Shown here: piece by piece, positions 1 to 64,000 of the stretch | Layout: the number at the start of each line of letters is the position of its first letter | Numbering within the stretch: position 1 is the first letter of the stretch | NCBI RefSeq assembly: GCF_009601505.1 | Contig: NZ_WITC01000061.1 | Location: forward strand, 124,001-188,000 | Reading direction: 5' to 3' | DNA: 64,000 nt | Source: Sinorhizobium terangae | GTDB lineage: Bacteria > Pseudomonadota > Alphaproteobacteria > Rhizobiales > Rhizobiaceae | Position numbers and translations under genes: made by a program | The notes under the pieces: model-generated | Database searches by the model: none | What the model was told of the DNA's origin: nothing | What the model saw: the letters and a program-made list of their open reading frames with translations, nothing else

Positions 1-474
1 CTCAGGATGACGGTATCGGCCGGCGCCAATGTCGGCGAGCGGCTGATGGCCGTCGGCGACCGTCACTACGGCAACATCCGCGAGACCGCAAAAGACTGGC
101 TCAACCGCGTCGAAATCGACGAGGACCGGATCGACGACCAGCCGCGCGCCTTTTCCGGCGGCATGCGCCAGCGCCTGCAGATCGCCCGCAATCTCGTGAC
201 CTCACCCCGCCTCGTCTTCATGGACGAGCCGACCGGCGGCCTCGACGTGTCGGTGCAGGCCCGCCTGCTCGACCTTGTGCGCGGGCTCGTCCACGACCTC
301 GGGCTTGCCGCGATCATCGTCACCCACGACCTTGCCGTGGCGCGGCTCCTCTCTCACCGGATGATGGTGATGAAGGACGGCGCCGTTATCGAGCAGGGCC
401 TGACGGACCGCGTGCTCGACGATCCCCGCGAGCCCTACACCCAGCTTCTCGTTTCCTCGATTCTGCAGGTCTGA
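1..474 (+). CDS. phnK: C-P lyase ABC-type ATPase PhnK (3' part)
   Basis: The reading frame is open from base 1, so the 5' end lies outside the window. The visible part has the ABC signature SGGMRQR, Walker [13 protein letters not shown] and the switch-histidine segment [12 protein letters not shown], and ends with the PhnK-like tail [11 protein letters not shown]. PhnK is the ABC-fold subunit that associates with the PhnGHIJ core, which turns phosphonates into ribose cyclic phosphate plus a hydrocarbon; it is not a transporter ATPase. The next gene is phnL, which supports PhnK over an oligopeptide transporter ATPase (DppD/OppD family), its nearest look-alike. Confidence 0.9.
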
Positions 475-475
475 C

Positions 476-520
476 GCATGATCCCGAAAATTGGAATCCG
501 GCTTTCGGAAAAGATCATGC
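476..520. repeat. Short palindromic intergenic element
   Basis: GCATGATC at the left edge is matched by GATCATGC at the right edge, with an inner CCGAAAA/TTTCGG pairing. It fills the phnK-phnL gap. Rhizobial genomes carry many such dispersed palindromes; the assignment rests on symmetry and resemblance only. Confidence 0.55.
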
Positions 521-539
521 GCAAAGGAAAGTAAAAGTC

Positions 540-1247
540 ATGGCTACTGCCCTTGTTGTTTCAGAAGTCGCCAAAAGCTTCACCATGCACTTGCGCGACG
601 GCGTCCGCCTGCCGGTGGTCGCCAATGTCTCCTTCTCGGTGAAGGCCGGCGAATGCGTCGTGCTCGGTGGCCCCTCGGGCGTTGGCAAGAGCTCGATCCT
701 CAAGATGCTCTACGGCAATTACGGTGTCGACGAAGGCCAGATCCTGATGGAGCATGACGGCCGATTGGTGAACCTTGCGACGGCGGAGCCGCGCATGGTG
801 CTCGAGGTGCGGCGCACGACGCTCGGCTATGTCAGCCAATTCCTGCGCGTCGTGCCGCGCGTCTCCGCCCTCGACATCGTCGCTGAACCGCTGCAGGCGC
901 GGGGCGTTGCGGCCGAAGAGGCGCGGGAACGGGCGGCGGAACTGCTTGCGAGGCTCAACCTGCCGAAGGAGCTCTGGGCCTTGCCGCCCGCCACCTTCTC
1001 CGGCGGCGAGCAGCAGCGCGTCAACATTGCCCGCGGCTTCATCACCGACCACAGGATCCTGCTGCTCGACGAACCGACCGCCTCGCTCGACGCGAAGAAC
1101 CGCACCGTCGTCGTCGAAATGATCGCCAAGAAGAAGGCGGAAGGTACCGCTCTGATCGGCATCTTCCACGACGAGGAAGTGCGTGACGCGGTCGCCGACC
1201 GCATCATCGACGTCGCCGAATTCTCGCCAAGGAAGCAGGCCGCATGA
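540..1247 (+). CDS. phnL: C-P lyase system ATPase PhnL
   Basis: A 235-aa ABC-fold protein with Walker [11 protein letters not shown] (about residues 41-50), signature [14 protein letters not shown], Walker [13 protein letters not shown], and the PhnL-typical [13 protein letters not shown] near the C terminus. PhnL acts with PhnI, PhnG and PhnH in loading phosphonate onto the ribose of ATP (purine displacement) before C-P cleavage. It follows phnK across a palindromic element and overlaps the next gene by 4 bp (ATGA), so the two are probably translationally coupled. The length is normal for the family. Confidence 0.93.
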
Positions 1248-1858
1248 GCGAAAAACTCGGGATCGAACCCTTTATCCACCCGACCGCGAGCGTCGTGAAT
1301 TCGACGCTCGGCCGCTACACGGAAGTCCAGGAGCGCTCGCGTCTCGCCGAGGTCGACTTCGGCGACTATTCCTACATCATGCAGGATGGCTCGATCTGGT
1401 GCGCGACGATCGGCAAGTTCGTCAACATCGCTGCGGCTGTGCGGATCAATGCCACCAACCATCCGACCTGGCGCGCGACGCTGCACCATTTCACCTATCG
1501 CGCGCCGAACTATTGGGACGACGCCGACCTCGACCACGATCTCTTCGCCTGGCGGCGGCAGAACCGGGTGACGATCGGCCATGACGTCTGGATCGGCCAC
1601 GGCGCGACGATCCTACCGGGGGTTACCGTCGGCAACGGTGCGGTAATCGGTGCCGGCGCCGTTGTATCCAAGGACGTCGCCCCCTATACGATCGTCGGTG
1701 GCGTTCCGGCGAAGCTCATCCGCGAGCGGTTTACCGCCGAGGTCGGCCGAGGCATGGATCGGCTCGCCTGGTGGGATTGGGACCACACGCGGCTGCGCCG
1801 CGCGCTCGACGATTTCCGCCACCTGAGCGCCGAGGAATTCCTGGTTCGGTACGGTTGA
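1244..1858 (+). CDS. Left-handed beta-helix acetyltransferase of the phn operon
   Basis: A 204-aa hexapeptide-repeat protein. Imperfect [LIV]GxxxxI repeats are visible around [16 protein letters not shown] and [30 protein letters not shown], the signature of xenobiotic/chloramphenicol (Vat-type) acetyltransferases; the C-terminal helix [16 protein letters not shown] is also typical. Members of this family sit in many rhizobial phn operons, where they may acetylate aminophosphonates in the way the unrelated PhnO does; that role is inferred from position. The start overlaps the phnL stop. It should not be called chloramphenicol resistance without evidence. Confidence 0.8.
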
Positions 1859-1860
1859 CC

Positions 1861-1957
1861 TCAGCAATTCCCGGAAAAACGTGTTTTCCGTCCGGAATTG
1901 CGTCGTTTCAAAGAGTTAGATCATTTCGCTGTTTCCGTGAAACAACAAAATGATCTA
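1861..1957. repeat. Dispersed intergenic repeat at the end of the phn operon
   Basis: The segment contains nested palindromes (CCGGAAAAACG with CGTTTTCCG-like symmetry, then AGATCATTT against AAATGATCT-like arms). Bases 1891-1911 recur exactly, in opposite orientation, at 33911-33931. It separates the end of the phn operon from the convergent gene and could act as a bidirectional terminator or folding element. Confidence 0.55.
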
Positions 1958-2551
1958 ATGCCCGTTCACCAGCTTGAGTATGAGCTGGTGGACATTGCCG
2001 CCATCGCTCATCTCGACCCGGTCGAAATCGCGGCTGCGCTGCCGTTGGGCGAGCGAAAGCGCGCCGAGGCGCTTGGTCAGTTCGGTCCTGATTTTACGGC
2101 ATGCCGGATCATTGGGCACAGTCAGGCCGACTGACGTGTTTTCGATCTGGCGCACCATGTCCTTGATAAAATCGCCATGCACCCGCTCATGCTGGTGCAC
2201 GCCGGCGACGAATGTCCCCCAGTTCTCCCGCACACCCGCCCGCAATGCTTTTGCGGGCTTCGGCAGCATGTAGGTGATCGTAAGCTTGGGCCGCGCGGTA
2301 GAGAGGACGCAGGCATCGCCCTGCGGCTCGTATTTCCGCGTCCAGGTCAGCTTGAAATCCGTATGCGCGATCGCGCGAACGGGGCCGAGCCTCGGCCCCC
2401 GCTCGCCGATCGACGCATAGAGTTCGGCACCGGTTTCTCCCGAAATCGCGTAGGTTTGCACCTTCTCGACGGCCTGCCATTCGGCGCGCGCAACGGCAGG
2501 CAATGCCGCCACGCACGCCGCCAACAGACAAGAACGAACGGCTGCCCCCAC
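1955..2551 (-). CDS. DUF922-type exported putative zinc protease
   Basis: 198 aa with a hydrophobic N-terminal segment and an AxA-type signal cleavage site (LPAVARAEW), so it is exported. The HERVHGD segment (about residue 119) is an HExxH zinc-protease motif in the position used by DUF922 proteins. Other family-like parts are the beta-rich N half (LTWTRKYEP) and the CVLSTARPKLTITYMLP strand before the motif. Two further Cys (about residues 79 and 151) could form a disulfide in the periplasm. It is convergent with the phn operon. Substrate unknown; the fold call is firmer than the activity. Confidence 0.75.
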   Translation of the reverse strand: MGAAVRSCLLAACVAALPAVARAEWQAVEKVQTYAISGETGAELYASIGERGPRLGPVRAIAHTDFKLTWTRKYEPQGDACVLSTARPKLTITYMLPKPAKALRAGVRENWGTFVAGVHQHERVHGDFIKDMVRQIENTSVGLTVPNDPACRKIRTELTKRLGALSLAQRQRSRDFDRVEMSDGGNVHQLILKLVNGH

Positions 2552-2617
2552 GCACTTCCCCCTACAATCGATAGGACATCTATCGGTACGTCCGTGCCGG
2601 ATGAAATCGGTGCGCGT

Positions 2618-3157
2618 TTAGTTGACGGCGTTGAGCGTCATCGACGTGCCGGCAGCAGCGATATTGAGCCCGATCTGGCCGGTGACGCTGATCGCCTGCA
2701 GATGGATCGAGCCAGCCGTGCCGCCGATGAGCACATTTGCACCGACGCCGGCGCCGACGGTCGCTTCGGCCGACGCGCCCTGGTAGATGCCGCCCAGCGA
2801 TCCGCGGTGGTAACCGGCGGTCGGCGCCAGCACCGCCCAGATCAGCCGGCTGCGCGTGGTGAACCCGAGATCGACGCCGAGTTTCCTGATCTCGCCCTGA
2901 TAGTGATCCGAAGCCTCGCCGGCGAGGCTGGACCGGAAGACGCAATCAACTTCCTTGGCCGAGCCGAGAACGTAACCGGCGCCGCCGCCGACGTTGCAGT
3001 CGAGATAGCCGATCTTCACACCGCCATGCAGATCCGGCTCCAGCGCCGGCGCCGGTGCCTGAGCCGGATAGCTGGGGACGTCGGCGGCATTGGCGGCAAC
3101 GGTCCCCGCGAGAACCAGCGCCGCGACGGACGCCTTCACGGCAAAACTCTTCTTCAT
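2618..3157 (-). CDS. DUF992 exported protein
   Basis: 179 aa with a clear signal peptide (MKKSFAVKASVAALVLAGTV..ANAA) followed by a Pro/Ala-rich linker. The body carries the DUF992 pattern: GGVKIGYLDCNV, then YVLGSAKEVDCVF, then YQGEIRKLGVDLGFT, and a Gly/Ala-rich glycine-zipper-like end. DUF992 proteins are small alphaproteobacterial periplasmic proteins, often in multiple paralogs, with no assigned function. A Shine-Dalgarno AAGGAGA lies just upstream of the ATG. It is probably monocistronic. Confidence 0.85.
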   Translation of the reverse strand: MKKSFAVKASVAALVLAGTVAANAADVPSYPAQAPAPALEPDLHGGVKIGYLDCNVGGGAGYVLGSAKEVDCVFRSSLAGEASDHYQGEIRKLGVDLGFTTRSRLIWAVLAPTAGYHRGSLGGIYQGASAEATVGAGVGANVLIGGTAGSIHLQAISVTGQIGLNIAAAGTSMTLNAVN

Positions 3158-3361
3158 TGATGGTCTCCTTTCGGGATCGGCAGCGGTGGCCAGCGCTCGT
3201 ACGTCCAGCGAACAAAGCGCAGGTTGCAGATGGTAGGAGTCGCACCCTTAGTTCCCGATTGGGCTTTTCCAAGGCACGCCCGAACCCCGAATAACGAAAA
3301 GGCGCTATCGGCCTGCATGCAAGAGCGTTTTCCACAACGCCATCTGAGCTTGAGGAGGTGT

Positions 3362-3484
3362 TTCAACGCCAAGATCGGCGAAGCGATGGAACGGCTTGCG
3401 TGGCGGGGCTGGGACCCTGCCAAGCTGGGCCGCGCCACTCGACGACTTCTGCGCGCTGCCGGCGAAAGGGTTTCGCACGGCTGA
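3362..3484 (+). pseudogene. C-terminal remnant of a hexapeptide acetyltransferase
   Basis: The frame reads GEAMERLAWRGWDPAKLGRA, which parallels [19 protein letters not shown] at the end of the acetyltransferase at 1244-1858. No hexapeptide repeats precede it, and upstream sequence in this frame is not family-like. It therefore looks like the tail of a lost or recombined acetyltransferase copy. Confidence 0.5.
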
Positions 3485-3505
3485 CTGCTGCCGACGGCGC
3501 GCGCC

Positions 3506-3531
3506 AGCCCCTCCCTTAAGCGGGAGGGGCT
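3506..3531. terminator. Stem-loop, possible terminator
   Basis: A perfect 10-bp stem (AGCCCCTCCC / GGGAGGGGCT) with a 6-nt loop lies just before the end of the minus-strand gene at 3542. No strong T-run follows on either strand, so factor-independent termination would be weak. Confidence 0.4.
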
Positions 3532-3541
3532 TCTCGACCTG

Positions 3542-3940
3542 TCAGAACTTCGAATAGGCGTTCGTCACGGTCTTCGCGTTTCCTGCGCCGATTTGTTTTT
3601 GCAGGGCCAGAATCGTGTCTCTCGCGCTGGCGGTGAGTGCCGGACTGGTCGCAAGCTGAGACAAGCTCTTGCTTAGCTGATCGCGAGCGCTCGCGCTCAG
3701 CGGCACGCTTGTCAGAAGCTGCGATAAATTCTTGCTCTTTGTTCCCGCAAGCAAATTCCCTGCCCCGACGCCAAAAGCAGTCTTCGAGGACAAAATGGAG
3801 TTTATTTTCATGGACTGAAGCGAGAAGCTGGCAACATTGGTGATTGATTTGAACATCGAAGCTAATTCCTCAGGAATCACGGTTGCAGTTGCTGCGGCTG
3901 CGGTCTGTTCGTCCAGAGCAACCACCGCATGCACAACCAT
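3542..3940 (-). CDS. Hypothetical protein
   Basis: Not recognised. 132 aa from the first ATG; a second ATG at 3856 (MFKSITNVASF) has a GAGGA about 10 nt upstream and would give 104 aa, so the start is open. The protein is rich in Ser, Ala, Lys and Gln, has few aromatics, and contains an internal near-repeat (LSASARDQLSKSLSQL and LTASARDTILALQKQ), suggesting helical repeats. No signal peptide or membrane segment is seen. GC content looks lower than in the flanking genes. Confidence 0.5.
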   Translation of the reverse strand: MVVHAVVALDEQTAAAATATVIPEELASMFKSITNVASFSLQSMKINSILSSKTAFGVGAGNLLAGTKSKNLSQLLTSVPLSASARDQLSKSLSQLATSPALTASARDTILALQKQIGAGNAKTVTNAYSKF

Positions 3941-4033
3941 TACGTGCTATCGATTTCGAGTTTCCTATCGCGCCGGCATGCCTTTTATTCAAATTGCTTA
4001 AAGGCGGCCCGCGCGATCGCCAGGAAGTCTGCG

Positions 4034-4579
4034 CTAGCCCACCACTAACAGGCAGACATAGGCAAGCACCGTGACGAGCAATCCGCGGAAGGCGAAGTTG
4101 ACGAATCGGTACTTGCTGCACGCGATTGCCGAAAGCGCATCGGCGTTCTCGACGTACTGGCGGAACAGGTAGGACGCGTCCCCATGCTCAGCAGCCTTCG
4201 AAAAGGCCTCGCGATGAGTGGACCACGCGCCCCAGAAAAGCGTGGTGGAAGTGGCGCCCTTGCGGGGCAGGACCACGAGGATCGCTGCTACCAGCGAAAA
4301 GACCGAGGCGAGCGCCAAGGCGCCGGATAGTATCACTGCGAGTATGTCCCCGCCGACGTAGCGGCTCCAAGTAAACACGCTCCGCCCTTCCTCCGAGCCA
4401 ACAAGGAACGCGAACATAAATGTGAAAATATAGGCTGCTTTCTGATCGGACATCTTGATCTGATCATAGAAGACATCGTTGATCTTCTGGATATGATCGT
4501 AATAGGCGCCAGACGCGACACGCCGTTCCGCGTCCTCACTTGGCGGATCGAGCTTGTACAGACTTCCCCCTGTGTCCAT
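4034..4579 (-). CDS. Membrane protein resembling Pycsar effectors (PycTM/DUF5706)
   Basis: 181 aa. An N-terminal amphipathic helix with KMSDQKAAYIFTFMFAF leads into a first membrane segment (about residues 48-62). A second hydrophobic segment (about 76-102) ends in VLPRKG. Then come LFWGAW, a soluble helix YVENADALSAIACSKYRFVN, and a last membrane segment (about 163-180). The DxKA motif, the PR after the second segment, the aromatic-Gly box and the final Kyr-type helix match the Pycsar effector family as I know it; that family depolarises or perforates membranes on sensing cyclic pyrimidine nucleotides. It is divergent from the operon that encodes a cyclase at 8355. An unrelated 3-TM protein remains possible. 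Confidence 0.6.
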   Translation of the reverse strand: MDTGGSLYKLDPPSEDAERRVASGAYYDHIQKINDVFYDQIKMSDQKAAYIFTFMFAFLVGSEEGRSVFTWSRYVGGDILAVILSGALALASVFSLVAAILVVLPRKGATSTTLFWGAWSTHREAFSKAAEHGDASYLFRQYVENADALSAIACSKYRFVNFAFRGLLVTVLAYVCLLVVG

Positions 4580-4710
4580 GCGGTATCCCCTTCCCTCTCG
4601 TCACCTCTTTACTACACCAGGGCGACAATAATATCCGCCCAAAACTGGGCTCTTGACTTTTTTGCCCCAAAAATCCAGTGGATTCATTGTAACGAGGGGC
4701 ATATCCGGAG

Positions 4711-7700
4711 ATGCGGAGAAAAAGCACGGGGGCGTTGCTTGCCGCCATGGCGCTTTTTGCGCCGTGGTCGGTGGTTGCTGAGCCCTTGCCGCGCTCTGCG
4801 CCCGTTGCCGGCTCGGTCATCGCCCGCAAATCCGGCGAGGAAGTGCGATTCGTCGACGTTTCGAACTGGCGCGTGGTCGATCTTGCCCAGGACCTGCTTG
4901 CCGGCGACGTGTTGCGCACCAACGCGACCGGCGCGCTCGCCGTGCTCTTCCGCGACCACACCCAGATCCGGCTCGGACGCAACACGGCGCTCCGCGTCAA
5001 GCAGATCGGTGCCGGCGACACAAATCTGGAACTGCAGTCGGGCACCATCTGGGCTCGCGCCGAGCGCGGCGGTCAGGGCCTGGTCATCGACACGCCAGCC
5101 GCGGCGGCGGCGATCCGCGGCACCGACTGGACGCTGACCGTCGGCGCCGACGGCAAGACCTCGCTTGTCGTTCTCGAAGGCGTCGTCGAACTCAGCAATC
5201 CCTATGGACGTGTGACGGTGAAGCAGGGCGAAGGCGCGGTCGCCTCGATCGGCAGCGCCCCGACGAAGATCGTCATCGTCACGCCCAAGGACCGCGAGCA
5301 GATGCTATTCCATCTGTCGTTGCGCGACGCCTTCGTTTGGATGCCTGCCACATCGCTTAAAGTGCCCGAGATGCGACGTCAGCGCGCACGGATCGAAGGC
5401 CGGCCGGAAGCCTCCCGCGCGGCCGAAGACTGGCTGACCTTGGCCGAAATCTATCTGGCACTCGACGGTCGGCAGAAGGCGCAGGCGGCGCTTGCGCAGG
5501 CGCGAGGGCAAGGCCTCGATCGAAAGCAGGCGGCACGTGCAACGCTTGTCGATGCGCTGATCGCTGGCTCCGAGAACCGCTACGGTGATGCTGCGAAGCT
5601 CTTCGCCGAGGCCGAGCGCGGCCTCGATGCCAAGCGCCGCTCCATCGCCGCCTATGGCGGTTACTTTGCCCGTGCGCTCGCCAATCCCGAACACGTCGAA
5701 AACCCACCTCGCCGGGCGGCGGGCGCTTACGGCGCGCTGGCCGAAGCCTGGACGGCGGGTTTCCGCACCGATATCCACGCCGCCATCGAAACGCTCAAGA
5801 AGGCGGAACGGCAGCATCCGGACGATCCGACGTTACCCGCCGCGCGCGCACATTTCGCCATGCTGCTCGATGAGCGCGAGGAAGTGCTTGACGGGATCGA
5901 AAGGGCGCTTGCGATCGATCCGGATGACCCGACCGCACTCGAAGCACGCGCCAATTACCGCCTCCACATCGACAACGATCAGGATGGGGCACTCGCAGAC
6001 GTCGAGCATGCCCTGAAGACAGCGCCGGGCTCTCCGTCTGTCTGGAACTCCCTCGCGCTCATCCAGGGGCACCGTGGCGACAATCGCTCAGCCGAGAACG
6101 CACTGAAGAAAGCAATCGCGCTCGATCCGCAGGATCCGCTTTATCACGCCAACCTGGCGGTGCAATACATGGACGAATTGCGCCTCCAGGAGGCCAAACG
6201 CGAGCTCGATACCGCACTCGCGATCGATCCATCCTTCGATCTGGTGCTCGTCGCGCGCGGCCGCTATCACTTGCAAAACGGCGACGTGGATAAGGCGATC
6301 ACAGATCTGCTCGCCGGCTCGACGGCTAATCCTGCCTATTCCAATGCGCAGCTCCTGCTCGCGGCGGCGCAGTATGAAAAAGGCGACCGAATACCTGCGG
6401 CGCAGGCACTCGACAATGCCGACAGACTGGATCCGAACGATCCTGTCGTCTCACAGGTGCGCACAATAATTGCGATCGATGAGTACGATGCGAATGCGGC
6501 CATCCGCTACGCTCAGGAAACCATGCGGCGCACCCGCGCCCAAGGTGGCGACACGGCAGCCCTGGGTGCCAATCAGGAAGCGGGCTCGACGCTGAATAAC
6601 GCCTTTCGCCTGCAGGGCCTCGACGCTTGGGGGCAATATTACGGCGATGCAGTGTTCGATCCGTTTGCTGGTGCGGCCTATGTGGACCAGGCGATCCGCG
6701 GCAGCGTCAATCCCCTGTTCAATGCATATGACTTTGACGGCAGTCCGGTCGCCAACTCGCAAAACCCATCGAGCTTCTCCGCCTTCTTCCAGGGGCTTTT
6801 GATTGAACCGCATATGCTGGCCGACCGCGCACGCGCGGCCGACCTGTTTCAAACCCCCTTCTTCGAAGTCGACCTCGGCGGCGGTGTCGTGGCGGACGAG
6901 GATCACGCCGGCTGGATCGGTGAAGCCGAAGTCAGGGGTTTCACTTTCTCGCCATTCCCGATCAGCGTGTTCGGCAATTTGCAATGGACGGAGCCGCACG
7001 ACACCGTCGACCTCGGAAGCAGCCTCGAGGTCGATCATGAGTCACGTCTGATCAGCGGTAGCGCCTATCTGACCGCAACCCCATCTCCCGACGATCGGGT
7101 GGTCGCCTTCTTGAGCATGGCGGAAGTGGATGACAGCCGGAATATTTTCGACATTCCGGATCCGGACCTGTTCCCACTTACCGCCGACCAGCTGAACAAC
7201 GACAGCGGTTCGAGCCTGATCTCCGGGGTCGCCTGGAGTCATACATTTGGATATCAAAATATCGCCAATGCCGCGTTCTTCTTCAGCGACCGGGAGATCG
7301 ATGAAGCCTCGCAGCTGGTTTTCTCGGACATCCCCTTCCCCGATCTTGTGCACCTGAAGAGTGAGCAGAGGGAGACGAGCTACATCGGCGCGTTGAACCA
7401 CCTTTACGGAGATGGTGACCTGACGTGGCGCTATGGCATTGAGGCCGGCGCCGTTAGATCGGAAGCGAAGGCGGAGTATTACGACCTTATCCCCCCTGCG
7501 ACGCCGTTTAGCTCCACGAGTTTATCCGCCACCACAGGGGTCATGAAGGCCTATGTCGACGGCCTGTACGAGATCACGCCGGACCTGAAGGTCGAGAGCG
7601 CGCTCTTTGCCCGTTATATCGAGGACGTTAACGACGACAATATTCGGCTTGAACCGAAGCTCGGTATCGCCTGGGCGCCGGCCGACGGCCATTGGCTGCG

Positions 7701-8355
7701 CGCAGCCGTTCAGCGCGAGGGCTATAATTTCGGCTCCGCCACCCTGGCGCCCATCGGCATCGTCGGCCTTCAACCGAACCAGTTCCTCATCGGTACGGAG
7801 GGTTATGCCGATACCCTCGCCCTGCGATGGGATGCGGAGTGGAGCGACTGGCTTTTCACCGCGGTCGATTATCAGCATCAGGAAATCCGTAACGGCTCAA
7901 TCGCGATTCCGTTTTCCATTCTGTTCGCGCCGAACGCGTTCGATTTCGACAAGGCCAGAGTCGACCGCGTGGCGCTGACGGCCAACCTGGCGCTCGGACA
8001 TGGCCTCGGCCTGTCGGCGACGGTCGCCCGCACGGAGAGCGACGACCTCTCTGCAGGCACCAGTGGCGACCTCCCATTCCTGCCGGAAAGCTCGGGTCAG
8101 GTGGCGCTGACATGGGTTAGCACCGCCAACGTCAGGACGACCGTGGCGGCAAACTATATTGGCGAGCGCTTCGGCGGCGCGACAACCTTGGACGACTTCT
8201 GGACCCTCGATGCATCCCTCCTATGGGAGCCCTTCGACAAGCGGTTCGAGGTGGAACTCGCCGGCTTCAACCTGCTCGACGAGGAATTCGAGGTGCGCGA
8301 CGGCCTTCCCGGCTGGGGCCCCACCGTCAAGGGCACTGTCAAAGTGCGGTTCTGA
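4711..8355 (+). CDS. FecR-TPR-beta-barrel fusion outer-membrane protein
   Basis: 1214 aa. A signal peptide (cleavage near VVAEPLP) is followed by a FecR domain (about 28-190: GDVLRTNATGALAVLFRD, GTIWARAE, AAIRGTDWTLTV). A TPR region follows (about 235-600) with repeated (A/L)xxLDPxDP helices. From about 717 it is a TonB-dependent-receptor-like beta-barrel ending in the C-terminal Phe expected of outer-membrane proteins. No plug domain or TonB box is apparent, so it may not be a transporter. The stop overlaps the cyclase start (TGATG), so the two are likely co-made and functionally linked. Substrate or signal unknown. Confidence 0.8.
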   Translation: MRRKSTGALLAAMALFAPWSVVAEPLPRSAPVAGSVIARKSGEEVRFVDVSNWRVVDLAQDLLAGDVLRTNATGALAVLFRDHTQIRLGRNTALRVKQIGAGDTNLELQSGTIWARAERGGQGLVIDTPAAAAAIRGTDWTLTVGADGKTSLVVLEGVVELSNPYGRVTVKQGEGAVASIGSAPTKIVIVTPKDREQMLFHLSLRDAFVWMPATSLKVPEMRRQRARIEGRPEASRAAEDWLTLAEIYLALDGRQKAQAALAQARGQGLDRKQAARATLVDALIAGSENRYGDAAKLFAEAERGLDAKRRSIAAYGGYFARALANPEHVENPPRRAAGAYGALAEAWTAGFRTDIHAAIETLKKAERQHPDDPTLPAARAHFAMLLDEREEVLDGIERALAIDPDDPTALEARANYRLHIDNDQDGALADVEHALKTAPGSPSVWNSLALIQGHRGDNRSAENALKKAIALDPQDPLYHANLAVQYMDELRLQEAKRELDTALAIDPSFDLVLVARGRYHLQNGDVDKAITDLLAGSTANPAYSNAQLLLAAAQYEKGDRIPAAQALDNADRLDPNDPVVSQVRTIIAIDEYDANAAIRYAQETMRRTRAQGGDTAALGANQEAGSTLNNAFRLQGLDAWGQYYGDAVFDPFAGAAYVDQAIRGSVNPLFNAYDFDGSPVANSQNPSSFSAFFQGLLIEPHMLADRARAADLFQTPFFEVDLGGGVVADEDHAGWIGEAEVRGFTFSPFPISVFGNLQWTEPHDTVDLGSSLEVDHESRLISGSAYLTATPSPDDRVVAFLSMAEVDDSRNIFDIPDPDLFPLTADQLNNDSGSSLISGVAWSHTFGYQNIANAAFFFSDREIDEASQLVFSDIPFPDLVHLKSEQRETSYIGALNHLYGDGDLTWRYGIEAGAVRSEAKAEYYDLIPPATPFSSTSLSATTGVMKAYVDGLYEITPDLKVESALFARYIEDVNDDNIRLEPKLGIAWAPADGHWLRAAVQREGYNFGSATLAPIGIVGLQPNQFLIGTEGYADTLALRWDAEWSDWLFTAVDYQHQEIRNGSIAIPFSILFAPNAFDFDKARVDRVALTANLALGHGLGLSATVARTESDDLSAGTSGDLPFLPESSGQVALTWVSTANVRTTVAANYIGERFGGATTLDDFWTLDASLLWEPFDKRFEVELAGFNLLDEEFEVRDGLPGWGPTVKGTVKVRF

Positions 8356-10343
8356 TGAACACGCCCGCTCCAGCGCTCGTCCCCCAGCGCTTCGCCGCGG
8401 CAGTCGAGCGAATTCGGCGCTCCACGCGACGGATGAAGCTTGCCGTCTTGACCGCCTTCGTCGCCGCACTCGTCTCGCTTGTCTCGCTGACGGGCACCTG
8501 GTCGCTCGCCGATCTGCGCGCCTATGACTATCTTTCGATCATCGGCCGGCCTCCGCTTCCGAAAGATGGTCCGATCATCGTCGCGATCGACGAGCCGTCG
8601 ATGGCGGAAATCGGCAGCCAATGGCCTTGGCCGCGTGCTCTGCATGCCCGTCTGGTCGAATCTTTGAGGCGCGCCGGCGCGCGGGCGATTGCCCTCGACG
8701 TCATCTTTGCCGAGCCGGCAGCCGCCGCAGAAAATGACACGGCTCTGGCCGCAGTTCTCGGGCCCGACATCGTGCTTGCGGGTGACCAGTCGGTGATCGA
8801 GACGCCGCAGGCCGACCAGTTCGTCCGCACCGAACCACTGCCGCTTTTCACGGAAACGGGAGCGAAAGTCGGCATCGCCTCCGTCAATCTCAGCGGAGAC
8901 GGTACGCTCAGGCAGGTTCCGCCCTATTCTGACGGCTTCGCTGTGACACTTGCAGCCGTCGCCGGAGCTGATCCGGCGCCGCCGCTGTCGGGTGCCCTGG
9001 TCCAGACCTTCGGCCCGGCGCGCACCTATCCGACCGTTTCCTATTACCAGGCGCTCGATCCGGAGAATTTCCTGCCGGCGGGCATCTTTCGCGATCGCGT
9101 CGTCATCGTCGGCCTGAGCCTGCAGAATGCTCCCACGCTCGCGGAGGGAGGGATCGATGCCTTTGCCATCTCCGACACCGTCTTTTCGCGCGGCCTCGTC
9201 GCCGGCGCCGAAGTCCAGGCGACGATCTACGACAATCTCGTGCACCGGCTGTTCATCAAGCGGGCCGGTGCGACGATCGCGATACCGGCGATCATCCTCG
9301 CCAGCTTGGCCGCGGCTCTGGCCGTCTCGAGATCGACAAGCTGGAGGACACTCGGCTACGGCGCAATTGCCCTCACCCTGATCTTCCTGGCAAGCTATGT
9401 CCTGATGCGTCTCGGCCATGTCTTCGTGTCGCCGCTCGGTCCTGGCCTGGCCTTCTTCGGCGTTGCGGTCGGACAGGCGGGTCTCGACTATGCCGAGGAG
9501 CGCAGACAGCGGCGCGAGATCACGCGCGCCTTTTCGCAATATCTCTCGCCCGCGCTCGTCGAACGGCTGGCTCAGGATCCTTCGCAGCTGAAGCTCGGCG
9601 GCGAGAGGCGTACGCTTACGATCCTCTTCTGTGACGTTCGCGGTTTTACGACGATTTCGGAGGACATGAAGGACGATCCGGAGGGGCTGACGACGCTCAT
9701 CAACCGGCTGCTGACGCCGCTGTCGGAGGCCGTGCTCAACCGGGGCGGCACGATCGACAAGTATATCGGCGACTGTCTGATGGCCTTCTGGAACGCTCCG
9801 CTCGACGATCCGGACCACGCCGTCCACGCCGTTCAGGCGGCACGCGACATGCTCACCGCGCTTTCAAACCTCAACGCGGAACTGGAAGCCGAGGCGAACA
9901 CGGCAGGACGCCCGCCAAAGACATTGCGCATCGGCATCGGCATCAATACCGGCGAATGCGTCGTCGGCAACATGGGGTCCGCCCGCCGCTTCGACTATTC
10001 GGCGCTTGGTGACGCGGTCAATCTCGCCTCGCGCCTCGAGGGAGCGTCGAAGGACTATGGCATCTCGCTGCTGCTCGGAGAGCGGACGGCTAGGCTTGCG
10101 GCGGCGAAATTTCCGACCGCCGAAATCGACCGGATCACCGTCAAGGGCCGAAGCGAGGTCTCGCCGGTGTTCACGGTCGCCGATGGGGCCAGCGAGTCCG
10201 CCCTCGAACACCACCACCGCTTCGTCGAAGCGAAGTATCGAGGCGCGGTTACCGCCGATGACCCGTTGTTCGAGCAGCTCAAGTCAGAGCTGCCGTCGCT
10301 TGAACGCTACTATGAACGCGAGCGGGAGCGGCTTTTGCACTAG
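8355..10343 (+). CDS. CHASE2-domain class III adenylate/guanylate cyclase
   Basis: 662 aa from the ATG that overlaps the previous stop. One membrane helix near residues 28-48, an extracytoplasmic CHASE2 sensor (about 50-300, VAIDEPSMAEIG, RAIALDVIFAEPA), then three close membrane helices (about 305-376) and a cytoplasmic cyclase domain (about 418-605). Metal-binding aspartates are in FCDVRGFT and KYIGDCLMAFW, and the nucleotide/transition-state residues in YSALGDAVNLASRLEG. All look intact, so it should be active, most likely on ATP. The upstream FecR-barrel protein could supply the periplasmic signal to CHASE2. Confidence 0.9.
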   Translation: MNTPAPALVPQRFAAAVERIRRSTRRMKLAVLTAFVAALVSLVSLTGTWSLADLRAYDYLSIIGRPPLPKDGPIIVAIDEPSMAEIGSQWPWPRALHARLVESLRRAGARAIALDVIFAEPAAAAENDTALAAVLGPDIVLAGDQSVIETPQADQFVRTEPLPLFTETGAKVGIASVNLSGDGTLRQVPPYSDGFAVTLAAVAGADPAPPLSGALVQTFGPARTYPTVSYYQALDPENFLPAGIFRDRVVIVGLSLQNAPTLAEGGIDAFAISDTVFSRGLVAGAEVQATIYDNLVHRLFIKRAGATIAIPAIILASLAAALAVSRSTSWRTLGYGAIALTLIFLASYVLMRLGHVFVSPLGPGLAFFGVAVGQAGLDYAEERRQRREITRAFSQYLSPALVERLAQDPSQLKLGGERRTLTILFCDVRGFTTISEDMKDDPEGLTTLINRLLTPLSEAVLNRGGTIDKYIGDCLMAFWNAPLDDPDHAVHAVQAARDMLTALSNLNAELEAEANTAGRPPKTLRIGIGINTGECVVGNMGSARRFDYSALGDAVNLASRLEGASKDYGISLLLGERTARLAAAKFPTAEIDRITVKGRSEVSPVFTVADGASESALEHHHRFVEAKYRGAVTADDPLFEQLKSELPSLERYYERERERLLH

Positions 10344-10366
10344 CCCGCCGACGCGGTGCGATACGT

Positions 10367-11167
10367 TCACCGTCCCACGTAAACGGGCTTTCTCTTCTCG
10401 CGGAACGCAATCCGCCCCTCGCGCCGGTCCTCGCTGTCCCGGAGTACGCCCCAAGCGAGTTCCGAGAGCCGGAAGGCCTGGGCGGTCGTCATGTCGGCCG
10501 CCTCGGTGGCGAGCATCTTCACCAGTTGAACTGCCAGCGGACCGTTGCTGGCGATCGTCGCCGCCACCTTGGCAACGGCTGCCTCCAGTTCATCCCCGGG
10601 GGCGACCTCTGTCACCAGGCCGATGTCGTAGGCACGTGCCGCATCGATCCTTTCGCCCGTCAGCAGCAATCTCATTGCGATGTTCCTTGGAACCGCATTG
10701 AGGATGCTTGGCACGCCGCCGCCAGCCGGCAGGCTCGAAACCGCAACCTCGGGCAACCCGAAAGCTGCGTTCCTGGATGCGATTATGAAATCGCACTGGA
10801 GTGCCAGCTCGAGGCCGCCGCCGAGGCAAAAGCCATTCACCGCGGCTATCATCGGCTTGCGGATATCCAGGGATTTCAGATCAAACAGTTTTACATAGAG
10901 GCCGCGCTCGGCGGCCTCGGTGCGCGAAAGGTTAAATGCTTCCACGAAGCTATGCTCCGAGTCGATCGTGGCTCCCAGATCGGCACCGACGCAGAAGGCG
11001 CGCCCTGTTCCAGTCAAGACGATCACTCTGACGGATCGGTCTTCATTGGCGAGGCTCAGTTCCATCCGCAGATCGACGAGGTGCTCGACGTCCAACGCAT
11101 TCAGTTTGTCCGGACGGTCGATGCAGATCGTTGCAACATGGTTTTCGATTGTCGTCTTGATAGCCAT
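10367..11167 (-). CDS. Enoyl-CoA hydratase/isomerase family protein
   Basis: 266 aa crotonase fold. The oxyanion-hole segments FCVGADLGATID and GFCLGGGLELALQCDFI are present, and the catalytic Glu region is AFGLPEVAVSSLPAGGG, so hydratase chemistry is plausible. The C-terminal GRIAFREKRKPVYVGR is a typical EKRKPxxxGR ending. It is the last gene of a minus-strand operon (DUF35, thiolase, SDR, hydratase) and likely hydrates an enoyl-CoA made from the island's unknown substrate. Confidence 0.88.
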   Translation of the reverse strand: MAIKTTIENHVATICIDRPDKLNALDVEHLVDLRMELSLANEDRSVRVIVLTGTGRAFCVGADLGATIDSEHSFVEAFNLSRTEAAERGLYVKLFDLKSLDIRKPMIAAVNGFCLGGGLELALQCDFIIASRNAAFGLPEVAVSSLPAGGGVPSILNAVPRNIAMRLLLTGERIDAARAYDIGLVTEVAPGDELEAAVAKVAATIASNGPLAVQLVKMLATEAADMTTAQAFRLSELAWGVLRDSEDRREGRIAFREKRKPVYVGR

Positions 11168-11174
11168 CTTCAGA

Positions 11175-11930
11175 TCACACGCTAGGACTCGACAAGGACC
11201 GGCCGCCGCACACGTAGAGCAACTGGCCTGTGATGTAAGAACTCGCCTTGGCGGCGAAGAACATCACGGCCTGGGCAATGTCGTCCGGCGTGCCGATGCG
11301 CTGCATCGGCACGCTCTTCTTCAAGCGCTCCTGTACGTCGTCGGCAAAGGTTTGAAACAGCGGCGTCTCCACGATCCCTGGTGCGACGGCGTTCACGGTA
11401 ATGCCCTGAGACGCCAGCTCGATCGCAAGGCTGCGGGTCAGGCTGACGACGCCGCCTTTCGCGGCCGAATAATTGGCCTGGCCGAAACCGCCAAGCCAGG
11501 CCCGCGACGAGATATTGACGATGCGTCCATATCGCTGCTCGATCATCAGCGGAACAACGCTTTTGCAGGTCAGAAAATGGGACTTCAAATTGGTTGCGAT
11601 GACGCTATCCCAGTCGTCTTCCTCCATCTTGACCAGCCGGCGATCGCGGACGATCCCGGCATTGTTCACGAGGATATCGATCCGCTCAAAATGCTCCTGC
11701 ACGTTCGCGACCGCTTTTTCGACCTGCTCGCGGCAGGTGATGTCCGCCTGCACGCCGAGCACCTTTCCGTCTCCGTGCCTGCTCTTCAGGGCCGCCACAG
11801 TCGCCTCAAGCGTTTCAGCGTCGAAGTCCACAAGGGCGACGGCGTTGCCCGCCTCCAACAATTTCTCGGCAATGCCCAGACCAATTCCGCGGGCGCCGCC
11901 GGTCACGATGGCAATCTGATTGTCGCTCAT
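11175..11930 (-). CDS. Short-chain dehydrogenase/reductase (FabG-like)
   Basis: 251 aa when started at the ATG giving MSDNQIAIVTGG. The Rossmann motif is TGGARGIGLG, an acidic VDFDAE follows beta-2 (NAD(H) preference), then NNAG, and the catalytic residues are in NISSRAW and YSAAKGG. The C-terminal SSYITGQLLYVCGG is classical. It probably oxidises a 3-hydroxyacyl-CoA, placed between thiolase and hydratase in the operon. The gap to the hydratase gene is only 7 bp. Confidence 0.88.
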   Translation of the reverse strand: MSDNQIAIVTGGARGIGLGIAEKLLEAGNAVALVDFDAETLEATVAALKSRHGDGKVLGVQADITCREQVEKAVANVQEHFERIDILVNNAGIVRDRRLVKMEEDDWDSVIATNLKSHFLTCKSVVPLMIEQRYGRIVNISSRAWLGGFGQANYSAAKGGVVSLTRSLAIELASQGITVNAVAPGIVETPLFQTFADDVQERLKKSVPMQRIGTPDDIAQAVMFFAAKASSYITGQLLYVCGGRSLSSPSV

Positions 11931-11931
11931 C

Positions 11932-13083
11932 TTAAACCCCCAGGATGTGGACTGAGGATGCGGCGTGGTCGACACCGGCGATGCCGCCACCCGTGCACTG
12001 CGTCAGGCCGATTTTGGCGTTCTCGATCTGTCGCCCGTCCGCGCGGTTCTGGAGTTGCCAGACGACTTCGACCATCTGCGCCACGCCTGTCGCGCCGAGC
12101 GGGTGTCCTTTTGCCAACAGGCCACCACTGGGGTTTACGGGAACCCTGCCGCCGAGTGCCGTGGCACCGCTGCGAAGCAGTTCGCCACCTTCGCCGGATT
12201 TGGTGAGTTGCAGCGCTTCGTAGTAGAGCAATTCAGCGATCGTGAAGGCGTCGTGAAGCTCGACGAGATTGACGTCCTTCGGATCGACACCCGACTGTTC
12301 GTAGGCGAGACGAGCCGTGCGGGCGGTGATCTCCGCATCGAGGATGTCGTCGCAACCGAGCTCCTGGTACCCCGACTGAACCGCCGAAGCCAGGATATGG
12401 ACCGCCGCCGAATGCTGCGTCGGGCGACGGGTCGTGAGCACGACAGCCGCCGCACCGTCGACCGCCGATGGACAACATTGCAGCAAAGTCAACGGCTCTG
12501 CGACCGGCCGCGAGTTGAGCACCTCCTCAAGCGTCACTTCGCTGCGCTGCTGGGCGAGAGGATTGCGGGCGCCATGAGCCCTGTTCTTCACGGCAACGCG
12601 GGCTAGCAGTTCGGCCGTTTCGCCCCTCTCGTGAAGGTAGCGCGTGCCTCTCATGGCGTAGACGGTCGGCAGCGTCATTCCGTGGGACGCATAGAGTTCG
12701 GTCTTGTAGTCGTTGCGCTGAAGCGGGATGGTGCCGCCGCCGAGCTGCGTCAGCTGCTCGACGCCGAAGACGACAACGGTCTCATAAAGTCCGAGCCTCA
12801 GCGCCTGGCAGGCGAGATGCACAGCCGTGGCGCCGCTGGCGCAGGCGTTCTCGACATTGTAAAGAGCCGGCCCGGTGATGCCCATGTCGCGTATCAGAAC
12901 CTGGCCCAGCACCATTCCGCCGTAGACATTGGCGGCATAGATTGCCTGGACCTCGTCTTTCCGCACGCCGGCGTCCTTCAATGCATTGAGAACGGCGGCT
13001 TGCGCAAGGTCCTGCATGGAAAGCGCGTTATGACGACCGAAGGGCGTCATTGCCGCCCCGGCGATATAGACTTGGCTGGTCAC
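11932..13083 (-). CDS. Thiolase (SCP2/lipid-transfer type)
   Basis: 383 aa from a GTG preceded by AGGGAGGA; longer upstream extension in this frame overlaps the DUF35 gene and has no family character. Acyl-acceptor Cys in NVENACASGATAVHL, catalytic His in GHPLGATG, and C-terminal Cys in LTQCTGGGIAGVDHA. Thiolases of this branch pair with DUF35 proteins encoded next to them, here with a 4-bp overlap, and carry out thiolytic or retro-aldol cleavage of CoA thioesters. Distinct from the pcaF thiolase later in the window. Confidence 0.87.
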   Translation of the reverse strand: MTSQVYIAGAAMTPFGRHNALSMQDLAQAAVLNALKDAGVRKDEVQAIYAANVYGGMVLGQVLIRDMGITGPALYNVENACASGATAVHLACQALRLGLYETVVVFGVEQLTQLGGGTIPLQRNDYKTELYASHGMTLPTVYAMRGTRYLHERGETAELLARVAVKNRAHGARNPLAQQRSEVTLEEVLNSRPVAEPLTLLQCCPSAVDGAAAVVLTTRRPTQHSAAVHILASAVQSGYQELGCDDILDAEITARTARLAYEQSGVDPKDVNLVELHDAFTIAELLYYEALQLTKSGEGGELLRSGATALGGRVPVNPSGGLLAKGHPLGATGVAQMVEVVWQLQNRADGRQIENAKIGLTQCTGGGIAGVDHAASSVHILGV

Positions 13084-13475
13084 GATTTTCCTCCCTTGGC
13101 AACCGTGAAGAAATAGGCGGTGTTGGAGTCGGCCCCCTCGCCCCTGCTGCAGACGCGAAGCCATGAACCGATCTCCGGCTTTTCGCCGTCGGCGAGCTCC
13201 AGGCGTCCGAAGACACGAACGCCTTCCGGAAAATCGGCATAGACGAGGACGAACGGCTTCAAGCCGGTCTTCGGGTTCGGATGGATCGTCGTGTGGCTGT
13301 ACAGGATTGCCTCGGGCGAGAGGCTGATCGGATAAAAGCGATCCGCTGAAGGCGACGTCCCCGGTATGCGCGGAAACACCGCCTTCCCCGTGTCCTTCTC
13401 CCGTGATGCATCCAAGCACACTGCTTCGTCGCGAGATCCGGTTTCCACCCGGCTCGCCCCCTCGATCGAGGTCAT
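13080..13475 (-). CDS. DUF35 OB-fold protein, thiolase partner
   Basis: 131 aa from the ATG (MTSIEGAS) with GGAGG eight bases upstream; an earlier in-frame ATG at 13508 lacks a ribosome site. The segment FVLVYADFPEGVRVFGRL..EIGSWLRVC is the OB-fold half of DUF35. The usual N-terminal CxxC zinc ribbon is absent or degenerate: only two Cys are present (CLDAS and RVCSR). It overlaps the thiolase start by 4 bp and is the first gene of the operon, so its promoter is the one shared with the divergent LysR gene. Confidence 0.75.
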   Translation of the reverse strand: MTSIEGASRVETGSRDEAVCLDASREKDTGKAVFPRIPGTSPSADRFYPISLSPEAILYSHTTIHPNPKTGLKPFVLVYADFPEGVRVFGRLELADGEKPEIGSWLRVCSRGEGADSNTAYFFTVAKGGKS

Positions 13476-13564
13476 TGGGTTCCTCCACGTATTGAACTGA
13501 ATTTCCATAGGTGAAGGCTAGCCGAACTGCGGATTTTCTCAGAACGACAAAGGCTCTCGCTACC

Positions 13565-13581
13565 GTTGACTAAAAGGCAAC
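13565..13581. promoter_or_regulatory. GTTGA-N7-CAAC operator (putative LysR site)
   Basis: GTTGACTAAAAGGCAAC lies between the DUF35 operon and the LysR gene. It matches 15 of 17 bases of the site at 16034-16050. Placement between divergent genes is classic for a LysR-type autoregulated operator. Confidence 0.65.
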
Positions 13582-13600
13582 AGTGTCGCTATCTTCTGCC

Positions 13601-14527
13601 ATGGATATGCTGCCACCCCTGAATGCGTTAAGAGCCTTCGAGGCTGCCGGCCGCCTGCAGAGCATCCGACGTGCGGCGGAGGAACTGCTCGTGACGCCTG
13701 GTGCCGTGAGTCGCCAGGTTCAACGTCTCGAGAGCTATCTTGGCGTCCGCCTTTTCCGCCGCGATCCGCGCGAGATCGTGCTGACGGCCGAGGGTGAACG
13801 ATACCTCGCTGCTGTAAGTCGACACCTGGATGGAATCCGCGAAGAGACCCAGAAGTTGACGGGGCGGAAATCGGTCGAGATTTTGCGGGTTCGGGCGTAC
13901 ACAACGTTCGCCATGAAATGGCTCATTCCACGGCTCGGCACGTTTCATCAATCGAATGCGACGACCGAAGTGCGGCTGACGACCTCCAACGAAATGGTGG
14001 ACTTCGAGCGGGAGAGCGTCGACGGAGCCATTCGTCTTGGCGATGGAAACTGGCCCGGCGTCGAGGTGGATCGGGTGATGAGGAATGAACTGGTGCCATT
14101 GTGCACGCCGTCATTCGCATCCGAGCATGGCATCGACGAGGTCGCCGACCTGAAGCAGGTGCCCCTGCTTCATTCGTTCGTCAGGCCGGATGACTGGCGA
14201 TACTGGCTCGAAGCCGCAGGCGGATCGGACATCGATCCTTATGCCGGGGACAAGTACGCGAGCTCGACGCTCGCTTATCAGGCAACGCTCGAAGGCCAGG
14301 GCGTCATGATCGCGCAAAAGGCGCTGTTTGCGGATGACCTCCGTACGGGTCGGCTCGTTCAGCCCGTCGATTTCACCCTCGATCGCGGTGACTTCACCTA
14401 CTACTTCATCTATCCCCGCAACCGGCTGAGAAGCCCGGCATTCAGGCGTTTCCGCGCATGGCTTCTCGAGCAGGCAGAGTCCGGCGACGGCTTCAGCCCG
14501 AAAACGGCCGAACTGGCCAAGGCGTGA
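13601..14527 (+). CDS. LysR-family regulator, GcvA-like
   Basis: 308 aa from ATG (MDMLPPLNALRAF); a GTG 18 nt upstream is an alternative. The N-terminal helix-turn-helix reads SIRRAAEELLVTPGAVSRQVQRLE, followed by FRRDPREIVLTAEGERYL, as in GcvA/AmpR-type regulators. The rest is a type-2 periplasmic-binding-like effector domain (NWPGVEVDRVMRNELVPLCTP). It is flanked by catabolic operons on both sides whose promoters carry the same 17-bp site, so it is the likely regulator of the island. Effector unknown. Confidence 0.88.
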   Translation: MDMLPPLNALRAFEAAGRLQSIRRAAEELLVTPGAVSRQVQRLESYLGVRLFRRDPREIVLTAEGERYLAAVSRHLDGIREETQKLTGRKSVEILRVRAYTTFAMKWLIPRLGTFHQSNATTEVRLTTSNEMVDFERESVDGAIRLGDGNWPGVEVDRVMRNELVPLCTPSFASEHGIDEVADLKQVPLLHSFVRPDDWRYWLEAAGGSDIDPYAGDKYASSTLAYQATLEGQGVMIAQKALFADDLRTGRLVQPVDFTLDRGDFTYYFIYPRNRLRSPAFRRFRAWLLEQAESGDGFSPKTAELAKA

Positions 14528-14542
14528 CGGCTCGGAGAACGT

Positions 14543-14580
14543 AAGAGGCGCGCGGCTGTCATTGGCCACGCGCCTCTTTT
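14543..14580. terminator. Bidirectional terminator between LysR and MHS transporter
   Basis: AAGAGGCGCG pairs with CGCGCCTCTT across a 16-nt loop and is flanked by TTTT on the right and a complementary A-run start on the left. It serves the two converging genes. Confidence 0.75.
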
Positions 14581-14602
14581 CCTGACCGTATCGAGAGTAC
14601 AG

Positions 14603-15934
14603 TTATCGCAGCGGCCGGCCCTTCGTTTCGGGCAGGCTCGCATAGACGGCCGCCGCCACCAGGCAGACCGCTGCTAGATAGAGCCAGGTGTAGCCACCGT
14701 AGCCCGCCCCGTTCATCGCGGTGATGATGTAGGGGGCCGTGCCGCCGAAGAGGGTCACCGAGAGCGCATAGGGCAGGGCGACCCCGGTGACGCGGACCTG
14801 GGCCGGGAACTGCTCGACCATCAGCACTGCGGCGGCACCGGCAAAACCCGTCATGATCACCATCGCAATCGTCATCATGATCAGTCCTTCGATGAAGCTC
14901 ATGCCTGGGTAAAGGAGAGCGAAGCTCGGCCACGCCCAGAGAGCAGACAACAGCGCAAAGCCAACCAGCACGGGCTTCCGCCCGATATTGTCGGCGAGCT
15001 TGCCAACGAACGGAATGATGAAGAGCGAGATCGTCACCGCGATGACGCCGATAAGCAGCGTGTCCGCTCGCGACATCTCCGTTACCAGGTGAAGGTAGGA
15101 CGGGTAGTTCACCATCCAGACGTAGTTCAGGAGGTTCCCCGACATCGCGATGCCGATAACGCGCAGCGCATCGCCGCGGTGCTTGAAGATCACGTCCTTC
15201 AGCGGGTTCTGGGGCACACCTTCGATGGCGATCCGTTTCTTGAAGATTTCGGTCTCGCCAACGGAGAGGCGGATCCAGAGCGTGATCAATCCCAGAAGGG
15301 CGGCCACCACGAAGGCAACACGCCAGCCCCAGTCGGTCAGGCCGGTTTCGCTGCCGAATGCGGCAAGGACATAGCCCAGCACAAACGACACCAGCGTTCC
15401 CGCATTGATGGCGAACCATTGCCAGGAACCTGCGAATGCACGCCGCTCGGCAGGTGCCGACTCGACGAGAAACGCCGAAGCCGAGCCGAATTCGCCGCCG
15501 GCCGAGAATCCTTGCACCAGCCGCGCGATCACAAGGACGATCGGGGCTGCAATGCCGATGGTTTCATAGTTGGGGCAGACGCCGATCGCGAAAGAAGCAA
15601 CGGACATGAGCAGAATGGAAAGCGTCAGGCCCGCTTTTCGTCCGTACCGGTCGGCGAATGCACCCAGCACTGCGCCACCGATCGGCCGCATCACGAAGCC
15701 GACCGCAAACACCGCGAACACCTGCAGCAATGCGGTCAAGCTGTCGCCAGCCGGGAAGTATTGCTGCGCCAGGATCGATGCGAAGGTCGCGTAGATGACC
15801 CAATCTGCATATTCGACGATCGTGCCAAGGGTAGCAGCGACGACCGCCTTCTTCTGTGCATAGGTCAGCGTGCCCGCAAGCTGCGTGTTGTTGTCAATGC
15901 GCATATTCGATGTGTCACCAAGAGTATCTGACAT
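14603..15934 (-). CDS. MHS-family MFS transporter
   Basis: 443 aa from the ATG (MSDTLGDTS) preceded by AAGGAGGAG; a longer in-frame start lacks a site. Twelve membrane segments with the metabolite:H+ symporter hallmarks: GTIVEYADWVIYATFASI in TM1, MRPIGGAVLGAFADRYGRKAGL in the TM2-3 loop, and RLVQGFSAGGEFGSASAF. MHS members import organic acids, betaines or aromatic acids. It is divergent from the dehydrogenase at 16167 and probably imports the substrate of the island. Confidence 0.88.
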   Translation of the reverse strand: MSDTLGDTSNMRIDNNTQLAGTLTYAQKKAVVAATLGTIVEYADWVIYATFASILAQQYFPAGDSLTALLQVFAVFAVGFVMRPIGGAVLGAFADRYGRKAGLTLSILLMSVASFAIGVCPNYETIGIAAPIVLVIARLVQGFSAGGEFGSASAFLVESAPAERRAFAGSWQWFAINAGTLVSFVLGYVLAAFGSETGLTDWGWRVAFVVAALLGLITLWIRLSVGETEIFKKRIAIEGVPQNPLKDVIFKHRGDALRVIGIAMSGNLLNYVWMVNYPSYLHLVTEMSRADTLLIGVIAVTISLFIIPFVGKLADNIGRKPVLVGFALLSALWAWPSFALLYPGMSFIEGLIMMTIAMVIMTGFAGAAAVLMVEQFPAQVRVTGVALPYALSVTLFGGTAPYIITAMNGAGYGGYTWLYLAAVCLVAAAVYASLPETKGRPLR

Positions 15935-16033
15935 CGCGCTCCTCCTTCGTGCTGTCAGTGAATGGTCGTCTCGACCTCGCACAACGATCCCAGAAAGCCC
16001 CGGCTGGTGTGAGCGAGTTTTCCGCCCCTGGCC

Positions 16034-16050
16034 GTTGACTAAAATTCAAC
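16034..16050. promoter_or_regulatory. GTTGA-N7-TCAAC operator, copy 1
   Basis: GTTGACTAAAATTCAAC, a perfect outer palindrome, sits between the divergent MHS transporter and dehydrogenase genes. Same motif as at 13565-13581. Confidence 0.65.
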
Positions 16051-16070
16051 AATGAGCCCGCGTTCGTGCC

Positions 16071-16087
16071 GTTGAGTTCTAGTCAAC
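16071..16087. promoter_or_regulatory. GTTGA-N7-TCAAC operator, copy 2
   Basis: GTTGAGTTCTAGTCAAC begins 37 bp after the start of copy 1. The spacing (about 3.5 helical turns) and identical length fit a LysR tetramer contacting two dyads. Confidence 0.6.
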
Positions 16088-16166
16088 AGTAGCCGCCGAA
16101 TTCTCACTTGAAGAAACAGCCATTTACGGACCGTACTACGCGCCTGACCTGATCGTGGAGGAGACC

Positions 16167-17090
16167 ATGGAAAGCTACTCAACTCGCCCGTTCGTTAGAG
16201 ACATTGGCTTCATTGGCCTCGGCGCGATGGGAGCGCACATGGCCCGGCACATCGCCGGAGCCGGCTTCAATCTTCACGTCCACGATACGAACCGCGAAAC
16301 CCTCGAACGCTTCGCAGCACTGGGAGCGAGCGTGTGCAGTACTCCAAAGGCGGTCGGCGACGCCGCGGATGCGGTGCTCGTCTGCCTTCCGACACCGGAT
16401 ATCGTCGAGCGCGTCGCACTCGGTGAAAACGGCATCGCCCACGGCGCGAGGGCGAAGATCTATGTCGACCACTCGACGACGGGGCCAAGCGTAGCCCGAA
16501 AGGTGGCCGAGGCACTGGCAGAACGGCAGATAACCGCACTCGACGGCCCGCTCGCGGGCGGCATGAGGGGTGCGGAAGCCGGAACGCTTTCGGTCATGAT
16601 CTCCGGCGAGGAAAAAGCCTTCAGCGCCCTGAGGGACGTCTTCGACTGTTACGGTCGCAACGTGGTGCATGTGGGAGATCGCGTCGGCCAAGGGCAAGCC
16701 CTCAAGTTGATCAACAACATGATCGTCGGGGCGAACCTGGTCGTTGCCGCCGAAGCTATCCTGTTCGGCATCAAGTACGGACTGGCGGCCGAGACGATCA
16801 TCGAGATGCTCAATGCCAGCACTGCACGCAGCTTCGTTACCGAAGACCTCCTGGAAAAGCGCATTCTCGACCGTCAGTTCGACTTCGGTTTCCGTCTTGA
16901 GCTCATGTGCAAGGACCTCCGTCTTTGCGTCAGCGAAGCCGAGGCCGCAGGGGCACCGATGATGGTCTCGGCGCTCGCCAAGCAGTTTTACGAACTCGCG
17001 CACGCCCACGGAAACGCCACTCAGGACATGACGGTGGTCGTCAGGGAACTCGAGAAGGCATTCGGCGTGAGTATCGAGCGCCGGGTCTAA
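16167..17090 (+). CDS. Beta-hydroxyacid dehydrogenase (3-hydroxyisobutyrate DH family)
   Basis: 307 aa from the ATG eight bases after a GGAGG. NAD(P)-binding IGFIGLGAMGAHMARHI, substrate motif DGPLAGGMRGAEAGTLSVM, and catalytic Lys in GQALKLINNMIVGANL. The family includes 3-hydroxyisobutyrate, tartronate semialdehyde and 2-(hydroxymethyl)glutarate enzymes; the sequence alone does not decide. First gene of a plus-strand operon with CoA-transferase and aldehyde dehydrogenase. Confidence 0.87.
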   Translation: MESYSTRPFVRDIGFIGLGAMGAHMARHIAGAGFNLHVHDTNRETLERFAALGASVCSTPKAVGDAADAVLVCLPTPDIVERVALGENGIAHGARAKIYVDHSTTGPSVARKVAEALAERQITALDGPLAGGMRGAEAGTLSVMISGEEKAFSALRDVFDCYGRNVVHVGDRVGQGQALKLINNMIVGANLVVAAEAILFGIKYGLAAETIIEMLNASTARSFVTEDLLEKRILDRQFDFGFRLELMCKDLRLCVSEAEAAGAPMMVSALAKQFYELAHAHGNATQDMTVVVRELEKAFGVSIERRV

Positions 17091-17148
17091 GCCCGTCGCG
17101 CGCTTCGGCGCTCAGCAGGACCCTATAGGCAGTTGAGGAGGTGGAGCC

Positions 17149-18408
17149 ATGTTAAGCGGAGCATTGAGCGGACTAACAGTCATCGACTTCACGCATATCG
17201 GCGCAGGCCCGACATGCACGATGCTGCTCGCCGATATGGGCGCCAAAGTCATCAAGGTCGAGCCGCCTGAAGGCGAGTTGGGCCGCAAGCTCGGCCCGGC
17301 GTGGATCGGCAGCGACAGCGCACTCTTTCATGGCTTCAACCGAAACAAGCTCGGCCTGAAACTTGACCTCAAGTCCCCCGCCGGTCTGGACGCGGCACAC
17401 CGATTGGCCGCCGAGGCAGGCATCGTCGTCGAGAGCATGCGGCCCGGCGTCATGGACAGGCTGGGGCTCGGCTACAAGGCGCTGTCGGCCTCGAACCCGC
17501 GGCTCATCTATTGTTCCATATCCGCCTATGGCCAGTCCGGCCCCTACGCTCAACGGCCGGGCGTCGACGGCATCCTGCAGGCCGACAGCGGCTTGATGAG
17601 CATCATCGGTACGGAAGACGCCGAACCCTCGAAGGTGCAGGCTCCCGTGATCGATGTCTTTACCGGCTATGTCGCGGCGATGGGCATCCTGGCGCAATTG
17701 CGCAAGACCGAGGAGATTGGCCTCGGCGCACAACTGGACGTCAATCTGTTCAACTCGGCAATCGCGCTTCAGCAGGTCTCGCTCACCAACTACCTCGCGG
17801 ACGGCGAGGCTCCGAAGCGCATCGGGAGCGCGGCTCCCTACTCTGCTCCCAACGAGGCCTTTGAAGCGGCAGACGGCTGGTTGATGGTCGCCGCCTATAA
17901 CGGCGGCCGCTGGGAGAGATTGTGCGACGTCCTCGGCGTTCCGGAACTCGCAGCCGACCCGCGCCTCGCGGATTCTTCGACGCGGGTCGCCAATCGCGCG
18001 CTGATGAGGGAGTTGCTCGGCCCGCGCTTCCGGCAAAAGAGCCGCGATGAATGGCTCGCGCTGCTGCAGCAGGCCGACATACTTTGCGCGCCCGTCTCCG
18101 ATTACAAAGATTTGATGGATCACCCACAACTTGCTGCCAGCGGGATGTTGCTCAAGCTCCACGATCCGCAACATGGCGAGATCACCGTACCGGGCTTTCC
18201 GATCAACAGCGCTGCCATGAACGCCGGCAACCACAAGGTGGCGCCTGGACTCGGCGAAGACTCGCGCGCGATCCTGAGCTCCTATGGCTTCAGCGAACAG
18301 GCGATCGACGGCGTGCTGGAGAGCAACGTCATAAGCATGACCAAGAAGATCCCCGTCCCAATGAAGTCGGGGGAACAAGGAAACAGAACCAAGATGGCGA
18401 GGGAATGA
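17149..18408 (+). CDS. Family III CoA-transferase (CaiB/BaiF)
   Basis: 419 aa. N-terminal LSGLTVIDFTHIGAGPTCTMLLADMGAKVIKVEPPEG is the family III signature; the catalytic Asp is in RPGVDGILQADSG. A GGAGG sits upstream of the ATG. It would transfer CoA from a donor such as succinyl-CoA to the acid formed by the adjacent aldehyde dehydrogenase or imported by the MHS carrier. The last 40 residues (after NAGNHKVAPGLGEDS) are slightly longer than in formyl-CoA transferase. Confidence 0.88.
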   Translation: MLSGALSGLTVIDFTHIGAGPTCTMLLADMGAKVIKVEPPEGELGRKLGPAWIGSDSALFHGFNRNKLGLKLDLKSPAGLDAAHRLAAEAGIVVESMRPGVMDRLGLGYKALSASNPRLIYCSISAYGQSGPYAQRPGVDGILQADSGLMSIIGTEDAEPSKVQAPVIDVFTGYVAAMGILAQLRKTEEIGLGAQLDVNLFNSAIALQQVSLTNYLADGEAPKRIGSAAPYSAPNEAFEAADGWLMVAAYNGGRWERLCDVLGVPELAADPRLADSSTRVANRALMRELLGPRFRQKSRDEWLALLQQADILCAPVSDYKDLMDHPQLAASGMLLKLHDPQHGEITVPGFPINSAAMNAGNHKVAPGLGEDSRAILSSYGFSEQAIDGVLESNVISMTKKIPVPMKSGEQGNRTKMARE

Positions 18409-18409
18409 G

Positions 18410-19843
18410 ATGAGCGACCGGACTGTGAGTTACATCGGCGGCAGGGATGTCGACCCTGTCGACGGCAACTATTCCGTCAAGCTGGATCCGCGCACGAAAG
18501 CCAAGACCGCGGACGTCGGCAACGGCGGTGAAAAAGACGTCGCACTCGCCTGCGACGCGGCCTCCAAGGCACTGCCTGCATGGAGCGACATGCGTCCGTC
18601 GGAACGCGGCCGGATCCTCGTCGACATCGCGCGACGACTTCGCGAGGACGGCCAGCACATTGTCGACATCGAAAGCCAGGAAACCGGAAAGCCCGGCCGC
18701 GAGATGGCCTCGCTCCTGGATCTGACCGCCCAGTATTTCGAATTCTATGGCGGCATCGTCAATGTCATGGACGGGGAGGTCATCAATGTCGGCCCCGATT
18801 ATCACGTCTATACCAGAAGGGACCCCTTCGGCGTCATCGGCGTGATACTTCCATGGAATGCGCCGCTACATCAGGCGGCCCGCGCCATCGCTCCGGCGCT
18901 GGCCACGGGAAACACCGTCGTCGCCAAACCTTCCGAGCACACTTCGGGTTCGCTCGTGGCATTCGCGAAGTTCGCAGTCGCGCACGGCTTGCCGCCCGGC
19001 GTCTTCAACGTAGTCGTCGGCAAGGGCGCTGCGATCGGACCGGCGATGGCCAACCACCCTGCCATCCGGAAAATATCGTTTACGGGCGGCCTCAAGGCCG
19101 GCCAGGAACTGGGGCGGATCGCAGCGGATCGTGTCCTTCCGCTGACGCTCGAACTCGGCGGCAAAAGTGCCAACATCGTTTTCGACGATGCGGACCTCGA
19201 CGCCGCCGCGAAAGGCTCGACGCGTGCATTCACCTGGAACAGCGGGCAGTGGTGCGCCGCGGGAACGCGATTGTTGGTGCAGGAAAGCATTCACGATGCG
19301 TTCGTCGAAAAACTCGTCGCCAACGTCGCCGAGCTTCGTCTTGGCCCGCAGTTCGACGCTTCCAATGGCCCGATCACCACAGAGGCGCAATTCGAGAAGA
19401 TCAAGAGCTTCTTCGCGATAGCTGAGCGTGATGGCCTGACACCGGCGATCGGCGGCAAGGTCGCGACCGGCTCCGAACTCGGAAGCGGAAACTACATCGA
19501 GCCGACGGTTTACACCGGCGTGCGAAATGACATGGAGATCGCCCGCGAGGAGATATTCGGTCCGATCCTGTGCGTCATTCCGTTCAAGGATGAGGCGGAC
19601 GCTATACGCATCGCCAACGATTCCGATCTCGGCCTGGCCGCCGGCATCTGGTCCCAGAACATCGGACGGGTTCACCGCGTCGCCGCTCGCCTCGAGGCCG
19701 GGCGGATCGTCGTCAACGAATACAGCGGCGGCTTCGTGCAGACCCCGTGCGGCGGTTTCAAGTATAGCGGCTATGGACGTGAGCAAGGAATCGACGCGCT
19801 TTCACACTACACTCAGCTCAAATCCGTGATCATTCGCCTTTGA
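18410..19843 (+). CDS. NAD(P)-dependent aldehyde dehydrogenase
   Basis: 477 aa starting 1 bp after the CoA-transferase stop. Cofactor segment VILPWNAPLHQAARAIAPAL, KPSEHTSG, general base Glu in TLELGGKSANIVF, and nucleophile Cys in NSGQWCAAGTRLLVQ; it ends with the usual KYSGYGREQGIDALSHYTQLK. Probably converts the island's aldehyde intermediate to the acid that the CoA-transferase activates. Substrate cannot be read from the sequence. Confidence 0.9.
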   Translation: MSDRTVSYIGGRDVDPVDGNYSVKLDPRTKAKTADVGNGGEKDVALACDAASKALPAWSDMRPSERGRILVDIARRLREDGQHIVDIESQETGKPGREMASLLDLTAQYFEFYGGIVNVMDGEVINVGPDYHVYTRRDPFGVIGVILPWNAPLHQAARAIAPALATGNTVVAKPSEHTSGSLVAFAKFAVAHGLPPGVFNVVVGKGAAIGPAMANHPAIRKISFTGGLKAGQELGRIAADRVLPLTLELGGKSANIVFDDADLDAAAKGSTRAFTWNSGQWCAAGTRLLVQESIHDAFVEKLVANVAELRLGPQFDASNGPITTEAQFEKIKSFFAIAERDGLTPAIGGKVATGSELGSGNYIEPTVYTGVRNDMEIAREEIFGPILCVIPFKDEADAIRIANDSDLGLAAGIWSQNIGRVHRVAARLEAGRIVVNEYSGGFVQTPCGGFKYSGYGREQGIDALSHYTQLKSVIIRL

Positions 19844-19854
19844 GGATACTGAGT

Positions 19855-19940
19855 TCCTCAACTCGAAGCCGATTTAAGGAAGGGACAATTCAAAGGGCTG
19901 CAGCATCCCGCGCGTCTGACGAGGCGCGCGGGAGTGCAGG
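19855..19940. repeat. RIME-like repeat, partial copy
   Basis: AGCCGATTTAAGGAAGGGACA then ATTCAAAG-GCTGCAG and CGCGTCTGACGAGGCGCGCG match the right two thirds of the elements at 31438 and 62706. The rest of 19844-20052 holds no gene. Confidence 0.6.
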
Positions 19941-20052
19941 GGCCGGAACACACAGTCGGCCGCTCTCCAAGGTGAGGGCGGCCACGATGTCATTGTCCTC
20001 GGTGGCAAAGTCGTGCTTTTGAGCAGGAACAGCCCCGGACAGAGGATGATCA

Positions 20053-21288
20053 ATGGAGAACGACGACCTCATTCAGATCGGAACGGTGGAGTACCAGCGC
20101 CTCGCCACGGCGATGGTCATGGCCGGTTTCTCCACCTTCTCGCTGTTGTACAGCGTCCAGCCGCTTCTGCCGGAGTTTTCCTCGACGTTCGGGATCTCGC
20201 CCGAGAATTCGAGCCTCGCCGTCTCCTTGGCGACCGGTCCGATGGCAATCGGGATTCTGGCTGCCGGCTGGCTCTCGGACCGGATCGGGCGTCGGACATT
20301 GATGATCTATTCGCTGATCTCCGCGGCGCTCTTCGGGACCCTGGCGGCGGTTGCGCCGACGTGGGAGAGCCTGCTCGTGTTGCGCTGTTTGTCCGGCATT
20401 GCGCTCGCCGGCGTGCCTGCTGTCGCGATGACCTACATTGCCGAAGAGGTGGAGCCCCCTGCTATCGGTCCCGCCATGGGACTCTACATCGCAGGTTCGG
20501 CGTTCGGAGGAATGATCGGGCGGCTTGGCGCCGCGGTGGCAACCGAGTGGCTCGGATGGCGCTGGGCGATTGCCTCGATAGGGCTCTTCAGCGCGGCAGC
20601 CGCGATCGTCTTTTGTGCCAGCGCCCCCGCATCGCGTGCATTTCAGCCACAACGCCTTTCCCTTCGGGGCTTTCTCGGCGGTTATGCATACGTGCTTCGC
20701 GACCGCGTTCTGCTGATGCTCTATGGCACCGGGTTCCTCATGATGGGCGCCTTCGTCACGATCTACAACTACGTGCCATATCGTCTGGCAGTCGAACCCT
20801 ACGGTCTCGGTCATGCGGAGATCGGCGCGATCTTCCTGCTCTATATGCTCGGGTCGGCGAGTTCCGCCTGGTTCGGGAAGCTCGCGGGCCGGATCGGCGT
20901 GCGCCCTACGTTCTGGCGGCCCGTCGTCGTCCTGCTGATCGGCCTGCTGCTGACCGCACCCTCCCCGCTCTGGCTCATCATTTCAGCGATAAGTGTTGTC
21001 ACGATGGGGTTCTTCGGGGCGCATACCGTCGCCTCGAGCTGGGTCAGCAGAAGAGCCTTCGCCAATCGCAGCCATGCGAGCGCTCTTTATCTCTTCGGCT
21101 ATTATGCCGGCTCGAGCCTGCTTGGCTCTGCCGGCGGGGTGATGTGGAGCAATTGGGGCTGGGAGGGGGTCACGGCGTTTACCGCCGGGCTTTGCATCAC
21201 GGTCCTGGCGATAGCGTTCATCATCGCCCGCGCGCCGCCGCTCGCCGATCCCCGACAGCCGAAGACTGGTCAGCGGCTGCCGGGCTAG
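20053..21288 (+). CDS. MFS transporter (YnfM-like)
   Basis: 411 aa, twelve predicted membrane segments. The FSTFSLLYSVQPLLPEFS N-terminus, the loop GWLSDRIGRRTLM, and LRCLSGIALAGVPAVAMTYI resemble the YnfM/arabinose-efflux branch. It lies between the catabolic island and a convergent oxidoreductase. Probably an exporter; substrate unknown. Not obviously in the LysR regulon, as no 17-bp site precedes it. Confidence 0.85.
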   Translation: MENDDLIQIGTVEYQRLATAMVMAGFSTFSLLYSVQPLLPEFSSTFGISPENSSLAVSLATGPMAIGILAAGWLSDRIGRRTLMIYSLISAALFGTLAAVAPTWESLLVLRCLSGIALAGVPAVAMTYIAEEVEPPAIGPAMGLYIAGSAFGGMIGRLGAAVATEWLGWRWAIASIGLFSAAAAIVFCASAPASRAFQPQRLSLRGFLGGYAYVLRDRVLLMLYGTGFLMMGAFVTIYNYVPYRLAVEPYGLGHAEIGAIFLLYMLGSASSAWFGKLAGRIGVRPTFWRPVVVLLIGLLLTAPSPLWLIISAISVVTMGFFGAHTVASSWVSRRAFANRSHASALYLFGYYAGSSLLGSAGGVMWSNWGWEGVTAFTAGLCITVLAIAFIIARAPPLADPRQPKTGQRLPG

Positions 21289-21294
21289 TCGATA

Positions 21295-22659
21295 TCATGC
21301 CCGCAAAGTCGAAGCGATCGCGCTTGCCACGTTCTGCGCCTGAACGCGGATATCCGGAACCGCGGTGATTTCCCAGAACTGGCCCGCCGTCAAAGCGCCG
21401 ACCGTGTAAAGGCCTGGCTGCGGCTCCTTGTTGAGATCAAGCACGCGGGAGCCCTTGTCGACAGAAAGGCCGAGTCCGAGCACGTCGGGGCTGATCAGCC
21501 CCTGCCGTTGCATCTCCCGAAGCAATGGCGAATGCGCGACGCCGGCCCGCTCCATGCCGGTGCAGTTGACGATCCAATCCGCATTGAACGATCGAGGTCG
21601 GTGGCTTTGTCTTTCCCGATAGGTGACCAATGCACCGCGCGGCCCCTCCTCGATCGTCTCCAAGAAGCCGGCGTGCACGGTGACGATACCATCTCTTCTC
21701 AGGGCCTCGAAACGCGCAGATATCTGCGGGGCGATCCGATGGCGGTGCACGTTCCACCACGCCAGGCCGTGGCGGAGGAACCGGGCACGTTGCTCTTTCG
21801 CCAACTCCTGCCACAGCTTTTGCGTCACTGGCCTCAGGCCGTCCATCAGACCGCGCCAGTCGGCGCCCTTGCGAACCTGCCTGCGAAAGCCCGCGAGCAG
21901 GGCGCTGATTTCTCGCGAACATCCAAGCTCCGGCTCAATCGCCGGCGCCCGACGGTCAGCCGGCGGATGCGCATGCGGAAGCAGACCACGGCGTGACAGG
22001 ACGCGGAAACGCCCCCGGTGACCGTGAACCCGCAAGGCCAGCACCTGATCGATCATCGTCAATCCGGATCCGAGGATGCAGACCGTGTCGCTCGGGCCGA
22101 CCTTCGAGAGCCAGCTCAGCCGCCACGGATTGCGCACGATGCGACTTTCGACGCAGGTGTCGATTTTCCCCGCCGCGAGCGGCAGATCGGCATTGCCGAT
22201 GCCGAGACAAAGCACGACGTTTCGCGCGCGGAGTTCCGCGCCGTTGTCGAGATGAAAGACAAGTCCGGCCTCGCTGCAATGGACGCAGTCCGTCGCCTTC
22301 GCCTTGACGAAATCAACCCTCGCGGGCCGCTCGTCGCCGCGCAACAAGGACGCCAGCCGGTCGCGCAAGTAAAGCCCGTAGTCTCCCCGTGACGCGAAGC
22401 CGTCCGCGGAAACCTGCCTCATATGCTCTGCGAGCCACTCGACAAAATCGTCGGGCTTGTCGGGAAAAAGGCTCATGCGCCCGGCAGGAACATTCAACCG
22501 GTGCATATAAAATTCCGTGCGATAGGCGGTGCCCCTTCCAAAACCTGGGGCATCGCCAACGACGGCAATCAAGGTGGAGGGTGGCAGCAGCCGGAGCAAG
22601 TTGATCGTCACCGCGATCGCTGAAAATCCTGAGCCGACAACAGCGACATCGTAAAGCAA
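21295..22659 (-). CDS. FAD/NAD(P)-binding oxidoreductase
   Basis: 454 aa from a TTG with GGAGA just upstream. N-terminal Rossmann motif VAVVGSGFSAIAVTINLL, then FGRGTAYRTEFYMHRLNVPAGRMSLFP, and a second nucleotide-binding motif VCILGSGLTMIDQVLAL; near the end NCTGMERAG and QPGLYTVGALTAGQFWE. This layout matches the NAD(P)-binding-9 family related to hydroxyacylglutathione/siderophore-type monooxygenases; those proteins have no agreed role. Convergent with the MFS gene, 6 bp apart. Confidence 0.78.
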   Translation of the reverse strand: MLYDVAVVGSGFSAIAVTINLLRLLPPSTLIAVVGDAPGFGRGTAYRTEFYMHRLNVPAGRMSLFPDKPDDFVEWLAEHMRQVSADGFASRGDYGLYLRDRLASLLRGDERPARVDFVKAKATDCVHCSEAGLVFHLDNGAELRARNVVLCLGIGNADLPLAAGKIDTCVESRIVRNPWRLSWLSKVGPSDTVCILGSGLTMIDQVLALRVHGHRGRFRVLSRRGLLPHAHPPADRRAPAIEPELGCSREISALLAGFRRQVRKGADWRGLMDGLRPVTQKLWQELAKEQRARFLRHGLAWWNVHRHRIAPQISARFEALRRDGIVTVHAGFLETIEEGPRGALVTYRERQSHRPRSFNADWIVNCTGMERAGVAHSPLLREMQRQGLISPDVLGLGLSVDKGSRVLDLNKEPQPGLYTVGALTAGQFWEITAVPDIRVQAQNVASAIASTLRA

Positions 22660-23177
22660 ACGCGTCTCCCTGATCCGTTGTCCCTTGTCAGTACCCGAAT
22701 GCGTAAGGCGTCCGCCAAGACCGAACCGAAGTCACAAAACGTGCATCACCGGCAAAGGTTTCGTCGCTTGACTACTATTTCTACAGAAATTCTCAATTTT
22801 GGAAAGGCCCGGCATGGACTACATGAGAGTGACGGGCAATGCCGGTGATCGCGGCTATGATCACTCAAAAGAGGGTCGCCGGGACGGGAACACGTGTGAT
22901 TCGCGGGCATTCATCCGGTTGCGCCGAAGCTCCAGAAATTCCAGCAGATGGAATCGTCCGAGCCCTGGCCGCGGGGATTGGAGAGGAGTTCGGCAATGCC
23001 CGCTGCATCTTCACAGCCCCAGCGGCGGTCGCGATCCCTCGTGCCCATTGACGGTCTCCATTGCTCTGGCGACCGTGTTACACTGACACGCCCCGACCCT
23101 CCTTGCGCCGCCGCAAGCATGGCGACGAGCATCGGGGGCTGAAAGAATACGCGATGAGTCTGGAATCGTCCTACGAC
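22660..23177. other. Gene-free stretch between the oxidoreductase and pcaB
   Basis: About 520 bp with only short overlapping frames that do not resemble proteins. TTGACT-containing sequence at 22767-22790 may belong to a promoter. No repeats or convincing hairpins were seen. Confidence 0.5.
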
Positions 23178-24233
23178 TCACGTTCCGCCCAGGCGCGTGA
23201 TATTGCTCGCCAGTTGCGTGGCAAGCCTGGTGGCAGCCGCCGTCGCTCCGGCCATCTGCGGCAGGATCAACCATTCGAGCGTCCAGGCGGAGCCGGAGCG
23301 TTCCTGCTCATGCACGAGCGCCTGATGCACGCCCGCGAGCAGGGTTGCATTGAACCGGGCCAAGGTGACAAGCACTTCCGCCGCAACCGGATTCTGCTTG
23401 TGCGGCATGGCGGAGGAGGAGCCGCCGCCGGCGAGCACGATCTCCTCGCCGTTTTGCGCCATCAGCGCCACGTCCTGGCCGAACTTTCCGAGAGTGCCCG
23501 TAATGAGCGATAGCAGATTGGCGAAATCCGCCACTGCCGCTCGCTGGCTGTGCCATTGCGGACAGTCGACCAGCGCAAGCTCTTCGGCGAGCGTCTCGCG
23601 AACGGCCTCCGCCTTGTCCCCGAGCTTCTCGAGCGTGCCGGCGGCGCCGCCGAACTGCACGGCAAACAGGTCGCGGTCCATGGCCTCGAGGCGGTCCTGG
23701 TGATCGAGCAGCGGCTCGATCCAGGCACGCAGGCGATCCGAAACCGTGATAGGGATCGCCGCTTGCATGCGCGTGCGCCCCATCAGGGGACGAAACCCCC
23801 ATTGCCGGTCGCATTCTTCAAGCACCGCCACGACATCGCGGAGACGGCAGCCGAAGAGTTCGGCGATCGCCTTCATGCGCAGCATCAGGCTGGTGTCGAT
23901 GACGTCCTGGCTGGTGGCTCCGAAATGCACATGGTTTGCAGCCTCGGCGCCGACTGCCGCGCGCAGCTGCCGGACCAGTTCCGGAACCACGACGCCGTCC
24001 GACGCCGTCGCGCGGCGCAGTGCCACGACGTCCGGCGAAAAAGCGCGGCAGGCTTCGGTGATGCGATCGGCCGCAGAACTCGGAATGACCCCGTGTTCTG
24101 CCTCGGCCCGCGCGAGCGCTGCCTCAAAGGCAAGCATGGCGCGGATGTCGGCCGCGGCGGAAAATTCCGCCGCCACGGCCTCGTCACCGAGAAGACCGGA
24201 AAGATAGGGATGATCAAAGGCCGAGTAGGTCAT
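23178..24233 (-). CDS. pcaB: 3-carboxy-cis,cis-muconate cycloisomerase
   Basis: 351 aa from the ATG (MTYSAFDHPYLSG) with GGAGA upstream; an earlier frame extension is not family-like. Fumarase/aspartase superfamily: HFGATSQDVIDTSLMLR and the signature GGGSSSAMPHKQNPVAAE. Catalyses 3-carboxymuconate to 4-carboxymuconolactone, the second ring-fission step of the protocatechuate branch. It is the last gene of pcaDCHGB; there is a 90-bp gap after pcaG. Length is normal for rhizobial PcaB. Confidence 0.95.
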   Translation of the reverse strand: MTYSAFDHPYLSGLLGDEAVAAEFSAAADIRAMLAFEAALARAEAEHGVIPSSAADRITEACRAFSPDVVALRRATASDGVVVPELVRQLRAAVGAEAANHVHFGATSQDVIDTSLMLRMKAIAELFGCRLRDVVAVLEECDRQWGFRPLMGRTRMQAAIPITVSDRLRAWIEPLLDHQDRLEAMDRDLFAVQFGGAAGTLEKLGDKAEAVRETLAEELALVDCPQWHSQRAAVADFANLLSLITGTLGKFGQDVALMAQNGEEIVLAGGGSSSAMPHKQNPVAAEVLVTLARFNATLLAGVHQALVHEQERSGSAWTLEWLILPQMAGATAAATRLATQLASNITRLGGT

Positions 24234-24323
24234 TCCACATCTCCAGGATCCCGTCTTCCCGCGCGCGGCGGGAACGGCGGCGTCAAAGGCCAGAAGCAAC
24301 ACGGGCAGGCCGCCACGCGATGA

Positions 24324-24938
24324 TCATATATCCAGGAAGACCGTTTCCTTCTCGCCCTGGAGATGAATGTCGAATGTATAACTAGGCGCTGTGCCCGCGG
24401 CGACAAGCGTCTCAGCGCGATGACGATGCTCTATCCGGGCAAGCAGCGGATCTTCGGCGTTCGCTGCCGCCTCGTCCGGAAAATACATCCGTGTGTGCAG
24501 ACCGATATTGATGCCGCGCGCAACGATCCAGAAGGTGATGTGCGGTGCCATCAGGCGACCGTCCTTGAAGGGCACCCGGCCCGGCTTGACGGTCTCGAAG
24601 GTGAAGACGCCGTCCTCGGCACTCGTCGGGCACCTGCCCCATCCGGTAAAATTCGGGTCGGCGGTGCCGCGCATTTCCGCGGGCGAATTGTAGAGGCCGC
24701 CGGCATCTGCCTGCCAGATTTCGACGAGCGCGTCCTTGAGCGGCATTCCCGCTCCGTCGATCACTCGACCCCTGACGGTGACGCGCTGCCCGAGCGTCTT
24801 GTCGTTGACCATCGACGTACCGAGGTCGGATTTGTAGACGCCCGCAATGCCGCAGAAATTCGGCGTCAGGCCGATATGGACGTAAGGCCCGGCGGTCTGC
24901 GAAGCGGTTTCCTTGAGGTAGCCAAGTTCCTGAACCAT
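24324..24938 (-). CDS. pcaG: Protocatechuate 3,4-dioxygenase alpha subunit
   Basis: 204 aa intradiol dioxygenase fold: TVRGRVIDGAGMPLKDALVEIWQADAGG, FTGWGRCPT, and PHITFWIVARGINIGLHTRMYF. As in other alpha subunits the iron-binding His/Tyr set is incomplete (PHITF lacks the second His of HxH), the active site being completed by PcaH. It lies 10 bp downstream of pcaH. Confidence 0.95.
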   Translation of the reverse strand: MVQELGYLKETASQTAGPYVHIGLTPNFCGIAGVYKSDLGTSMVNDKTLGQRVTVRGRVIDGAGMPLKDALVEIWQADAGGLYNSPAEMRGTADPNFTGWGRCPTSAEDGVFTFETVKPGRVPFKDGRLMAPHITFWIVARGINIGLHTRMYFPDEAAANAEDPLLARIEHRHRAETLVAAGTAPSYTFDIHLQGEKETVFLDI

Positions 24939-24948
24939 CGGTTGCCCC

Positions 24949-26109
<1,161 letters not shown>

Positions 26110-26117
<8 letters not shown>

Positions 26118-26919
26118 CTTTGTCTCCATGCATGACGAGTTCGAAGAATGGCCGGAGGATCGCGGTGAGGATTTCCGGCTGTTCGACGCAGGGGATATGA
26201 CCGGCTTCGCTGATCACCTCGTAGCGTGCGCCGGGGATTAGCCTAGCCATCGAGAGCACGAGGTCCGGCGGCGTCGAACCGTCGTCCTCTCCGACGACAC
26301 ACAGCACGGGAACGGCAATCTTCTTGGCCGCCTCCGTGTAATCGGCATCGCGAACTGCAGCGCAGGTGCCAATATAGCCTGCCACCGGCTGTCGGATCAG
26401 CATGTTGCGGTAGCCGGCGAAAGCGACGTTCTCCGGCCGCCGGAAAGCCGGGGTGAACCAGCGCTCGAGGACAGAGTCGGCAACCGCCTCGATACCGTGG
26501 GCCTCAATCGCGGCGATGCGCGCGTCCCACATCTCCGCCGTGCCGATCTTGTGCGCTGTGTCCGAAAGCACGAGCGCACGCACCAGATCCGGTCGGCGCT
26601 GATAGAGCGACTGTGCGATCAGGCCGCCGACGGAAAGCCCGCAGACGATCGCCTGGCGGACGGAAAGCAGGTCGAGCAGGGCGGCAAGGTCGGTCGCATG
26701 ATCCTCGATCGAATAGGGAACCTGGCCAACGTCGGAAAGGCCATGGCCCCGTTTGTCGTAGAGCACGATCGCGAACTCGCCGGCAAGGCGGACGACGACA
26801 TCGCGCCAGATGCGGAAATCCGTGCCGAGCGAATTGACGAAGACAAGGACAGGCTTTTCCCCCGTCGCACCAATCACCTGATAATGAATCGTGATGTCGT
26901 TGATACGGGCGAATTGCAC
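26110..26919 (-). CDS. pcaD: 3-oxoadipate enol-lactonase
   Basis: 269 aa alpha/beta hydrolase. Nucleophile Ser in CGLSVGGLIAQSL, acid Asp in CVVGEDDGSTPP and His in SEAGHIPCVEQPE. First gene of the operon; a GGAGGAGAT-like site precedes the ATG. Hydrolyses the enol-lactone to 3-oxoadipate, which then passes to PcaIJ encoded about 20 kb downstream in this window. Confidence 0.95.
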
Positions 26920-26989
26920 GGCAGATCTCCTCCGTCACCAAATTGGATGTTTGATCTGGTTAGGTAAAATGATATTTCATGGCTTTCCA

Positions 26990-27005
26990 ATAACTCATAG
27001 GTTAT
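26990..27005. promoter_or_regulatory. PcaQ binding site
   Basis: ATAACTCATAGGTTAT, an imperfect dyad matching the ATAACC-N4-GGTTAA PcaQ site described for Sinorhizobium. It lies 71 bp upstream of the pcaD start and abuts pcaQ, fitting activation of pcaD and autorepression of pcaQ. It covers the ATG at 27004, which argues for the pcaQ start at 27013. Confidence 0.75.
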
Positions 27006-27012
27006 GGGTTTC

Positions 27013-27939
27013 ATGATCGACGCTCGTGTCAAGTTTCGCCATCTACAGACATTTGTCGAGGTCGCGCGCCAGAAGAGCGTGATGAAAGCGGCCGAACTCT
27101 TACACGTCAGCCAGCCGGCCGTTACCAAGACGATCCGCGAGCTCGAGGAGGTGCTGGGCGTTGCCGTGTTCGAGCGCGAGGGGCGCGGCATCAGGATCAC
27201 CCGCTACGGCGAGGTTTTTTTCCGCCATGCCGGCGCGGCGCTGACCGCGCTCCGGCAAGGCCTCGACTCGGTCTCGCAGGAACGCTCCGGCAACGGGCCG
27301 CTCATCCGGATAGGTGCCCTTCCCACGGTTTCGACGCGGATCATGCCGCATGCCGTAGCGCTCTTTCTCAAGGAGGAAACGGGCGCCCGCCTGAAGATCA
27401 TTACAGGCGAAAATGCGGTGCTCCTCGAGCAGTTGCGGGTCGGTGACCTTGATCTTGTCGTCGGCAGGCTGGCCGCGCCCGACAAGATGACCGGGTTTTC
27501 GTTCGAGCACCTCTATTCCGAACAGGTGGTGTTTGCGGTGCGCACCGGCCATCCGCTCATCGCCGGCAGGCAGTCGATCTTCGCCCATCTTGGGGACTAT
27601 CCGGTGCTGATGCCCACCCGCGATTCGATCATTCGCCCTTTCGTCGAACGCTTCCTGATCGCCAACGGAATCGCCAGCCTGCCGAACCAGATCGAGACTG
27701 TCTCCGCTGCCTTCGGCCGCACCTTCGTGCGTTCGAGCGATGCGGTCTGGGTCATTTCGAACGGCGTCGTCGCGACGGATATCGAAGACGGCCTCCTGGC
27801 GGCGCTGCCGATCGACACCAGCGAGACCAGGGGCCCAGTCGGCCTCACCGTGCGCACCGACGCGATCCAGTCTCTGCCGCTGTCGATCCTGATGCAGGCC
27901 ATCCGCGAGGCGGCTGGGGTTGCGATGGCGAAGGGCTGA
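27013..27939 (+). CDS. pcaQ: LysR-type activator PcaQ
   Basis: 308 aa from the second ATG (MIDARVKFRHLQTF); the first ATG at 27004 adds three residues and overlaps the operator. HTH KSVMKAAELLHVSQPAVTKTIRELEEVLG, then FEREGRGIRIT. PcaQ activates pcaDCHGB in response to 4-carboxymuconolactone and related intermediates. Divergent from pcaD with an 84-93 bp shared promoter region, as in other rhizobia. Confidence 0.92.
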   Translation: MIDARVKFRHLQTFVEVARQKSVMKAAELLHVSQPAVTKTIRELEEVLGVAVFEREGRGIRITRYGEVFFRHAGAALTALRQGLDSVSQERSGNGPLIRIGALPTVSTRIMPHAVALFLKEETGARLKIITGENAVLLEQLRVGDLDLVVGRLAAPDKMTGFSFEHLYSEQVVFAVRTGHPLIAGRQSIFAHLGDYPVLMPTRDSIIRPFVERFLIANGIASLPNQIETVSAAFGRTFVRSSDAVWVISNGVVATDIEDGLLAALPIDTSETRGPVGLTVRTDAIQSLPLSILMQAIREAAGVAMAKG

Positions 27940-28006
27940 ACTCGGCGCTTTACATACGCGGATCGATATCGAGAATGCAGAACCAACCATTTTCACGCCG
28001 AACGTC

Positions 28007-28534
28007 ATGCACCAAGCAGAACTGCAGCTTCAAGATTTTGCGAAAGAACATGCTCGGGAGCTGCCGGCCTGGTTCCCGACGCTGCAATCGCTCATCCAAT
28101 GGGGCGGTCCGGACGTCCGCTTTCCGCTCGACACGGGTCAGATCGAGGCGATGGTCGCCGAGACGTCCGGCTCTGAGCCGAAGCGCTGGATCTTTTCCGG
28201 TCTTGTGAGAGGAGCCGTTGCAGGCCACGCGCAGGTTGCCCTCGACTGGCAAAACGGCGTCGCCCGGCTCAGCCGTGTCGCCGTCAATCCCCTGTTTCGC
28301 GGCCAAGGGCTCGCCCGCCCCTTCTTGAGGCTTGTTGTCCACCGCGTCTTTGCTGCTCCTGCTTTCGAGCGACTGGAACTCAACGTCTACACCTTCAACG
28401 GGGCGGCAATCCGCACCTATCTCGGCCTCGGCTTCATCGAAGAAGGCGTGCGGCGCTCGTCGGTGAAAGTCGGCGACGAGCGTTGGGACACCGCAATCTA
28501 CGGCCTGCTGCGCAGCGATCTCGCCGAAAACTAA
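28007..28534 (+). CDS. GNAT-family N-acetyltransferase
   Basis: 175 aa from the ATG giving MHQAELQLQDF. Acetyl-CoA motif A is visible as LSRVAVNPLFRGQGLARPFLRLVV (split here by position, about residues 98-121), and motif B as ERLELNVYTFNGAAIRTYLGLGFIEEG. Resembles RimJ/RimL-like or small-molecule acetyltransferases; the acceptor is unknown. It converges on the ggt gene and their stops overlap by 4 bp. Confidence 0.82.
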   Translation: MHQAELQLQDFAKEHARELPAWFPTLQSLIQWGGPDVRFPLDTGQIEAMVAETSGSEPKRWIFSGLVRGAVAGHAQVALDWQNGVARLSRVAVNPLFRGQGLARPFLRLVVHRVFAAPAFERLELNVYTFNGAAIRTYLGLGFIEEGVRRSSVKVGDERWDTAIYGLLRSDLAEN

Positions 28535-30276
28535 TACCCCCTCGCCGCGCCTGCCCCGATGCGGCTGTCGACGGCGCCGTTGAAGCGGGCACCGCCGCCG
28601 GCCCCGATCTCCTCCAGGTTTTCGCCACCGACGAGGATACCGGTTGCCTGTCCCCAGATCTTCCAGCTTTCGTCGATCTGGACGTCATGCCCCATGGCCG
28701 CGAGGAGCTTGCGGGTATCCGGCGACAGCGCATAGGGCTCCATGAACACCTTGTCCGGCAGCCATTGATGGTGAAGGCGCGGCGCATCGACCGCCTCTTG
28801 GATGTTCATGCCGTGGTCGATGACATTGATGATCGCTTCCAGCGTGATCGTGATAATGCGCGCGCCGCCGGGGCTGCCGATGACCATGAAGGGCTTGCCG
28901 TCCTTGGAGACGATCGTCGGGCTCATTGATGAAAGCGGCGTCTTGCCGGGCGCGATCGCGTTCGCTTCCCCTTGGACGAGACCGTAGAGATTGGGCGCGC
29001 CAGGCTTGGCGGTGAAATCGTCCATCTCGTTGTTGAGCAGGATCCCGGTTCCGGGCGCCACCACGCCCGCGCCGAAGGAGCCGTTCAGCGTATAGGTGAC
29101 GGCAACCGCATTGCCGTCGTCGTCAATGATCGAGTAGTGAGTCGTCTCCTTGCTTTCCGCAAAGCCCGCCGGCATCAGCGCCTGCGAGACGCCCGCCCTG
29201 AACGGTTCGATCTTGTCGCGGATTTCCTTCGCATAGGCCTTGTCGGTGAGTTTGCTGACCGGATTTTCGACGAAGTCCGGGTCGCCAAGCGCGGTATTGC
29301 GATCGACATAGGCATGCCGCATTGCCTCGATCATCGCGTGCACCGTCTCGGCCGAACCGTAGCCGAGATAGGAGAGCGGATAACCCTCGAGGATGTTGAG
29401 GATCTCGCAGATGATCACGCCGCCCGACGATGGCGGCGGCGAGGAAACGATGTCATAGCCACGGTAGTTGCACTTGACCGGTTCCAGCTCGCGGACGGCA
29501 TATTGCTCGAAATCCTTCTTGGCGAGGATGCCGCCCTTCTCTGCACTCGCCTTGACGATCGCGTCGGCGATCGCACCCTTGTAGAAGGCGTCCGGCCCCT
29601 TCTCCGCGATGCTTGACAGCGAGGCGGCAAGATCGGCCTGGACCAGCTTCTCGCCGACTGCGAAAGGCTTGCCGCCGGGCTTCAGGAAGATCGCCGCCGC
29701 CGCCGGATCCTTCGCCAACCGCTCGGTTCTACCGTCGAAAGACTCGACATCGCCCTGCTCCAGCACGAAGCCTTCCTCGGCGAGCTTGATTGCCGGGGCG
29801 ATCAGTTCCTTGAGCGGGCGCGTGCCATAGCGGCTGCGCGCGTGCTCGAAACCCATCACCGGGCCCGGCACGCCGACGGCGAGATAGCCATTGGTGCTCA
29901 AGCCTTTGACAAGATTGCCCTTGTCATCGAGATACATGGATTTGGTGGCAGCGAGCGGCGCGCGTTCGCGGAAATCGAGAAACGTGGTCTTGCCATCCTT
30001 GAAGCGGATGGTCATGAAGCCGCCGCCGCCGATATTGCCAGCGGTCGGATAAACGACGGCGAGCGCATAGCCGACGGCAACAGCCGCATCGATTGCATTG
30101 CCGCCCTTCTTCAAGACTTCCACGCCGATATCGGAGGCGAGGTGCTGGGCGGTAACGACCATGCCGTGCTCGGCCTTGACCGGCTCGGGCGAGGCCGCCT
30201 GCGCCGTCCACGGCGGAACCGTGCCAAGCGCGACAATCAAGGCAAAGGACAGGCTCTTCAAGCTCGGACTGCGCAT
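28531..30276 (-). CDS. ggt: Gamma-glutamyltranspeptidase
   Basis: 581 aa from the ATG (MRSPSLKSLSF) with AGGAGG upstream. Signal peptide ending AQAA. The autoprocessing and nucleophile Thr is in KETTHYSIIDDDGNAVAVTY, with GSFGAGVVAPGTGILLNNEMDDF and PLSSMSPTIV downstream, so precursor cleavage into large and small subunits is expected. Acts in the periplasm on glutathione and gamma-glutamyl peptides. No neighbour suggests a special role. Confidence 0.95.
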   Translation of the reverse strand: MRSPSLKSLSFALIVALGTVPPWTAQAASPEPVKAEHGMVVTAQHLASDIGVEVLKKGGNAIDAAVAVGYALAVVYPTAGNIGGGGFMTIRFKDGKTTFLDFRERAPLAATKSMYLDDKGNLVKGLSTNGYLAVGVPGPVMGFEHARSRYGTRPLKELIAPAIKLAEEGFVLEQGDVESFDGRTERLAKDPAAAAIFLKPGGKPFAVGEKLVQADLAASLSSIAEKGPDAFYKGAIADAIVKASAEKGGILAKKDFEQYAVRELEPVKCNYRGYDIVSSPPPSSGGVIICEILNILEGYPLSYLGYGSAETVHAMIEAMRHAYVDRNTALGDPDFVENPVSKLTDKAYAKEIRDKIEPFRAGVSQALMPAGFAESKETTHYSIIDDDGNAVAVTYTLNGSFGAGVVAPGTGILLNNEMDDFTAKPGAPNLYGLVQGEANAIAPGKTPLSSMSPTIVSKDGKPFMVIGSPGGARIITITLEAIINVIDHGMNIQEAVDAPRLHHQWLPDKVFMEPYALSPDTRKLLAAMGHDVQIDESWKIWGQATGILVGGENLEEIGAGGGARFNGAVDSRIGAGAARGY

Positions 30277-30372
30277 GCTTTCCTCCTGCAACTGATTGCC
30301 CGCTAGACGATGCCCTCAACCGGCGACTGTAGCATCAAAATTCGCAGGTTGCATTTCCGAAGGTTTCCCTCA

Positions 30373-31035
30373 TCAATCGCCGGAATACCGCTCCTCAAGC
30401 CAGGGGTCCCCGCGCATGTGATAACCGTTCCGCTCCCAGAAGCCGGCCCTGTCGGCGGCGCAGAAAACGATCCGCGTCAGCCACTTGGCGCTCTTCCAGA
30501 GATAGAGGTGCGGCACAATGAGGCGCATCGGACCGCCGTGGGCCCGGCTGATCGGGGCCCTTTCCCAACTCGTCGCAAGGATTGCGTTCTCTGCGGCAAA
30601 GTCCACGAGCGGAAGATTGGTGGTATAGCCGTCATAGCTGGTCAGCAGGACATACTCTGCCTCCGGCTTCGGCATCACCCGGTTGAGCAGATCGCGCGTC
30701 AGCACGCCATGCCAGCGATTGTCGTAACGCGACCAGGTCGTCACGCAATGAATATCAGAGAGACTGTCGCTCTGCGGCAACGACTGGAACGCCGTCCAGT
30801 CGAGTGACAAAGGCTTCTCCACGAGGCCGGTTAGGTCAAGCCGCCAGGTCTCCAGCGCAATGTGCGGCTGCTGTCCAAGATCCAGAACCGGCCAGTCGTT
30901 GACGAGATGCTGGCCGGGCGGCAGGCGGTCGGTCTCCGGGCGCCCGACCCGCCCCGTCAGAAACTTTCCACCCGCCGCCCATTGCCGCTTGGTGGACGTC
31001 AGTTTCGTTTCCGGTAGCGGTTCGTCATCGCCCAT
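30373..31035 (-). CDS. Sulfite-oxidase-like molybdopterin oxidoreductase
   Basis: 220 aa. The molybdenum-ligand Cys is in DIHCVTTWSRYDNRWHGV, and PISRAHGGPMRLIVPHLYLWKSAKW is the conserved cofactor-pocket segment of SUOX/YedY-fold proteins. No signal peptide or haem domain is present and no membrane partner gene is adjacent, unlike MsrPQ. Likely a soluble cytoplasmic enzyme of unknown electron acceptor. Confidence 0.85.
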   Translation of the reverse strand: MGDDEPLPETKLTSTKRQWAAGGKFLTGRVGRPETDRLPPGQHLVNDWPVLDLGQQPHIALETWRLDLTGLVEKPLSLDWTAFQSLPQSDSLSDIHCVTTWSRYDNRWHGVLTRDLLNRVMPKPEAEYVLLTSYDGYTTNLPLVDFAAENAILATSWERAPISRAHGGPMRLIVPHLYLWKSAKWLTRIVFCAADRAGFWERNGYHMRGDPWLEERYSGD

Positions 31036-31437
31036 GATGCACCCGTCATCGTTCTTTTCGTGTGGGACCGATTTGAGGCTCGAAAGGCCGCGGCGTCAAG
31101 CAAGCGGTTCGGGGGCGGGGTCGATACCCGTTCGAGCTAGACCAAAAGGGTGAGCGACGATTGACTATCTGTTCCCGCCGTGACAGCCTCTGCTGCAGTG
31201 CAGCAATGCTGCACCCTGTCTCGCACGGTCAACCTGCTCGGTGGACGACTGTTTTCTTGCGGCCGGATCGACACTTTTTCGGAAACACGCGCGCCTACGC
31301 GCCGGCCCCGTGGCCTTTGCTTAGGTGCGGCCTGACATCGCAGGTTGCGCCGCCTCAAAGGCGACCGACCCAACAATTGCCGTCATTCTGGAGTTGATGC
31401 CTTTCTCCTCACCGGTTCGGGTGAGGTGCCAGCCTAC
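31036..31437. other. Gene-free stretch upstream of the polysaccharide locus
   Basis: About 400 bp without a supported gene. It contains a small palindrome CTGCAGTGCAGCAATGCTGCAC near 31192-31213. A RIME-like element follows at 31438. Confidence 0.5.
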
Positions 31438-31540
31438 TGCATGTTTCCCTAAATCGGAGCCGATTTAAGGAAAGGAACATGCAGCAATTCAAAGTGCTGC
31501 AGCGTCCTTTGCGCGTATTGTCAGACGCCCGGCGCTGTAG
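31438..31540. repeat. RIME-like intergenic mosaic element
   Basis: About 103 bp. The left block GCATGTTTCC...GGAACATGC is a palindrome around TAAATCGG/CCGATTTA; the right block AAGTGCTGCAGCGTCCTTTG...CGGCGCTGTAG forms a second hairpin. A near-identical copy is at 62706-62808, with partial copies at 19855 and 49731. Confidence 0.75.
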
Positions 31541-31577
31541 TGGTCACGGCGAAATGTCTGTATGAAGGAGAAGCGGT

Positions 31578-32663
31578 ATGAAGGTTCTGTTTGCCGGCGG
31601 AAACGGTTATTATCCGGAGTTCAGCGGCGGCGTTCAGTCGAGCACGCACCACCTCGTCCAGCAGTTGCGTGACCGCGGTCACGAGGCCGGCGTACTGGCC
31701 GCCTTGTTCGGCGACGGCATGTTCGGCTTTAAGGCGCGCGTCAAGCTTAAGTTGTCCGGCGAGCGTGGCGTCATGGACAGCTTTCCCGGCTATCCCGTCG
31801 TTCGCGCCTGGCACCCCTGGGAAGCGGCAACCTTTGCCGTCAACAAGCTCCGCCCCGACGTCGCCGTTGTGCAGTGCCACAAATCGGTCCCGATCGGAAA
31901 GGCGCTCCAGGTGCACAACGTGCCGCTGGTGATCTATCTCAGAAATGTCGAATTTCACGAACTCGCGGGCGATCTCAGGGAACTGACCGCCGCCCATTAC
32001 ATCGCGAATTCGGAATTCACGGCCCGGACCTACAAGCAGAAATACGGCATCGACTCGGTGGTCATCCCGCCGACGATCAATCCCGAAACCTATAAGACGC
32101 CGACGACGCGGGAGTATGTGACTTTCATCAACCCCTATAAGGAGAAGGGATTCGAGCTGGCGGTCCGCATTGCCGAGCAATGCCCCGACATTCCCTTCCT
32201 GTTCGTCGAAAGCTGGAAGCTTGCCGACGATCACCGGGCGGAAATCGAGAAGATCATCGCGGCGCTGAAGAACGTGCGCCTCGAAAGCCGCACCAGCGAC
32301 ATGAAGACCGTCTACGGACGGACGAAAATCCTGCTTGCGCCGAGCAAATGGGAAGAGGCCTGGGGGCGGGTGGCGTCCGAGGCGCATTGCAGCGGCATTC
32401 CGGTCGTCGGATCGACGCGCGGAGGATTGCCGGAAGCAATCGGCGAAGGCGGCATCCTTCTCGACCACGATGGACCGCTCGAGGAGTGGACCGGCGCGAT
32501 CCGCCGTCTGTGGAGCGACGATCTAGAATACCAACGGCTGTCGGCAGCGGCCTCGAAGTTCGCCGAGCGCCCGCTGATGCGGCCCGACCGTCAGTTTGCG
32601 GCATTCCTTGATGTTCTGGATCGCGCTGCCGCAAGCCGCGTCTCTGCTCTCAAGGCCTCTTGA
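31578..32663 (+). CDS. Glycosyltransferase family 4
   Basis: 361 aa GT-B fold. N-terminal FAGGNGYYPEFSGGVQSSTHHLVQQL is the glycine-rich acceptor-side loop, and the C-terminal donor site has LLAPSKWEEAWGRVASEAHCSGIPVVGSTRGGLPEAIGEGG, the EX7E-type motif. Start preceded by GGAG. Coupled (4 bp from stop to the next frame region) to a second transferase. Builds a surface glycan; linkage unknown. Confidence 0.9.
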   Translation: MKVLFAGGNGYYPEFSGGVQSSTHHLVQQLRDRGHEAGVLAALFGDGMFGFKARVKLKLSGERGVMDSFPGYPVVRAWHPWEAATFAVNKLRPDVAVVQCHKSVPIGKALQVHNVPLVIYLRNVEFHELAGDLRELTAAHYIANSEFTARTYKQKYGIDSVVIPPTINPETYKTPTTREYVTFINPYKEKGFELAVRIAEQCPDIPFLFVESWKLADDHRAEIEKIIAALKNVRLESRTSDMKTVYGRTKILLAPSKWEEAWGRVASEAHCSGIPVVGSTRGGLPEAIGEGGILLDHDGPLEEWTGAIRRLWSDDLEYQRLSAAASKFAERPLMRPDRQFAAFLDVLDRAAASRVSALKAS

Positions 32664-32674
32664 GACCGGCAAGC

Positions 32675-33868
32675 ATGCGCGTCGGTTTCATTGTCGGTCA
32701 GTTTCCGTCGCTTTCGGAAACCTTCGTCATCGGCCAGATGGCCGGCCTCTTGCGTCGCGGCTTCGAGGTCGATGTCGTCTGCAACGGGATATCGGATTAC
32801 AATTTCGCGGATCGGCGGCAGGAGCCGCTCGCCACCCTTCTGGCACGAACCCGTGACTGGTGGGGTGCTGCGGCCCGCACGCGTCCGGCGATCGAGCGGC
32901 TGCCGGCGAAACTTCGCGACAAGGTCTCCACCGTGCTCGACATGTCGTCGGTCGGCCACCTGAACGAGTGCGATGTCCTCGTCGCCCATTTCGGGCACAA
33001 CGGCGCCCGCGCCGCTCGGCTGAAGAAATGGAAGCGGCTGAAGCCGCCGATCGTCACGATTTTCCACGGCTACGACGTCGGCGTGCCGCTCCACGAGCGG
33101 GGCCTCGGCCGATACAATGATCTGTTCGAATACGGCGCGCTCAACCTGACCGTGAACGGCTTCTTTCGCCGCGTCCTGGTGGAAGCCGGAGCGCCGGAAA
33201 ACAAGGTTGCCGTGCACCACATGGGGATCGATCTCAAGAAGATCCCCTATGAGTGGAAATCCTGGCGCGGCGTGCCGCTGCAATTGATTTCCGTGTGCCG
33301 GCTGGCCGAGAAAAAGGGCGTGGAATACGCGCTGCGCGCGCTCGCGCTGCTGCGTGCCGACGCGCCGGACCTTGCCTGGCAGTACACGATCATCGGCGAC
33401 GGACCGCTGCGGCAGGAACTGGAGGCGCTTGCCTCCAAACTCGGTATCGCAGAGCGCGTTTCCTTCCTCGGCAGCCTCGCCCATAAGGACGTCAAGGAGT
33501 GGCTGCGGCGCTCGCACGCCTTCGTGCTGCCGAGCGTTACCGCCAGGAATGGCGATGTCGAGGGCATCCCCGTGGCACTCATGGAGGCTATGGCCGCCGG
33601 TCTGACGGTGGTGAGTTCCAACCATTCCGGCATTCCCGAACTGATCGAGGATCAGAAGACGGGCTTCCTCGCGGACGAAAGAGACGTCGAAACTCTTGCG
33701 AGCCGGCTGCGCTTCGTCGCGGAGCATCCCGAGCAATGCGAGGGCGTAGCGCGGCAGGCAAGGAAGAAGGTCGAGGCCGAATTCGACATGGAGGCGCTCG
33801 ACAATGATTTCGCCGAGATCGTCAGCCGGTGCGCTACAGCGCCACCGCATTTATCAGATGCGCAATGA
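32675..33868 (+). CDS. Glycosyltransferase (WcaL/AmsK-like)
   Basis: 397 aa from the ATG (MRVGFIVGQF); an in-frame TTG five codons earlier is less likely. FPSLSETFVIGQMAGLLRRG is characteristic of the WcaL/colanic acid transferase group. Donor site segments VLPSVTARNGDVEGIPVALMEAMAAGLTVV and SNHSGIPELI fit GT4. Follows the previous transferase by 11 bp, so one operon. Acts in the cytoplasm on a lipid-linked repeat unit. Confidence 0.9.
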   Translation: MRVGFIVGQFPSLSETFVIGQMAGLLRRGFEVDVVCNGISDYNFADRRQEPLATLLARTRDWWGAAARTRPAIERLPAKLRDKVSTVLDMSSVGHLNECDVLVAHFGHNGARAARLKKWKRLKPPIVTIFHGYDVGVPLHERGLGRYNDLFEYGALNLTVNGFFRRVLVEAGAPENKVAVHHMGIDLKKIPYEWKSWRGVPLQLISVCRLAEKKGVEYALRALALLRADAPDLAWQYTIIGDGPLRQELEALASKLGIAERVSFLGSLAHKDVKEWLRRSHAFVLPSVTARNGDVEGIPVALMEAMAAGLTVVSSNHSGIPELIEDQKTGFLADERDVETLASRLRFVAEHPEQCEGVARQARKKVEAEFDMEALDNDFAEIVSRCATAPPHLSDAQ

Positions 33869-33910
33869 GGAAAGTGCGCGCGGCTTCCGCCCGCTTCCCG
33901 CTCTAACCAG

Positions 33911-33931
33911 TTGAAACGACGCAATTCCGGA
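33911..33931 (-). repeat. Inverted copy of the 1891-1911 repeat core
   Basis: Identical over 21 bases, in reverse complement, to the core of the repeat following the phn operon. It sits in the 91-bp gap before the flippase gene. Confidence 0.6.
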
Positions 33932-33959
33932 TGGAGTTGCCCCAGTCGAGGCAAGTCGC

Positions 33960-35423
33960 TTGAACGCAGAAAACATCCAATTCGGTCGGCTCGCACTGCG
34001 TGGCGGGCTGGTAACCGGTGGCGCCCAGGCCATTCGCATGGTCATCCAGTTCGTCTCCGTCGTCGTGCTCGCACGTTTGCTGGCGCCGGAGGACTTCGGT
34101 CTCGTCGCATCGGTCAGCCCGGTCGTCGCCTTCGTCGGGCTTTTTCAGAACCTTGGGCTCCAGCAGGCGGTCATCCAGCGCAAGGAAATCGGAGAGAGGG
34201 AGCTCAATCACGTCTTCTGGATCAGTACCCTTGTCGGCCTTATCTGCACGCTGGTCGTTATCGCGCTTTCGCCCGCCATTGCCGTTTTCTACGGCGACCA
34301 GCGCATGACGGCCATTGCGATTGCCGCGGCATTGCCGCTGCTCCTCGGCAGCCTGGCCGCGCTGCCGCTCGCCTTGATGAACCGGCACCTGAAGTTCGGG
34401 CAGTTGGCATTGAACGATGTTTATGCCGCGGTCGTGGGACTTCTCGTCACCGCCGGGGCCGCCTATCTCGGCCTCGGCTACTGGTCGCTCGTGATCGGGC
34501 CCGCGGCTTCCGCCGCAGTCGCCCTCCTGGCCGCATGGTGGGCCACACGCTGGATGCCGGGGCGGCCGGCGTTTGCAATCGACCGCGACATCATCTCGTT
34601 TGGTGCCAATCTCACCGGCTTCAACCTGGTCAACTTCTTCTCGCGCAATCTCGACAACGTCCTGATCGGCAAGTATTCCGGGCCGATCCAGCTCGGCTAC
34701 TACGACCGCGCCTATAAGCTTCTCCTGTTCCCGCTGCAGAACATCACGCAGCCTCTGTCGCGCGTGATGATCCCGCTGATGAGCCGCATCCAGGAGGACA
34801 AGCCTCGGTTTCGCGACATCTACATGCGCACCAATTGGCTGCTCGCCGCCGTCACCATGCCCGGCATTGCGGCGCTGACCTTGGCCGCTGGACCGACCGT
34901 CAGCATTCTCTTCGGCGAGCAATGGCTGCCGGTCGCGCCAATCTTCGCCTGGCTCGGGATCGCCAGCCTGATGCAGCCGGTTTCGAGCACCACGGGCTGG
35001 ATCTTCATCTGCCAGGGCGAGACGCAGACCATGTTCCGCTGGGGCATCTATTCGTCGCTGACGACGGTGCTCTCCTTCGTCGTCGGCCTGCAATGGGGCG
35101 CGATCGGCGTCGCGGCGGCCTATGCCATCAGCGGCTATGTCCTGCGTCTCCCGGTACTCGCCTGGCTGCTGCAGCGGGTGGGACCGGTATCGGCGATGGA
35201 TTTCCTTTACGTCCAGGGCTTGTTTCTCGTATCGGCCCTGGCCGCCTGGATCTGCTATCGGCTGCTGCCGGAAGTCCTGACCGGAAGCTCGGACATCCTC
35301 GCCCTCGCTTCCGCAATCTCACTCAACTACGGACTGGCGCTCGTCTTCGCGCTGGTGCTACGCCAGCCGCGCCAGGTTCTGTTCGACATCCTTTCGAAGG
35401 CCGTAAGCGCCATTCGCCGATAA
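33960..35423 (+). CDS. Polysaccharide flippase (MOP/Wzx-like)
   Basis: 487 aa from a TTG with a weak GAGGCAAG upstream; no in-frame ATG precedes it and the next falls inside the first membrane helix. About 12-14 hydrophobic segments, with GARLLAPEDFGLVASV-type N-terminal motif (VVVLARLLAPEDFGLV) and YYDRAYKLLLFPLQNIT typical of the ExoT/WzxC branch. Translocates lipid-linked sugar units across the inner membrane. Its 3' end overlaps the converging pyruvyltransferase gene by 66 bp. Confidence 0.88.
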   Translation: MNAENIQFGRLALRGGLVTGGAQAIRMVIQFVSVVVLARLLAPEDFGLVASVSPVVAFVGLFQNLGLQQAVIQRKEIGERELNHVFWISTLVGLICTLVVIALSPAIAVFYGDQRMTAIAIAAALPLLLGSLAALPLALMNRHLKFGQLALNDVYAAVVGLLVTAGAAYLGLGYWSLVIGPAASAAVALLAAWWATRWMPGRPAFAIDRDIISFGANLTGFNLVNFFSRNLDNVLIGKYSGPIQLGYYDRAYKLLLFPLQNITQPLSRVMIPLMSRIQEDKPRFRDIYMRTNWLLAAVTMPGIAALTLAAGPTVSILFGEQWLPVAPIFAWLGIASLMQPVSSTTGWIFICQGETQTMFRWGIYSSLTTVLSFVVGLQWGAIGVAAAYAISGYVLRLPVLAWLLQRVGPVSAMDFLYVQGLFLVSALAAWICYRLLPEVLTGSSDILALASAISLNYGLALVFALVLRQPRQVLFDILSKAVSAIRR

Positions 35424-36701
35424 GGCTTCGACGATGGGACGGAGGAGATCCGCGGCAGACATCGCCGAGGCATGCTCCTCAAGCACCGCCTTGAGGCTCG
35501 TCTCGCGATAAAGGTCGAGGTCGCCGATGAAGCGGTCGAGCTTCGCACTCGCCTCTTGCGGCGTCACCGTATCGATATCAAGCAGGACTTCGTCGACGCC
35601 GACGCGCTTGGCGACTTCCTTGGTCTTGAACTCGTAGGCGATCGGCAGAACCGGCGTGCCGGTGCAAAGCGACATGATCATCATGTGCATGCGCGTCGCC
35701 ACGACGAAATCGAGGTCCTTGGCGATTGCCATCAATTGCTCCGGCGTGTGGAACGATGCGTCGACGCTCACGTGCTCGGCGATCTCCGGCGCCAGTCCCG
35801 AGACGATCAGGTTCGCCGTCTTCGAATCGTCATGCGCATATTCCGGCACGCCCTGACAGGTCGAAATGAACGTGACCTTCTTGCCGTGGTTGCGCACGAG
35901 CTTCGTCGCCATCTCGCGAACGGAATCGATATATCGCCCCATGCCGCCGTCGCCGCCCTTGACGTAGTGCCAGTGCCGCACGGAGATGCCGACACGGCCG
36001 GTCGGTGCCGGACGGCCGATCATCAGCAGCGCCTTGATCCGCTCGACGTCCGCAAGCGCGAAGACGGAATCGGCAACCACGTGGCATTTCGACGGATCGT
36101 CGACGAGACCGAGGATATGGTCGCGTGAGCGGGCGTCGCGCAGGAGAATCAGCGGGCTGCGGGCGAAAATCGGCGGCAGCATCCTGAGGTTGTAAGGTTT
36201 CTCGAACGGGCCAAGCGACTGGGTGAAGAAAATCGTCTTCTTGCCGAGCATCTCACCGAGCTTGAACTGGTTGATGCGCCGCTCGAGCGAATAGTTCTCG
36301 ACGAGATAGGTGCCGCCGGTAGTGATCACCAGATCGGCGTCCTTGTAGAGTGCAAGGCTCTTGCGGTCCTCGTCGCTGAAGAAGCGCCTGTCGAGATAGT
36401 TGCCGCTGCCGAGATGGCGGAGCGCCTGGAAGGCTGCCTGGTTATAGACCTGCTTCAGCGCATTCTTGACGGTGTTGTCGTCGTATTTGTACTTGAAGAT
36501 CGATTCCGAGGGGAGTTTACGCAGTTCGATGTCGGGATACTGCTCCTTCGGATACAGTCGCGCCGCGACTTCCGGCTGGCTGTCGAACACCAGGAATTCG
36601 ACCTTCTCGCCCAGTATCGATTTCAGGATATGCCTGATCGCGAAAAGAATGGCCGCGTCGCCCGTGTTCAAGCAGACGGTATTTTCGACTACAACTTTCA
36701 T
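35358..36701 (-). CDS. Polysaccharide pyruvyltransferase family protein
   Basis: 447 aa. N-terminal NTGDAAILFAIRHIL and VITTGGTYLVENYSLERR, and C-terminal FVVATRMHMMIMSLCTGTPVLPIAYEFKTKEVAKRVG match the WcaK/CsaB/ExoV family, which add ketal pyruvate to sugar residues. Pyruvylation gives negative charge to exopolysaccharides such as succinoglycan; here it probably decorates the glycan made by the neighbouring transferases. Convergent with the flippase. Confidence 0.88.
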   Translation of the reverse strand: MKVVVENTVCLNTGDAAILFAIRHILKSILGEKVEFLVFDSQPEVAARLYPKEQYPDIELRKLPSESIFKYKYDDNTVKNALKQVYNQAAFQALRHLGSGNYLDRRFFSDEDRKSLALYKDADLVITTGGTYLVENYSLERRINQFKLGEMLGKKTIFFTQSLGPFEKPYNLRMLPPIFARSPLILLRDARSRDHILGLVDDPSKCHVVADSVFALADVERIKALLMIGRPAPTGRVGISVRHWHYVKGGDGGMGRYIDSVREMATKLVRNHGKKVTFISTCQGVPEYAHDDSKTANLIVSGLAPEIAEHVSVDASFHTPEQLMAIAKDLDFVVATRMHMMIMSLCTGTPVLPIAYEFKTKEVAKRVGVDEVLLDIDTVTPQEASAKLDRFIGDLDLYRETSLKAVLEEHASAMSAADLLRPIVEALSANGAYGLRKDVEQNLARLA

Positions 36702-37162
36702 GTTCCGTCATCCCCGTGTGAAAGTCTCGCCAGACATGGGAGGGTAGTGTCGGCCGACTTGCCGCTCGCAGCGGCGCCCGTGTCCGACGGACAACCCGCA
36801 ATGGCGTTCTGTCGCGAAGTTTTGGTGAATTCATGGCCGGGGAAGCGTTTTCTGCCGCAATGCAGCATAAGGGGTGGGCCTCATAACAAGGCGGCGGCCT
36901 GAGGCGCTAACGGCAACGGAGTCTGGCTCTGGGCAGCGACTATGAACTCGAAAGCAGCGGGAAATGGCTCTGGGCCGTTGCGGTGGCAAACCAACCGCTT
37001 AGTCTGGCGATCGAAATATTGGCCGGATCGAGCCTCACGGACGCCGTTTACGGGTCTGGGATTGCGGCCTCACTGCCTGCCGGTGCGTGGCAATCGGCGC
37101 GCCTGGTCGTGCCTTGGCAACGCGAGACCAAGCGGAACCTCGCCTTTGTATGGGAGGAAGGC
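36702..37162. other. Gene-free stretch between the polysaccharide locus and the acyl-CoA ligase
   Basis: 460 bp. The ligase frame stays open back to 36983 (GTG), but the residues encoded there are not family-like. No repeats or clear promoter were recognised. Confidence 0.5.
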
Positions 37163-38728
37163 ATGCTCACTTTTGGAGACCTGATCCGCCGCAACGGCCT
37201 GAATTGGGGCGACAAGGATGCATTCGTTGAAATGGATCGACGTCGCAATTGGCGTGAGTTCCATGCGCGCACCGATGCGTTAGGTCACGCCATGCGTCGT
37301 CTTGGCGTTACTGCCGGCGACCGTGTGGCTGTCCTATCGACCGACCGCATCGAGGTTGCGGAGACATTCGGTGCCTGCATGAAGGTTGGGTGCGTGCGGA
37401 TCGGGCTGAATCCGCGCCTCGCTCCGCCGGAGATCGCCGCGCTCGTCGCGGACTGCTCACCTGCCGTGATCTTTGCTCATCGCGACCATCTTCCCCTGAT
37501 TGACCGGACGGCAAGAGCGGCGGTGCCGACCCCAGATGTTCGTGGTGAAATGCGCGTCATCGAGTTCGGATCGCTTTCCAGCGAATACGAAAAGCTCATC
37601 TTTGCCGAAAGCGACCAGCCAGAGCTTGTTCAGACGCCACATCCGATTGCGATGATTGCCTACACGACCGGCTCGACAGGGCTTCCCAAAGGGGCTGTCT
37701 ACCCACACGGAGCCTTCCTTCAGTCGATCCTTTATACCGCTTTGTTGGAGGGGATCGATCCATCAAGCCGTTGGCTCCACGTGATGCCTGCGGCGGGAGC
37801 TCCCTTGATGCACATGATCCGCAACCTGTTTCATGCTGCCGCCACGGTGATTGTCGGCCCCTGGTCTGCAGAGCAAGCGCTTCTTCTGATCGAGCGCGAG
37901 CGTACCACCAATGTCGTCCTCGTGCCCACCATGCTGAATGCACTGCTCGAATCGAGCATGATCGGACGCACGGACATGAGTTCGATGCGGTTGTTTGGTT
38001 ACGGAGGTTCTCCGCTTCCGCCGAAGACGCTCAAGGAAGCGATGAGAGTTTTTGCCAGGCCGTTTCTCCAGATGTTCGGCACCACGGAGTTGATGGGCAT
38101 GTCGATGATGCTGTTCCCCTCAGACCACGAACTCGGCATCACCGCTCGCCCGGAGATCCTGGCTTCCGCCGGCAAATCCCTCCCGTTCGTCGATGTCAAG
38201 TTGGTGGATGAGAATGGCGGTCCTCTTCCCTCCGGCGAGACGGGTGAACTTATCGTCCGTAGCGACACGTCGTTCTCAGGTTACTGGAACGCGCCAGAAA
38301 AAAGCGCCGAGGTTGTAAAGGGCGGCTGGATATATACCGGTGATATGGCAAGCATCGACGAGACGGGCTACGTCTATCTCAGAGATCGCGTCAAGTTCAG
38401 AATTAATACCGGGGGGTACAGCGTGTTTCCGACAGAGATCGAAAACGCCCTGGCCGAGCATCCGGCAGTCAACGAGGTAGCGGTGGTCGGCCTACCGGAC
38501 GAGCGATGCGGCGAGCGCATCCATGCAGTTGTCAGCATTGTTTCGGGAAGAACCGTCACATCAGACGAACTGCGTGAGTTCTGCCGGGATAGGATTGCCG
38601 CCTTCAAGATACCGGAATCGATCGAGGTCTGGGCAACGATTCCCAAGGGGCCGACCGGTAAGATTCAAAAGCGCGCGGTCATCGAGCATTACACGGCGAA
38701 GCCAGGAAGCAGACTTCATGATGAGTGA
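37163..38728 (+). CDS. Acyl-CoA synthetase (AMP-binding)
   Basis: 521 aa from the ATG with GGGAGGAAGG upstream. ATP-binding loop AYTTGSTGLPKGAVYPHG, then YGGSPLP, QMFGTTELMGMSM, the hinge YTGDMASIDETGYVYLRDR and catalytic Lys in PKGPTGKIQKRAV, so all core motifs are intact. Resembles medium-chain or aromatic acid:CoA ligases. It stands apart from other CoA genes and begins the accessory stretch. Confidence 0.9.
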   Translation: MLTFGDLIRRNGLNWGDKDAFVEMDRRRNWREFHARTDALGHAMRRLGVTAGDRVAVLSTDRIEVAETFGACMKVGCVRIGLNPRLAPPEIAALVADCSPAVIFAHRDHLPLIDRTARAAVPTPDVRGEMRVIEFGSLSSEYEKLIFAESDQPELVQTPHPIAMIAYTTGSTGLPKGAVYPHGAFLQSILYTALLEGIDPSSRWLHVMPAAGAPLMHMIRNLFHAAATVIVGPWSAEQALLLIERERTTNVVLVPTMLNALLESSMIGRTDMSSMRLFGYGGSPLPPKTLKEAMRVFARPFLQMFGTTELMGMSMMLFPSDHELGITARPEILASAGKSLPFVDVKLVDENGGPLPSGETGELIVRSDTSFSGYWNAPEKSAEVVKGGWIYTGDMASIDETGYVYLRDRVKFRINTGGYSVFPTEIENALAEHPAVNEVAVVGLPDERCGERIHAVVSIVSGRTVTSDELREFCRDRIAAFKIPESIEVWATIPKGPTGKIQKRAVIEHYTAKPGSRLHDE

Positions 38729-38924
38729 GATTTGCTGAGCGAGGTACCGCTTTCGTCGAAATACCGGAAGCGATGGAGTCCGTGAACGCAGTTTGCACAA
38801 GCTCGCGCTTTCCGTCTGTCGGACATGCCTCTGCGGCGGGCAGGTGTCCTTCCCGATTAACGCGGTCAGATCGGTCGATACGCCCATGGTGTTCGAGTGA
38901 TGTCCCGTCGGACAAGACGTGCTG

Positions 38925-39587
38925 TCAATGATTGTCGCCCCGAGCGTCGCTTGCGGTCAGGATTACTGGCGTGACCACAGTCCCCTGGCCCTGAGTGTAA
39001 GCCAGCTGGATAATCAGCTCAGCCAACGGTTCGAGATACCGAGCGCATTCGATACCACCAGTGTCCACGGCATCGTATCCGATGTCGCGGACCAAAGCCG
39101 CCACCCGATTTTTTGACTCAGTATCGTCTCCGGCTAGGAAGACTTGAGGAGCAATGCTGCCGAACGACAACTCGGCGAACACGACATCTGCGAAGATAGC
39201 ATTGAACGCTTTCACCACCTTCGAGCGTGGCGCAAGCCTTTGGCATGTTTCTCCGGCCGAATCAGAGTGCCCGAGTGTGAGCTGCATGTAGTCCGCAGTT
39301 AATGGGTTGGTGCAATCGACAATGATCTTGTCGTCCAGGTTTCCCAACCGGTCCAATGTTTCGGACAGATTAACAAACGGAACTGCGAGAAAAATCACAT
39401 CTGCCTCGGCCACGAAGGAGTTTGCGGCCCCGCCTCGCACACCGAGTTCTTCGGCCGCAAGGCGGCCCGTCTCGTCGTCTCGAGATCCCAGCAAGACTTG
39501 ATGCGACGTCTTTGCAAACCGCTTCGCTAGGGCGCGTCCGACATTGCCCGTACCCACGATCAAGAGTGTCAATGTTGGGCCGGACAT
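38925..39587 (-). CDS. NAD(P)-binding oxidoreductase, NADPH:F420 reductase-like
   Basis: 220 aa from the ATG (MSGPTLTLLIVG) with GAGG upstream. N-terminal LLIVGTGNVGRALAKRFAKTSHQVLLGSRD, AEADVIFLAVPF, IVDCTNPLT and SKVVKAFNAIF are those of the F420-dependent NADP reductase family; bacteria lacking F420 also carry such proteins with unknown substrates. Divergent from the cyclase at 39741. Confidence 0.8.
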   Translation of the reverse strand: MSGPTLTLLIVGTGNVGRALAKRFAKTSHQVLLGSRDDETGRLAAEELGVRGGAANSFVAEADVIFLAVPFVNLSETLDRLGNLDDKIIVDCTNPLTADYMQLTLGHSDSAGETCQRLAPRSKVVKAFNAIFADVVFAELSFGSIAPQVFLAGDDTESKNRVAALVRDIGYDAVDTGGIECARYLEPLAELIIQLAYTQGQGTVVTPVILTASDARGDNH

Positions 39588-39740
39588 AGCAGCCTCGCAA
39601 TGATCGCTGAACATGTTGAAGATTGTTCGCTCCGCCATCGCCGGTCAAGTAGATTCTGTGACGGGCGCATCCGTTTTCGTACTATGCTGACTCCGTTTGT
39701 TAAGGCCCAAGGCTCCCAGTATTCCCGATTGGAGACGCCC

Positions 39741-42700
39741 ATGCCGCTTACCCTCCGACAATGGCTCAAACAGATAGGTTTGCAGGAATATGCGGACCGG
39801 TTTGAGGAAAACAACATTGATTTCGGAGTGCTTAGCCAACTGACCAGCAGCGATCTTCGAGAGATCGGGATCAAAGCCGTCGGCGATCGGAGGCGATTGA
39901 TCGCTGCAGCGAAGCAGTTCCGTGTCGAGGCGGCTGCGGTGTCCGCCGGGTCACATCGGAGGGATCAAGCAGAGGCGTCGCGCAACTGGACCGGTGGAGC
40001 AGAGCGACGGAACCTCGCGGTTCTCTTCTGCGACCTCGTGGGCTCGACACACATGTCGGAGCAAATGGACGCCGAAGAGTTGCGCGATATCGTTGCCGGC
40101 TACCAATCAACGGCCGTCCGAGTAGTACAGAAGTACGGCGGAAGGATAAGCCAGTTCATGGGCGATGGCGTGTTGGCCTACTTCGGCTGGCCCAGCGCGA
40201 GAGAGAACAACTCGGAAAGTGCGGTTCGGGCAGCGCTCGAACTCGGCAGAGCGGTCAAGGAATCAGGGCTGTCCTGCCGCATTGGAATTGCCACAGGTCC
40301 TGTGGTGGTTGGCGACATCGAAAGCGACAACCTCAGGCTGAAGGACCAAGTCGTGGGCCGGACGCCAAACCTTGCGGCCCGCCTGCAGGTGGAAGCGGAA
40401 GCCGACACGATCGTTGTTTCAAGCGAGACTCGGGAGCTGGCTGGCGAGGAGTTTGTCTATAGCGATCTCGGTCTTCGAACGATGAAGGGGATTGCATCGT
40501 CGGTAAGGCTTTGGCGCGTCGATGGGCTGAGGCTGGGCGGACCCGTGAAGCACTTCGCCCACTGGGACACGCCCATTTTTGGCCGCGTTGGACAGCTCGA
40601 TGCTTTGATGAGGCTGTGGAACGAGGCAAAGTGCGGCGCGCGGCGCTCCGTGTTGGTGCAAGGGGATCCGGGCATCGGCAAGTCGCGCCTGGTCGCAGAG
40701 GTGCTGACGCACGCCGAACCGGGCCAAGACTCGGTGCTGTTGGAGTTTCAGTGCTCACCCTTTCACAGCCATGAGCCACTATTTCCGGTGCTGGACCAAC
40801 TCCGACGCGCGATCCTTCCACAGGCATCTATTGGCACGTCGGCTCTGTTTCAGGCGCTGGTTACAGACACGAGCCAGGAGCGCCGGGACACGGCCCAGGC
40901 CCTCATCGCTCTCCTGTCGGGTGATCCCCACGGTCATTTTGCAGGGCTTACAGCACGTGGACGGAAGGAAAGAACGTTCTCCGCCATAGAGTCAGTGCTC
41001 GACACCCTCTCCCTGTTTCGTACGCTCCTAATAGTCGTGGAAGATCTCCATTGGGCGGACCCAAGCACGATCGAGTTCTTCCAGCGGTTCGTTCACGATC
41101 CGGCAAGACGAAACGCCCTCGCCGTGTTTACTTGCCGCAGCGAAGCTACGTCGCAACTGTCGGATATGCGCTTCGATGCGATCGTCGACGTCCCGCGCCT
41201 TTCAAACGGCGAAGTGAATCAACTGATCGAAGCAATCACAGGCAGCGCTGCGCTGCCTCGGTCTGTCCGGGCTGCCATCGCGGACCGGTCCGACGGCGTT
41301 CCTCTCTATGTTGAAGAACTGGCGAAATCGGTATTGGACGGCAAGCACCTGTCTGAGGCGAAACAGGAACGCGAAGTCAATCTGACATCTGTCCCGATGA
41401 CCTTGCATGACTCGCTCATCGCGAGGATAGACCGCCTAGCGATAAAGATGGAGATCCCGCAGGCAGCCGCGGCGATCGGCCGGGAATTTTCTTCTCACGT
41501 GTTGAAGACCGCACTCGGATATCGTGGAAGCGAGGTGGAGAACGCACTGCGTCGATTGATCAGTGCCCAAGTCGTGAAGGCAGATCCGGGAAGGCCGGAC
41601 CACTACATTTTCAAGCATTCACTGATGCGCGACGCTATTTACGAAAGTATGCTGTCGAAGGCGCGAAAGACAGTGCATTGCCAGATTGCCGTTGCCCTGG
41701 AGAACACACATTCCGCAGCCGGATCACCCCACGTCCTTGCACACCACTGGGCTTCAGGTGGAAACGACATCAAGGCCTTCGAGTACTACTCGCAGGCCGC
41801 CACCCTCGCAAAGGGGAAATTCGCAAACAAGGAGGCCATCGCGTACTTCCGTGCGTCGCTTCATCACTTGGGCTTGGCGGCGGATGTATCAGATTCTTCA
41901 GCCGCCGAACTGAAGACAACCCTGCTTGAGCAATTGAGCGAGGTACAGTTTCTTTCGCACAATATCGACAAAGCGGAATCGGCCTTGCGCGAAGCTATGG
42001 AGCTCGCGCCCAATGAGCCTCTCCAACGCGCCCGGCTGCTTCGGAAGCTAGGCGTCGCGCTTCAGCAAGACCGAGACCGGTCCCTGCAAGTTCTCGACGA
42101 AGCAGAGCAGGCGCTCAAGAAACTCGGGGATACGTCGACGAAGGACGCGCTCGGAGAGTGGATCGAAATTCAACTCTCAAGATGCAACGCAAATTACTGG
42201 AGCGGTAACGGCAACGAGATGAGCATTCTGCTGGACCAGATCGCGCCTCATCTGGATGACTGCTCGGCTGAGCAACTGGCAGAATTCTTCAACCAGTGCG
42301 TCCTTCGCGATCTGAGGCTTCAACGCTATCGTGCTTCATTGGCGACAATCGAGCATGCGCGAGACTACGTGAAGGCTGCCAAACGAACCCACAATCTGGC
42401 GACCATCTCATCTTCTAAGTTCATTCTTGGATTTACCTATCTTCATAGCGGCAGGTTGCGGACTGCCGCGCGCACGCTGTTAAGCGGGATGCAAGCTGCT
42501 CAGCGGTCCGGTCACAAGGCGATTGAACTTCGCTGTCGCGTATATCTAGGCTTGGCCTACCGACTGCAGGGCGAGGTCGAGGCTGCCATTGAAACAGCCA
42601 AGGAAGCGGCGGAGACAGCCAGGATCGAGGCGATGTCGGAGTATGTCGGACTCGCCAGTGCAAACCTCGCATGGGGTTACTGGAGGCGAGGTCGACTGGG

Positions 42701-42980
42701 GGACGCCCGCTCGGAAGCGGAACGGGCCATGCGGGAGTTTGACAAGTCCAAGATTGCCTACCCATTCGAGTGGACGGCGTTGTTGATCCTGCTGGCGACC
42801 GACGATCAAGATTGCGATCGAGTAAAATCGACATGCGATCGTCTCCTTAAGAGCACGCAACAAGAGCTGCCAAAAGTCGTACGCACGGGGTTAGAGAAGC
42901 TTGCGGCGAGTTCCGCTGCCAACCGATCATCTATACTTCAGCTATTGATTTCTGCGTGCAGAAGGCGGAACCTCCTATAA
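39741..42980 (+). CDS. SAM-cyclase-AAA ATPase-TPR regulator
   Basis: 1079 aa from the ATG (MPLTLRQWLKQIG) with TTGGAGA upstream. SAM domain (about 1-62), class III cyclase (about 90-260: AVLFCDLVGSTHMS and QFMGDGVLAYFGWP carry the metal Asp), AAA/STAND ATPase (Walker A GDPGIGKSRL near 308, Walker B IVVEDLHWADPS near 430) and a C-terminal TPR region (from about 690). The substrate region LKDQVVGRTPNLAARLQ is less standard than in the CHASE2 cyclase, so activity is uncertain. Sinorhizobium has many such large cyclases. Confidence 0.85.
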   Translation: MPLTLRQWLKQIGLQEYADRFEENNIDFGVLSQLTSSDLREIGIKAVGDRRRLIAAAKQFRVEAAAVSAGSHRRDQAEASRNWTGGAERRNLAVLFCDLVGSTHMSEQMDAEELRDIVAGYQSTAVRVVQKYGGRISQFMGDGVLAYFGWPSARENNSESAVRAALELGRAVKESGLSCRIGIATGPVVVGDIESDNLRLKDQVVGRTPNLAARLQVEAEADTIVVSSETRELAGEEFVYSDLGLRTMKGIASSVRLWRVDGLRLGGPVKHFAHWDTPIFGRVGQLDALMRLWNEAKCGARRSVLVQGDPGIGKSRLVAEVLTHAEPGQDSVLLEFQCSPFHSHEPLFPVLDQLRRAILPQASIGTSALFQALVTDTSQERRDTAQALIALLSGDPHGHFAGLTARGRKERTFSAIESVLDTLSLFRTLLIVVEDLHWADPSTIEFFQRFVHDPARRNALAVFTCRSEATSQLSDMRFDAIVDVPRLSNGEVNQLIEAITGSAALPRSVRAAIADRSDGVPLYVEELAKSVLDGKHLSEAKQEREVNLTSVPMTLHDSLIARIDRLAIKMEIPQAAAAIGREFSSHVLKTALGYRGSEVENALRRLISAQVVKADPGRPDHYIFKHSLMRDAIYESMLSKARKTVHCQIAVALENTHSAAGSPHVLAHHWASGGNDIKAFEYYSQAATLAKGKFANKEAIAYFRASLHHLGLAADVSDSSAAELKTTLLEQLSEVQFLSHNIDKAESALREAMELAPNEPLQRARLLRKLGVALQQDRDRSLQVLDEAEQALKKLGDTSTKDALGEWIEIQLSRCNANYWSGNGNEMSILLDQIAPHLDDCSAEQLAEFFNQCVLRDLRLQRYRASLATIEHARDYVKAAKRTHNLATISSSKFILGFTYLHSGRLRTAARTLLSGMQAAQRSGHKAIELRCRVYLGLAYRLQGEVEAAIETAKEAAETARIEAMSEYVGLASANLAWGYWRRGRLGDARSEAERAMREFDKSKIAYPFEWTALLILLATDDQDCDRVKSTCDRLLKSTQQELPKVVRTGLEKLAASSAANRSSILQLLISACRRRNLL

Positions 42981-43093
42981 CTTGCAGCCAGAAAGACTTT
43001 CGTCGATGCGGTGGCCGCGCAAGGGGATGCTTAAGTCAAAGACCAAACATTGAGGTGATATCGTAGAAGTTTGCAACCGGAGGGAGGGACGCC

Positions 43094-43393
43094 ATGCCCC
43101 AAGATGGTAACAGCGAGGAATTTCGCCACGATCTCATAATCGCCAAAGACGATGGAACTATTCTCCACATCAAACGCGAATACTGGGATCACCAAGACTA
43201 CGTCGTCGATGCGACGGAGTTCCAAAACGATGACGGCTGGAAGGTTGTTCGCCAGCTTCTGCAGTGCGGCGTAATGCTCGCAGCCGTTCCTCCTAAGCTT
43301 CCATCGCCACTGGACGATCCAAAGCCTCTTGGCACCTGCTGGCTCGTGAACATAGAAGGTTTGAAGCAGTCTACGAAGTTCCATGTTCGGTGA
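43094..43393 (+). CDS. Small conserved-position protein, first gene of ycaO-tfuA operon
   Basis: Not recognised. 99 aa with a GGAGGGA site just upstream. Mixed alpha/beta composition with many acidic residues and aromatics (HIKREYWDHQDYVVDATEF, LGTCWLVNIEG); two Cys, no signal peptide. It does not look like a RiPP precursor (no Cys/Ser/Thr-rich tail). Its stop overlaps the YcaO GTG by 4 bases (GTGA), so it is made with YcaO and could be a substrate, an adaptor or a recognition element. Confidence 0.7.
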   Translation: MPQDGNSEEFRHDLIIAKDDGTILHIKREYWDHQDYVVDATEFQNDDGWKVVRQLLQCGVMLAAVPPKLPSPLDDPKPLGTCWLVNIEGLKQSTKFHVR

Positions 43394-44622
43394 CGGCGGA
43401 AGACTTACAGGTCGAGTCTTGGCCTCGTTTCATTCGCGAGTTAAACCCGGCTGAGACTCTGACCAGGATGGCCCCCTTCCTGCGCGAAATCGGCGTTTCG
43501 CGCATCGCCGACATCAGCGGCCTCGATTCCATCGGATTGCCCGTTGCGGTTGCGTACAGGCCGAATGCTCGGTCGCTTACAACCTGCCACGGCAAGGGGG
43601 TGACGCTGACCGAGGCGAAAACTTCGGCCGTCATGGAGGCAGTTGAACGCCACTGTGCCGAAAACCCCAAATTGGCTTTGAGATACGCATCCTTCAATGA
43701 ACTGCTGGAGGAAGGCCGCGTGGTTGACGTGGATATTCTCCCCAGGTTTGTTGAGGCACCGCCTTGCCGGACACGCCGAACGCTCTGGACGCGCGCAACG
43801 GGGATGATGACCGGCGAAGGCGTATGGGTCCCTTTTGAGGCAGTTCACCTGGACTATGCCCTTCCGCTGCCGCCAAACCTTGAATGCCTGCTTATCAGTT
43901 CCGGGGGACTGGCATCCGGGAACACGATAAAGGAAGCTGCGGTCCATGCGATCTGCGAACTGCTCGAAAGGGACGCGCTCACTCTGTGGCGACCCAGAGG
44001 CACCGGGATTCAGGAAACGGCCGTCGATCTGAAATCTGTAAATGATCCGTGGTGCTCTGAGATTCTGACCACACTCGCTCGGTCCGGGGTGAGAACCGCA
44101 GTTTGGGACATGACGAGTGATCTCGGCGTACCCGCTTTCTTTTGCGAGATATGGTCCGATGCCTCTTCCACGTTCCGGAGCGTAGGTCCCGCCGCCGGTA
44201 GTGCATGCCATCCGATAAGTGGCATCGCGCTCGGGAAAGCTGTGCTCGAGGCAGCCCAAAGCCGATTGACGATGATTTCCGGAACGCGGGATGACTTGAC
44301 GCGCGAAATGTTTGTGCGCGGCCCTCCACAATCGCCGCGTGAGGGACCGACTATCTGCCCAGGCAAGGCCTTCAGCGACATTCCCAGTGCGTTGGCGTCC
44401 ACCAGCGTCGACGATGCGCTCGACGAGCTCCTTAGCAGAATGCGCCTTGCCGGCATCGATGAACCGCTTATCGTTGACCTATCGCATGCTGGCATTCCTG
44501 CCGCCGTGGTGCGCGTCATCGCGCCCGGTCTTGAAGGTTCGTGCGATGCGCCGGGCTATATGGCAGGAACGCGTGCCAGGCGACAAACCGCCCACCGACA
44601 TGGCGTTGGCGAACATGGCTGA
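43390..44622 (+). CDS. YcaO-family ATP-dependent cyclodehydratase/thioamidation enzyme
   Basis: 410 aa from a GTG overlapping the previous stop. ATP-grip residues of the family are seen in EAKTSAVMEAVERHCAE and AVHAICELLERDALTLW; the C-terminus VRVIAPGLEGSCDAPGYM is that of TfuA-associated YcaOs rather than the PxPxP end of azoline-forming enzymes. YcaO activates backbone amides by phosphorylation; with TfuA it installs thioamides in known archaeal and RiPP cases. Overlaps tfuA by 8 bp. Confidence 0.9.
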   Translation: MTAEDLQVESWPRFIRELNPAETLTRMAPFLREIGVSRIADISGLDSIGLPVAVAYRPNARSLTTCHGKGVTLTEAKTSAVMEAVERHCAENPKLALRYASFNELLEEGRVVDVDILPRFVEAPPCRTRRTLWTRATGMMTGEGVWVPFEAVHLDYALPLPPNLECLLISSGGLASGNTIKEAAVHAICELLERDALTLWRPRGTGIQETAVDLKSVNDPWCSEILTTLARSGVRTAVWDMTSDLGVPAFFCEIWSDASSTFRSVGPAAGSACHPISGIALGKAVLEAAQSRLTMISGTRDDLTREMFVRGPPQSPREGPTICPGKAFSDIPSALASTSVDDALDELLSRMRLAGIDEPLIVDLSHAGIPAAVVRVIAPGLEGSCDAPGYMAGTRARRQTAHRHGVGEHG

Positions 44623-45697
44623 TAAAGTAACCGTCTTCGTGGGCCCGTCGCTCGGACGTGATCGCCCTACCTACCACGGTCTCGAGGTTGACTATCGCCC
44701 GCCCGCTTCCCAAGGAGACCTCTTGGCGGCCGCGGTTGACGGTCCGAAAGCCATCGTCTTGATCGACGGCTATTTCGAACATGTGCCTGCAGTGCACCAT
44801 AAGGAGATCCTATGGGCGCTTGACAAGGGCATTGCCGTGTACGGCGCCTCCTCCATCGGGGCTCTCCGAGCGGCGGAGTTGAGCTCGTTCGGAATGATCG
44901 GCGTGGGAAAGATCTTCGAAGCTTTCGAGTCGGGGGAACTCGAACGCGACGATGAGGTCGCCTTGGTTCATGGACCGGCGGAAGTCAACTATGAGCCGCT
45001 TTCAGAGCCTCTCGTAAACATTCGATCGACGCTGTCGTTCGCTTTGGAATCGGGAGTTGTCGATCGAGAGATTGCCGAGACCCTGATCAACCGGACCAAA
45101 GCGGCCTTTTACCCGGAGCGCAGTTTCGGTCGCCTGTTGCGCGACTTGGAGCATCACGCAGACCGCGTGCAAGCGGCGAGGTTCGCAAGCTGGTTACCGC
45201 GTGGGAGGCTGGACCAGAAGCGCATGGATGCAGTGGCTTGCCTTGCCCGAGCGACCGCCGATATCCTGCAGCCGCCCGGTGAACATGGGCACTCGAGCAT
45301 CGGATTCGTCTTCACCGACGCATTCGCTCAGCTGGTACGATGCACCGCGGCAGGATTGCCGCTGGGAAGCCAGGTTGCCCACAGGCTGATTCGATTGGGC
45401 TCCGATACGAAAGCGGGTTTATCGTCCGTATACGCATCCGGAGCCACGAGCGCGGCCGCCTTGGCAATAGACCGGGCCACTCAAGGCCCAGTTCCGGTTC
45501 GTTCGCTCGGTGAGACCGTCCAATTCTTCCTGGAACAGGTGCCGGGAGGAGACGTCGGTACCTGGATGAAGACGAGGAATCTGGATCTTGATACGCTGTC
45601 CCGAATATTGGAGGAGTTGGCCCGAATGGATCGGTCCTTCGAAGCGGCAGACGAGTTGGTTCAAAGAGTAGTTCATTCCAAGCTGAAAATAAGCTGA
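44615..45697 (+). CDS. TfuA-like protein
   Basis: 360 aa from ATG at 44615 (MADKVTVFVGPSLG); an ATG at 44600 adds five residues. N-terminal TfuA core: VTVFVGPSLGRDRP, ALDKGIAVYGASSIGALRAAELSSFGMIGVG, and FEAFESGELERDDEVALVHGP. TfuA was named from the trifolitoxin locus and is thought to deliver sulfur or recognise the substrate for its YcaO partner. The C-terminal half (residues about 215-360) is an alpha-helical extension without a recognised domain. Confidence 0.88.
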   Translation: MADKVTVFVGPSLGRDRPTYHGLEVDYRPPASQGDLLAAAVDGPKAIVLIDGYFEHVPAVHHKEILWALDKGIAVYGASSIGALRAAELSSFGMIGVGKIFEAFESGELERDDEVALVHGPAEVNYEPLSEPLVNIRSTLSFALESGVVDREIAETLINRTKAAFYPERSFGRLLRDLEHHADRVQAARFASWLPRGRLDQKRMDAVACLARATADILQPPGEHGHSSIGFVFTDAFAQLVRCTAAGLPLGSQVAHRLIRLGSDTKAGLSSVYASGATSAAALAIDRATQGPVPVRSLGETVQFFLEQVPGGDVGTWMKTRNLDLDTLSRILEELARMDRSFEAADELVQRVVHSKLKIS

Positions 45698-45834
45698 TGA
45701 CAATTCGACATGGTCAACTTTCCTTGCTTGCTCGCTTCACCTGGAACTACGCAGTGAAGCAACCCGCAACTTGTGCGTCCATCAAGACGGGTCACCAGCA
45801 CGGTGGCGCCCGGCTTCCTAACGGACAGGCCTGA
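45697..45834 (+). CDS. 45-aa ORF overlapping the tfuA stop (candidate precursor)
   Basis: ATG overlaps the tfuA stop as TGATG, the same coupling used throughout this window. The product begins MTIRHGQLSLLARF and ends KTGHQHGGARLPNGQA, with one Cys in PATCASIK. Size, basic leader-like start and Gly-rich end are compatible with a small RiPP precursor, but a 45-codon open frame can arise by chance at this GC content and no homolog is recalled. Confidence 0.3.
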   Translation: MTIRHGQLSLLARFTWNYAVKQPATCASIKTGHQHGGARLPNGQA

Positions 45835-45858
45835 AAGCGCCAGATTTTTCACCCGCGC

Positions 45859-46614
45859 CTACTGCACAAGCGGCCGCAATGCACCTTGCGTCTCCTTGAG
45901 CATGGAGAGGTAGCGCTCTGCGAGTTCCGAGGCCGCGACGTGTGCGGCCGGCGCGCCGATATTGAGCGCCGCGACCACCTGCCCGCGCGCGTTCATCACG
46001 GGCACCGCGATCGAGCAAAGTCCGAGCTCGAGCTCCTGGTCGATGACCGCATAGCCCTGCTCGCGAACCCGGCGCAGTTCCTCGATCAACTCTTGCGGAT
46101 CGGTCTTCGTGCGCGGCGTGTTGGCCTTGAGCTCCGTGCGGTTCAGGATCTCGCGCGCTTCCGCTTCAGGAAGTGCTGCCAGCAGCACGCGGCCCATCGA
46201 GGCGCAATAGGCGGGAAGGCGGGACCCGGGCATGAGGTTGATCGACATCACCCGCCGCTGCGAGGCGCGCGCCACATAGACGACCTCGGTGCCGTCGAGC
46301 ACTGAGGCCGACGCGCTCTGGCCGGCCTTTTCCGAAAGCTGGTCGAGATATGGCTGGACAAGCGCCGGCAAGGGTGTCGCCGACAGATAGGCGTGGCCGA
46401 GCCGCAGGATTTTCGGCGTCAGCGTAAAGAATTTGCCGTCGTAGTCGGCATAGCCGAGCTCGGAAAGCGTGAGCAGCGAGCGCCGCACCGTCGCACGGTC
46501 AAGATCGGTGATTTTCGCAGCCTCCGCAATCGTCAGCCGCGGCTGCGCCTCCCCGAATGCCTCGATGACCTTCAGCCCCCGCGCGAAACCGCTGACGAAA
46601 TCCGTTTCCCGCAT
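45859..46614 (-). CDS. pcaR: IclR-family regulator PcaR
   Basis: 251 aa from the ATG (MRETDFVSGFARGL) with GAGGAG upstream. Winged HTH IAEAAKITDLDRATVRRSLLTLSELGY and an IclR effector domain (YVARASQRRVMSINLMPGSRLPAYCASMGRVLLA). The SGFARGLKVIEAFG start is typical of PcaR/PcaU/PobR. Activates 3-oxoadipate catabolism in response to 3-oxoadipate; divergent from pcaIJF with a shared operator region. Confidence 0.92.
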   Translation of the reverse strand: MRETDFVSGFARGLKVIEAFGEAQPRLTIAEAAKITDLDRATVRRSLLTLSELGYADYDGKFFTLTPKILRLGHAYLSATPLPALVQPYLDQLSEKAGQSASASVLDGTEVVYVARASQRRVMSINLMPGSRLPAYCASMGRVLLAALPEAEAREILNRTELKANTPRTKTDPQELIEELRRVREQGYAVIDQELELGLCSIAVPVMNARGQVVAALNIGAPAAHVAASELAERYLSMLKETQGALRPLVQ

Positions 46615-46640
46615 GATTCGCTCCTCATCTATTTTGGCCA

Positions 46641-46681
46641 TTTTGTGCGATATGCGAACAAAAGTCAAATATCGCACAAAA
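46641..46681. promoter_or_regulatory. PcaR operator: inverted repeat between pcaR and pcaI
   Basis: TTTTGTGCGATAT at 46641-46653 is the exact reverse complement of ATATCGCACAAAA at 46669-46681. Read on the minus strand, 46645-46659 is GTTCGCATATCGCAC, close to the GTTCGATAATCGCAC consensus known for PcaR/PcaU binding in Pseudomonas and Acinetobacter. Confidence 0.72.
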
Positions 46682-46798
46682 ATGTTTGACGAGCGGCTCA
46701 AACGAGCGCTTATTCCCGCCATCGCCGATAACGAAAGCCAGGCGGGACCGCGTGTCCCCTGATCGACAGTTCGGCAACATCAACGGAGGAGGGCCAGG

Positions 46799-47656
46799 AT
46801 GGCTCGCATATTGTCGCTCGCCGAGGCGGTCGCCGAAAACGTGAAGGATGGCGACACCGTCGCCATGGAAGGATTCACCCATCTCATTCCCTATGCCGCT
46901 GGCCATGAGGTGATCCGCCAGGGCAGGAAGGATCTCTTCCTCGTCCGCATGACGCCGGACATCCTCTATGACCAGTTGATCGGCGTCGGCGCCGCACGAG
47001 GCATGAAATTCTCCTGGGGCGGCAATCCCGGCGTCGGCTCGCTGCACCGCTTCCGCGATGCGGTGGAAAATCAATGGCCGCGGCCGCTGGAAATCGAGGA
47101 ACACTCCCACGCGGCGATGGCGAACGCCTATGAGGCGGGCGCCGCAAACCTGCCCTTCGCAACGCTCAGGGGCTATATCGGCGCCGACCTGCCCAAGGTG
47201 AACGCCAACATCAGGCAAGTTACCTGCCCCTTCACCGGTGAGGTGCTTGCCGCCGTGCCGGCGATCCGTCCGGACGTGACGATCATCCACGCGCAGCGCG
47301 CCGACCGGAAGGGCAATGTACTCCTCGAAGGCATCGTCGGCGTGCAGAAGGAAGCGGTGCTTGCCGCCAAGCGCTCGATCGTGACCGTCGAGGAGATCGT
47401 CGACGAGCTTAACCCTCCCTCTCCGAATTCGGTCGTGCTGCCGACCTGGGCGGTGACGGCAGTCGTCCACGTGCCGGGCGGCGCCTTCCCCTCTTATGCG
47501 CATGGCTATTATCCGCGCTCAAACGCCTTCTATATCGCCTGGGACGAGATCGCCCGCGACAGGGAAACGTTCACCGCCTGGATCAAGGAAAACGTGCTCG
47601 ACGCGAAGCCCGAGGACTTCGCCAGACATGCCGCAAAGTCGGCAAAGGCCGCGTAA
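46799..47656 (+). CDS. pcaI: 3-oxoadipate CoA-transferase subunit A
   Basis: 285 aa, preceded by GGAGGAGG. Family I CoA-transferase alpha-like subunit: VAENVKDGDTVAMEGFTHLIPYAAGHEV and MKFSWGGNPGVGSLHRF. With PcaJ moves CoA from succinyl-CoA to 3-oxoadipate. It is the longer rhizobial form, about 285 aa against about 230 in Pseudomonas. Confidence 0.95.
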   Translation: MARILSLAEAVAENVKDGDTVAMEGFTHLIPYAAGHEVIRQGRKDLFLVRMTPDILYDQLIGVGAARGMKFSWGGNPGVGSLHRFRDAVENQWPRPLEIEEHSHAAMANAYEAGAANLPFATLRGYIGADLPKVNANIRQVTCPFTGEVLAAVPAIRPDVTIIHAQRADRKGNVLLEGIVGVQKEAVLAAKRSIVTVEEIVDELNPPSPNSVVLPTWAVTAVVHVPGGAFPSYAHGYYPRSNAFYIAWDEIARDRETFTAWIKENVLDAKPEDFARHAAKSAKAA

Positions 47657-47666
47657 GGAGGCGACG

Positions 47667-48458
47667 ATGACGGATTTCACCCCCACGGAAATGATGACGA
47701 TCGCGGCAGCGCGCGCGCTTTCCAACGACGACGTCTGCTTCGTCGGCATCGGCGCGCCCTCGGCCGCCTGCAACGTCGCGCGGCTGACGCATGCGCCGGA
47801 CATAACGCTGATCTACGAGAGCGGCACCGTCGGCACCAAGCCGGACGTGCTGCCGCTGTCGATCGGCGACGGCGAGCTTTGCGACACCGCGCTCTTCACC
47901 GTCTCCGTCCCGGAAATGTTCCGCTACTGGCTGCAGGGCGGGCGCATCACGACCGGCTTTCTCGGCGGCGCGCAGATTGACCGCTTCGCCAACCTCAACA
48001 CGACCGTCGTCGGCCCCTATGACCACCCGAAGGTCCGCCTGCCGGGCGGCGGCGGCGCGCCGGAGATCGCCTCGAATTGCGGCCGCATCTTCATCACCAT
48101 GGCGCTCTCGAAACGCGGCTTCGTCGAGAAGCTGCCTTTCATCACCTCCATGGGCCACGGCGAAGGCGGCAACCACCGCGAACGCCTCGGCATGAAGACG
48201 AAGGGTCCGACCCGTGTCATCACCGATCTCTGCATCCTCGAGCCCGATCCCGAGACGAAGGAGTTGACCGTCGTCTCCATCCACCACGGTGTCACGCGCG
48301 AACAAATCGTCGAAAACTGCGGCTGGGCGATCAAGTTCGCCGATACGGTCATCGAGACTCCGGTGCCGACGGAAACGGAACTTGCGGTGCTGCGCGACAT
48401 CAACGCCCGCACCAAGAAGGCCCATCAGGGCACCGAAAAGGGTAAGGAGGCGGCCTGA
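47667..48458 (+). CDS. pcaJ: 3-oxoadipate CoA-transferase subunit B
   Basis: 263 aa from the ATG with GGAGGCG upstream (an earlier in-frame start lies within pcaI). Catalytic Glu in TLIYESGTVGTKPD; GFLGGAQIDRFANLNTTVVG is the conserved beta-subunit segment. The stop overlaps the pcaF start as TGATG. Confidence 0.95.
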   Translation: MTDFTPTEMMTIAAARALSNDDVCFVGIGAPSAACNVARLTHAPDITLIYESGTVGTKPDVLPLSIGDGELCDTALFTVSVPEMFRYWLQGGRITTGFLGGAQIDRFANLNTTVVGPYDHPKVRLPGGGGAPEIASNCGRIFITMALSKRGFVEKLPFITSMGHGEGGNHRERLGMKTKGPTRVITDLCILEPDPETKELTVVSIHHGVTREQIVENCGWAIKFADTVIETPVPTETELAVLRDINARTKKAHQGTEKGKEAA

Positions 48459-49660
48459 TGCGCGACGTTTTCATCTGCGATTATATCCGCACGCCGATCG
48501 GCCGCTTCGGCGGCTCGCTGTCCTCGGTGCGCGCAGACGATCTTGGTGCGATCCCGCTTAAGAGTCTCCTGGAGCGCAACGCCTCGGTCGACTGGGAAGC
48601 GATCGACGACGTGATCTTCGGCTGCGCCAATCAGGCGGGTGAAGACAACCGCAACGTCGCTCGCATGTCGCTGCTGCTCGCCGGATTTCCGCTTTCCGTT
48701 CCCGGCACGACGATCAACCGCCTTTGCGGCTCGGGCATGGACGCGGTCATCACGGCGGCCCGTGCCGTCAAGTCGGGCGAAGCCGAACTGATGATCGCCG
48801 GCGGCGTCGAGTCGATGTCGCGCGCGCCCTTCGTGCTGCCGAAGGCCGAAAGTGCCTTCTCGCGTCATGCCGAGATCCACGACACCACGATCGGCTGGCG
48901 CTTCGTCAATCCCCTGATGAAGAAGCAATACGGCGTCGATTCCATGCCGGAGACCGGAGAGAACGTCGCCGAGGACTACAAGATTTCCCGCGAGGACCAG
49001 GATGCCTTTGCCGTGCGCAGCCAGGCGAAGGCCGCAGCAGCACAGGCGAACGGCCGCCTTGCCAAGGAGATCGTCTCGGTCACCATTCCGCAGAGGAAGG
49101 GCGAGGCCATTATTGTCGACAGGGACGAGCATCCCCGGGCAACAACGATGGAAGCCCTTGCCAAGCTGAAGGCGCCGTTCCGCGAAGGCGGCACGGTCAC
49201 CGCCGGCAACGCCTCGGGCGTCAACGACGGTGCAGCGGCGCTCATCATCGCCTCGGAGGAAGCCGCGAGAAAGCACGGATTGACTCCGATCGCCCGTATC
49301 CTCGGCGGCGCCAGTGCGGCCGTGCCGCCGCGGGTCATGGGCATCGGCCCGATCCCCACTTCCCGCAAGCTCATGGCGCGGCTCGGCATGAGGCAGGAGC
49401 AGTTCGACGTGATCGAACTCAACGAGGCTTTCGCGAGCCAGGGATTGGCCGTACTCCGCGAACTCGGCATCGCCGACGACGACGCCCGGGTCAACCGCAA
49501 TGGCGGCGCGATCGCGCTCGGTCATCCGCTCGGCATGTCGGGTGCGCGCATCACCGGTACAGCAGCGCTGGAACTTGCCGAAACCGGCGGGCGCTATTCG
49601 CTCTCGACCATGTGCATCGGCGTCGGCCAAGGCATCGCCGTCGCGCTGGAGCGGGTATGA
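48458..49660 (+). CDS. pcaF: 3-oxoadipyl-CoA thiolase
   Basis: 400 aa. Acyl Cys in TINRLCGSGMDAVITAAR, NEAFASQGLAVLRELG, catalytic His in GHPLGMSGAR and second Cys in TMCIGVGQG. Cleaves 3-oxoadipyl-CoA to succinyl-CoA and acetyl-CoA, ending the beta-ketoadipate pathway that starts with PcaHG at 24324-25698. Confidence 0.96.
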   Translation: MRDVFICDYIRTPIGRFGGSLSSVRADDLGAIPLKSLLERNASVDWEAIDDVIFGCANQAGEDNRNVARMSLLLAGFPLSVPGTTINRLCGSGMDAVITAARAVKSGEAELMIAGGVESMSRAPFVLPKAESAFSRHAEIHDTTIGWRFVNPLMKKQYGVDSMPETGENVAEDYKISREDQDAFAVRSQAKAAAAQANGRLAKEIVSVTIPQRKGEAIIVDRDEHPRATTMEALAKLKAPFREGGTVTAGNASGVNDGAAALIIASEEAARKHGLTPIARILGGASAAVPPRVMGIGPIPTSRKLMARLGMRQEQFDVIELNEAFASQGLAVLRELGIADDDARVNRNGGAIALGHPLGMSGARITGTAALELAETGGRYSLSTMCIGVGQGIAVALERV

Positions 49661-49730
49661 CCCGCGCCGGCGCCTACGGCTGCGTGCGTCTTTTCAGACG
49701 AACGGAGTGCGCTGTAGCACTTTGATTTGC

Positions 49731-49797
49731 TGCATGTTTTCCATAAATCGAGCTCCGACCTAGGGAAACATGCAGTGGGCCGATATTAAGGCCGCTG
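49731..49797. repeat. RIME-like repeat, left block only
   Basis: GCATGTTTTCCATAAATCGAGC...GGGAAACATGC mirrors the left palindrome of the elements at 31438 and 62706. Between convergent pcaF and acylphosphatase genes. Confidence 0.6.
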
Positions 49798-49799
49798 CG

Positions 49800-50084
49800 T
49801 CAATCGGTGATGTGAAACCCCACCGGCTCATGCACGGACGAGGCATCTTCGCTCTCGACGTTTGAAACCCGTGCCGCGGGCGGACCTTTCCAGAACCGGC
49901 TCAGCATCGCCGAAATCGCCGCCGCGGGTCCTGCAATGAGGGCGGTGACGGAGCCGTCGCGCTCGTTGCGGACCCAGCCCGCCAAGCCGAGCCGTACCGC
50001 TTCGTCGCGGGTCCAGACGCGGAAGGCGACGCCCTGCACCCTTCCAGTGATCCGGACCAGAGCCGCTTTGCGATCCTCCGCCAT
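49800..50084 (-). CDS. acyP: Acylphosphatase
   Basis: 94 aa from the ATG with GGAAGGAGG upstream. The signature [16 protein letters not shown] holds the phosphate-binding Arg, and [11 protein letters not shown] the catalytic Asn. Hydrolyses acyl phosphates such as acetyl or carbamoyl phosphate in the cytoplasm. Single-domain, not fused to HypF. Confidence 0.93.
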
Positions 50085-50228
50085 GGTCGCCTCCTTCCTT
50101 GTTCGGTCCTCTGAATCTGGCGCAGACGGCGGCGAATGCAAGCGGATCGCTTGGGGTGAACGGTGGCCATGCGCGTGCGCGCCGTCATGCCCGACACCGT
50201 TGCCGTTCAGAAAATCTGCCCCCTCGGA

Positions 50229-50257
50229 CTTGAAGGCGCTGCATCGCAATACCATTG
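50229..50257 (+). promoter_or_regulatory. RpoH-like promoter of the small RNA
   Basis: CTTGAA (50229-50234), 17-nt spacer, CCATTG (50252-50257). This fits the alphaproteobacterial sigma-32 consensus CTTGAA-N17-CCATnT. A transcript would start near 50264, just before the first hairpin. Confidence 0.6.
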
Positions 50258-50263
50258 TATGAA

Positions 50264-50380
50264 TCATCGACAGGGCCTCCTCCTCCCGGCCCTGTCGTGG
50301 GATCGGCAACCATCCTCCTCCCAGTTGCCGATCAGATTCGGAAGCCCGGCGCCCCTCCCCCCGCGCCGGGCTTTCTTTTT
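50264..50380 (+). ncRNA. Small RNA with CCUCCUCCC hairpin loops
   Basis: Two perfect hairpins, 50269-50296 (8-bp stem GACAGGGC) and 50301-50333 (10-bp stem GATCGGCAAC), each show CCTCCTCCC in the loop (50279-50287 and 50314-50322). A terminator hairpin with a C-rich loop follows. The loops are anti-Shine-Dalgarno, as in rhodobacterial cuckoo RNAs and rhizobial alpha-r sRNA families that carry such motifs. Predicted length about 115 nt. The exact family is not assigned. Confidence 0.75.
50342..50380 (+). terminator. Rho-independent terminator of the small RNA
   Basis: An 11-bp stem AAGCCCGGCGC / GCGCCGGGCTT, 10-nt C-rich loop, then TTTCTTTTT. Orientation is plus, matching the sRNA. Confidence 0.85.
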
Positions 50381-50481
50381 GCTGGCTCCTGGATGCGTGC
50401 TTTGCGCGTCTGAGACGGCGCCCGGCGCTGTGGGGTCGAAGCGCGCGGGCGATCGCGATAAGATGGCTCTGCTGCACATCT

Positions 50482-50510
50482 GGGAACGTTTCAGCGGGTC
50501 CGGCATCCAA
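50482..50510 (+). promoter_or_regulatory. ECF promoter upstream of the sigma gene
   Basis: GGGAACGTTTC (50482-50492) and GCATCCAA (50503-50510), with 15 nt between GGGAAC and GCATCC. The same two blocks and spacing occur at 51219-51247. GGAAC is the usual ECF -35 core. Confidence 0.72.
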
Positions 50511-50532
50511 TGTGCGACAAGGAGGCCTGACC

Positions 50533-51216
50533 ATGCCCATCACTAAGAAGATCCCATCCCGAAAACGCGAGGCATCGCCGCAAGACATTGACGCCTTCCG
50601 CGCCATTATGCGGACGCACAATCGCAAGCTCTACCGCATTGCCCGCAGCATTGTGCAGAACAACAGTGATGCCGAGGACGTTCTCCAGGAGGCCTATGTC
50701 CGCGCTTTCACGCATTTTTCCGACTTCCGCGGCGACTCGGCGATCACCACATGGCTCTCGCGCATCGTGATCAACGAGGCCTTGGGGCGGCTGCGCCAGG
50801 GGCGGCGACGGAGGCGGCTTGCCGAAGACATGTTGCAGACCCATCAGGCGGAGATCATCGCCTTCCCGCGCAACGCAGACACGGACGATCCGGAAAAGAC
50901 AATGGCACAGCGACAGATTCTCGACCTTGTCGAAAAGGCGACCGATCAGCTTCCGGACATCTACCGCACCGTCTTCGTCATGCGGGTGATCGAGGGTCTC
51001 AGCAACGAAGACACCGCCGAGTTGCTGGCGCTTCGCCCCGAAACCGTCCGAACACGGCTCTTTCGCGCGCGACACCTCATCAAAGAGCAACTGGAGAAAC
51101 AGATCGGTCCGCTTCTGCTCGACGCCTTCCCCTTCGCGGGTAAACGTTGTGAACGTCTGACGGAGGCCGTGCTCGTTCGCATCTCGCAACAGGAACCGAA
51201 GGGCGGCGGCAAGTAA
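50533..51216 (+). CDS. ECF RNA polymerase sigma factor
   Basis: 227 aa from the ATG ([11 protein letters not shown]) with AAGGAGG upstream. Region 2: [51 protein letters not shown]. Region 4: [48 protein letters not shown]. No anti-sigma gene is adjacent, so control must be by other means. Autoregulation is suggested by the shared promoter blocks. It appears to drive the DUF4142-cupredoxin operon. Confidence 0.92.
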
Positions 51217-51218
51217 TC

Positions 51219-51247
51219 GGGAACGTTTCGATCCGCGAAGCATCCAA
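51219..51247 (+). promoter_or_regulatory. ECF promoter upstream of the DUF4142-cupredoxin operon
   Basis: GGGAACGTTTC (51219-51229) and GCATCCAA (51240-51247) with the same 15-nt spacing as the sigma-gene promoter; the intervening ten bases differ, so only the contacts are conserved. Confidence 0.72.
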
Positions 51248-51297
51248 AGCACGTCAATTGCACATCACGCTTTGATCTTCGAGGAAAGGAACATCCG

Positions 51298-51822
51298 ATG
51301 ACCATCCGCCTAACCACCGCAGCCGCTGCGATCGCCCTGTTGATCGGGGGCAATTGGGCGCTCGCCGCCGACAAGCCGACGGATCCACAGATCGCGCATA
51401 TCGCCTACACCGCAGGTGTGATCGATATCGAAGCGGCAAAACAGGCCATTGCGACGTCGAAAAACAAGGCCGTCGTAGAATTCGCCGAGAGCATGGTGCG
51501 CGACCACGAGTCGGTGAACAAGCAGGCACTCGATCTCGTCAAGAAGCTCAATGTTACGCCCGAGGACAACGACACCAGCAAGGCCCTGTCGCAGGCGGCC
51601 GAAACCAAGCGTTCGGAGCTGGCGAAGCTGACGGGCGCTGACTTCGACAAGGCCTATGTCGAGAACGAAGTCGCCTATCACAAGCAGGTCAATGGCGCGC
51701 TGGAAACCCTGCTGATCCCGTCTGCGCAAAATGCCGAGCTCAAGTCTCTGCTCGAGACCGGGCTGAAGCTGTTCCAGGGCCATCAGCAGCATGCCGAGCA
51801 TATCGCGACGGAGCTGAAATGA
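51298..51822 (+). CDS. DUF4142 exported protein
   Basis: 174 aa with AGGAAAGGA upstream. Signal peptide ends at ALAAD. Helical ferritin-like DUF4142 body: IDIEAAKQAIATSKNKAVVEFAESMVRDHESVNKQAL and FDKAYVENEVAYHKQVNGALETLLIP, with conserved His residues (RDH, AYHK, HQQHAEH) that could bind metal. Common in stress-induced rhizobial operons. Overlaps the cupredoxin gene by 4 bp. Confidence 0.88.
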   Translation: MTIRLTTAAAAIALLIGGNWALAADKPTDPQIAHIAYTAGVIDIEAAKQAIATSKNKAVVEFAESMVRDHESVNKQALDLVKKLNVTPEDNDTSKALSQAAETKRSELAKLTGADFDKAYVENEVAYHKQVNGALETLLIPSAQNAELKSLLETGLKLFQGHQQHAEHIATELK

Positions 51823-52148
51823 ACGCGGCAACGAACGCGGTGAGACCGGCTTTTCTCGCCCTGTTGTTGGGAACTGCGGCCATCGCCGTTCCCGCGCAGG
51901 CAGAAACCATCGAGGTGACGATCGACCGCCTCGCCTACGCGCCTGCGGCGATCGAGGCCAAGGTGGGAGATGAAGTCGAGTGGATCAACAAGGATGCGCT
52001 CGTTCACACCGCCACGGTGACGGGAGGCGCGGAAGTGCTCGTCCCCGCGAAGAAATCAGGTCGCCTCCGGCTGCAGGAGCCGGGCAGCTTCGACTATATC
52101 TGCCGCTACCACCCCAACATGAAGGGGCACATCACCGTACGCCCTTGA
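51819..52148 (+). CDS. Cupredoxin (amicyanin/pseudoazurin-like)
   Basis: 109 aa with a signal peptide ending PAQAE. Type 1 copper ligands: His in LVHTATVTGG and the C-terminal loop CRYHPNMKGHITV supplying Cys, His and Met. Secreted with DUF4142; probably a periplasmic electron carrier or copper chaperone in an envelope/oxidative stress response under the ECF factor. Confidence 0.88.
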   Translation: MNAATNAVRPAFLALLLGTAAIAVPAQAETIEVTIDRLAYAPAAIEAKVGDEVEWINKDALVHTATVTGGAEVLVPAKKSGRLRLQEPGSFDYICRYHPNMKGHITVRP

Positions 52149-52187
52149 AAACCACACGCCAGGAGTGCCGGGCCGCCCGGCCTCCTC

Positions 52188-54143
52188 TCACTCCGTCCAA
52201 ATGGCCACGCCGACCGGCGCAAGCCTTCGTCCGCCGACATGGAACGTGGCCGCCTCTGGCGCCGGAACCTCTGCCGTCGTCTTGCCGAAATTGAAGGCAA
52301 AGCGGAGCCGTCCGCGGCGTGTCACCCGCAGATCGCCGAGGTCGCTCAGGCTTTCCACCCCGGCCCAGCCGAGCGCGTCGTCGATTACCTTCTGGAGCAG
52401 GGCACCACGCGCGGCGGTCGCGAGATAGCGCGCCTTGTCGTTGCCGACAAGCGCCGGCGCGCCGTTGCGGTATTCGCCGTCGAACGTGGCAAGCACCATC
52501 TCGCTGGTTCGGATGGTCTCGCGCCAGACGCCGGCCTCGAAGGTCTCGTTGCCATAGAGCACGGTTTCCTTGTGGAAATCCGGCAGGGATTCGACGCGGG
52601 CGATGCTGACATCGATCAGTGCTGAAAGCGGCCCCGGCGGCAGCCCCTCGGGAATGTGCATATCCTCGGTCTTGCTGCCGCTGCGCGCGCCGAAGAGAAC
52701 TTTTGCACCCGATTTCGCCAGCCGCTCGACAAAGGCCGCATCCGCAATGACCAGATCGGGCGCCAGCACCAGTTGGTAGCCGTCGAGGTCGGAATGCTGG
52801 CCGATGAAATCGACATCGACGCCCAGCCTCGAGACGGTTGAATACCAGTCGAGCGCCGTGGCGGCTGCGGAATAGCTGCGGCCCTGCGGCAGTGCCCGCG
52901 TCGCCCAGCGGGAATTGTAGTCGAGCAGGATCGCGACCTGTGCCTTGTCGCGCCTCTCGCCCTTCGGCAGCCCCTTCATCTCTTCGGCGACTTGCGCCAC
53001 TTCGAGATAACCCTGGTCCGCTTCGCTGTTCGGCAACAAAAGCCCCGCGTGGAACTGCTCCTGCGCGAAGGGCACCTGCCGCCAGCGGAAATAGGACACC
53101 ATGTCGACGCCGTGGGCATAGGCGAGCCAGGTCCAGAGCCGCACCATGCCGTCGGCCGGCGACTGGTTGTGCGCGGCCCAGTTCACCGGCCCCGGCTGCT
53201 GCTCCATCACCCAGACGCGGCCGCGGCCGACGGAGCGGTAGAGGTCGTGGTTGAACGCCGGCTGGTCGGGATCGCCGACGCGCATGTAGTGCGCCTTGTC
53301 TTCCACCGCGAGCCGGCCGTTCAACAGCCCGCCCATCGGATAAACATCCCAGGAGGCGATGTCGATGTCCTCGCCGACCTTGTGGTGGTCGAAATCTGTG
53401 TTCTGCGACATGAAGTTGTGCGTCACCGGGCGACCCGGCGAATGCGCCCGGATGATATCGACCTGCGCCCTGTTGAAGCTCTTCACCTGGTCGGAGGAAA
53501 AGCGAATGAAATCGACGATGTGCGTCGGGCTCGGCTCCTCGACGAGATTGTTCGGCAGTTCCACCTCGTCGAAGCTGTTGTAATGCATGGCCCAGAACGA
53601 GGTACCCCAGGCGCGATTCAGCTCGTCGACGGTTTCATAGCGTTCGGCGAGCCACAGGCGGAAGGCACGCAGCGCCTCATCGGAATAGCTGTAGATCGTG
53701 TCGTGATCGCCGTATTCGTTGTCCGTCTGCCAGGCATGCACGTAGGCGTTTTCACCGTAGCGCGCAGCCATCGCTTCGGTGATGCGGGTCGCCTCCTCGC
53801 GGTAGCGCCGGCTCGAAAAGCAATAGTGCCGGCGCGCGCCGAACTTGCGCACGACGCCGCGGGCATCGACCGGCAGAATATCCGGGTGACGGTCGACCAG
53901 CCATTTCGGCGGCGCCGCGGTCGGCGTACCGAGAATAACCTTGAGCCCCGCGCCGCCAAGCACGTCGATCGCCTCGTCCAGCCATTCCCAGTGGAATTCG
54001 CCCGGGCTCGGCTCGATTCGCGCCCAGGCAAATTCGCCGATGCGAACCCAGGCGAGCCCCAGTTCCACCATGCGGTTCGCATCTTGCTCCCATTTCTCGC
54101 GCGGCCATTGCTCCGGATAGTAGCAGACGCCGAGTTCGAGCAT
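52188..54143 (-). CDS. GH42 beta-galactosidase
   Basis: 651 aa from the ATG (MLELGVCYYPEQWP); a GTG at 54218 would add 25 residues that are not family-like, and neither start has a strong ribosome site. N-terminal TIM barrel: LGVCYYPEQWPREKW, acid/base Glu in AWQTDNEYGDHDT, nucleophile Glu in VWVMEQQPGPVNWA. C-terminal ends with a beta domain (AVPAPEAATFHVGGRRLAPV-type). Intracellular; releases galactose from short beta-galactosides. Preceded by a LacI-type operator. Confidence 0.92.
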   Translation of the reverse strand: MLELGVCYYPEQWPREKWEQDANRMVELGLAWVRIGEFAWARIEPSPGEFHWEWLDEAIDVLGGAGLKVILGTPTAAPPKWLVDRHPDILPVDARGVVRKFGARRHYCFSSRRYREEATRITEAMAARYGENAYVHAWQTDNEYGDHDTIYSYSDEALRAFRLWLAERYETVDELNRAWGTSFWAMHYNSFDEVELPNNLVEEPSPTHIVDFIRFSSDQVKSFNRAQVDIIRAHSPGRPVTHNFMSQNTDFDHHKVGEDIDIASWDVYPMGGLLNGRLAVEDKAHYMRVGDPDQPAFNHDLYRSVGRGRVWVMEQQPGPVNWAAHNQSPADGMVRLWTWLAYAHGVDMVSYFRWRQVPFAQEQFHAGLLLPNSEADQGYLEVAQVAEEMKGLPKGERRDKAQVAILLDYNSRWATRALPQGRSYSAAATALDWYSTVSRLGVDVDFIGQHSDLDGYQLVLAPDLVIADAAFVERLAKSGAKVLFGARSGSKTEDMHIPEGLPPGPLSALIDVSIARVESLPDFHKETVLYGNETFEAGVWRETIRTSEMVLATFDGEYRNGAPALVGNDKARYLATAARGALLQKVIDDALGWAGVESLSDLGDLRVTRRGRLRFAFNFGKTTAEVPAPEAATFHVGGRRLAPVGVAIWTE

Positions 54144-54281
54144 GTCGGAAGTCTGATGGTCCGGATTGAAGCGGTTGGGTTTGGACAGCGGCAGATGCAA
54201 GGTGAGTTCCTTTGTCACTTCTCTGAATAGGGCGACATCAGGCAGGACCCTCGCCGCAGTACGGACCGGCCGAAGCCGGAA

Positions 54282-54294
54282 TAAAAACGTTTAC
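54282..54294. promoter_or_regulatory. LacI-type operator upstream of GH42
   Basis: TAAAAACGTTTAC contains the palindromic AAACGTTT core and matches 12 of 13 bases of the operator at 61441-61453. It places the GH42 gene in the same regulon as the transporter. Confidence 0.68.
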
Positions 54295-54330
54295 ATTTCT
54301 GGTCGGGAAAACGGCTGCTCGCTTCTCTCC

Positions 54331-54420
54331 CTAAAGCGCGTCGCGTTCAATCGGACTCATGCGACGCGCTTCAGGTCATTGCTTTTATGCATGTCGTTCT
54401 CCCAAAACCGCTGCACACTT
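54331..54420. repeat. Dispersed rhizobial palindrome cluster
   Basis: AAGCGCGTCGC pairs with GCGACGCGCTT, followed by GCATGTCGTTCTCCCAAAACCGCTGC, a sequence type frequent in Sinorhizobium intergenic regions. It lies at the end of the lacI gene. Confidence 0.55.
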
Positions 54421-54434
54421 TTCGGCGACCTGAA

Positions 54435-55469
54435 TCAGCGCTCCGGCCTCAGGCGATCGTCGCAGCGCTCGATGAGATCGGGCATCAGCAAGGTTTGCAG
54501 CGCCTCCGGCGGCTCCCCCTCCATGCGGCGCAGGATGAATTTGCCAAGCAGCGCACTCGGCTCGCCGATCGGCAGGTAAAAGGTGGTGATCGGCGGCGCG
54601 AAATACTGACTGACGTTCAAGTCGTCGGTGGCGTTGATCACGGCGTCGCGCCCATGGACGAGGCCGCGCGCGTGAAAGCCCGAAAAAGCGCCAAGCGCCG
54701 TTGCTTCGTTGGCGCAGATATAGGCGGTAGGCGGGTCGGCCAGACCGGACATCGCGATCACGTTCTCCCGACCGAAAGCGGGCGTCAGCCGACCATGCGC
54801 GACAAGGACCGGATCGAAGGGCAGGCCGGCGGTCTCGAGCGCCTCCCGGTAACTCTTCAGCCGGACGATGCCGTAAGTCAGTTGCTCCATCGGATTGAGC
54901 AGAGCGATCCGCCGGTGGCCGCGCGCGATCAGCCGTGCCATCGACACCCGGATCATCTGCTCGTTGTCGGCATCGACATAGGCGTGCGGCTCGTTGTCGA
55001 TGCTCATGCCATAGGTGACGAAGGGAAAGTCCGCCTCCTGCATCACACGAATGCGCGGATCGTCGGCGCGCGTGCCGGAAATGATGATGCCGTCCGCCTT
55101 TTTCAGCGAAACGATCTGTTTCAGCGTCGCAAGACTTTCCTCGAAGTCGCGCACCGCGTAGAGCGAGACGCGATAGGGGCTTTCCTCCAGCGCCCAGGAG
55201 ATGCCGCTCAAAAGCTGGGCGTATTCGACACCCTCCCATTCGTCCTGCTTCGGCCCCGGTGCCGTCATGATCGCCGCGACCTGAAAGGTCTTGCCGGTAC
55301 GCAACTGCACGCCGTGAAGGTTGAGCTCGTAGCCGATCCGTTCGGCGGCATCGAAGACGATCGCGCGCGTTTCCGGGCGAACCTGCGGCGAATGTTTCAG
55401 CGCCTTGGATACGGTGGCGATCGACAGTCCCGTTTCCTGCGCAATGGTCTTGATCGTCGGTCGCGACAT
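54435..55469 (-). CDS. LacI-family transcriptional regulator
   Basis: 344 aa. HTH RPTIKTIAQETGLSIATVSKALKHSPQV and hinge AAERIGYELNLHGVQLRTG, then a sugar-binding domain (IISGTRADDPRIRVMQ, GRENVIAMSGL, ATALGAFSGFHARGL). Sits last in the minus-strand transporter operon, 4 bp after the hydrolase. Likely the repressor that binds the AAACGTTT sites at 54282 and 61421-61453 and is released by an oligosaccharide. Confidence 0.92.
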   Translation of the reverse strand: MSRPTIKTIAQETGLSIATVSKALKHSPQVRPETRAIVFDAAERIGYELNLHGVQLRTGKTFQVAAIMTAPGPKQDEWEGVEYAQLLSGISWALEESPYRVSLYAVRDFEESLATLKQIVSLKKADGIIISGTRADDPRIRVMQEADFPFVTYGMSIDNEPHAYVDADNEQMIRVSMARLIARGHRRIALLNPMEQLTYGIVRLKSYREALETAGLPFDPVLVAHGRLTPAFGRENVIAMSGLADPPTAYICANEATALGAFSGFHARGLVHGRDAVINATDDLNVSQYFAPPITTFYLPIGEPSALLGKFILRRMEGEPPEALQTLLMPDLIERCDDRLRPER

Positions 55470-55473
55470 GCGT

Positions 55474-57186
55474 TCAGCTCTTGATCCGATTTTCGTCGTG
55501 GAGGGATTGCGCCAGCAGCAAATAGACCGCCGACGTCCAGGCAAACGCCCGGTCGCGCAAGCCCCTCCCCGACCGTGCGTCGAAGTTTTCGGCCATACCG
55601 CTTTTGTTGGCAAGTGCACAGAACTTTTGCGCGATTTCCCGCGCCAATGCACCCTCGCCCTGCCGGCGCAAACCGTCCCACAGGAGATAAGTCGTCGGCG
55701 CCCAGATCGGCCCGCGCCAATAGCCATCATCCTCGTAGAAGCGACTTTGCGGGCTCTCCGTCGCCGGCCCCCATTCCGTAATGAACCCGCCCTTCCTGAG
55801 CCTCGCGACAAGCTTGTCGCGTATCGCAGCCGGAAGACGCTTGCCGAGTAGCAGCGGCATGAACTGGATCAGGCTTTCCCCGCCAAGAACGCGTCCCGGC
55901 TCGCGGGCAAGCCGCGCGCCGAATGTCTCACCGGTCCAAAGCTTCTCGATCAGCAATGCCTGCAGCCTGTCCGCCGTCTCGGACCAAATGGCGGCTCGGC
56001 TGGGATTGCCCTCGAGCAGCGTGGCGAGAGCCTCGCAGGCAAGGATCAGGAATACCGGCAGGTCGGGAGAAAGAACCGGACCGCCTTCGGCGAAGAAACT
56101 CGCATTGTCCCAGCCGCTGTCGTTGCCATGGAAATAGCCCGGCAGTTCGTGCTGTGCGGCTCGAGCATAGGTGAGCCAATAGGCGACCTGCCGGCCGATC
56201 GCATTTGAGAGATAGGCTTTGCGCTCGGGCGTCAGGAAATTCGGCTGCGTCGCGGCAATACAGGACACGGCCCAACCGTGCACCGGCGGTTTGGTAAAGG
56301 CGAAGAGCACGTCGCGGTCGTTCACATAGTCGGGTAGCAGGCCGGAGGGATGCTGGTGATCGAAGATCGCGGCGAACTGGTCGAAAGCAAGATTTTCGTC
56401 GAAGGCTGCAACGCCCAACGCCGAGAAGGCGTTGTCCCAGCTCCAGATGTTGATCATGTGGTTCTTCGACATGTAAATCGCCGGGCACGTCAGCGCACCG
56501 CCGACGGGCACGCCGTTCGTCCAGAGCAGATAGGCGGCAAGCCGATGCGCCTCCTCCCCGCCCGGCACACCGGCGGGAACGGACCGATGCCAGGCGACAA
56601 ACTCCGCCGTCGCACCCGCATGCGCCTCGTCGAAGCTGCCTGGCGTTTCCGCCGGCGGCAAGGCGCGGAAGAAATCCACATTACCCTCGAACCCGCCATC
56701 ACCAGAGAAAGTGAAGGAGACTTCGCTCGAATGATCGCGTTGCCATTCACCGCAGATCGCGAGGCCTCCCGAGACTGCCCGGGGGATGAATTTTACGTTC
56801 TCAGCGGCCGCCACGAGGCAATCCTCGCCGGCGGGCGTGCGATAGACGTAGTCGTAGCGCGAACCTTCGAGATGGAAGCGAACGCCTGCGCGCGCGCCCT
56901 TGAGATGCAGCCGCTCCCCCTCGCCAATGACGAAGCGAACGCAACCTTCGCCGATCCGCGCGACGAGCTGGTCCGGCGAGAGATCGAAGCGCGCTTCGGC
57001 GATCTCGCCCGCTAAATCCAGGAATTCGACGCGGCAGAGCCGGCCGAGCGAGGCACGCTCGTCGCCGCCGCTGACATGCCTCAGATAGAGCGCCCGGTTA
57101 CCCTCGCGGCCCGGCACCCGCATCATCGAAAGCGTCAGGAAGCGTCCCCTCCGGCTGAAGGGAATATGCTCGATGTCGAAAAGCAT
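55474..57186 (-). CDS. Glycoside hydrolase, (alpha/alpha)6-barrel (GH63/GH37-like)
   Basis: 570 aa. N-terminal beta-sandwich (about 1-190) then a helical barrel with MSKNHMINIWSWDNAFSALG, HGNDSGWDNASFF (likely general acid Asp) and GYWRGPIWAPTTYLLWDGL, the signature of MGH1/GH63-type glucosidases and trehalases. No signal peptide, so intracellular. The ABC importer upstream presumably supplies its oligosaccharide substrate. Exact linkage cannot be read. Confidence 0.82.
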   Translation of the reverse strand: MLFDIEHIPFSRRGRFLTLSMMRVPGREGNRALYLRHVSGGDERASLGRLCRVEFLDLAGEIAEARFDLSPDQLVARIGEGCVRFVIGEGERLHLKGARAGVRFHLEGSRYDYVYRTPAGEDCLVAAAENVKFIPRAVSGGLAICGEWQRDHSSEVSFTFSGDGGFEGNVDFFRALPPAETPGSFDEAHAGATAEFVAWHRSVPAGVPGGEEAHRLAAYLLWTNGVPVGGALTCPAIYMSKNHMINIWSWDNAFSALGVAAFDENLAFDQFAAIFDHQHPSGLLPDYVNDRDVLFAFTKPPVHGWAVSCIAATQPNFLTPERKAYLSNAIGRQVAYWLTYARAAQHELPGYFHGNDSGWDNASFFAEGGPVLSPDLPVFLILACEALATLLEGNPSRAAIWSETADRLQALLIEKLWTGETFGARLAREPGRVLGGESLIQFMPLLLGKRLPAAIRDKLVARLRKGGFITEWGPATESPQSRFYEDDGYWRGPIWAPTTYLLWDGLRRQGEGALAREIAQKFCALANKSGMAENFDARSGRGLRDRAFAWTSAVYLLLAQSLHDENRIKS

Positions 57187-57189
57187 GGC

Positions 57190-58002
57190 TTATCCCTTCA
57201 CCGACGAACCGACTGCGCCATCCATGATATAGCGCTGCGCCAGGAAGAAGAGGACGAGCGGCGGCAGGCAGAGGATCACCGTGATCGCCGCGATCGAGGT
57301 CACGTCCACCTCATGCAGGCCCTTGAACATCGAAAGCCCGAGCGTCAGCGTGTATTTCGATTGGTCGTTGAGGTAGATCAGCGGGCCGAGATAGTCGTTC
57401 CAGGCATTCATGAAGTGGAAGGTCCCGACCAGTACCAGTGCCGGCATCATGAGCGGCAGATGGATGCGCCCGTAGATGTCAAAACTGTTCGCTCCGTCCA
57501 TGCGTGCCGCCTCGTCGATCTCCATCGGCACCGTCATGATGTACTGCCGGAGCAGGAAGACGAAGAAGGCGTCGGCAAAATAGGCGGGCACGATCAAGGG
57601 TTTGAGTGTGTTGATCCAGCCCAGCATGTTGAACTCCATGTAGAGCGGGATCATCTTCACGTCCCACGGGATCATCATCGTCGCGAGCAGCAGGATGAAG
57701 AGCGCATCGCGCGCCGGGAAACGGAAGCGGGCAAAGCCGAAGGCGACGAGCGAACTCGAGAAGAGTTGCCCGACCGTCGAGAAGACGACAACGATTACCG
57801 AATTCGAGAGATAGGTACCGAAAGGCTGCTTATTCCAGGCGGCGGCAAAATTCTCGAAGTGCCACTCGGACGGCCAGAAGACCGGCGGAAACTGGTAGAG
57901 TTCAGCCGAACTTTTGATCGCCGTCATGAAGGTCCAGTAGAACGGCGCGATGAAGAGCGCCGAGGCAAGGATCAGCGCCGAATAGAGGAAGGTCTTACGC
58001 AT
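57190..58002 (-). CDS. Sugar ABC transporter permease (MalG type)
   Basis: 270 aa, six membrane segments. EAA loop EIDEAARMDGANSFDIYGRIHLPLMMPALV marks the coupling helix. It starts 8 bp inside the end of the upstream permease gene and is followed by the hydrolase after 3 bp. Confidence 0.93.
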   Translation of the reverse strand: MRKTFLYSALILASALFIAPFYWTFMTAIKSSAELYQFPPVFWPSEWHFENFAAAWNKQPFGTYLSNSVIVVVFSTVGQLFSSSLVAFGFARFRFPARDALFILLLATMMIPWDVKMIPLYMEFNMLGWINTLKPLIVPAYFADAFFVFLLRQYIMTVPMEIDEAARMDGANSFDIYGRIHLPLMMPALVLVGTFHFMNAWNDYLGPLIYLNDQSKYTLTLGLSMFKGLHEVDVTSIAAITVILCLPPLVLFFLAQRYIMDGAVGSSVKG

Positions 58003-58951
58003 TGCGCTCTCCGTCGGTCTGGCGGATCTCGCCTTCGTAGTAGACCCAGGCGGCCGACCAGCGCATGACCAGGAGGCTCAAGGCAAGCACGATGACGAAC
58101 ATCACCCAGGAGCCGGCCGCGGCATAACCCATGTCGAAATACTTGAAGGCGTTGTCGTAGATGTACATGGCGAAGAAATAAGTGGAGCCGAGCGGGCCGC
58201 CCTTCGTCAGAAGCAGCGCGATCGTCAGTTGCTGGAATGCGGAGATGATCGACGTGATGAAGGTGAAGATGAGCATCGGCCCGAGCATCGGCAGGGTGAT
58301 GAACAGCATCTGCGCCCAGCCGGGAACACCCGAAACGGTCGCCGCCTCATAAAGCTCCTTCGGGATCGCCTTGAGGCCGGTCAGGAGGATAAGCATCGTG
58401 CCGCCGAGGCCCCAGAGGCTGGCGATGATGATCGCGACGATCGCGAGGTTTGGGTCGCCGAGCCAGTTCGGGCCGTTGATGCCGACGAGCGACAGCATGA
58501 AGTTCAAGAGACCGTATTCCTTGCTGTAGATCCAGCTCCAGATCGTCACCAGTGCGACGCCGGATATGACGCTCGGCAGGTAGAAGGCGGTGCGGAAGAA
58601 GCCGCTGGCAAAGGTCACGTGGTGCAACATCAACGCCAGCAGGAACGACATCACGATATTGAAGGGCACGTAGATCGCCGCGAACTTCACCGTGATCCAG
58701 AGGCTTTCCCAGAACTGCGGATCCTCCGTAAACATCGAACGGTAGTTGTCGAGGCCGACAAAAGTGCGCTCGCCGACCACCGGCCAGTCGTAGAAGCTCA
58801 TCGTCAGCGAAAACAGGAGCGGCCCGAGCGTGAAGAACAGAAAGCCGAGGATCCACGGGGAAATGAAGAGATAAGGCGCCATATGACGCCCGACGGTCGC
58901 TCGCTTACGGCGCGCCACTCCTGCCTTCGTTCCGGCATAGGCCATGTCCAT
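57995..58951 (-). CDS. Sugar ABC transporter permease (MalF type)
   Basis: 318 aa with a cytoplasmic N-terminus (AGVARRKRATVGRH) then six membrane segments; EAA loop ELYEAATVSGVPGWAQMLFITLPMLGPM. GGAG lies nine bases before the ATG. Pairs with the MalG-type permease. Confidence 0.93.
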   Translation of the reverse strand: MDMAYAGTKAGVARRKRATVGRHMAPYLFISPWILGFLFFTLGPLLFSLTMSFYDWPVVGERTFVGLDNYRSMFTEDPQFWESLWITVKFAAIYVPFNIVMSFLLALMLHHVTFASGFFRTAFYLPSVISGVALVTIWSWIYSKEYGLLNFMLSLVGINGPNWLGDPNLAIVAIIIASLWGLGGTMLILLTGLKAIPKELYEAATVSGVPGWAQMLFITLPMLGPMLIFTFITSIISAFQQLTIALLLTKGGPLGSTYFFAMYIYDNAFKYFDMGYAAAGSWVMFVIVLALSLLVMRWSAAWVYYEGEIRQTDGERNA

Positions 58952-58969
58952 TTCCCCGAGCTCCTCAGC

Positions 58970-60202
58970 TTATTTCAACAGACGCTTCGAGCGAGCCACG
59001 GCATCGTCCAGATGCGCCTTGGCGTTGCCCTGGTCGATCATCGTCGCCTCGATGGCGCGCGCCAAATTGTCCTGGATCTTGCCCCAATTGGCGTTCTTCA
59101 AATAGGCATGGGTCTCCGTGTTCGACGTCGCGAGGATGTCGAAGAACGGCTTGTAGATCGGATCCTTGGTCATGCCCTTCTCTTCGGCAACGCTGGTGCG
59201 AACCGGCAGGTCGTTGGTGCGCATGGCGACCGCTTCCGGAGACGAGAAGAACTTTACGAATTCCCAGGCGAGATCCGGATGGGCGGCGTCCTTGGCGATC
59301 GAGATCGCCGATACCCCGAGCGCCGAATGAGCGACACGATCGCCGAACTTCGGCAGCGGCGCCACGCCATAGCTGAAGCCGGCCGCATCGATGCCCGCCT
59401 TCGACCACATGGCGCTCTGGAACATGGCGATCTTGCCGCCCTTGAAGAGCGTCGCGCCCGAAGTATCGTCGCCGAGATTGAGAGTCACCGCCTCCTGCGT
59501 CCTGGCCATATCGGCAAACATGTCGAGCACTTGCGCGGCCGCGTCGCTGTTCATGTAGCCGTCGATTTCCTTGCCGTCGTCGGAGATGTATTTGGTACCG
59601 TTCGACCACAGGAACTGCTCGAAGTCGTAGGGATCGGGCTTGGCGTCGACGGCAAAGCCGTAAACCTTGTTCGCCTCATCGCGGAATTCTGCCGCCTTGG
59701 CGCGCAGATCGTCCCAGGTCCAGCCGTCCTTCGGCTCCTCGACGCCTGCCTTCGCGAACATCTCCTTGTTGTAGAAAACGACCTGCGTGGTGAAGCCCGA
59801 GGGCATGCCATAGGTCTTGCCCTCGACGCGCGTCGTGTTCATCAATCCTTGGGGAAAATCGTCCGGCTTGATCTCGGCGGCGTCGCGCGCGATCAGGTCG
59901 TCGAGCGGCATCAACGACGTGTAATATTGCGGGAAATTCCACATGTACATGACGTCCGGCGGGTTGCCGGCACCGAAGGCGGCGACGAGTTTCTGGTCGT
60001 AGCCGTCAGCATAGGGCTCGACCTGGACCTTCACGCCCGGATGCTTCTCCTCGAACTTCTTGGCGATCGCCTGCTGGATGGCAAGGCTCTCGTCCGTGTC
60101 CCAGGTCGCAAACCGCAGGGTCTCCTCCGCCTGCGCGGCCGCAGCACCGGTCAGCGACAGCGCCAAAAGCGAGCCGATCATCGACTTCGTCACGTTATGC
60201 AT
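58970..60202 (-). CDS. Sugar ABC transporter substrate-binding protein
   Basis: 410 aa from the ATG (MHNVTKSMIG) with GGAGGAG upstream. Signal peptide ending AQAEE. Family 1 binding protein features: LRFATWDTDESLAIQQAI, VMYMWNFPQYYTSLMPLDDLI, and GGKIAMFQSAMWSKAG. Binds a di- or oligosaccharide in the periplasm. Its start overlaps the ATPase gene end by 8 bp. Confidence 0.93.
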   Translation of the reverse strand: MHNVTKSMIGSLLALSLTGAAAAQAEETLRFATWDTDESLAIQQAIAKKFEEKHPGVKVQVEPYADGYDQKLVAAFGAGNPPDVMYMWNFPQYYTSLMPLDDLIARDAAEIKPDDFPQGLMNTTRVEGKTYGMPSGFTTQVVFYNKEMFAKAGVEEPKDGWTWDDLRAKAAEFRDEANKVYGFAVDAKPDPYDFEQFLWSNGTKYISDDGKEIDGYMNSDAAAQVLDMFADMARTQEAVTLNLGDDTSGATLFKGGKIAMFQSAMWSKAGIDAAGFSYGVAPLPKFGDRVAHSALGVSAISIAKDAAHPDLAWEFVKFFSSPEAVAMRTNDLPVRTSVAEEKGMTKDPIYKPFFDILATSNTETHAYLKNANWGKIQDNLARAIEATMIDQGNAKAHLDDAVARSKRLLK

Positions 60203-61370
60203 GTCTCTCCTCCAAAACCGGGCCACGCGGGCCCCTTCCCTTTTCTTGATTGATGAGCGCCTCAGTCTCGGCATCGAGCCGCCGCGCGACCGCATTCCCG
60301 TCGGCATCGAACAGATGGCAATGCTCGGAAGGAATGCGGATATGGACCCGCTCGCGGGCCGAAACCGGATGCGTGCCGCGCACGACCGCGGTGAGCTCGC
60401 CGCCGCCGTCGAGGCTGATGTGCACGTGGCTTTCGGTGCCGAGCCGCTCCACGAGGCGGACGTTGCCGGCAAGGTGCGCCTCCTCGCGTGAAGTCAGCTC
60501 CAGCTTGTCCGGACGGATTCCGAGCGTCACCGGGCGATCGCGGCCGATCGACCGGGGTGAAAGCGCATCGAGCGAAAGCTCGCGCGCGAGCCCGCCACCG
60601 GCAAGCCCGATGCCCGCCGCGCTTTCGCCCACGACATTGGCGGCAATGAAATTCATCCGGGGGGAGCCGATGAAGCCGGCGACGAAAAGATTTGCCGGCT
60701 GGTAGAACAGTTCCAGCGGCGTGCCGAACTGGCTGACCTTGCCCTTGTCGAGCACGACGACGCGGTCGGAGAGCGTCATAGCCTCGACCTGGTCATGCGT
60801 CACATAGATCATTGTCACGCCGAGGCGCTCGTGCAGCGCTGAGAGCTCGACGCGCATCGTCACACGCAGCCCCGCATCGAGATTGGAGAGCGGTTCATCG
60901 AGCAGAAAAAGCTTCGGCTCGCGTACGATGGCGCGCCCGATCGCGACCCGCTGGCGCTGACCGCCGGAGAGCTGACGGGGCTTGCGGTTGAGGAGCTCAG
61001 CGATCCGGAGAATCTCGGCCGCGTTATTGACGCGCCGATCGATCTCCTCGCGCCTCATGCCGTTCAGCGCCAGGCCGAAGGAGAGGTTCTTTCGGACGTT
61101 CATGTGCGGGTAGAGCGCGTAGTTCTGAAACACCATCGCGATGTCGCGCTTGGCCGACGGCAGGTCGGTGATGTCGCGTTCGCCGAGACGGATCGAGCCG
61201 TCATCGAGATTTTCGAGCCCGGCGATCGAGCGCAACAGCGTGCTCTTGCCGCAGCCCGACGGCCCGAGGAAGCAGACAAACTCGCCATCGGCAATCTCGA
61301 GGTCGATGCCTTTCAACACTTCCAGCGAGCCGAAGCCCTTGCGAAGATTTTCGATGCGGATTGCTGCCAA
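60195..61370 (-). CDS. Sugar ABC transporter ATPase (MalK/UgpC type)
   Basis: 391 aa from a TTG with GGGGAGAG upstream; a longer in-frame start reads into the operator. Walker A GPSGCGKST, signature LSGGQRQRVAIGRA, Walker B LFLLDEPLSNLD, and a C-terminal TOBE regulatory domain (about residues 240-350). First gene of the operon, so the importer, hydrolase and repressor probably share one promoter under the operator at 61421. Confidence 0.93.
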   Translation of the reverse strand: MAAIRIENLRKGFGSLEVLKGIDLEIADGEFVCFLGPSGCGKSTLLRSIAGLENLDDGSIRLGERDITDLPSAKRDIAMVFQNYALYPHMNVRKNLSFGLALNGMRREEIDRRVNNAAEILRIAELLNRKPRQLSGGQRQRVAIGRAIVREPKLFLLDEPLSNLDAGLRVTMRVELSALHERLGVTMIYVTHDQVEAMTLSDRVVVLDKGKVSQFGTPLELFYQPANLFVAGFIGSPRMNFIAANVVGESAAGIGLAGGGLARELSLDALSPRSIGRDRPVTLGIRPDKLELTSREEAHLAGNVRLVERLGTESHVHISLDGGGELTAVVRGTHPVSARERVHIRIPSEHCHLFDADGNAVARRLDAETEALINQEKGRGPRGPVLEERHA

Positions 61371-61420
61371 ATAAGTCTCTCCCCGAACGCATGAGGCAGA
61401 TCGACGCCCCAAATGCTTTG

Positions 61421-61453
61421 TTAAACGTTTTTATTCACGATAAAAACGTTTAA
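61421..61453. promoter_or_regulatory. Double LacI operator at the transporter promoter
   Basis: Two AAACGTTT sites, TTAAACGTTTTTA and TAAAAACGTTTAA, form a perfect inverted repeat with 14-bp arms and a 5-bp centre. Each half is itself palindromic, so two LacI dimers could sit side by side 51-83 bp upstream of the ATPase start. Confidence 0.78.
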
Positions 61454-61596
61454 TTTCCTTGTAAAGCGAAAACTAAGTTATCTTAGAAATTGCTGTGAAC
61501 GGCCGGTGAAGTCGCAGCCAAGGCCCGACACCCCCCACTGCCCTGCCTTCCCGCTTTGGCACCACCTGGTGGGAGTCGAGACATAGGCGCTCGAAA

Positions 61597-61884
61597 ACTT
61601 CTCGGCGATGCTTGTGTGGAATCCCGAGACTCTTTTCCGCCTGCGCAATGAGGTCGGCCCGACGGTCGGGATGAACCTCGACCCCTCGCATCTGATGTGG
61701 ATGGGGCGGATCCGATCGCCTCCGCCCGCGCGCTGGTTCGGCAATACACCATTGCCACGGCAAGGACACCCGCATCGAACGCGGCCTCGCGGATGTGAAC
61801 GGCCTGCTCGAGCTGAAGGAGGTCACCGACGTCGCCAACTGTAGCTGGAACTATATTGCCGTCGGCGCCGGCCGCGCAGCGTAG
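61597..61884 (+). pseudogene. Decayed sugar phosphate isomerase/epimerase (3' part)
   Basis: The first frame reads MLVWNPETLFRLRN, GMNLDPSHLMWMG; the family sequence then continues in a second frame as ADPIASARALVRQY and in a third as HHCHGKDTRIERG, DVNGLLELKEVTDVANCSW to a stop at 61882. At least two frameshifts and no 5' half, so not functional. The GMNLDPSHLxWMG motif is that of AP-endonuclease-2-like TIM barrels. Confidence 0.78.
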
Positions 61885-62190
61885 TTATCGGTAAGCCTAT
61901 CGAATTTTACCGGCGTCGCCCGGCTATGACACACGGCTGACTACGTGATCGGTAAGATCGCGGTTCGTTCAAGTCTTGGCATCACGGATTCCTTTCTCGA
62001 TCGCGACAAAGGAATCCCAGATCCGGCGCCACGCGGCCACCCGATTTCCGAGGCTTGGACAGGGCCGGTCCCTCCGGATATTCGAGGTGAGGAGTGCAGC
62101 TACGCGACAAACTGCCCGCCCGGAACAAACACCGTTCGACGGTGTTTCCTTGGCGCTACCGCAAATCACGACCCGAAAGGACGCCGAAAA

Positions 62191-62682
62191 ATGGCCAAGG
62201 AAAAAACCCTGAACGACCTCTTCCACGATACCCTGAAAGACATCTATTACGCCGAACGAAAGATCCTAAGGGCCTTGCCGAAGATGGCACGCGGCGCACA
62301 GACACCGGAACTCAAGGCCGCTTTCGAGAAGCACAGGGAACAGACGGAAACCCATGTCGAGCGGCTGCAGCAGGTCTTCGACATGATCGGCAAACGCGCA
62401 CAGGGTAAAACCTGCGAGGCGATCGAAGGCATTATTGCCGAAGGTGAGGAGATCATGGAGGAGTTCAAGGGCACTCCCGCACTCGACGCCGGCCTGATCT
62501 CCGCCGCGCAATCCGTCGAGCATTACGAAATCGCTCGCTACGGCACCTTGAAGACCTGGGCACAAACGATCGGTCTGAAGGACGCCGTATCGCTTCTCGA
62601 CAAGACGCTGAAGGAAGAATTCGCGACCGACGAGAACCTGACGAAACTCGCCATGGCGCAAGCGAACAAGAAGGCCGCATGA
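62191..62682 (+). CDS. DUF892 (YciE/YciF) ferritin-like protein
   Basis: 163 aa from the ATG; the frame is open upstream but not family-like. LFHDTLKDIYYAERKILRALPKMARGA, EKHREQTETHVERLQQVF, AAQSVEHYEIARYGTLKTWA and LLDKTLKEEFATDENLTKLA carry the His/Glu pairs of the diiron-type four-helix bundle. Stress-linked in enteric bacteria and rhizobia. Confidence 0.9.
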   Translation: MAKEKTLNDLFHDTLKDIYYAERKILRALPKMARGAQTPELKAAFEKHREQTETHVERLQQVFDMIGKRAQGKTCEAIEGIIAEGEEIMEEFKGTPALDAGLISAAQSVEHYEIARYGTLKTWAQTIGLKDAVSLLDKTLKEEFATDENLTKLAMAQANKKAA

Positions 62683-62705
62683 TCGTTCGCGGCGGCCGGC
62701 GCTAT

Positions 62706-62808
62706 TGCATGTTTCCGTAAATCGTAGCCGATTTAAGGATAAAAACATGCAGCGGCTCGAAGTGCTACAGCGTCATTTGTGCGTCTGACAAGACGCGCGG
62801 CGCTGCAG
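62706..62808. repeat. RIME-like intergenic mosaic element, complete copy
   Basis: Near-identical in layout to 31438-31540: left palindrome GCATGTTTCCG...AAAACATGC around CCGATTTA, right hairpin with GTGCTACAGCGTCATTTG and CGGCGCTGCAG. Confidence 0.75.
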
Positions 62809-62827
62809 ACGCCGGTCGCCGTCACTC

Positions 62828-62916
62828 CCCTGCCGGAAGAAATCGATGAAGGCCTGGCGCGCGGCGCGCGTCTGGCGACGGCGCGGATAATGGAGGTAGG
62901 GGCGCACCATTCTCGA
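62828..62916 (-). pseudogene. Possible LysR C-terminal remnant
   Basis: The minus strand reads MVRPYLHYPRRRQ then TRAARQAFIDFFRQG, like the YPxxR...RAFIDFL ending of LysR effector domains. No upstream HTH is present. The rest of 62683-63244 shows no gene. Confidence 0.35.
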
Positions 62917-63244
62917 GCGCACGCTCCTGTCTGCCCGCGGCGACGTACTCGCCCCCCACCCCGTCCGCCGCTTCCCTGATCCGCTTGAACGATGGATGCC
63001 GTAGCTCCCCGGCGTGTCGGTTCTGATCTCGTCGTTCCCTTCTGCACGTTCATGTCGAACGCTCGCGTTCTTTGAACGGTCAACCGGCGTTGGCCCGAGA
63101 GCCGGTCTCCGAGCGAAAAAAGTTTCCAAAGGCATGCCGGGTGGCCGGATTGAGCACTCTGGGCGCCGGCTTAAGAGCTATGGAGAACAAAATCGTCTGT
63201 TGCTGGTTGGGCTCTACGGTTTAGTGAGTTCAGGAGGATCCACG

Positions 63245-63448
63245 ATGGATTGGAACCGAGTAGAAGGCAACTGGAAGCAGGCCAAAGGCAAGCTCAAGGA
63301 GCAGTGGGGCAAGCTCACTGATGACGATCTGGATCAAATCGCTGGCAACCGCGATCAGCTCGAAGGCAAGATCCAGGAACGCTACGGCATCGAACGCGAC
63401 CGGGTGCGCCAGGACGTCAATGATTGGTGCAACCGCCAGTCCTGGTAA
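63245..63448 (+). CDS. CsbD-family stress protein
   Basis: 67 aa, preceded by AGGAGG. MDWNRVEGNWKQAKGKLKEQWGKLTDDDLDQIAGNRDQLEGKIQERYG (described here by position) is the full CsbD domain. A small hydrophilic protein of unknown mechanism, sigma-B-induced in Bacillus and stress-induced in rhizobia. Lies near DUF892, another stress protein. Confidence 0.92.
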   Translation: MDWNRVEGNWKQAKGKLKEQWGKLTDDDLDQIAGNRDQLEGKIQERYGIERDRVRQDVNDWCNRQSW

Positions 63449-63606
63449 ATGCCGTTCGCTTGCAAGAGTATCCTCGCTTCGTAGTGCTGGTGAGAGTCAC
63501 AAGACCCTCCACTGACATTAGCGCAGCGATCAAAGCAGTTGTCGTCGCCACGAGCTGTGGCGCGATTACGGTGAACGTCGCCAGCCGTGGGCACACACAA
63601 ACTCCC

Positions 63607-63981
63607 CTATGGAGTTGTTGTCTCTCGATCGGCCTCTGCACGGTTTTCAGCTTCCCCTTCGAGCCGCGCGATTGTCGCCTCGATGTACTCTGGATGTTCG
63701 TGCTCGAGGCCGACCGCCTCGTTCCGGGTCTCACGCATCGATACGATGATTTCGTCAAGCTTGGCGTGGATTGCCGCCGTGTCACGGTAGTCTTGGATTA
63801 AAACGACGCTGGTGATCACTATTGCTGCGACTGACAATGCATAGGTGACGACGTTAGTGAAGCCGAAGGGCACCAAAGCGGTGCTGACAACCATTGCGGC
63901 AATTACGAAATAGAAGCCGGGGGGGCGAGAAAGAAAATCGGCCGTTCGGAAAAGGAAGCGATCCACTATCAATTCTCCCAT
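63607..63981 (-). CDS. Low-affinity iron permease family protein
   Basis: 124 aa. Two membrane segments (about residues 23-38 and 43-62), then QDYRDTAAIHAKLDEIIVSMRETRNEAVGLEHEHPEYIEAT, the family's hallmark with KLDE and the acidic tail. Fungal Fet4 members are longer; the bacterial short form is of uncertain transport function. Confidence 0.83.
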   Translation of the reverse strand: MGELIVDRFLFRTADFLSRPPGFYFVIAAMVVSTALVPFGFTNVVTYALSVAAIVITSVVLIQDYRDTAAIHAKLDEIIVSMRETRNEAVGLEHEHPEYIEATIARLEGEAENRAEADRETTTP

Positions 63982-64000
63982 ACATAGGTGCTCTCATTAA

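Follow-up and report, generated by a model that had tools for sequence, protein, structure and literature searches.

PhaR-type operator sequences at promoters of ar14 small RNAs and at the rpoE8-linked copy in Sinorhizobium

The nearest described relative of the RNA reported here is NfeR1 (Smr14C2) of Sinorhizobium meliloti, a member of the ar14 (alpha-r14) family, Rfam RF02344. The loops of NfeR1 pair with ribosome sites and so redundantly silence transport-protein mRNAs and the ntrB mRNA (PMC10746234, PMC7143759). The anti-Shine-Dalgarno siblings AbcR1 and AbcR2, which form the separate Rfam family ar15, have overlapping targets and different promoters (PMC8844928) and provide a model for promoter divergence among ar14 copies: in S. 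meliloti, AbcR2 depends on RpoH1 and AbcR1 on LsrB (PMC8844928).

A link between small RNAs and carbon storage is also on record. PhaR (AniA) is a PHB-binding regulator with the S. meliloti motif YGCRNYGCR flanked by AT-rich arms (PMC12542648). It represses MmgR, a different RNA concerned with phasins and PHB level (PMC12542648, PMC7143759), whose promoter contains an operator bound by PhaR (PMC12542648, Table 3), as may hold for the RNA described below in most of the genomes examined. In the same 2025 paper, PhaR bound the S. meliloti rpoE-acyP intergenic region in EMSA (PMC12542648). The genes of that region run acyP - rpoE8 - SMb20593 - amcY, and the sigma factor belongs to ECF group 29 (PMC6180224).

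Here we describe a small RNA gene in the corresponding interval of Sinorhizobium terangae, within a 64-kb stretch of DNA that was analysed as a whole and that we call the window. We think it probable that this gene is an rpoE8-linked ar14 paralogue encoding an anti-Shine-Dalgarno silencer, switched by PhaR in 12 of 17 genomes and RpoH-like in the window's own clade. An ar14 member was to be expected here; the new and testable point is the PhaR-type operator at the rpoE8-linked and other ar14 promoters.

The RNA and its locus

Relatives of the protein encoded downstream of the RNA place the window in Sinorhizobium/Ensifer, and the window has the same gene arrangement as S. meliloti. A divergent acylphosphatase gene, acyP (49800..50084, minus strand; Pfam PF00708; found in 16 of 16 Sinorhizobium/Ensifer loci), is followed on the plus strand by an rpoE8-like ECF sigma factor gene (SMb20592-like, 50533..51216; Pfam Sigma70_r2 and Sigma70_r4_2, and gene order), a DUF4142 protein gene (SMb20593-like, 51298..51822; Pfam) and a cupredoxin gene (amcY-like, 51819..52148; Pfam). 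An ECF29-type promoter of the sigma gene, GGGAAC-N15-GCATCCAA (50482..50510, plus strand), is present in 17 of 17 loci; its consensus comes from PMC6180224. An earlier note, made from the letters of this DNA, had placed a small RNA just ahead of an ECF sigma gene, and the Pfam sigma domains of the downstream frame bear this out.

The RNA gene itself occupies 50262..50378 on the plus strand and folds into three hairpins. Fold and orthologue alignment define hairpin 1 (50264..50300) and hairpin 2 (50301..50333), each exposing a CCUCCUCCC loop, at 50279-50287 and 50314-50322, where the window sequence is CCTCCTCCC. Hairpin 3 (50340..50378), defined by fold and orthologue comparison, includes the intrinsic terminator, a G+C-rich hairpin followed by a T run to about 50380. 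All of the sequence elements that the earlier note had listed (CTTGAA-N17-CCATTG, the two hairpin loops and the terminator) are found at 50229-50380. The terminator loop holds a third, degenerate copy of the motif, which the note had overlooked.

The fold is far more stable than expected by chance. The stretch 50262-50378 folds at -64 kcal/mol, compared with -37.0 +/- 3.1 for 200 shuffled versions, none of which equalled it (z -8.7). The 9-mer by itself is not rare, with three occurrences in the window against 0.72 expected and at least three in 4 of 100 shuffles; significance rests in the arrangement of the 9-mers and not in their count.

A search with Rfam covariance models, including the alpha-r families that the earlier note had proposed for this purpose, places the RNA in ar14. 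The match covers model positions 1-123 of 123 at 102.7 bits (cut-off 58.8, E 8e-18) and is the sole Rfam match above a curated cut-off in the whole window. By sequence, then, the 50262-50378 RNA is a further member of the known ar14 family, its rpoE8-linked paralogue, and the earlier suggestion of an anti-Shine-Dalgarno sRNA of rhizobial alpha-r kind proved apt. Like NfeR1 it has a length of about 115 nt, three CCUCCUCCC-loop hairpins with variable stems, a terminator and several sister copies in the genome. It differs from NfeR1 in lying between acyP and rpoE8, in having one degenerate loop and in belonging to a group with a PhaR-type operator in 12 of 17 genomes.

Other families were rejected. 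The ar7 model gives 37.1 bits against a cut-off of 60, and ar15 (RF02345) has no match on this part of the window. The Rhodobacter CcsR or cuckoo RNAs (RF02791), to which the earlier note had likened the RNA, share CCUCCUCCC loops and tandem hairpins with it, and CcsR1 is a stress RNA by its Rfam name. However, the CcsR1 model reaches just 43.1 of the 65.3 bits that membership demands, and the window's RNA is without a strong RpoH promoter. The upstream neighbours are also different: CcsR lies downstream of a CcaF1-type gene under RpoH, whereas the window's RNA has the divergent acyP.

The locus is conserved in the relatives fetched. We fetched 16 Sinorhizobium/Ensifer relatives, giving 17 orthologues with the window, and in 16 of 16 the gene lies between acyP and rpoE8 with CCTCCTCCC loops at the same position; loop conservation in relatives, which the earlier note had set as a test of its reading, is therefore found. 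By contrast, an exact-motif search found no such loops within 1200 bases upstream of the sigma gene in 24 other loci, one of which (L046) encodes a sigma protein merely 24% identical. Three exact 9-mers are present in 12 of the 17 orthologues and two in the other five (the window, L011, L012, L014 and L016), where the third loop is the inexact copy. Thus of the three unpaired CCUCCUCCC loops typical of ar14, two are exact in the window and the third is exact in 12 of 17 orthologues.

The stems vary and still pair, as in other ar14 RNAs. Over 32 counted pairs, 99.6% of cells pair among the 17 orthologues, and 7 pairs have changed on both sides (five of the nine consensus pairs of hairpin 1, two in hairpin 3 and none in hairpin 2). 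For pairing, both-side changes and the covariation score, 0 of 500 shuffles were as high, a result that does not amount to a probability because the orthologue sequences are related. The covariation score also exceeded that of every slid version of the alignment. One of five covariation measures, further pair types, was not raised (430 of 500 shuffles as high).

The promoter of the rpoE8-linked copy

Aligning the 17 orthologue promoters reveals a palindrome between the -35 and -10 elements in 12 of them, and this palindrome matches the PhaR (AniA) site. Scored with a matrix of 24 EMSA-bound sites, from which ar14-linked sites had been left out, the PhaR-type operator reaches 17.1-22.8 bits at the same place in the spacer of all 12. 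The matrix also performs on a control: two of three host phasin loci have two PhaR-type sites each (20.6-22.9 bits), and the phaR gene is present in the host.

One of these operators coincides with a published binding site. Efficient PhaR binding is recorded for AGATGCTGCACTGCAGCATTA, 290 nt before rpoE8 (PMC12542648, Table 3), and this site is identical in every letter to the promoter spacer of L020, the orthologue in S. meliloti 4H41. A second site in that table, between SMc02855 and SMc02856, for which binding was not evaluated (PMC12542648), is the promoter site of another 4H41 ar14 copy, L110. The main text of PMC12542648 names no sRNA at rpoE8/acyP: 'sRNA' is absent, 'small RNA' occurs three times and the passage concerns MmgR. 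There acyP is mentioned three times: among the plasmids, one of which is a PacyP fusion, in Table 3 and where EMSA binding is stated. No reporter result for the rpoE8/acyP region was found in that main text; in the proteome data acyP is marked NR (not regulated, or assigned to no module) and rpoE8 is marked ND.

The window's own operator has decayed. It lies in the promoter spacer at 50234..50254, on neither strand in particular, with the core CTGCATCGCAA (50239-50249), and scores 5.9 bits, rank 18 within the 64 kb. The core is broken in L007, L008 and L010, and this weakness makes PhaR control of the window's copy doubtful. At the position where twelve genomes read ATTATTGT or ATTATTAT, the five with decayed operators read ACCATTGT, and these five form one clade (support 100/98). 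A single loss of the operator would be the simplest reading of this pattern, although the rooting also allows a gain elsewhere. Two other ar14 copies of the host have strong PhaR-type sites (L134, 20.8 bits; the first tandem copy, 17.7 bits).

Within the window, PhaR-type sites score highest (17.1-19.4 bits) at three places: at 31188, between divergent frames near 31.2 kb and followed by a glycosyltransferase-like gene; at 36850, before an acyl-CoA-ligase-like frame starting at 36983; and at 44782, inside a reading frame at 44.8 kb. Both gene names were given by eye.

What then drives the window's copy? Its promoter, CTTGAA (50229-50234)-N17-CCATTG (50252-50257), spans 50229..50257 on the plus strand and is RpoH-like in the window's five-genome clade only; the other 12 orthologues have CTTGAA, CTTGCA or CTTGCG, followed by N17 and TTATTG or TTATTA. 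We scored these promoters with a matrix from 22 Sinorhizobium promoters upstream of Cpn10/groES and HSP20 genes (10 distinct element pairs), kept for their fit to the consensus from 54 upstreams inspected and 31 tried. The window scores 9.5 and its clade members L007-L010 score 12.9, 9.5, 9.5 and 11.5, whereas the other 12 orthologues score at most 4.7. The RpoH-like form that the earlier note described in the window is thus seen in the five genomes and not in the other 12 of 17. RpoH as a general driver of rpoE8-linked ar14 RNAs is out for those 12. Judged from these scores, RpoH control is possible in the window's clade and is not a property of the gene across the genus.

Could RpoH transcribe the RNA in the window's organism as a stress sRNA, as the earlier note proposed? 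The -35 matches in full, the -10 has CCAT, and the RpoH-like form is confined to one well-supported clade (100/98) whose scores of 9.5-12.9 come close to the weakest of ten AbcR2-type promoters (10.4-16.9) and lie well over four AbcR1-type promoters (1.5-2.6); these types were assigned from their promoters, RpoH1 dependence being published for S. meliloti AbcR2 only. Yet 9.5 is far under the 18.9-24.8 of the training promoters, scores that are flattered because the promoters were picked for fit, and 22 places in the window, the sRNA promoter included, score equally well or better. Moreover, the published driver of NfeR1 is sigma70 (PMC7143759, PMC10746234). With the low scores of 12 of 17 orthologues added, we regard transcription by RpoH in this organism as possible and, on balance, rather unlikely. 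LsrB control of the kind described for NfeR1 was also rejected, there being no TGCA-N6-GCAT within the window's 150 upstream bases.

The best RpoH-type promoter of the window belongs to the neighbouring gene. Upstream of acyP, CCGCTTGCA-N16-CCAGATT (50114..50145, minus strand) scores 19.2. All 17 loci retain the CCAGAT, although the promoter scores range from 5.2 to 19.2. A strong promoter with so well conserved an element suggests that the acylphosphatase gene may be a heat-shock gene. Both kinds of element lie upstream of L174, an ar14 RNA from another family of the order: an RpoH-like promoter (20.1) and a PhaR-type site (21.9).

It is improbable, though not far-fetched, that the window's clade simply retains a largely silent, decaying paralogue that is redundant with NfeR1. 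The decayed operator and the inexact third loop would fit such a copy, as would a review's statement that only one of six copies in S. meliloti Rm1021 is reliably seen on northern blots (PMC7143759). Nevertheless the stems pair with compensatory changes across the 17 orthologues, two window loops are exact, and the -35, the spacing and the TTGTATGA stretch are kept in five of five clade members. One detection in six would also fit repression by PhaR. But SmelA075, which belongs to this loop family, has been observed as an RNA induced by stress (PMC3927594), and this does not agree with a simple rule such as 'silent except NfeR1'. The acyP-rpoE8 interval has no match in the main text of PMC2873474, and expression of the rpoE8-linked copy was not found in the main texts of the literature covered, as distinct from supplements and subscription papers.

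PhaR-type sites across the ar14 family

The preferred reading, PhaR control of the rpoE8-linked copy in most of the genus, can be set against the rest of the family. Five ar14 copies of the host exceed the cut-off and one further match is weak; of 100 matches in the 16 relatives, 84 exceed it. The relatives examined each carry between four and eight nearly redundant copies. Across the order as a whole, a match at E <=0.001 was obtained in 63 of 199 genomes, and 29 of the 199 have one that passes the cut-off.

Upstreams were scanned at a threshold of 12.5 bits, the top 1% of 492 window stretches. From the genus we took the 84 over-cut-off copies of relatives, five of the host, the weak L136 and the duplicate L100, without L124, L127, L128 and L132, leaving 85 over-cut-off copies. 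The wider order contributed 41 copies from 40 stretches with better-scoring copies, excluding the host and L160, L169, L170 and L173. A site of at least 12.5 bits was present in 69 of 128 ar14 upstreams (68 of 127 distinct). Shuffled upstreams gave 1.3 on average and at most 4 in 60 rounds, and reversed sequences gave 1. A first look with the regular expression YTGC-N3-GCAR, later replaced by the matrix, had found 42 of 87 upstreams against a mean of 2.2 in 100 shuffle rounds. Many copies are related, and the independent cases are consequently far fewer than 69.

The sites are distributed by paralogue group, with groups drawn by eye from tree order. All SMc02855/56-type copies have one (17 of 17), as do 12 of 17 rpoE8-linked copies, 12 of 14 first tandem copies, 7 of 8 of a second CTTGAA type and 5 of 7 of a further type; the NfeR1 type (0 of 16) and one more type (0 of 6) do not. 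Of the wider-order copies, 15 of 41 have a site; seven of these belong to a different genus within the host's family (G039, G203) and the remaining eight to four further families. The site is hence carried by five groups within Sinorhizobium/Ensifer and by some copies of other families. S. meliloti 4H41 exemplifies the pattern: three of its four over-cut-off copies are at or above 12.5 bits (L020, 22.8; L110, 19.9; first tandem copy, 13.2), and the fourth, which we infer to be NfeR1 from its LsrB-type motif, scores 5.4 bits.

In the first copy of the tandem pair (L133), the PhaR-type site and a CTATAT element stand far upstream, about 160 bases ahead of the first loop, which suggests that the transcript of this copy may be longer, extended at its 5' end by some 100 bases.

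Controls were largely clean. Sites occurred in 16 of 3931 random stretches of the fetched loci, in 1 of 54 heat-shock gene upstreams and in 0 of 26 ar35 upstreams (26 of the 29 over-cut-off ar35 copies had a locus). However, ar15, chosen as a negative control, came out positive, with a site in 16 of 28 upstreams (L249-L276). The sites, at 14.3-21.3 bits and roughly 60-100 bases before the RNA, belong to AbcR1-type and third copies; none of 10 AbcR2-type upstreams has one. The site is accordingly not peculiar to ar14, and a different regulator that recognises this motif could conceivably be involved. Either the PhaR story would be wider than ar14, or a same-motif regulator would be at work.

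A search of open-licence full texts, as distinct from subscription papers and supplements, found no PhaR link to ar14, NfeR1 or cuckoo RNAs. In the parts of these sources that were covered, PMC12542648 never mentions NfeR1; PMC10746234 never mentions PHB and has AniA once, in a citation about MmgR; and PMC7143759 has AniA twice, both times on MmgR, and PhaR not at all.

In a different reading, the PhaR site and the RNA would serve rpoE8, the RNA acting as a leader or attenuator and not as a trans-acting sRNA. The published table does assign the PhaR site to rpoE8 and acyP (PMC12542648), and in 16 of 16 Sinorhizobium/Ensifer loci the RNA stands at a fixed place ahead of rpoE8. We consider a leader very unlikely all the same: an intrinsic terminator stands about 150 bases ahead of rpoE8, a separate ECF29 promoter for the sigma gene follows the RNA in 17 of 17 loci, paralogues of the same RNA occur at other genomic sites, and the motif is missing upstream in the 24 other sigma-gene loci (one of them, L046, 24% identical).

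Targets and a model for the family

The loops point to candidate mRNA targets in the host. The perfect complement GGGAGGAGG stands 3-10 bases before an ATG at 12 places, against 2 for the reversed pattern. Pfam was informative for four of these 12 candidate targets, an ABC permease component, a solute-binding protein, a LacI regulator and a FAD-binding protein, and two of the 12 open frames of just 17 and 42 aa. The 12 candidates belong to the ar14 family as a whole and not to the rpoE8-linked copy specifically. That the repeated loops within one RNA could instead titrate an RNA-binding regulator or ribosomes, as a sponge, is hardly credible given these 12 complements against 2 and the direct silencing of mRNAs by the NfeR1 loops (PMC10746234).

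We propose that the rpoE8-linked paralogue works as follows. The RNA of about 115 nt would use its loops to pair with purine-rich ribosome binding sites and in this way block the translation of several mRNAs, mainly ones that serve nutrient uptake and metabolism. The ar14 paralogues, with common loops, presumably common targets and different promoters, would share this silencing activity, and each promoter would set when it is made. In 12 of 17 genomes, PhaR (AniA) bound between -35 and -10 would repress the rpoE8-linked copy. When PHB is stored, its granules would titrate PhaR, the RNA would be made and uptake would be damped under carbon excess. In the window's clade the operator appears to have decayed and the -10 region to have turned RpoH-like. 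Two pieces of this scheme stand in print from S. meliloti, namely PhaR binding to the region by EMSA and loop-mediated silencing by NfeR1.

A broader proposal, which we regard as almost evenly balanced between right and wrong, would extend PhaR control to the family. The ar14 RNAs other than the LsrB/NtrC-controlled NfeR1, together with AbcR1-type ar15 RNAs, would form a PhaR regulon in which PHB granules release uptake-silencing RNAs. The PhaR site at S. meliloti rpoE8/acyP would belong to the sRNA, PhaR repression would explain why the paralogues are hard to see, and the window's clade would have swapped PhaR for an RpoH-like promoter.

If this is true, carbon storage is tied to the silencing of uptake through a PHB-sensing repressor that sits before much of the ar14 family, and a published PhaR binding site needs to be reinterpreted. 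The little-seen copies should then appear on PHB accumulation or on loss of phaR. There would also be a reason for a genome to keep four to eight almost redundant copies, in that a single set of loops would be available under several switches. The PhaR link could thereby explain how the ar14 RNA family is switched on and off.
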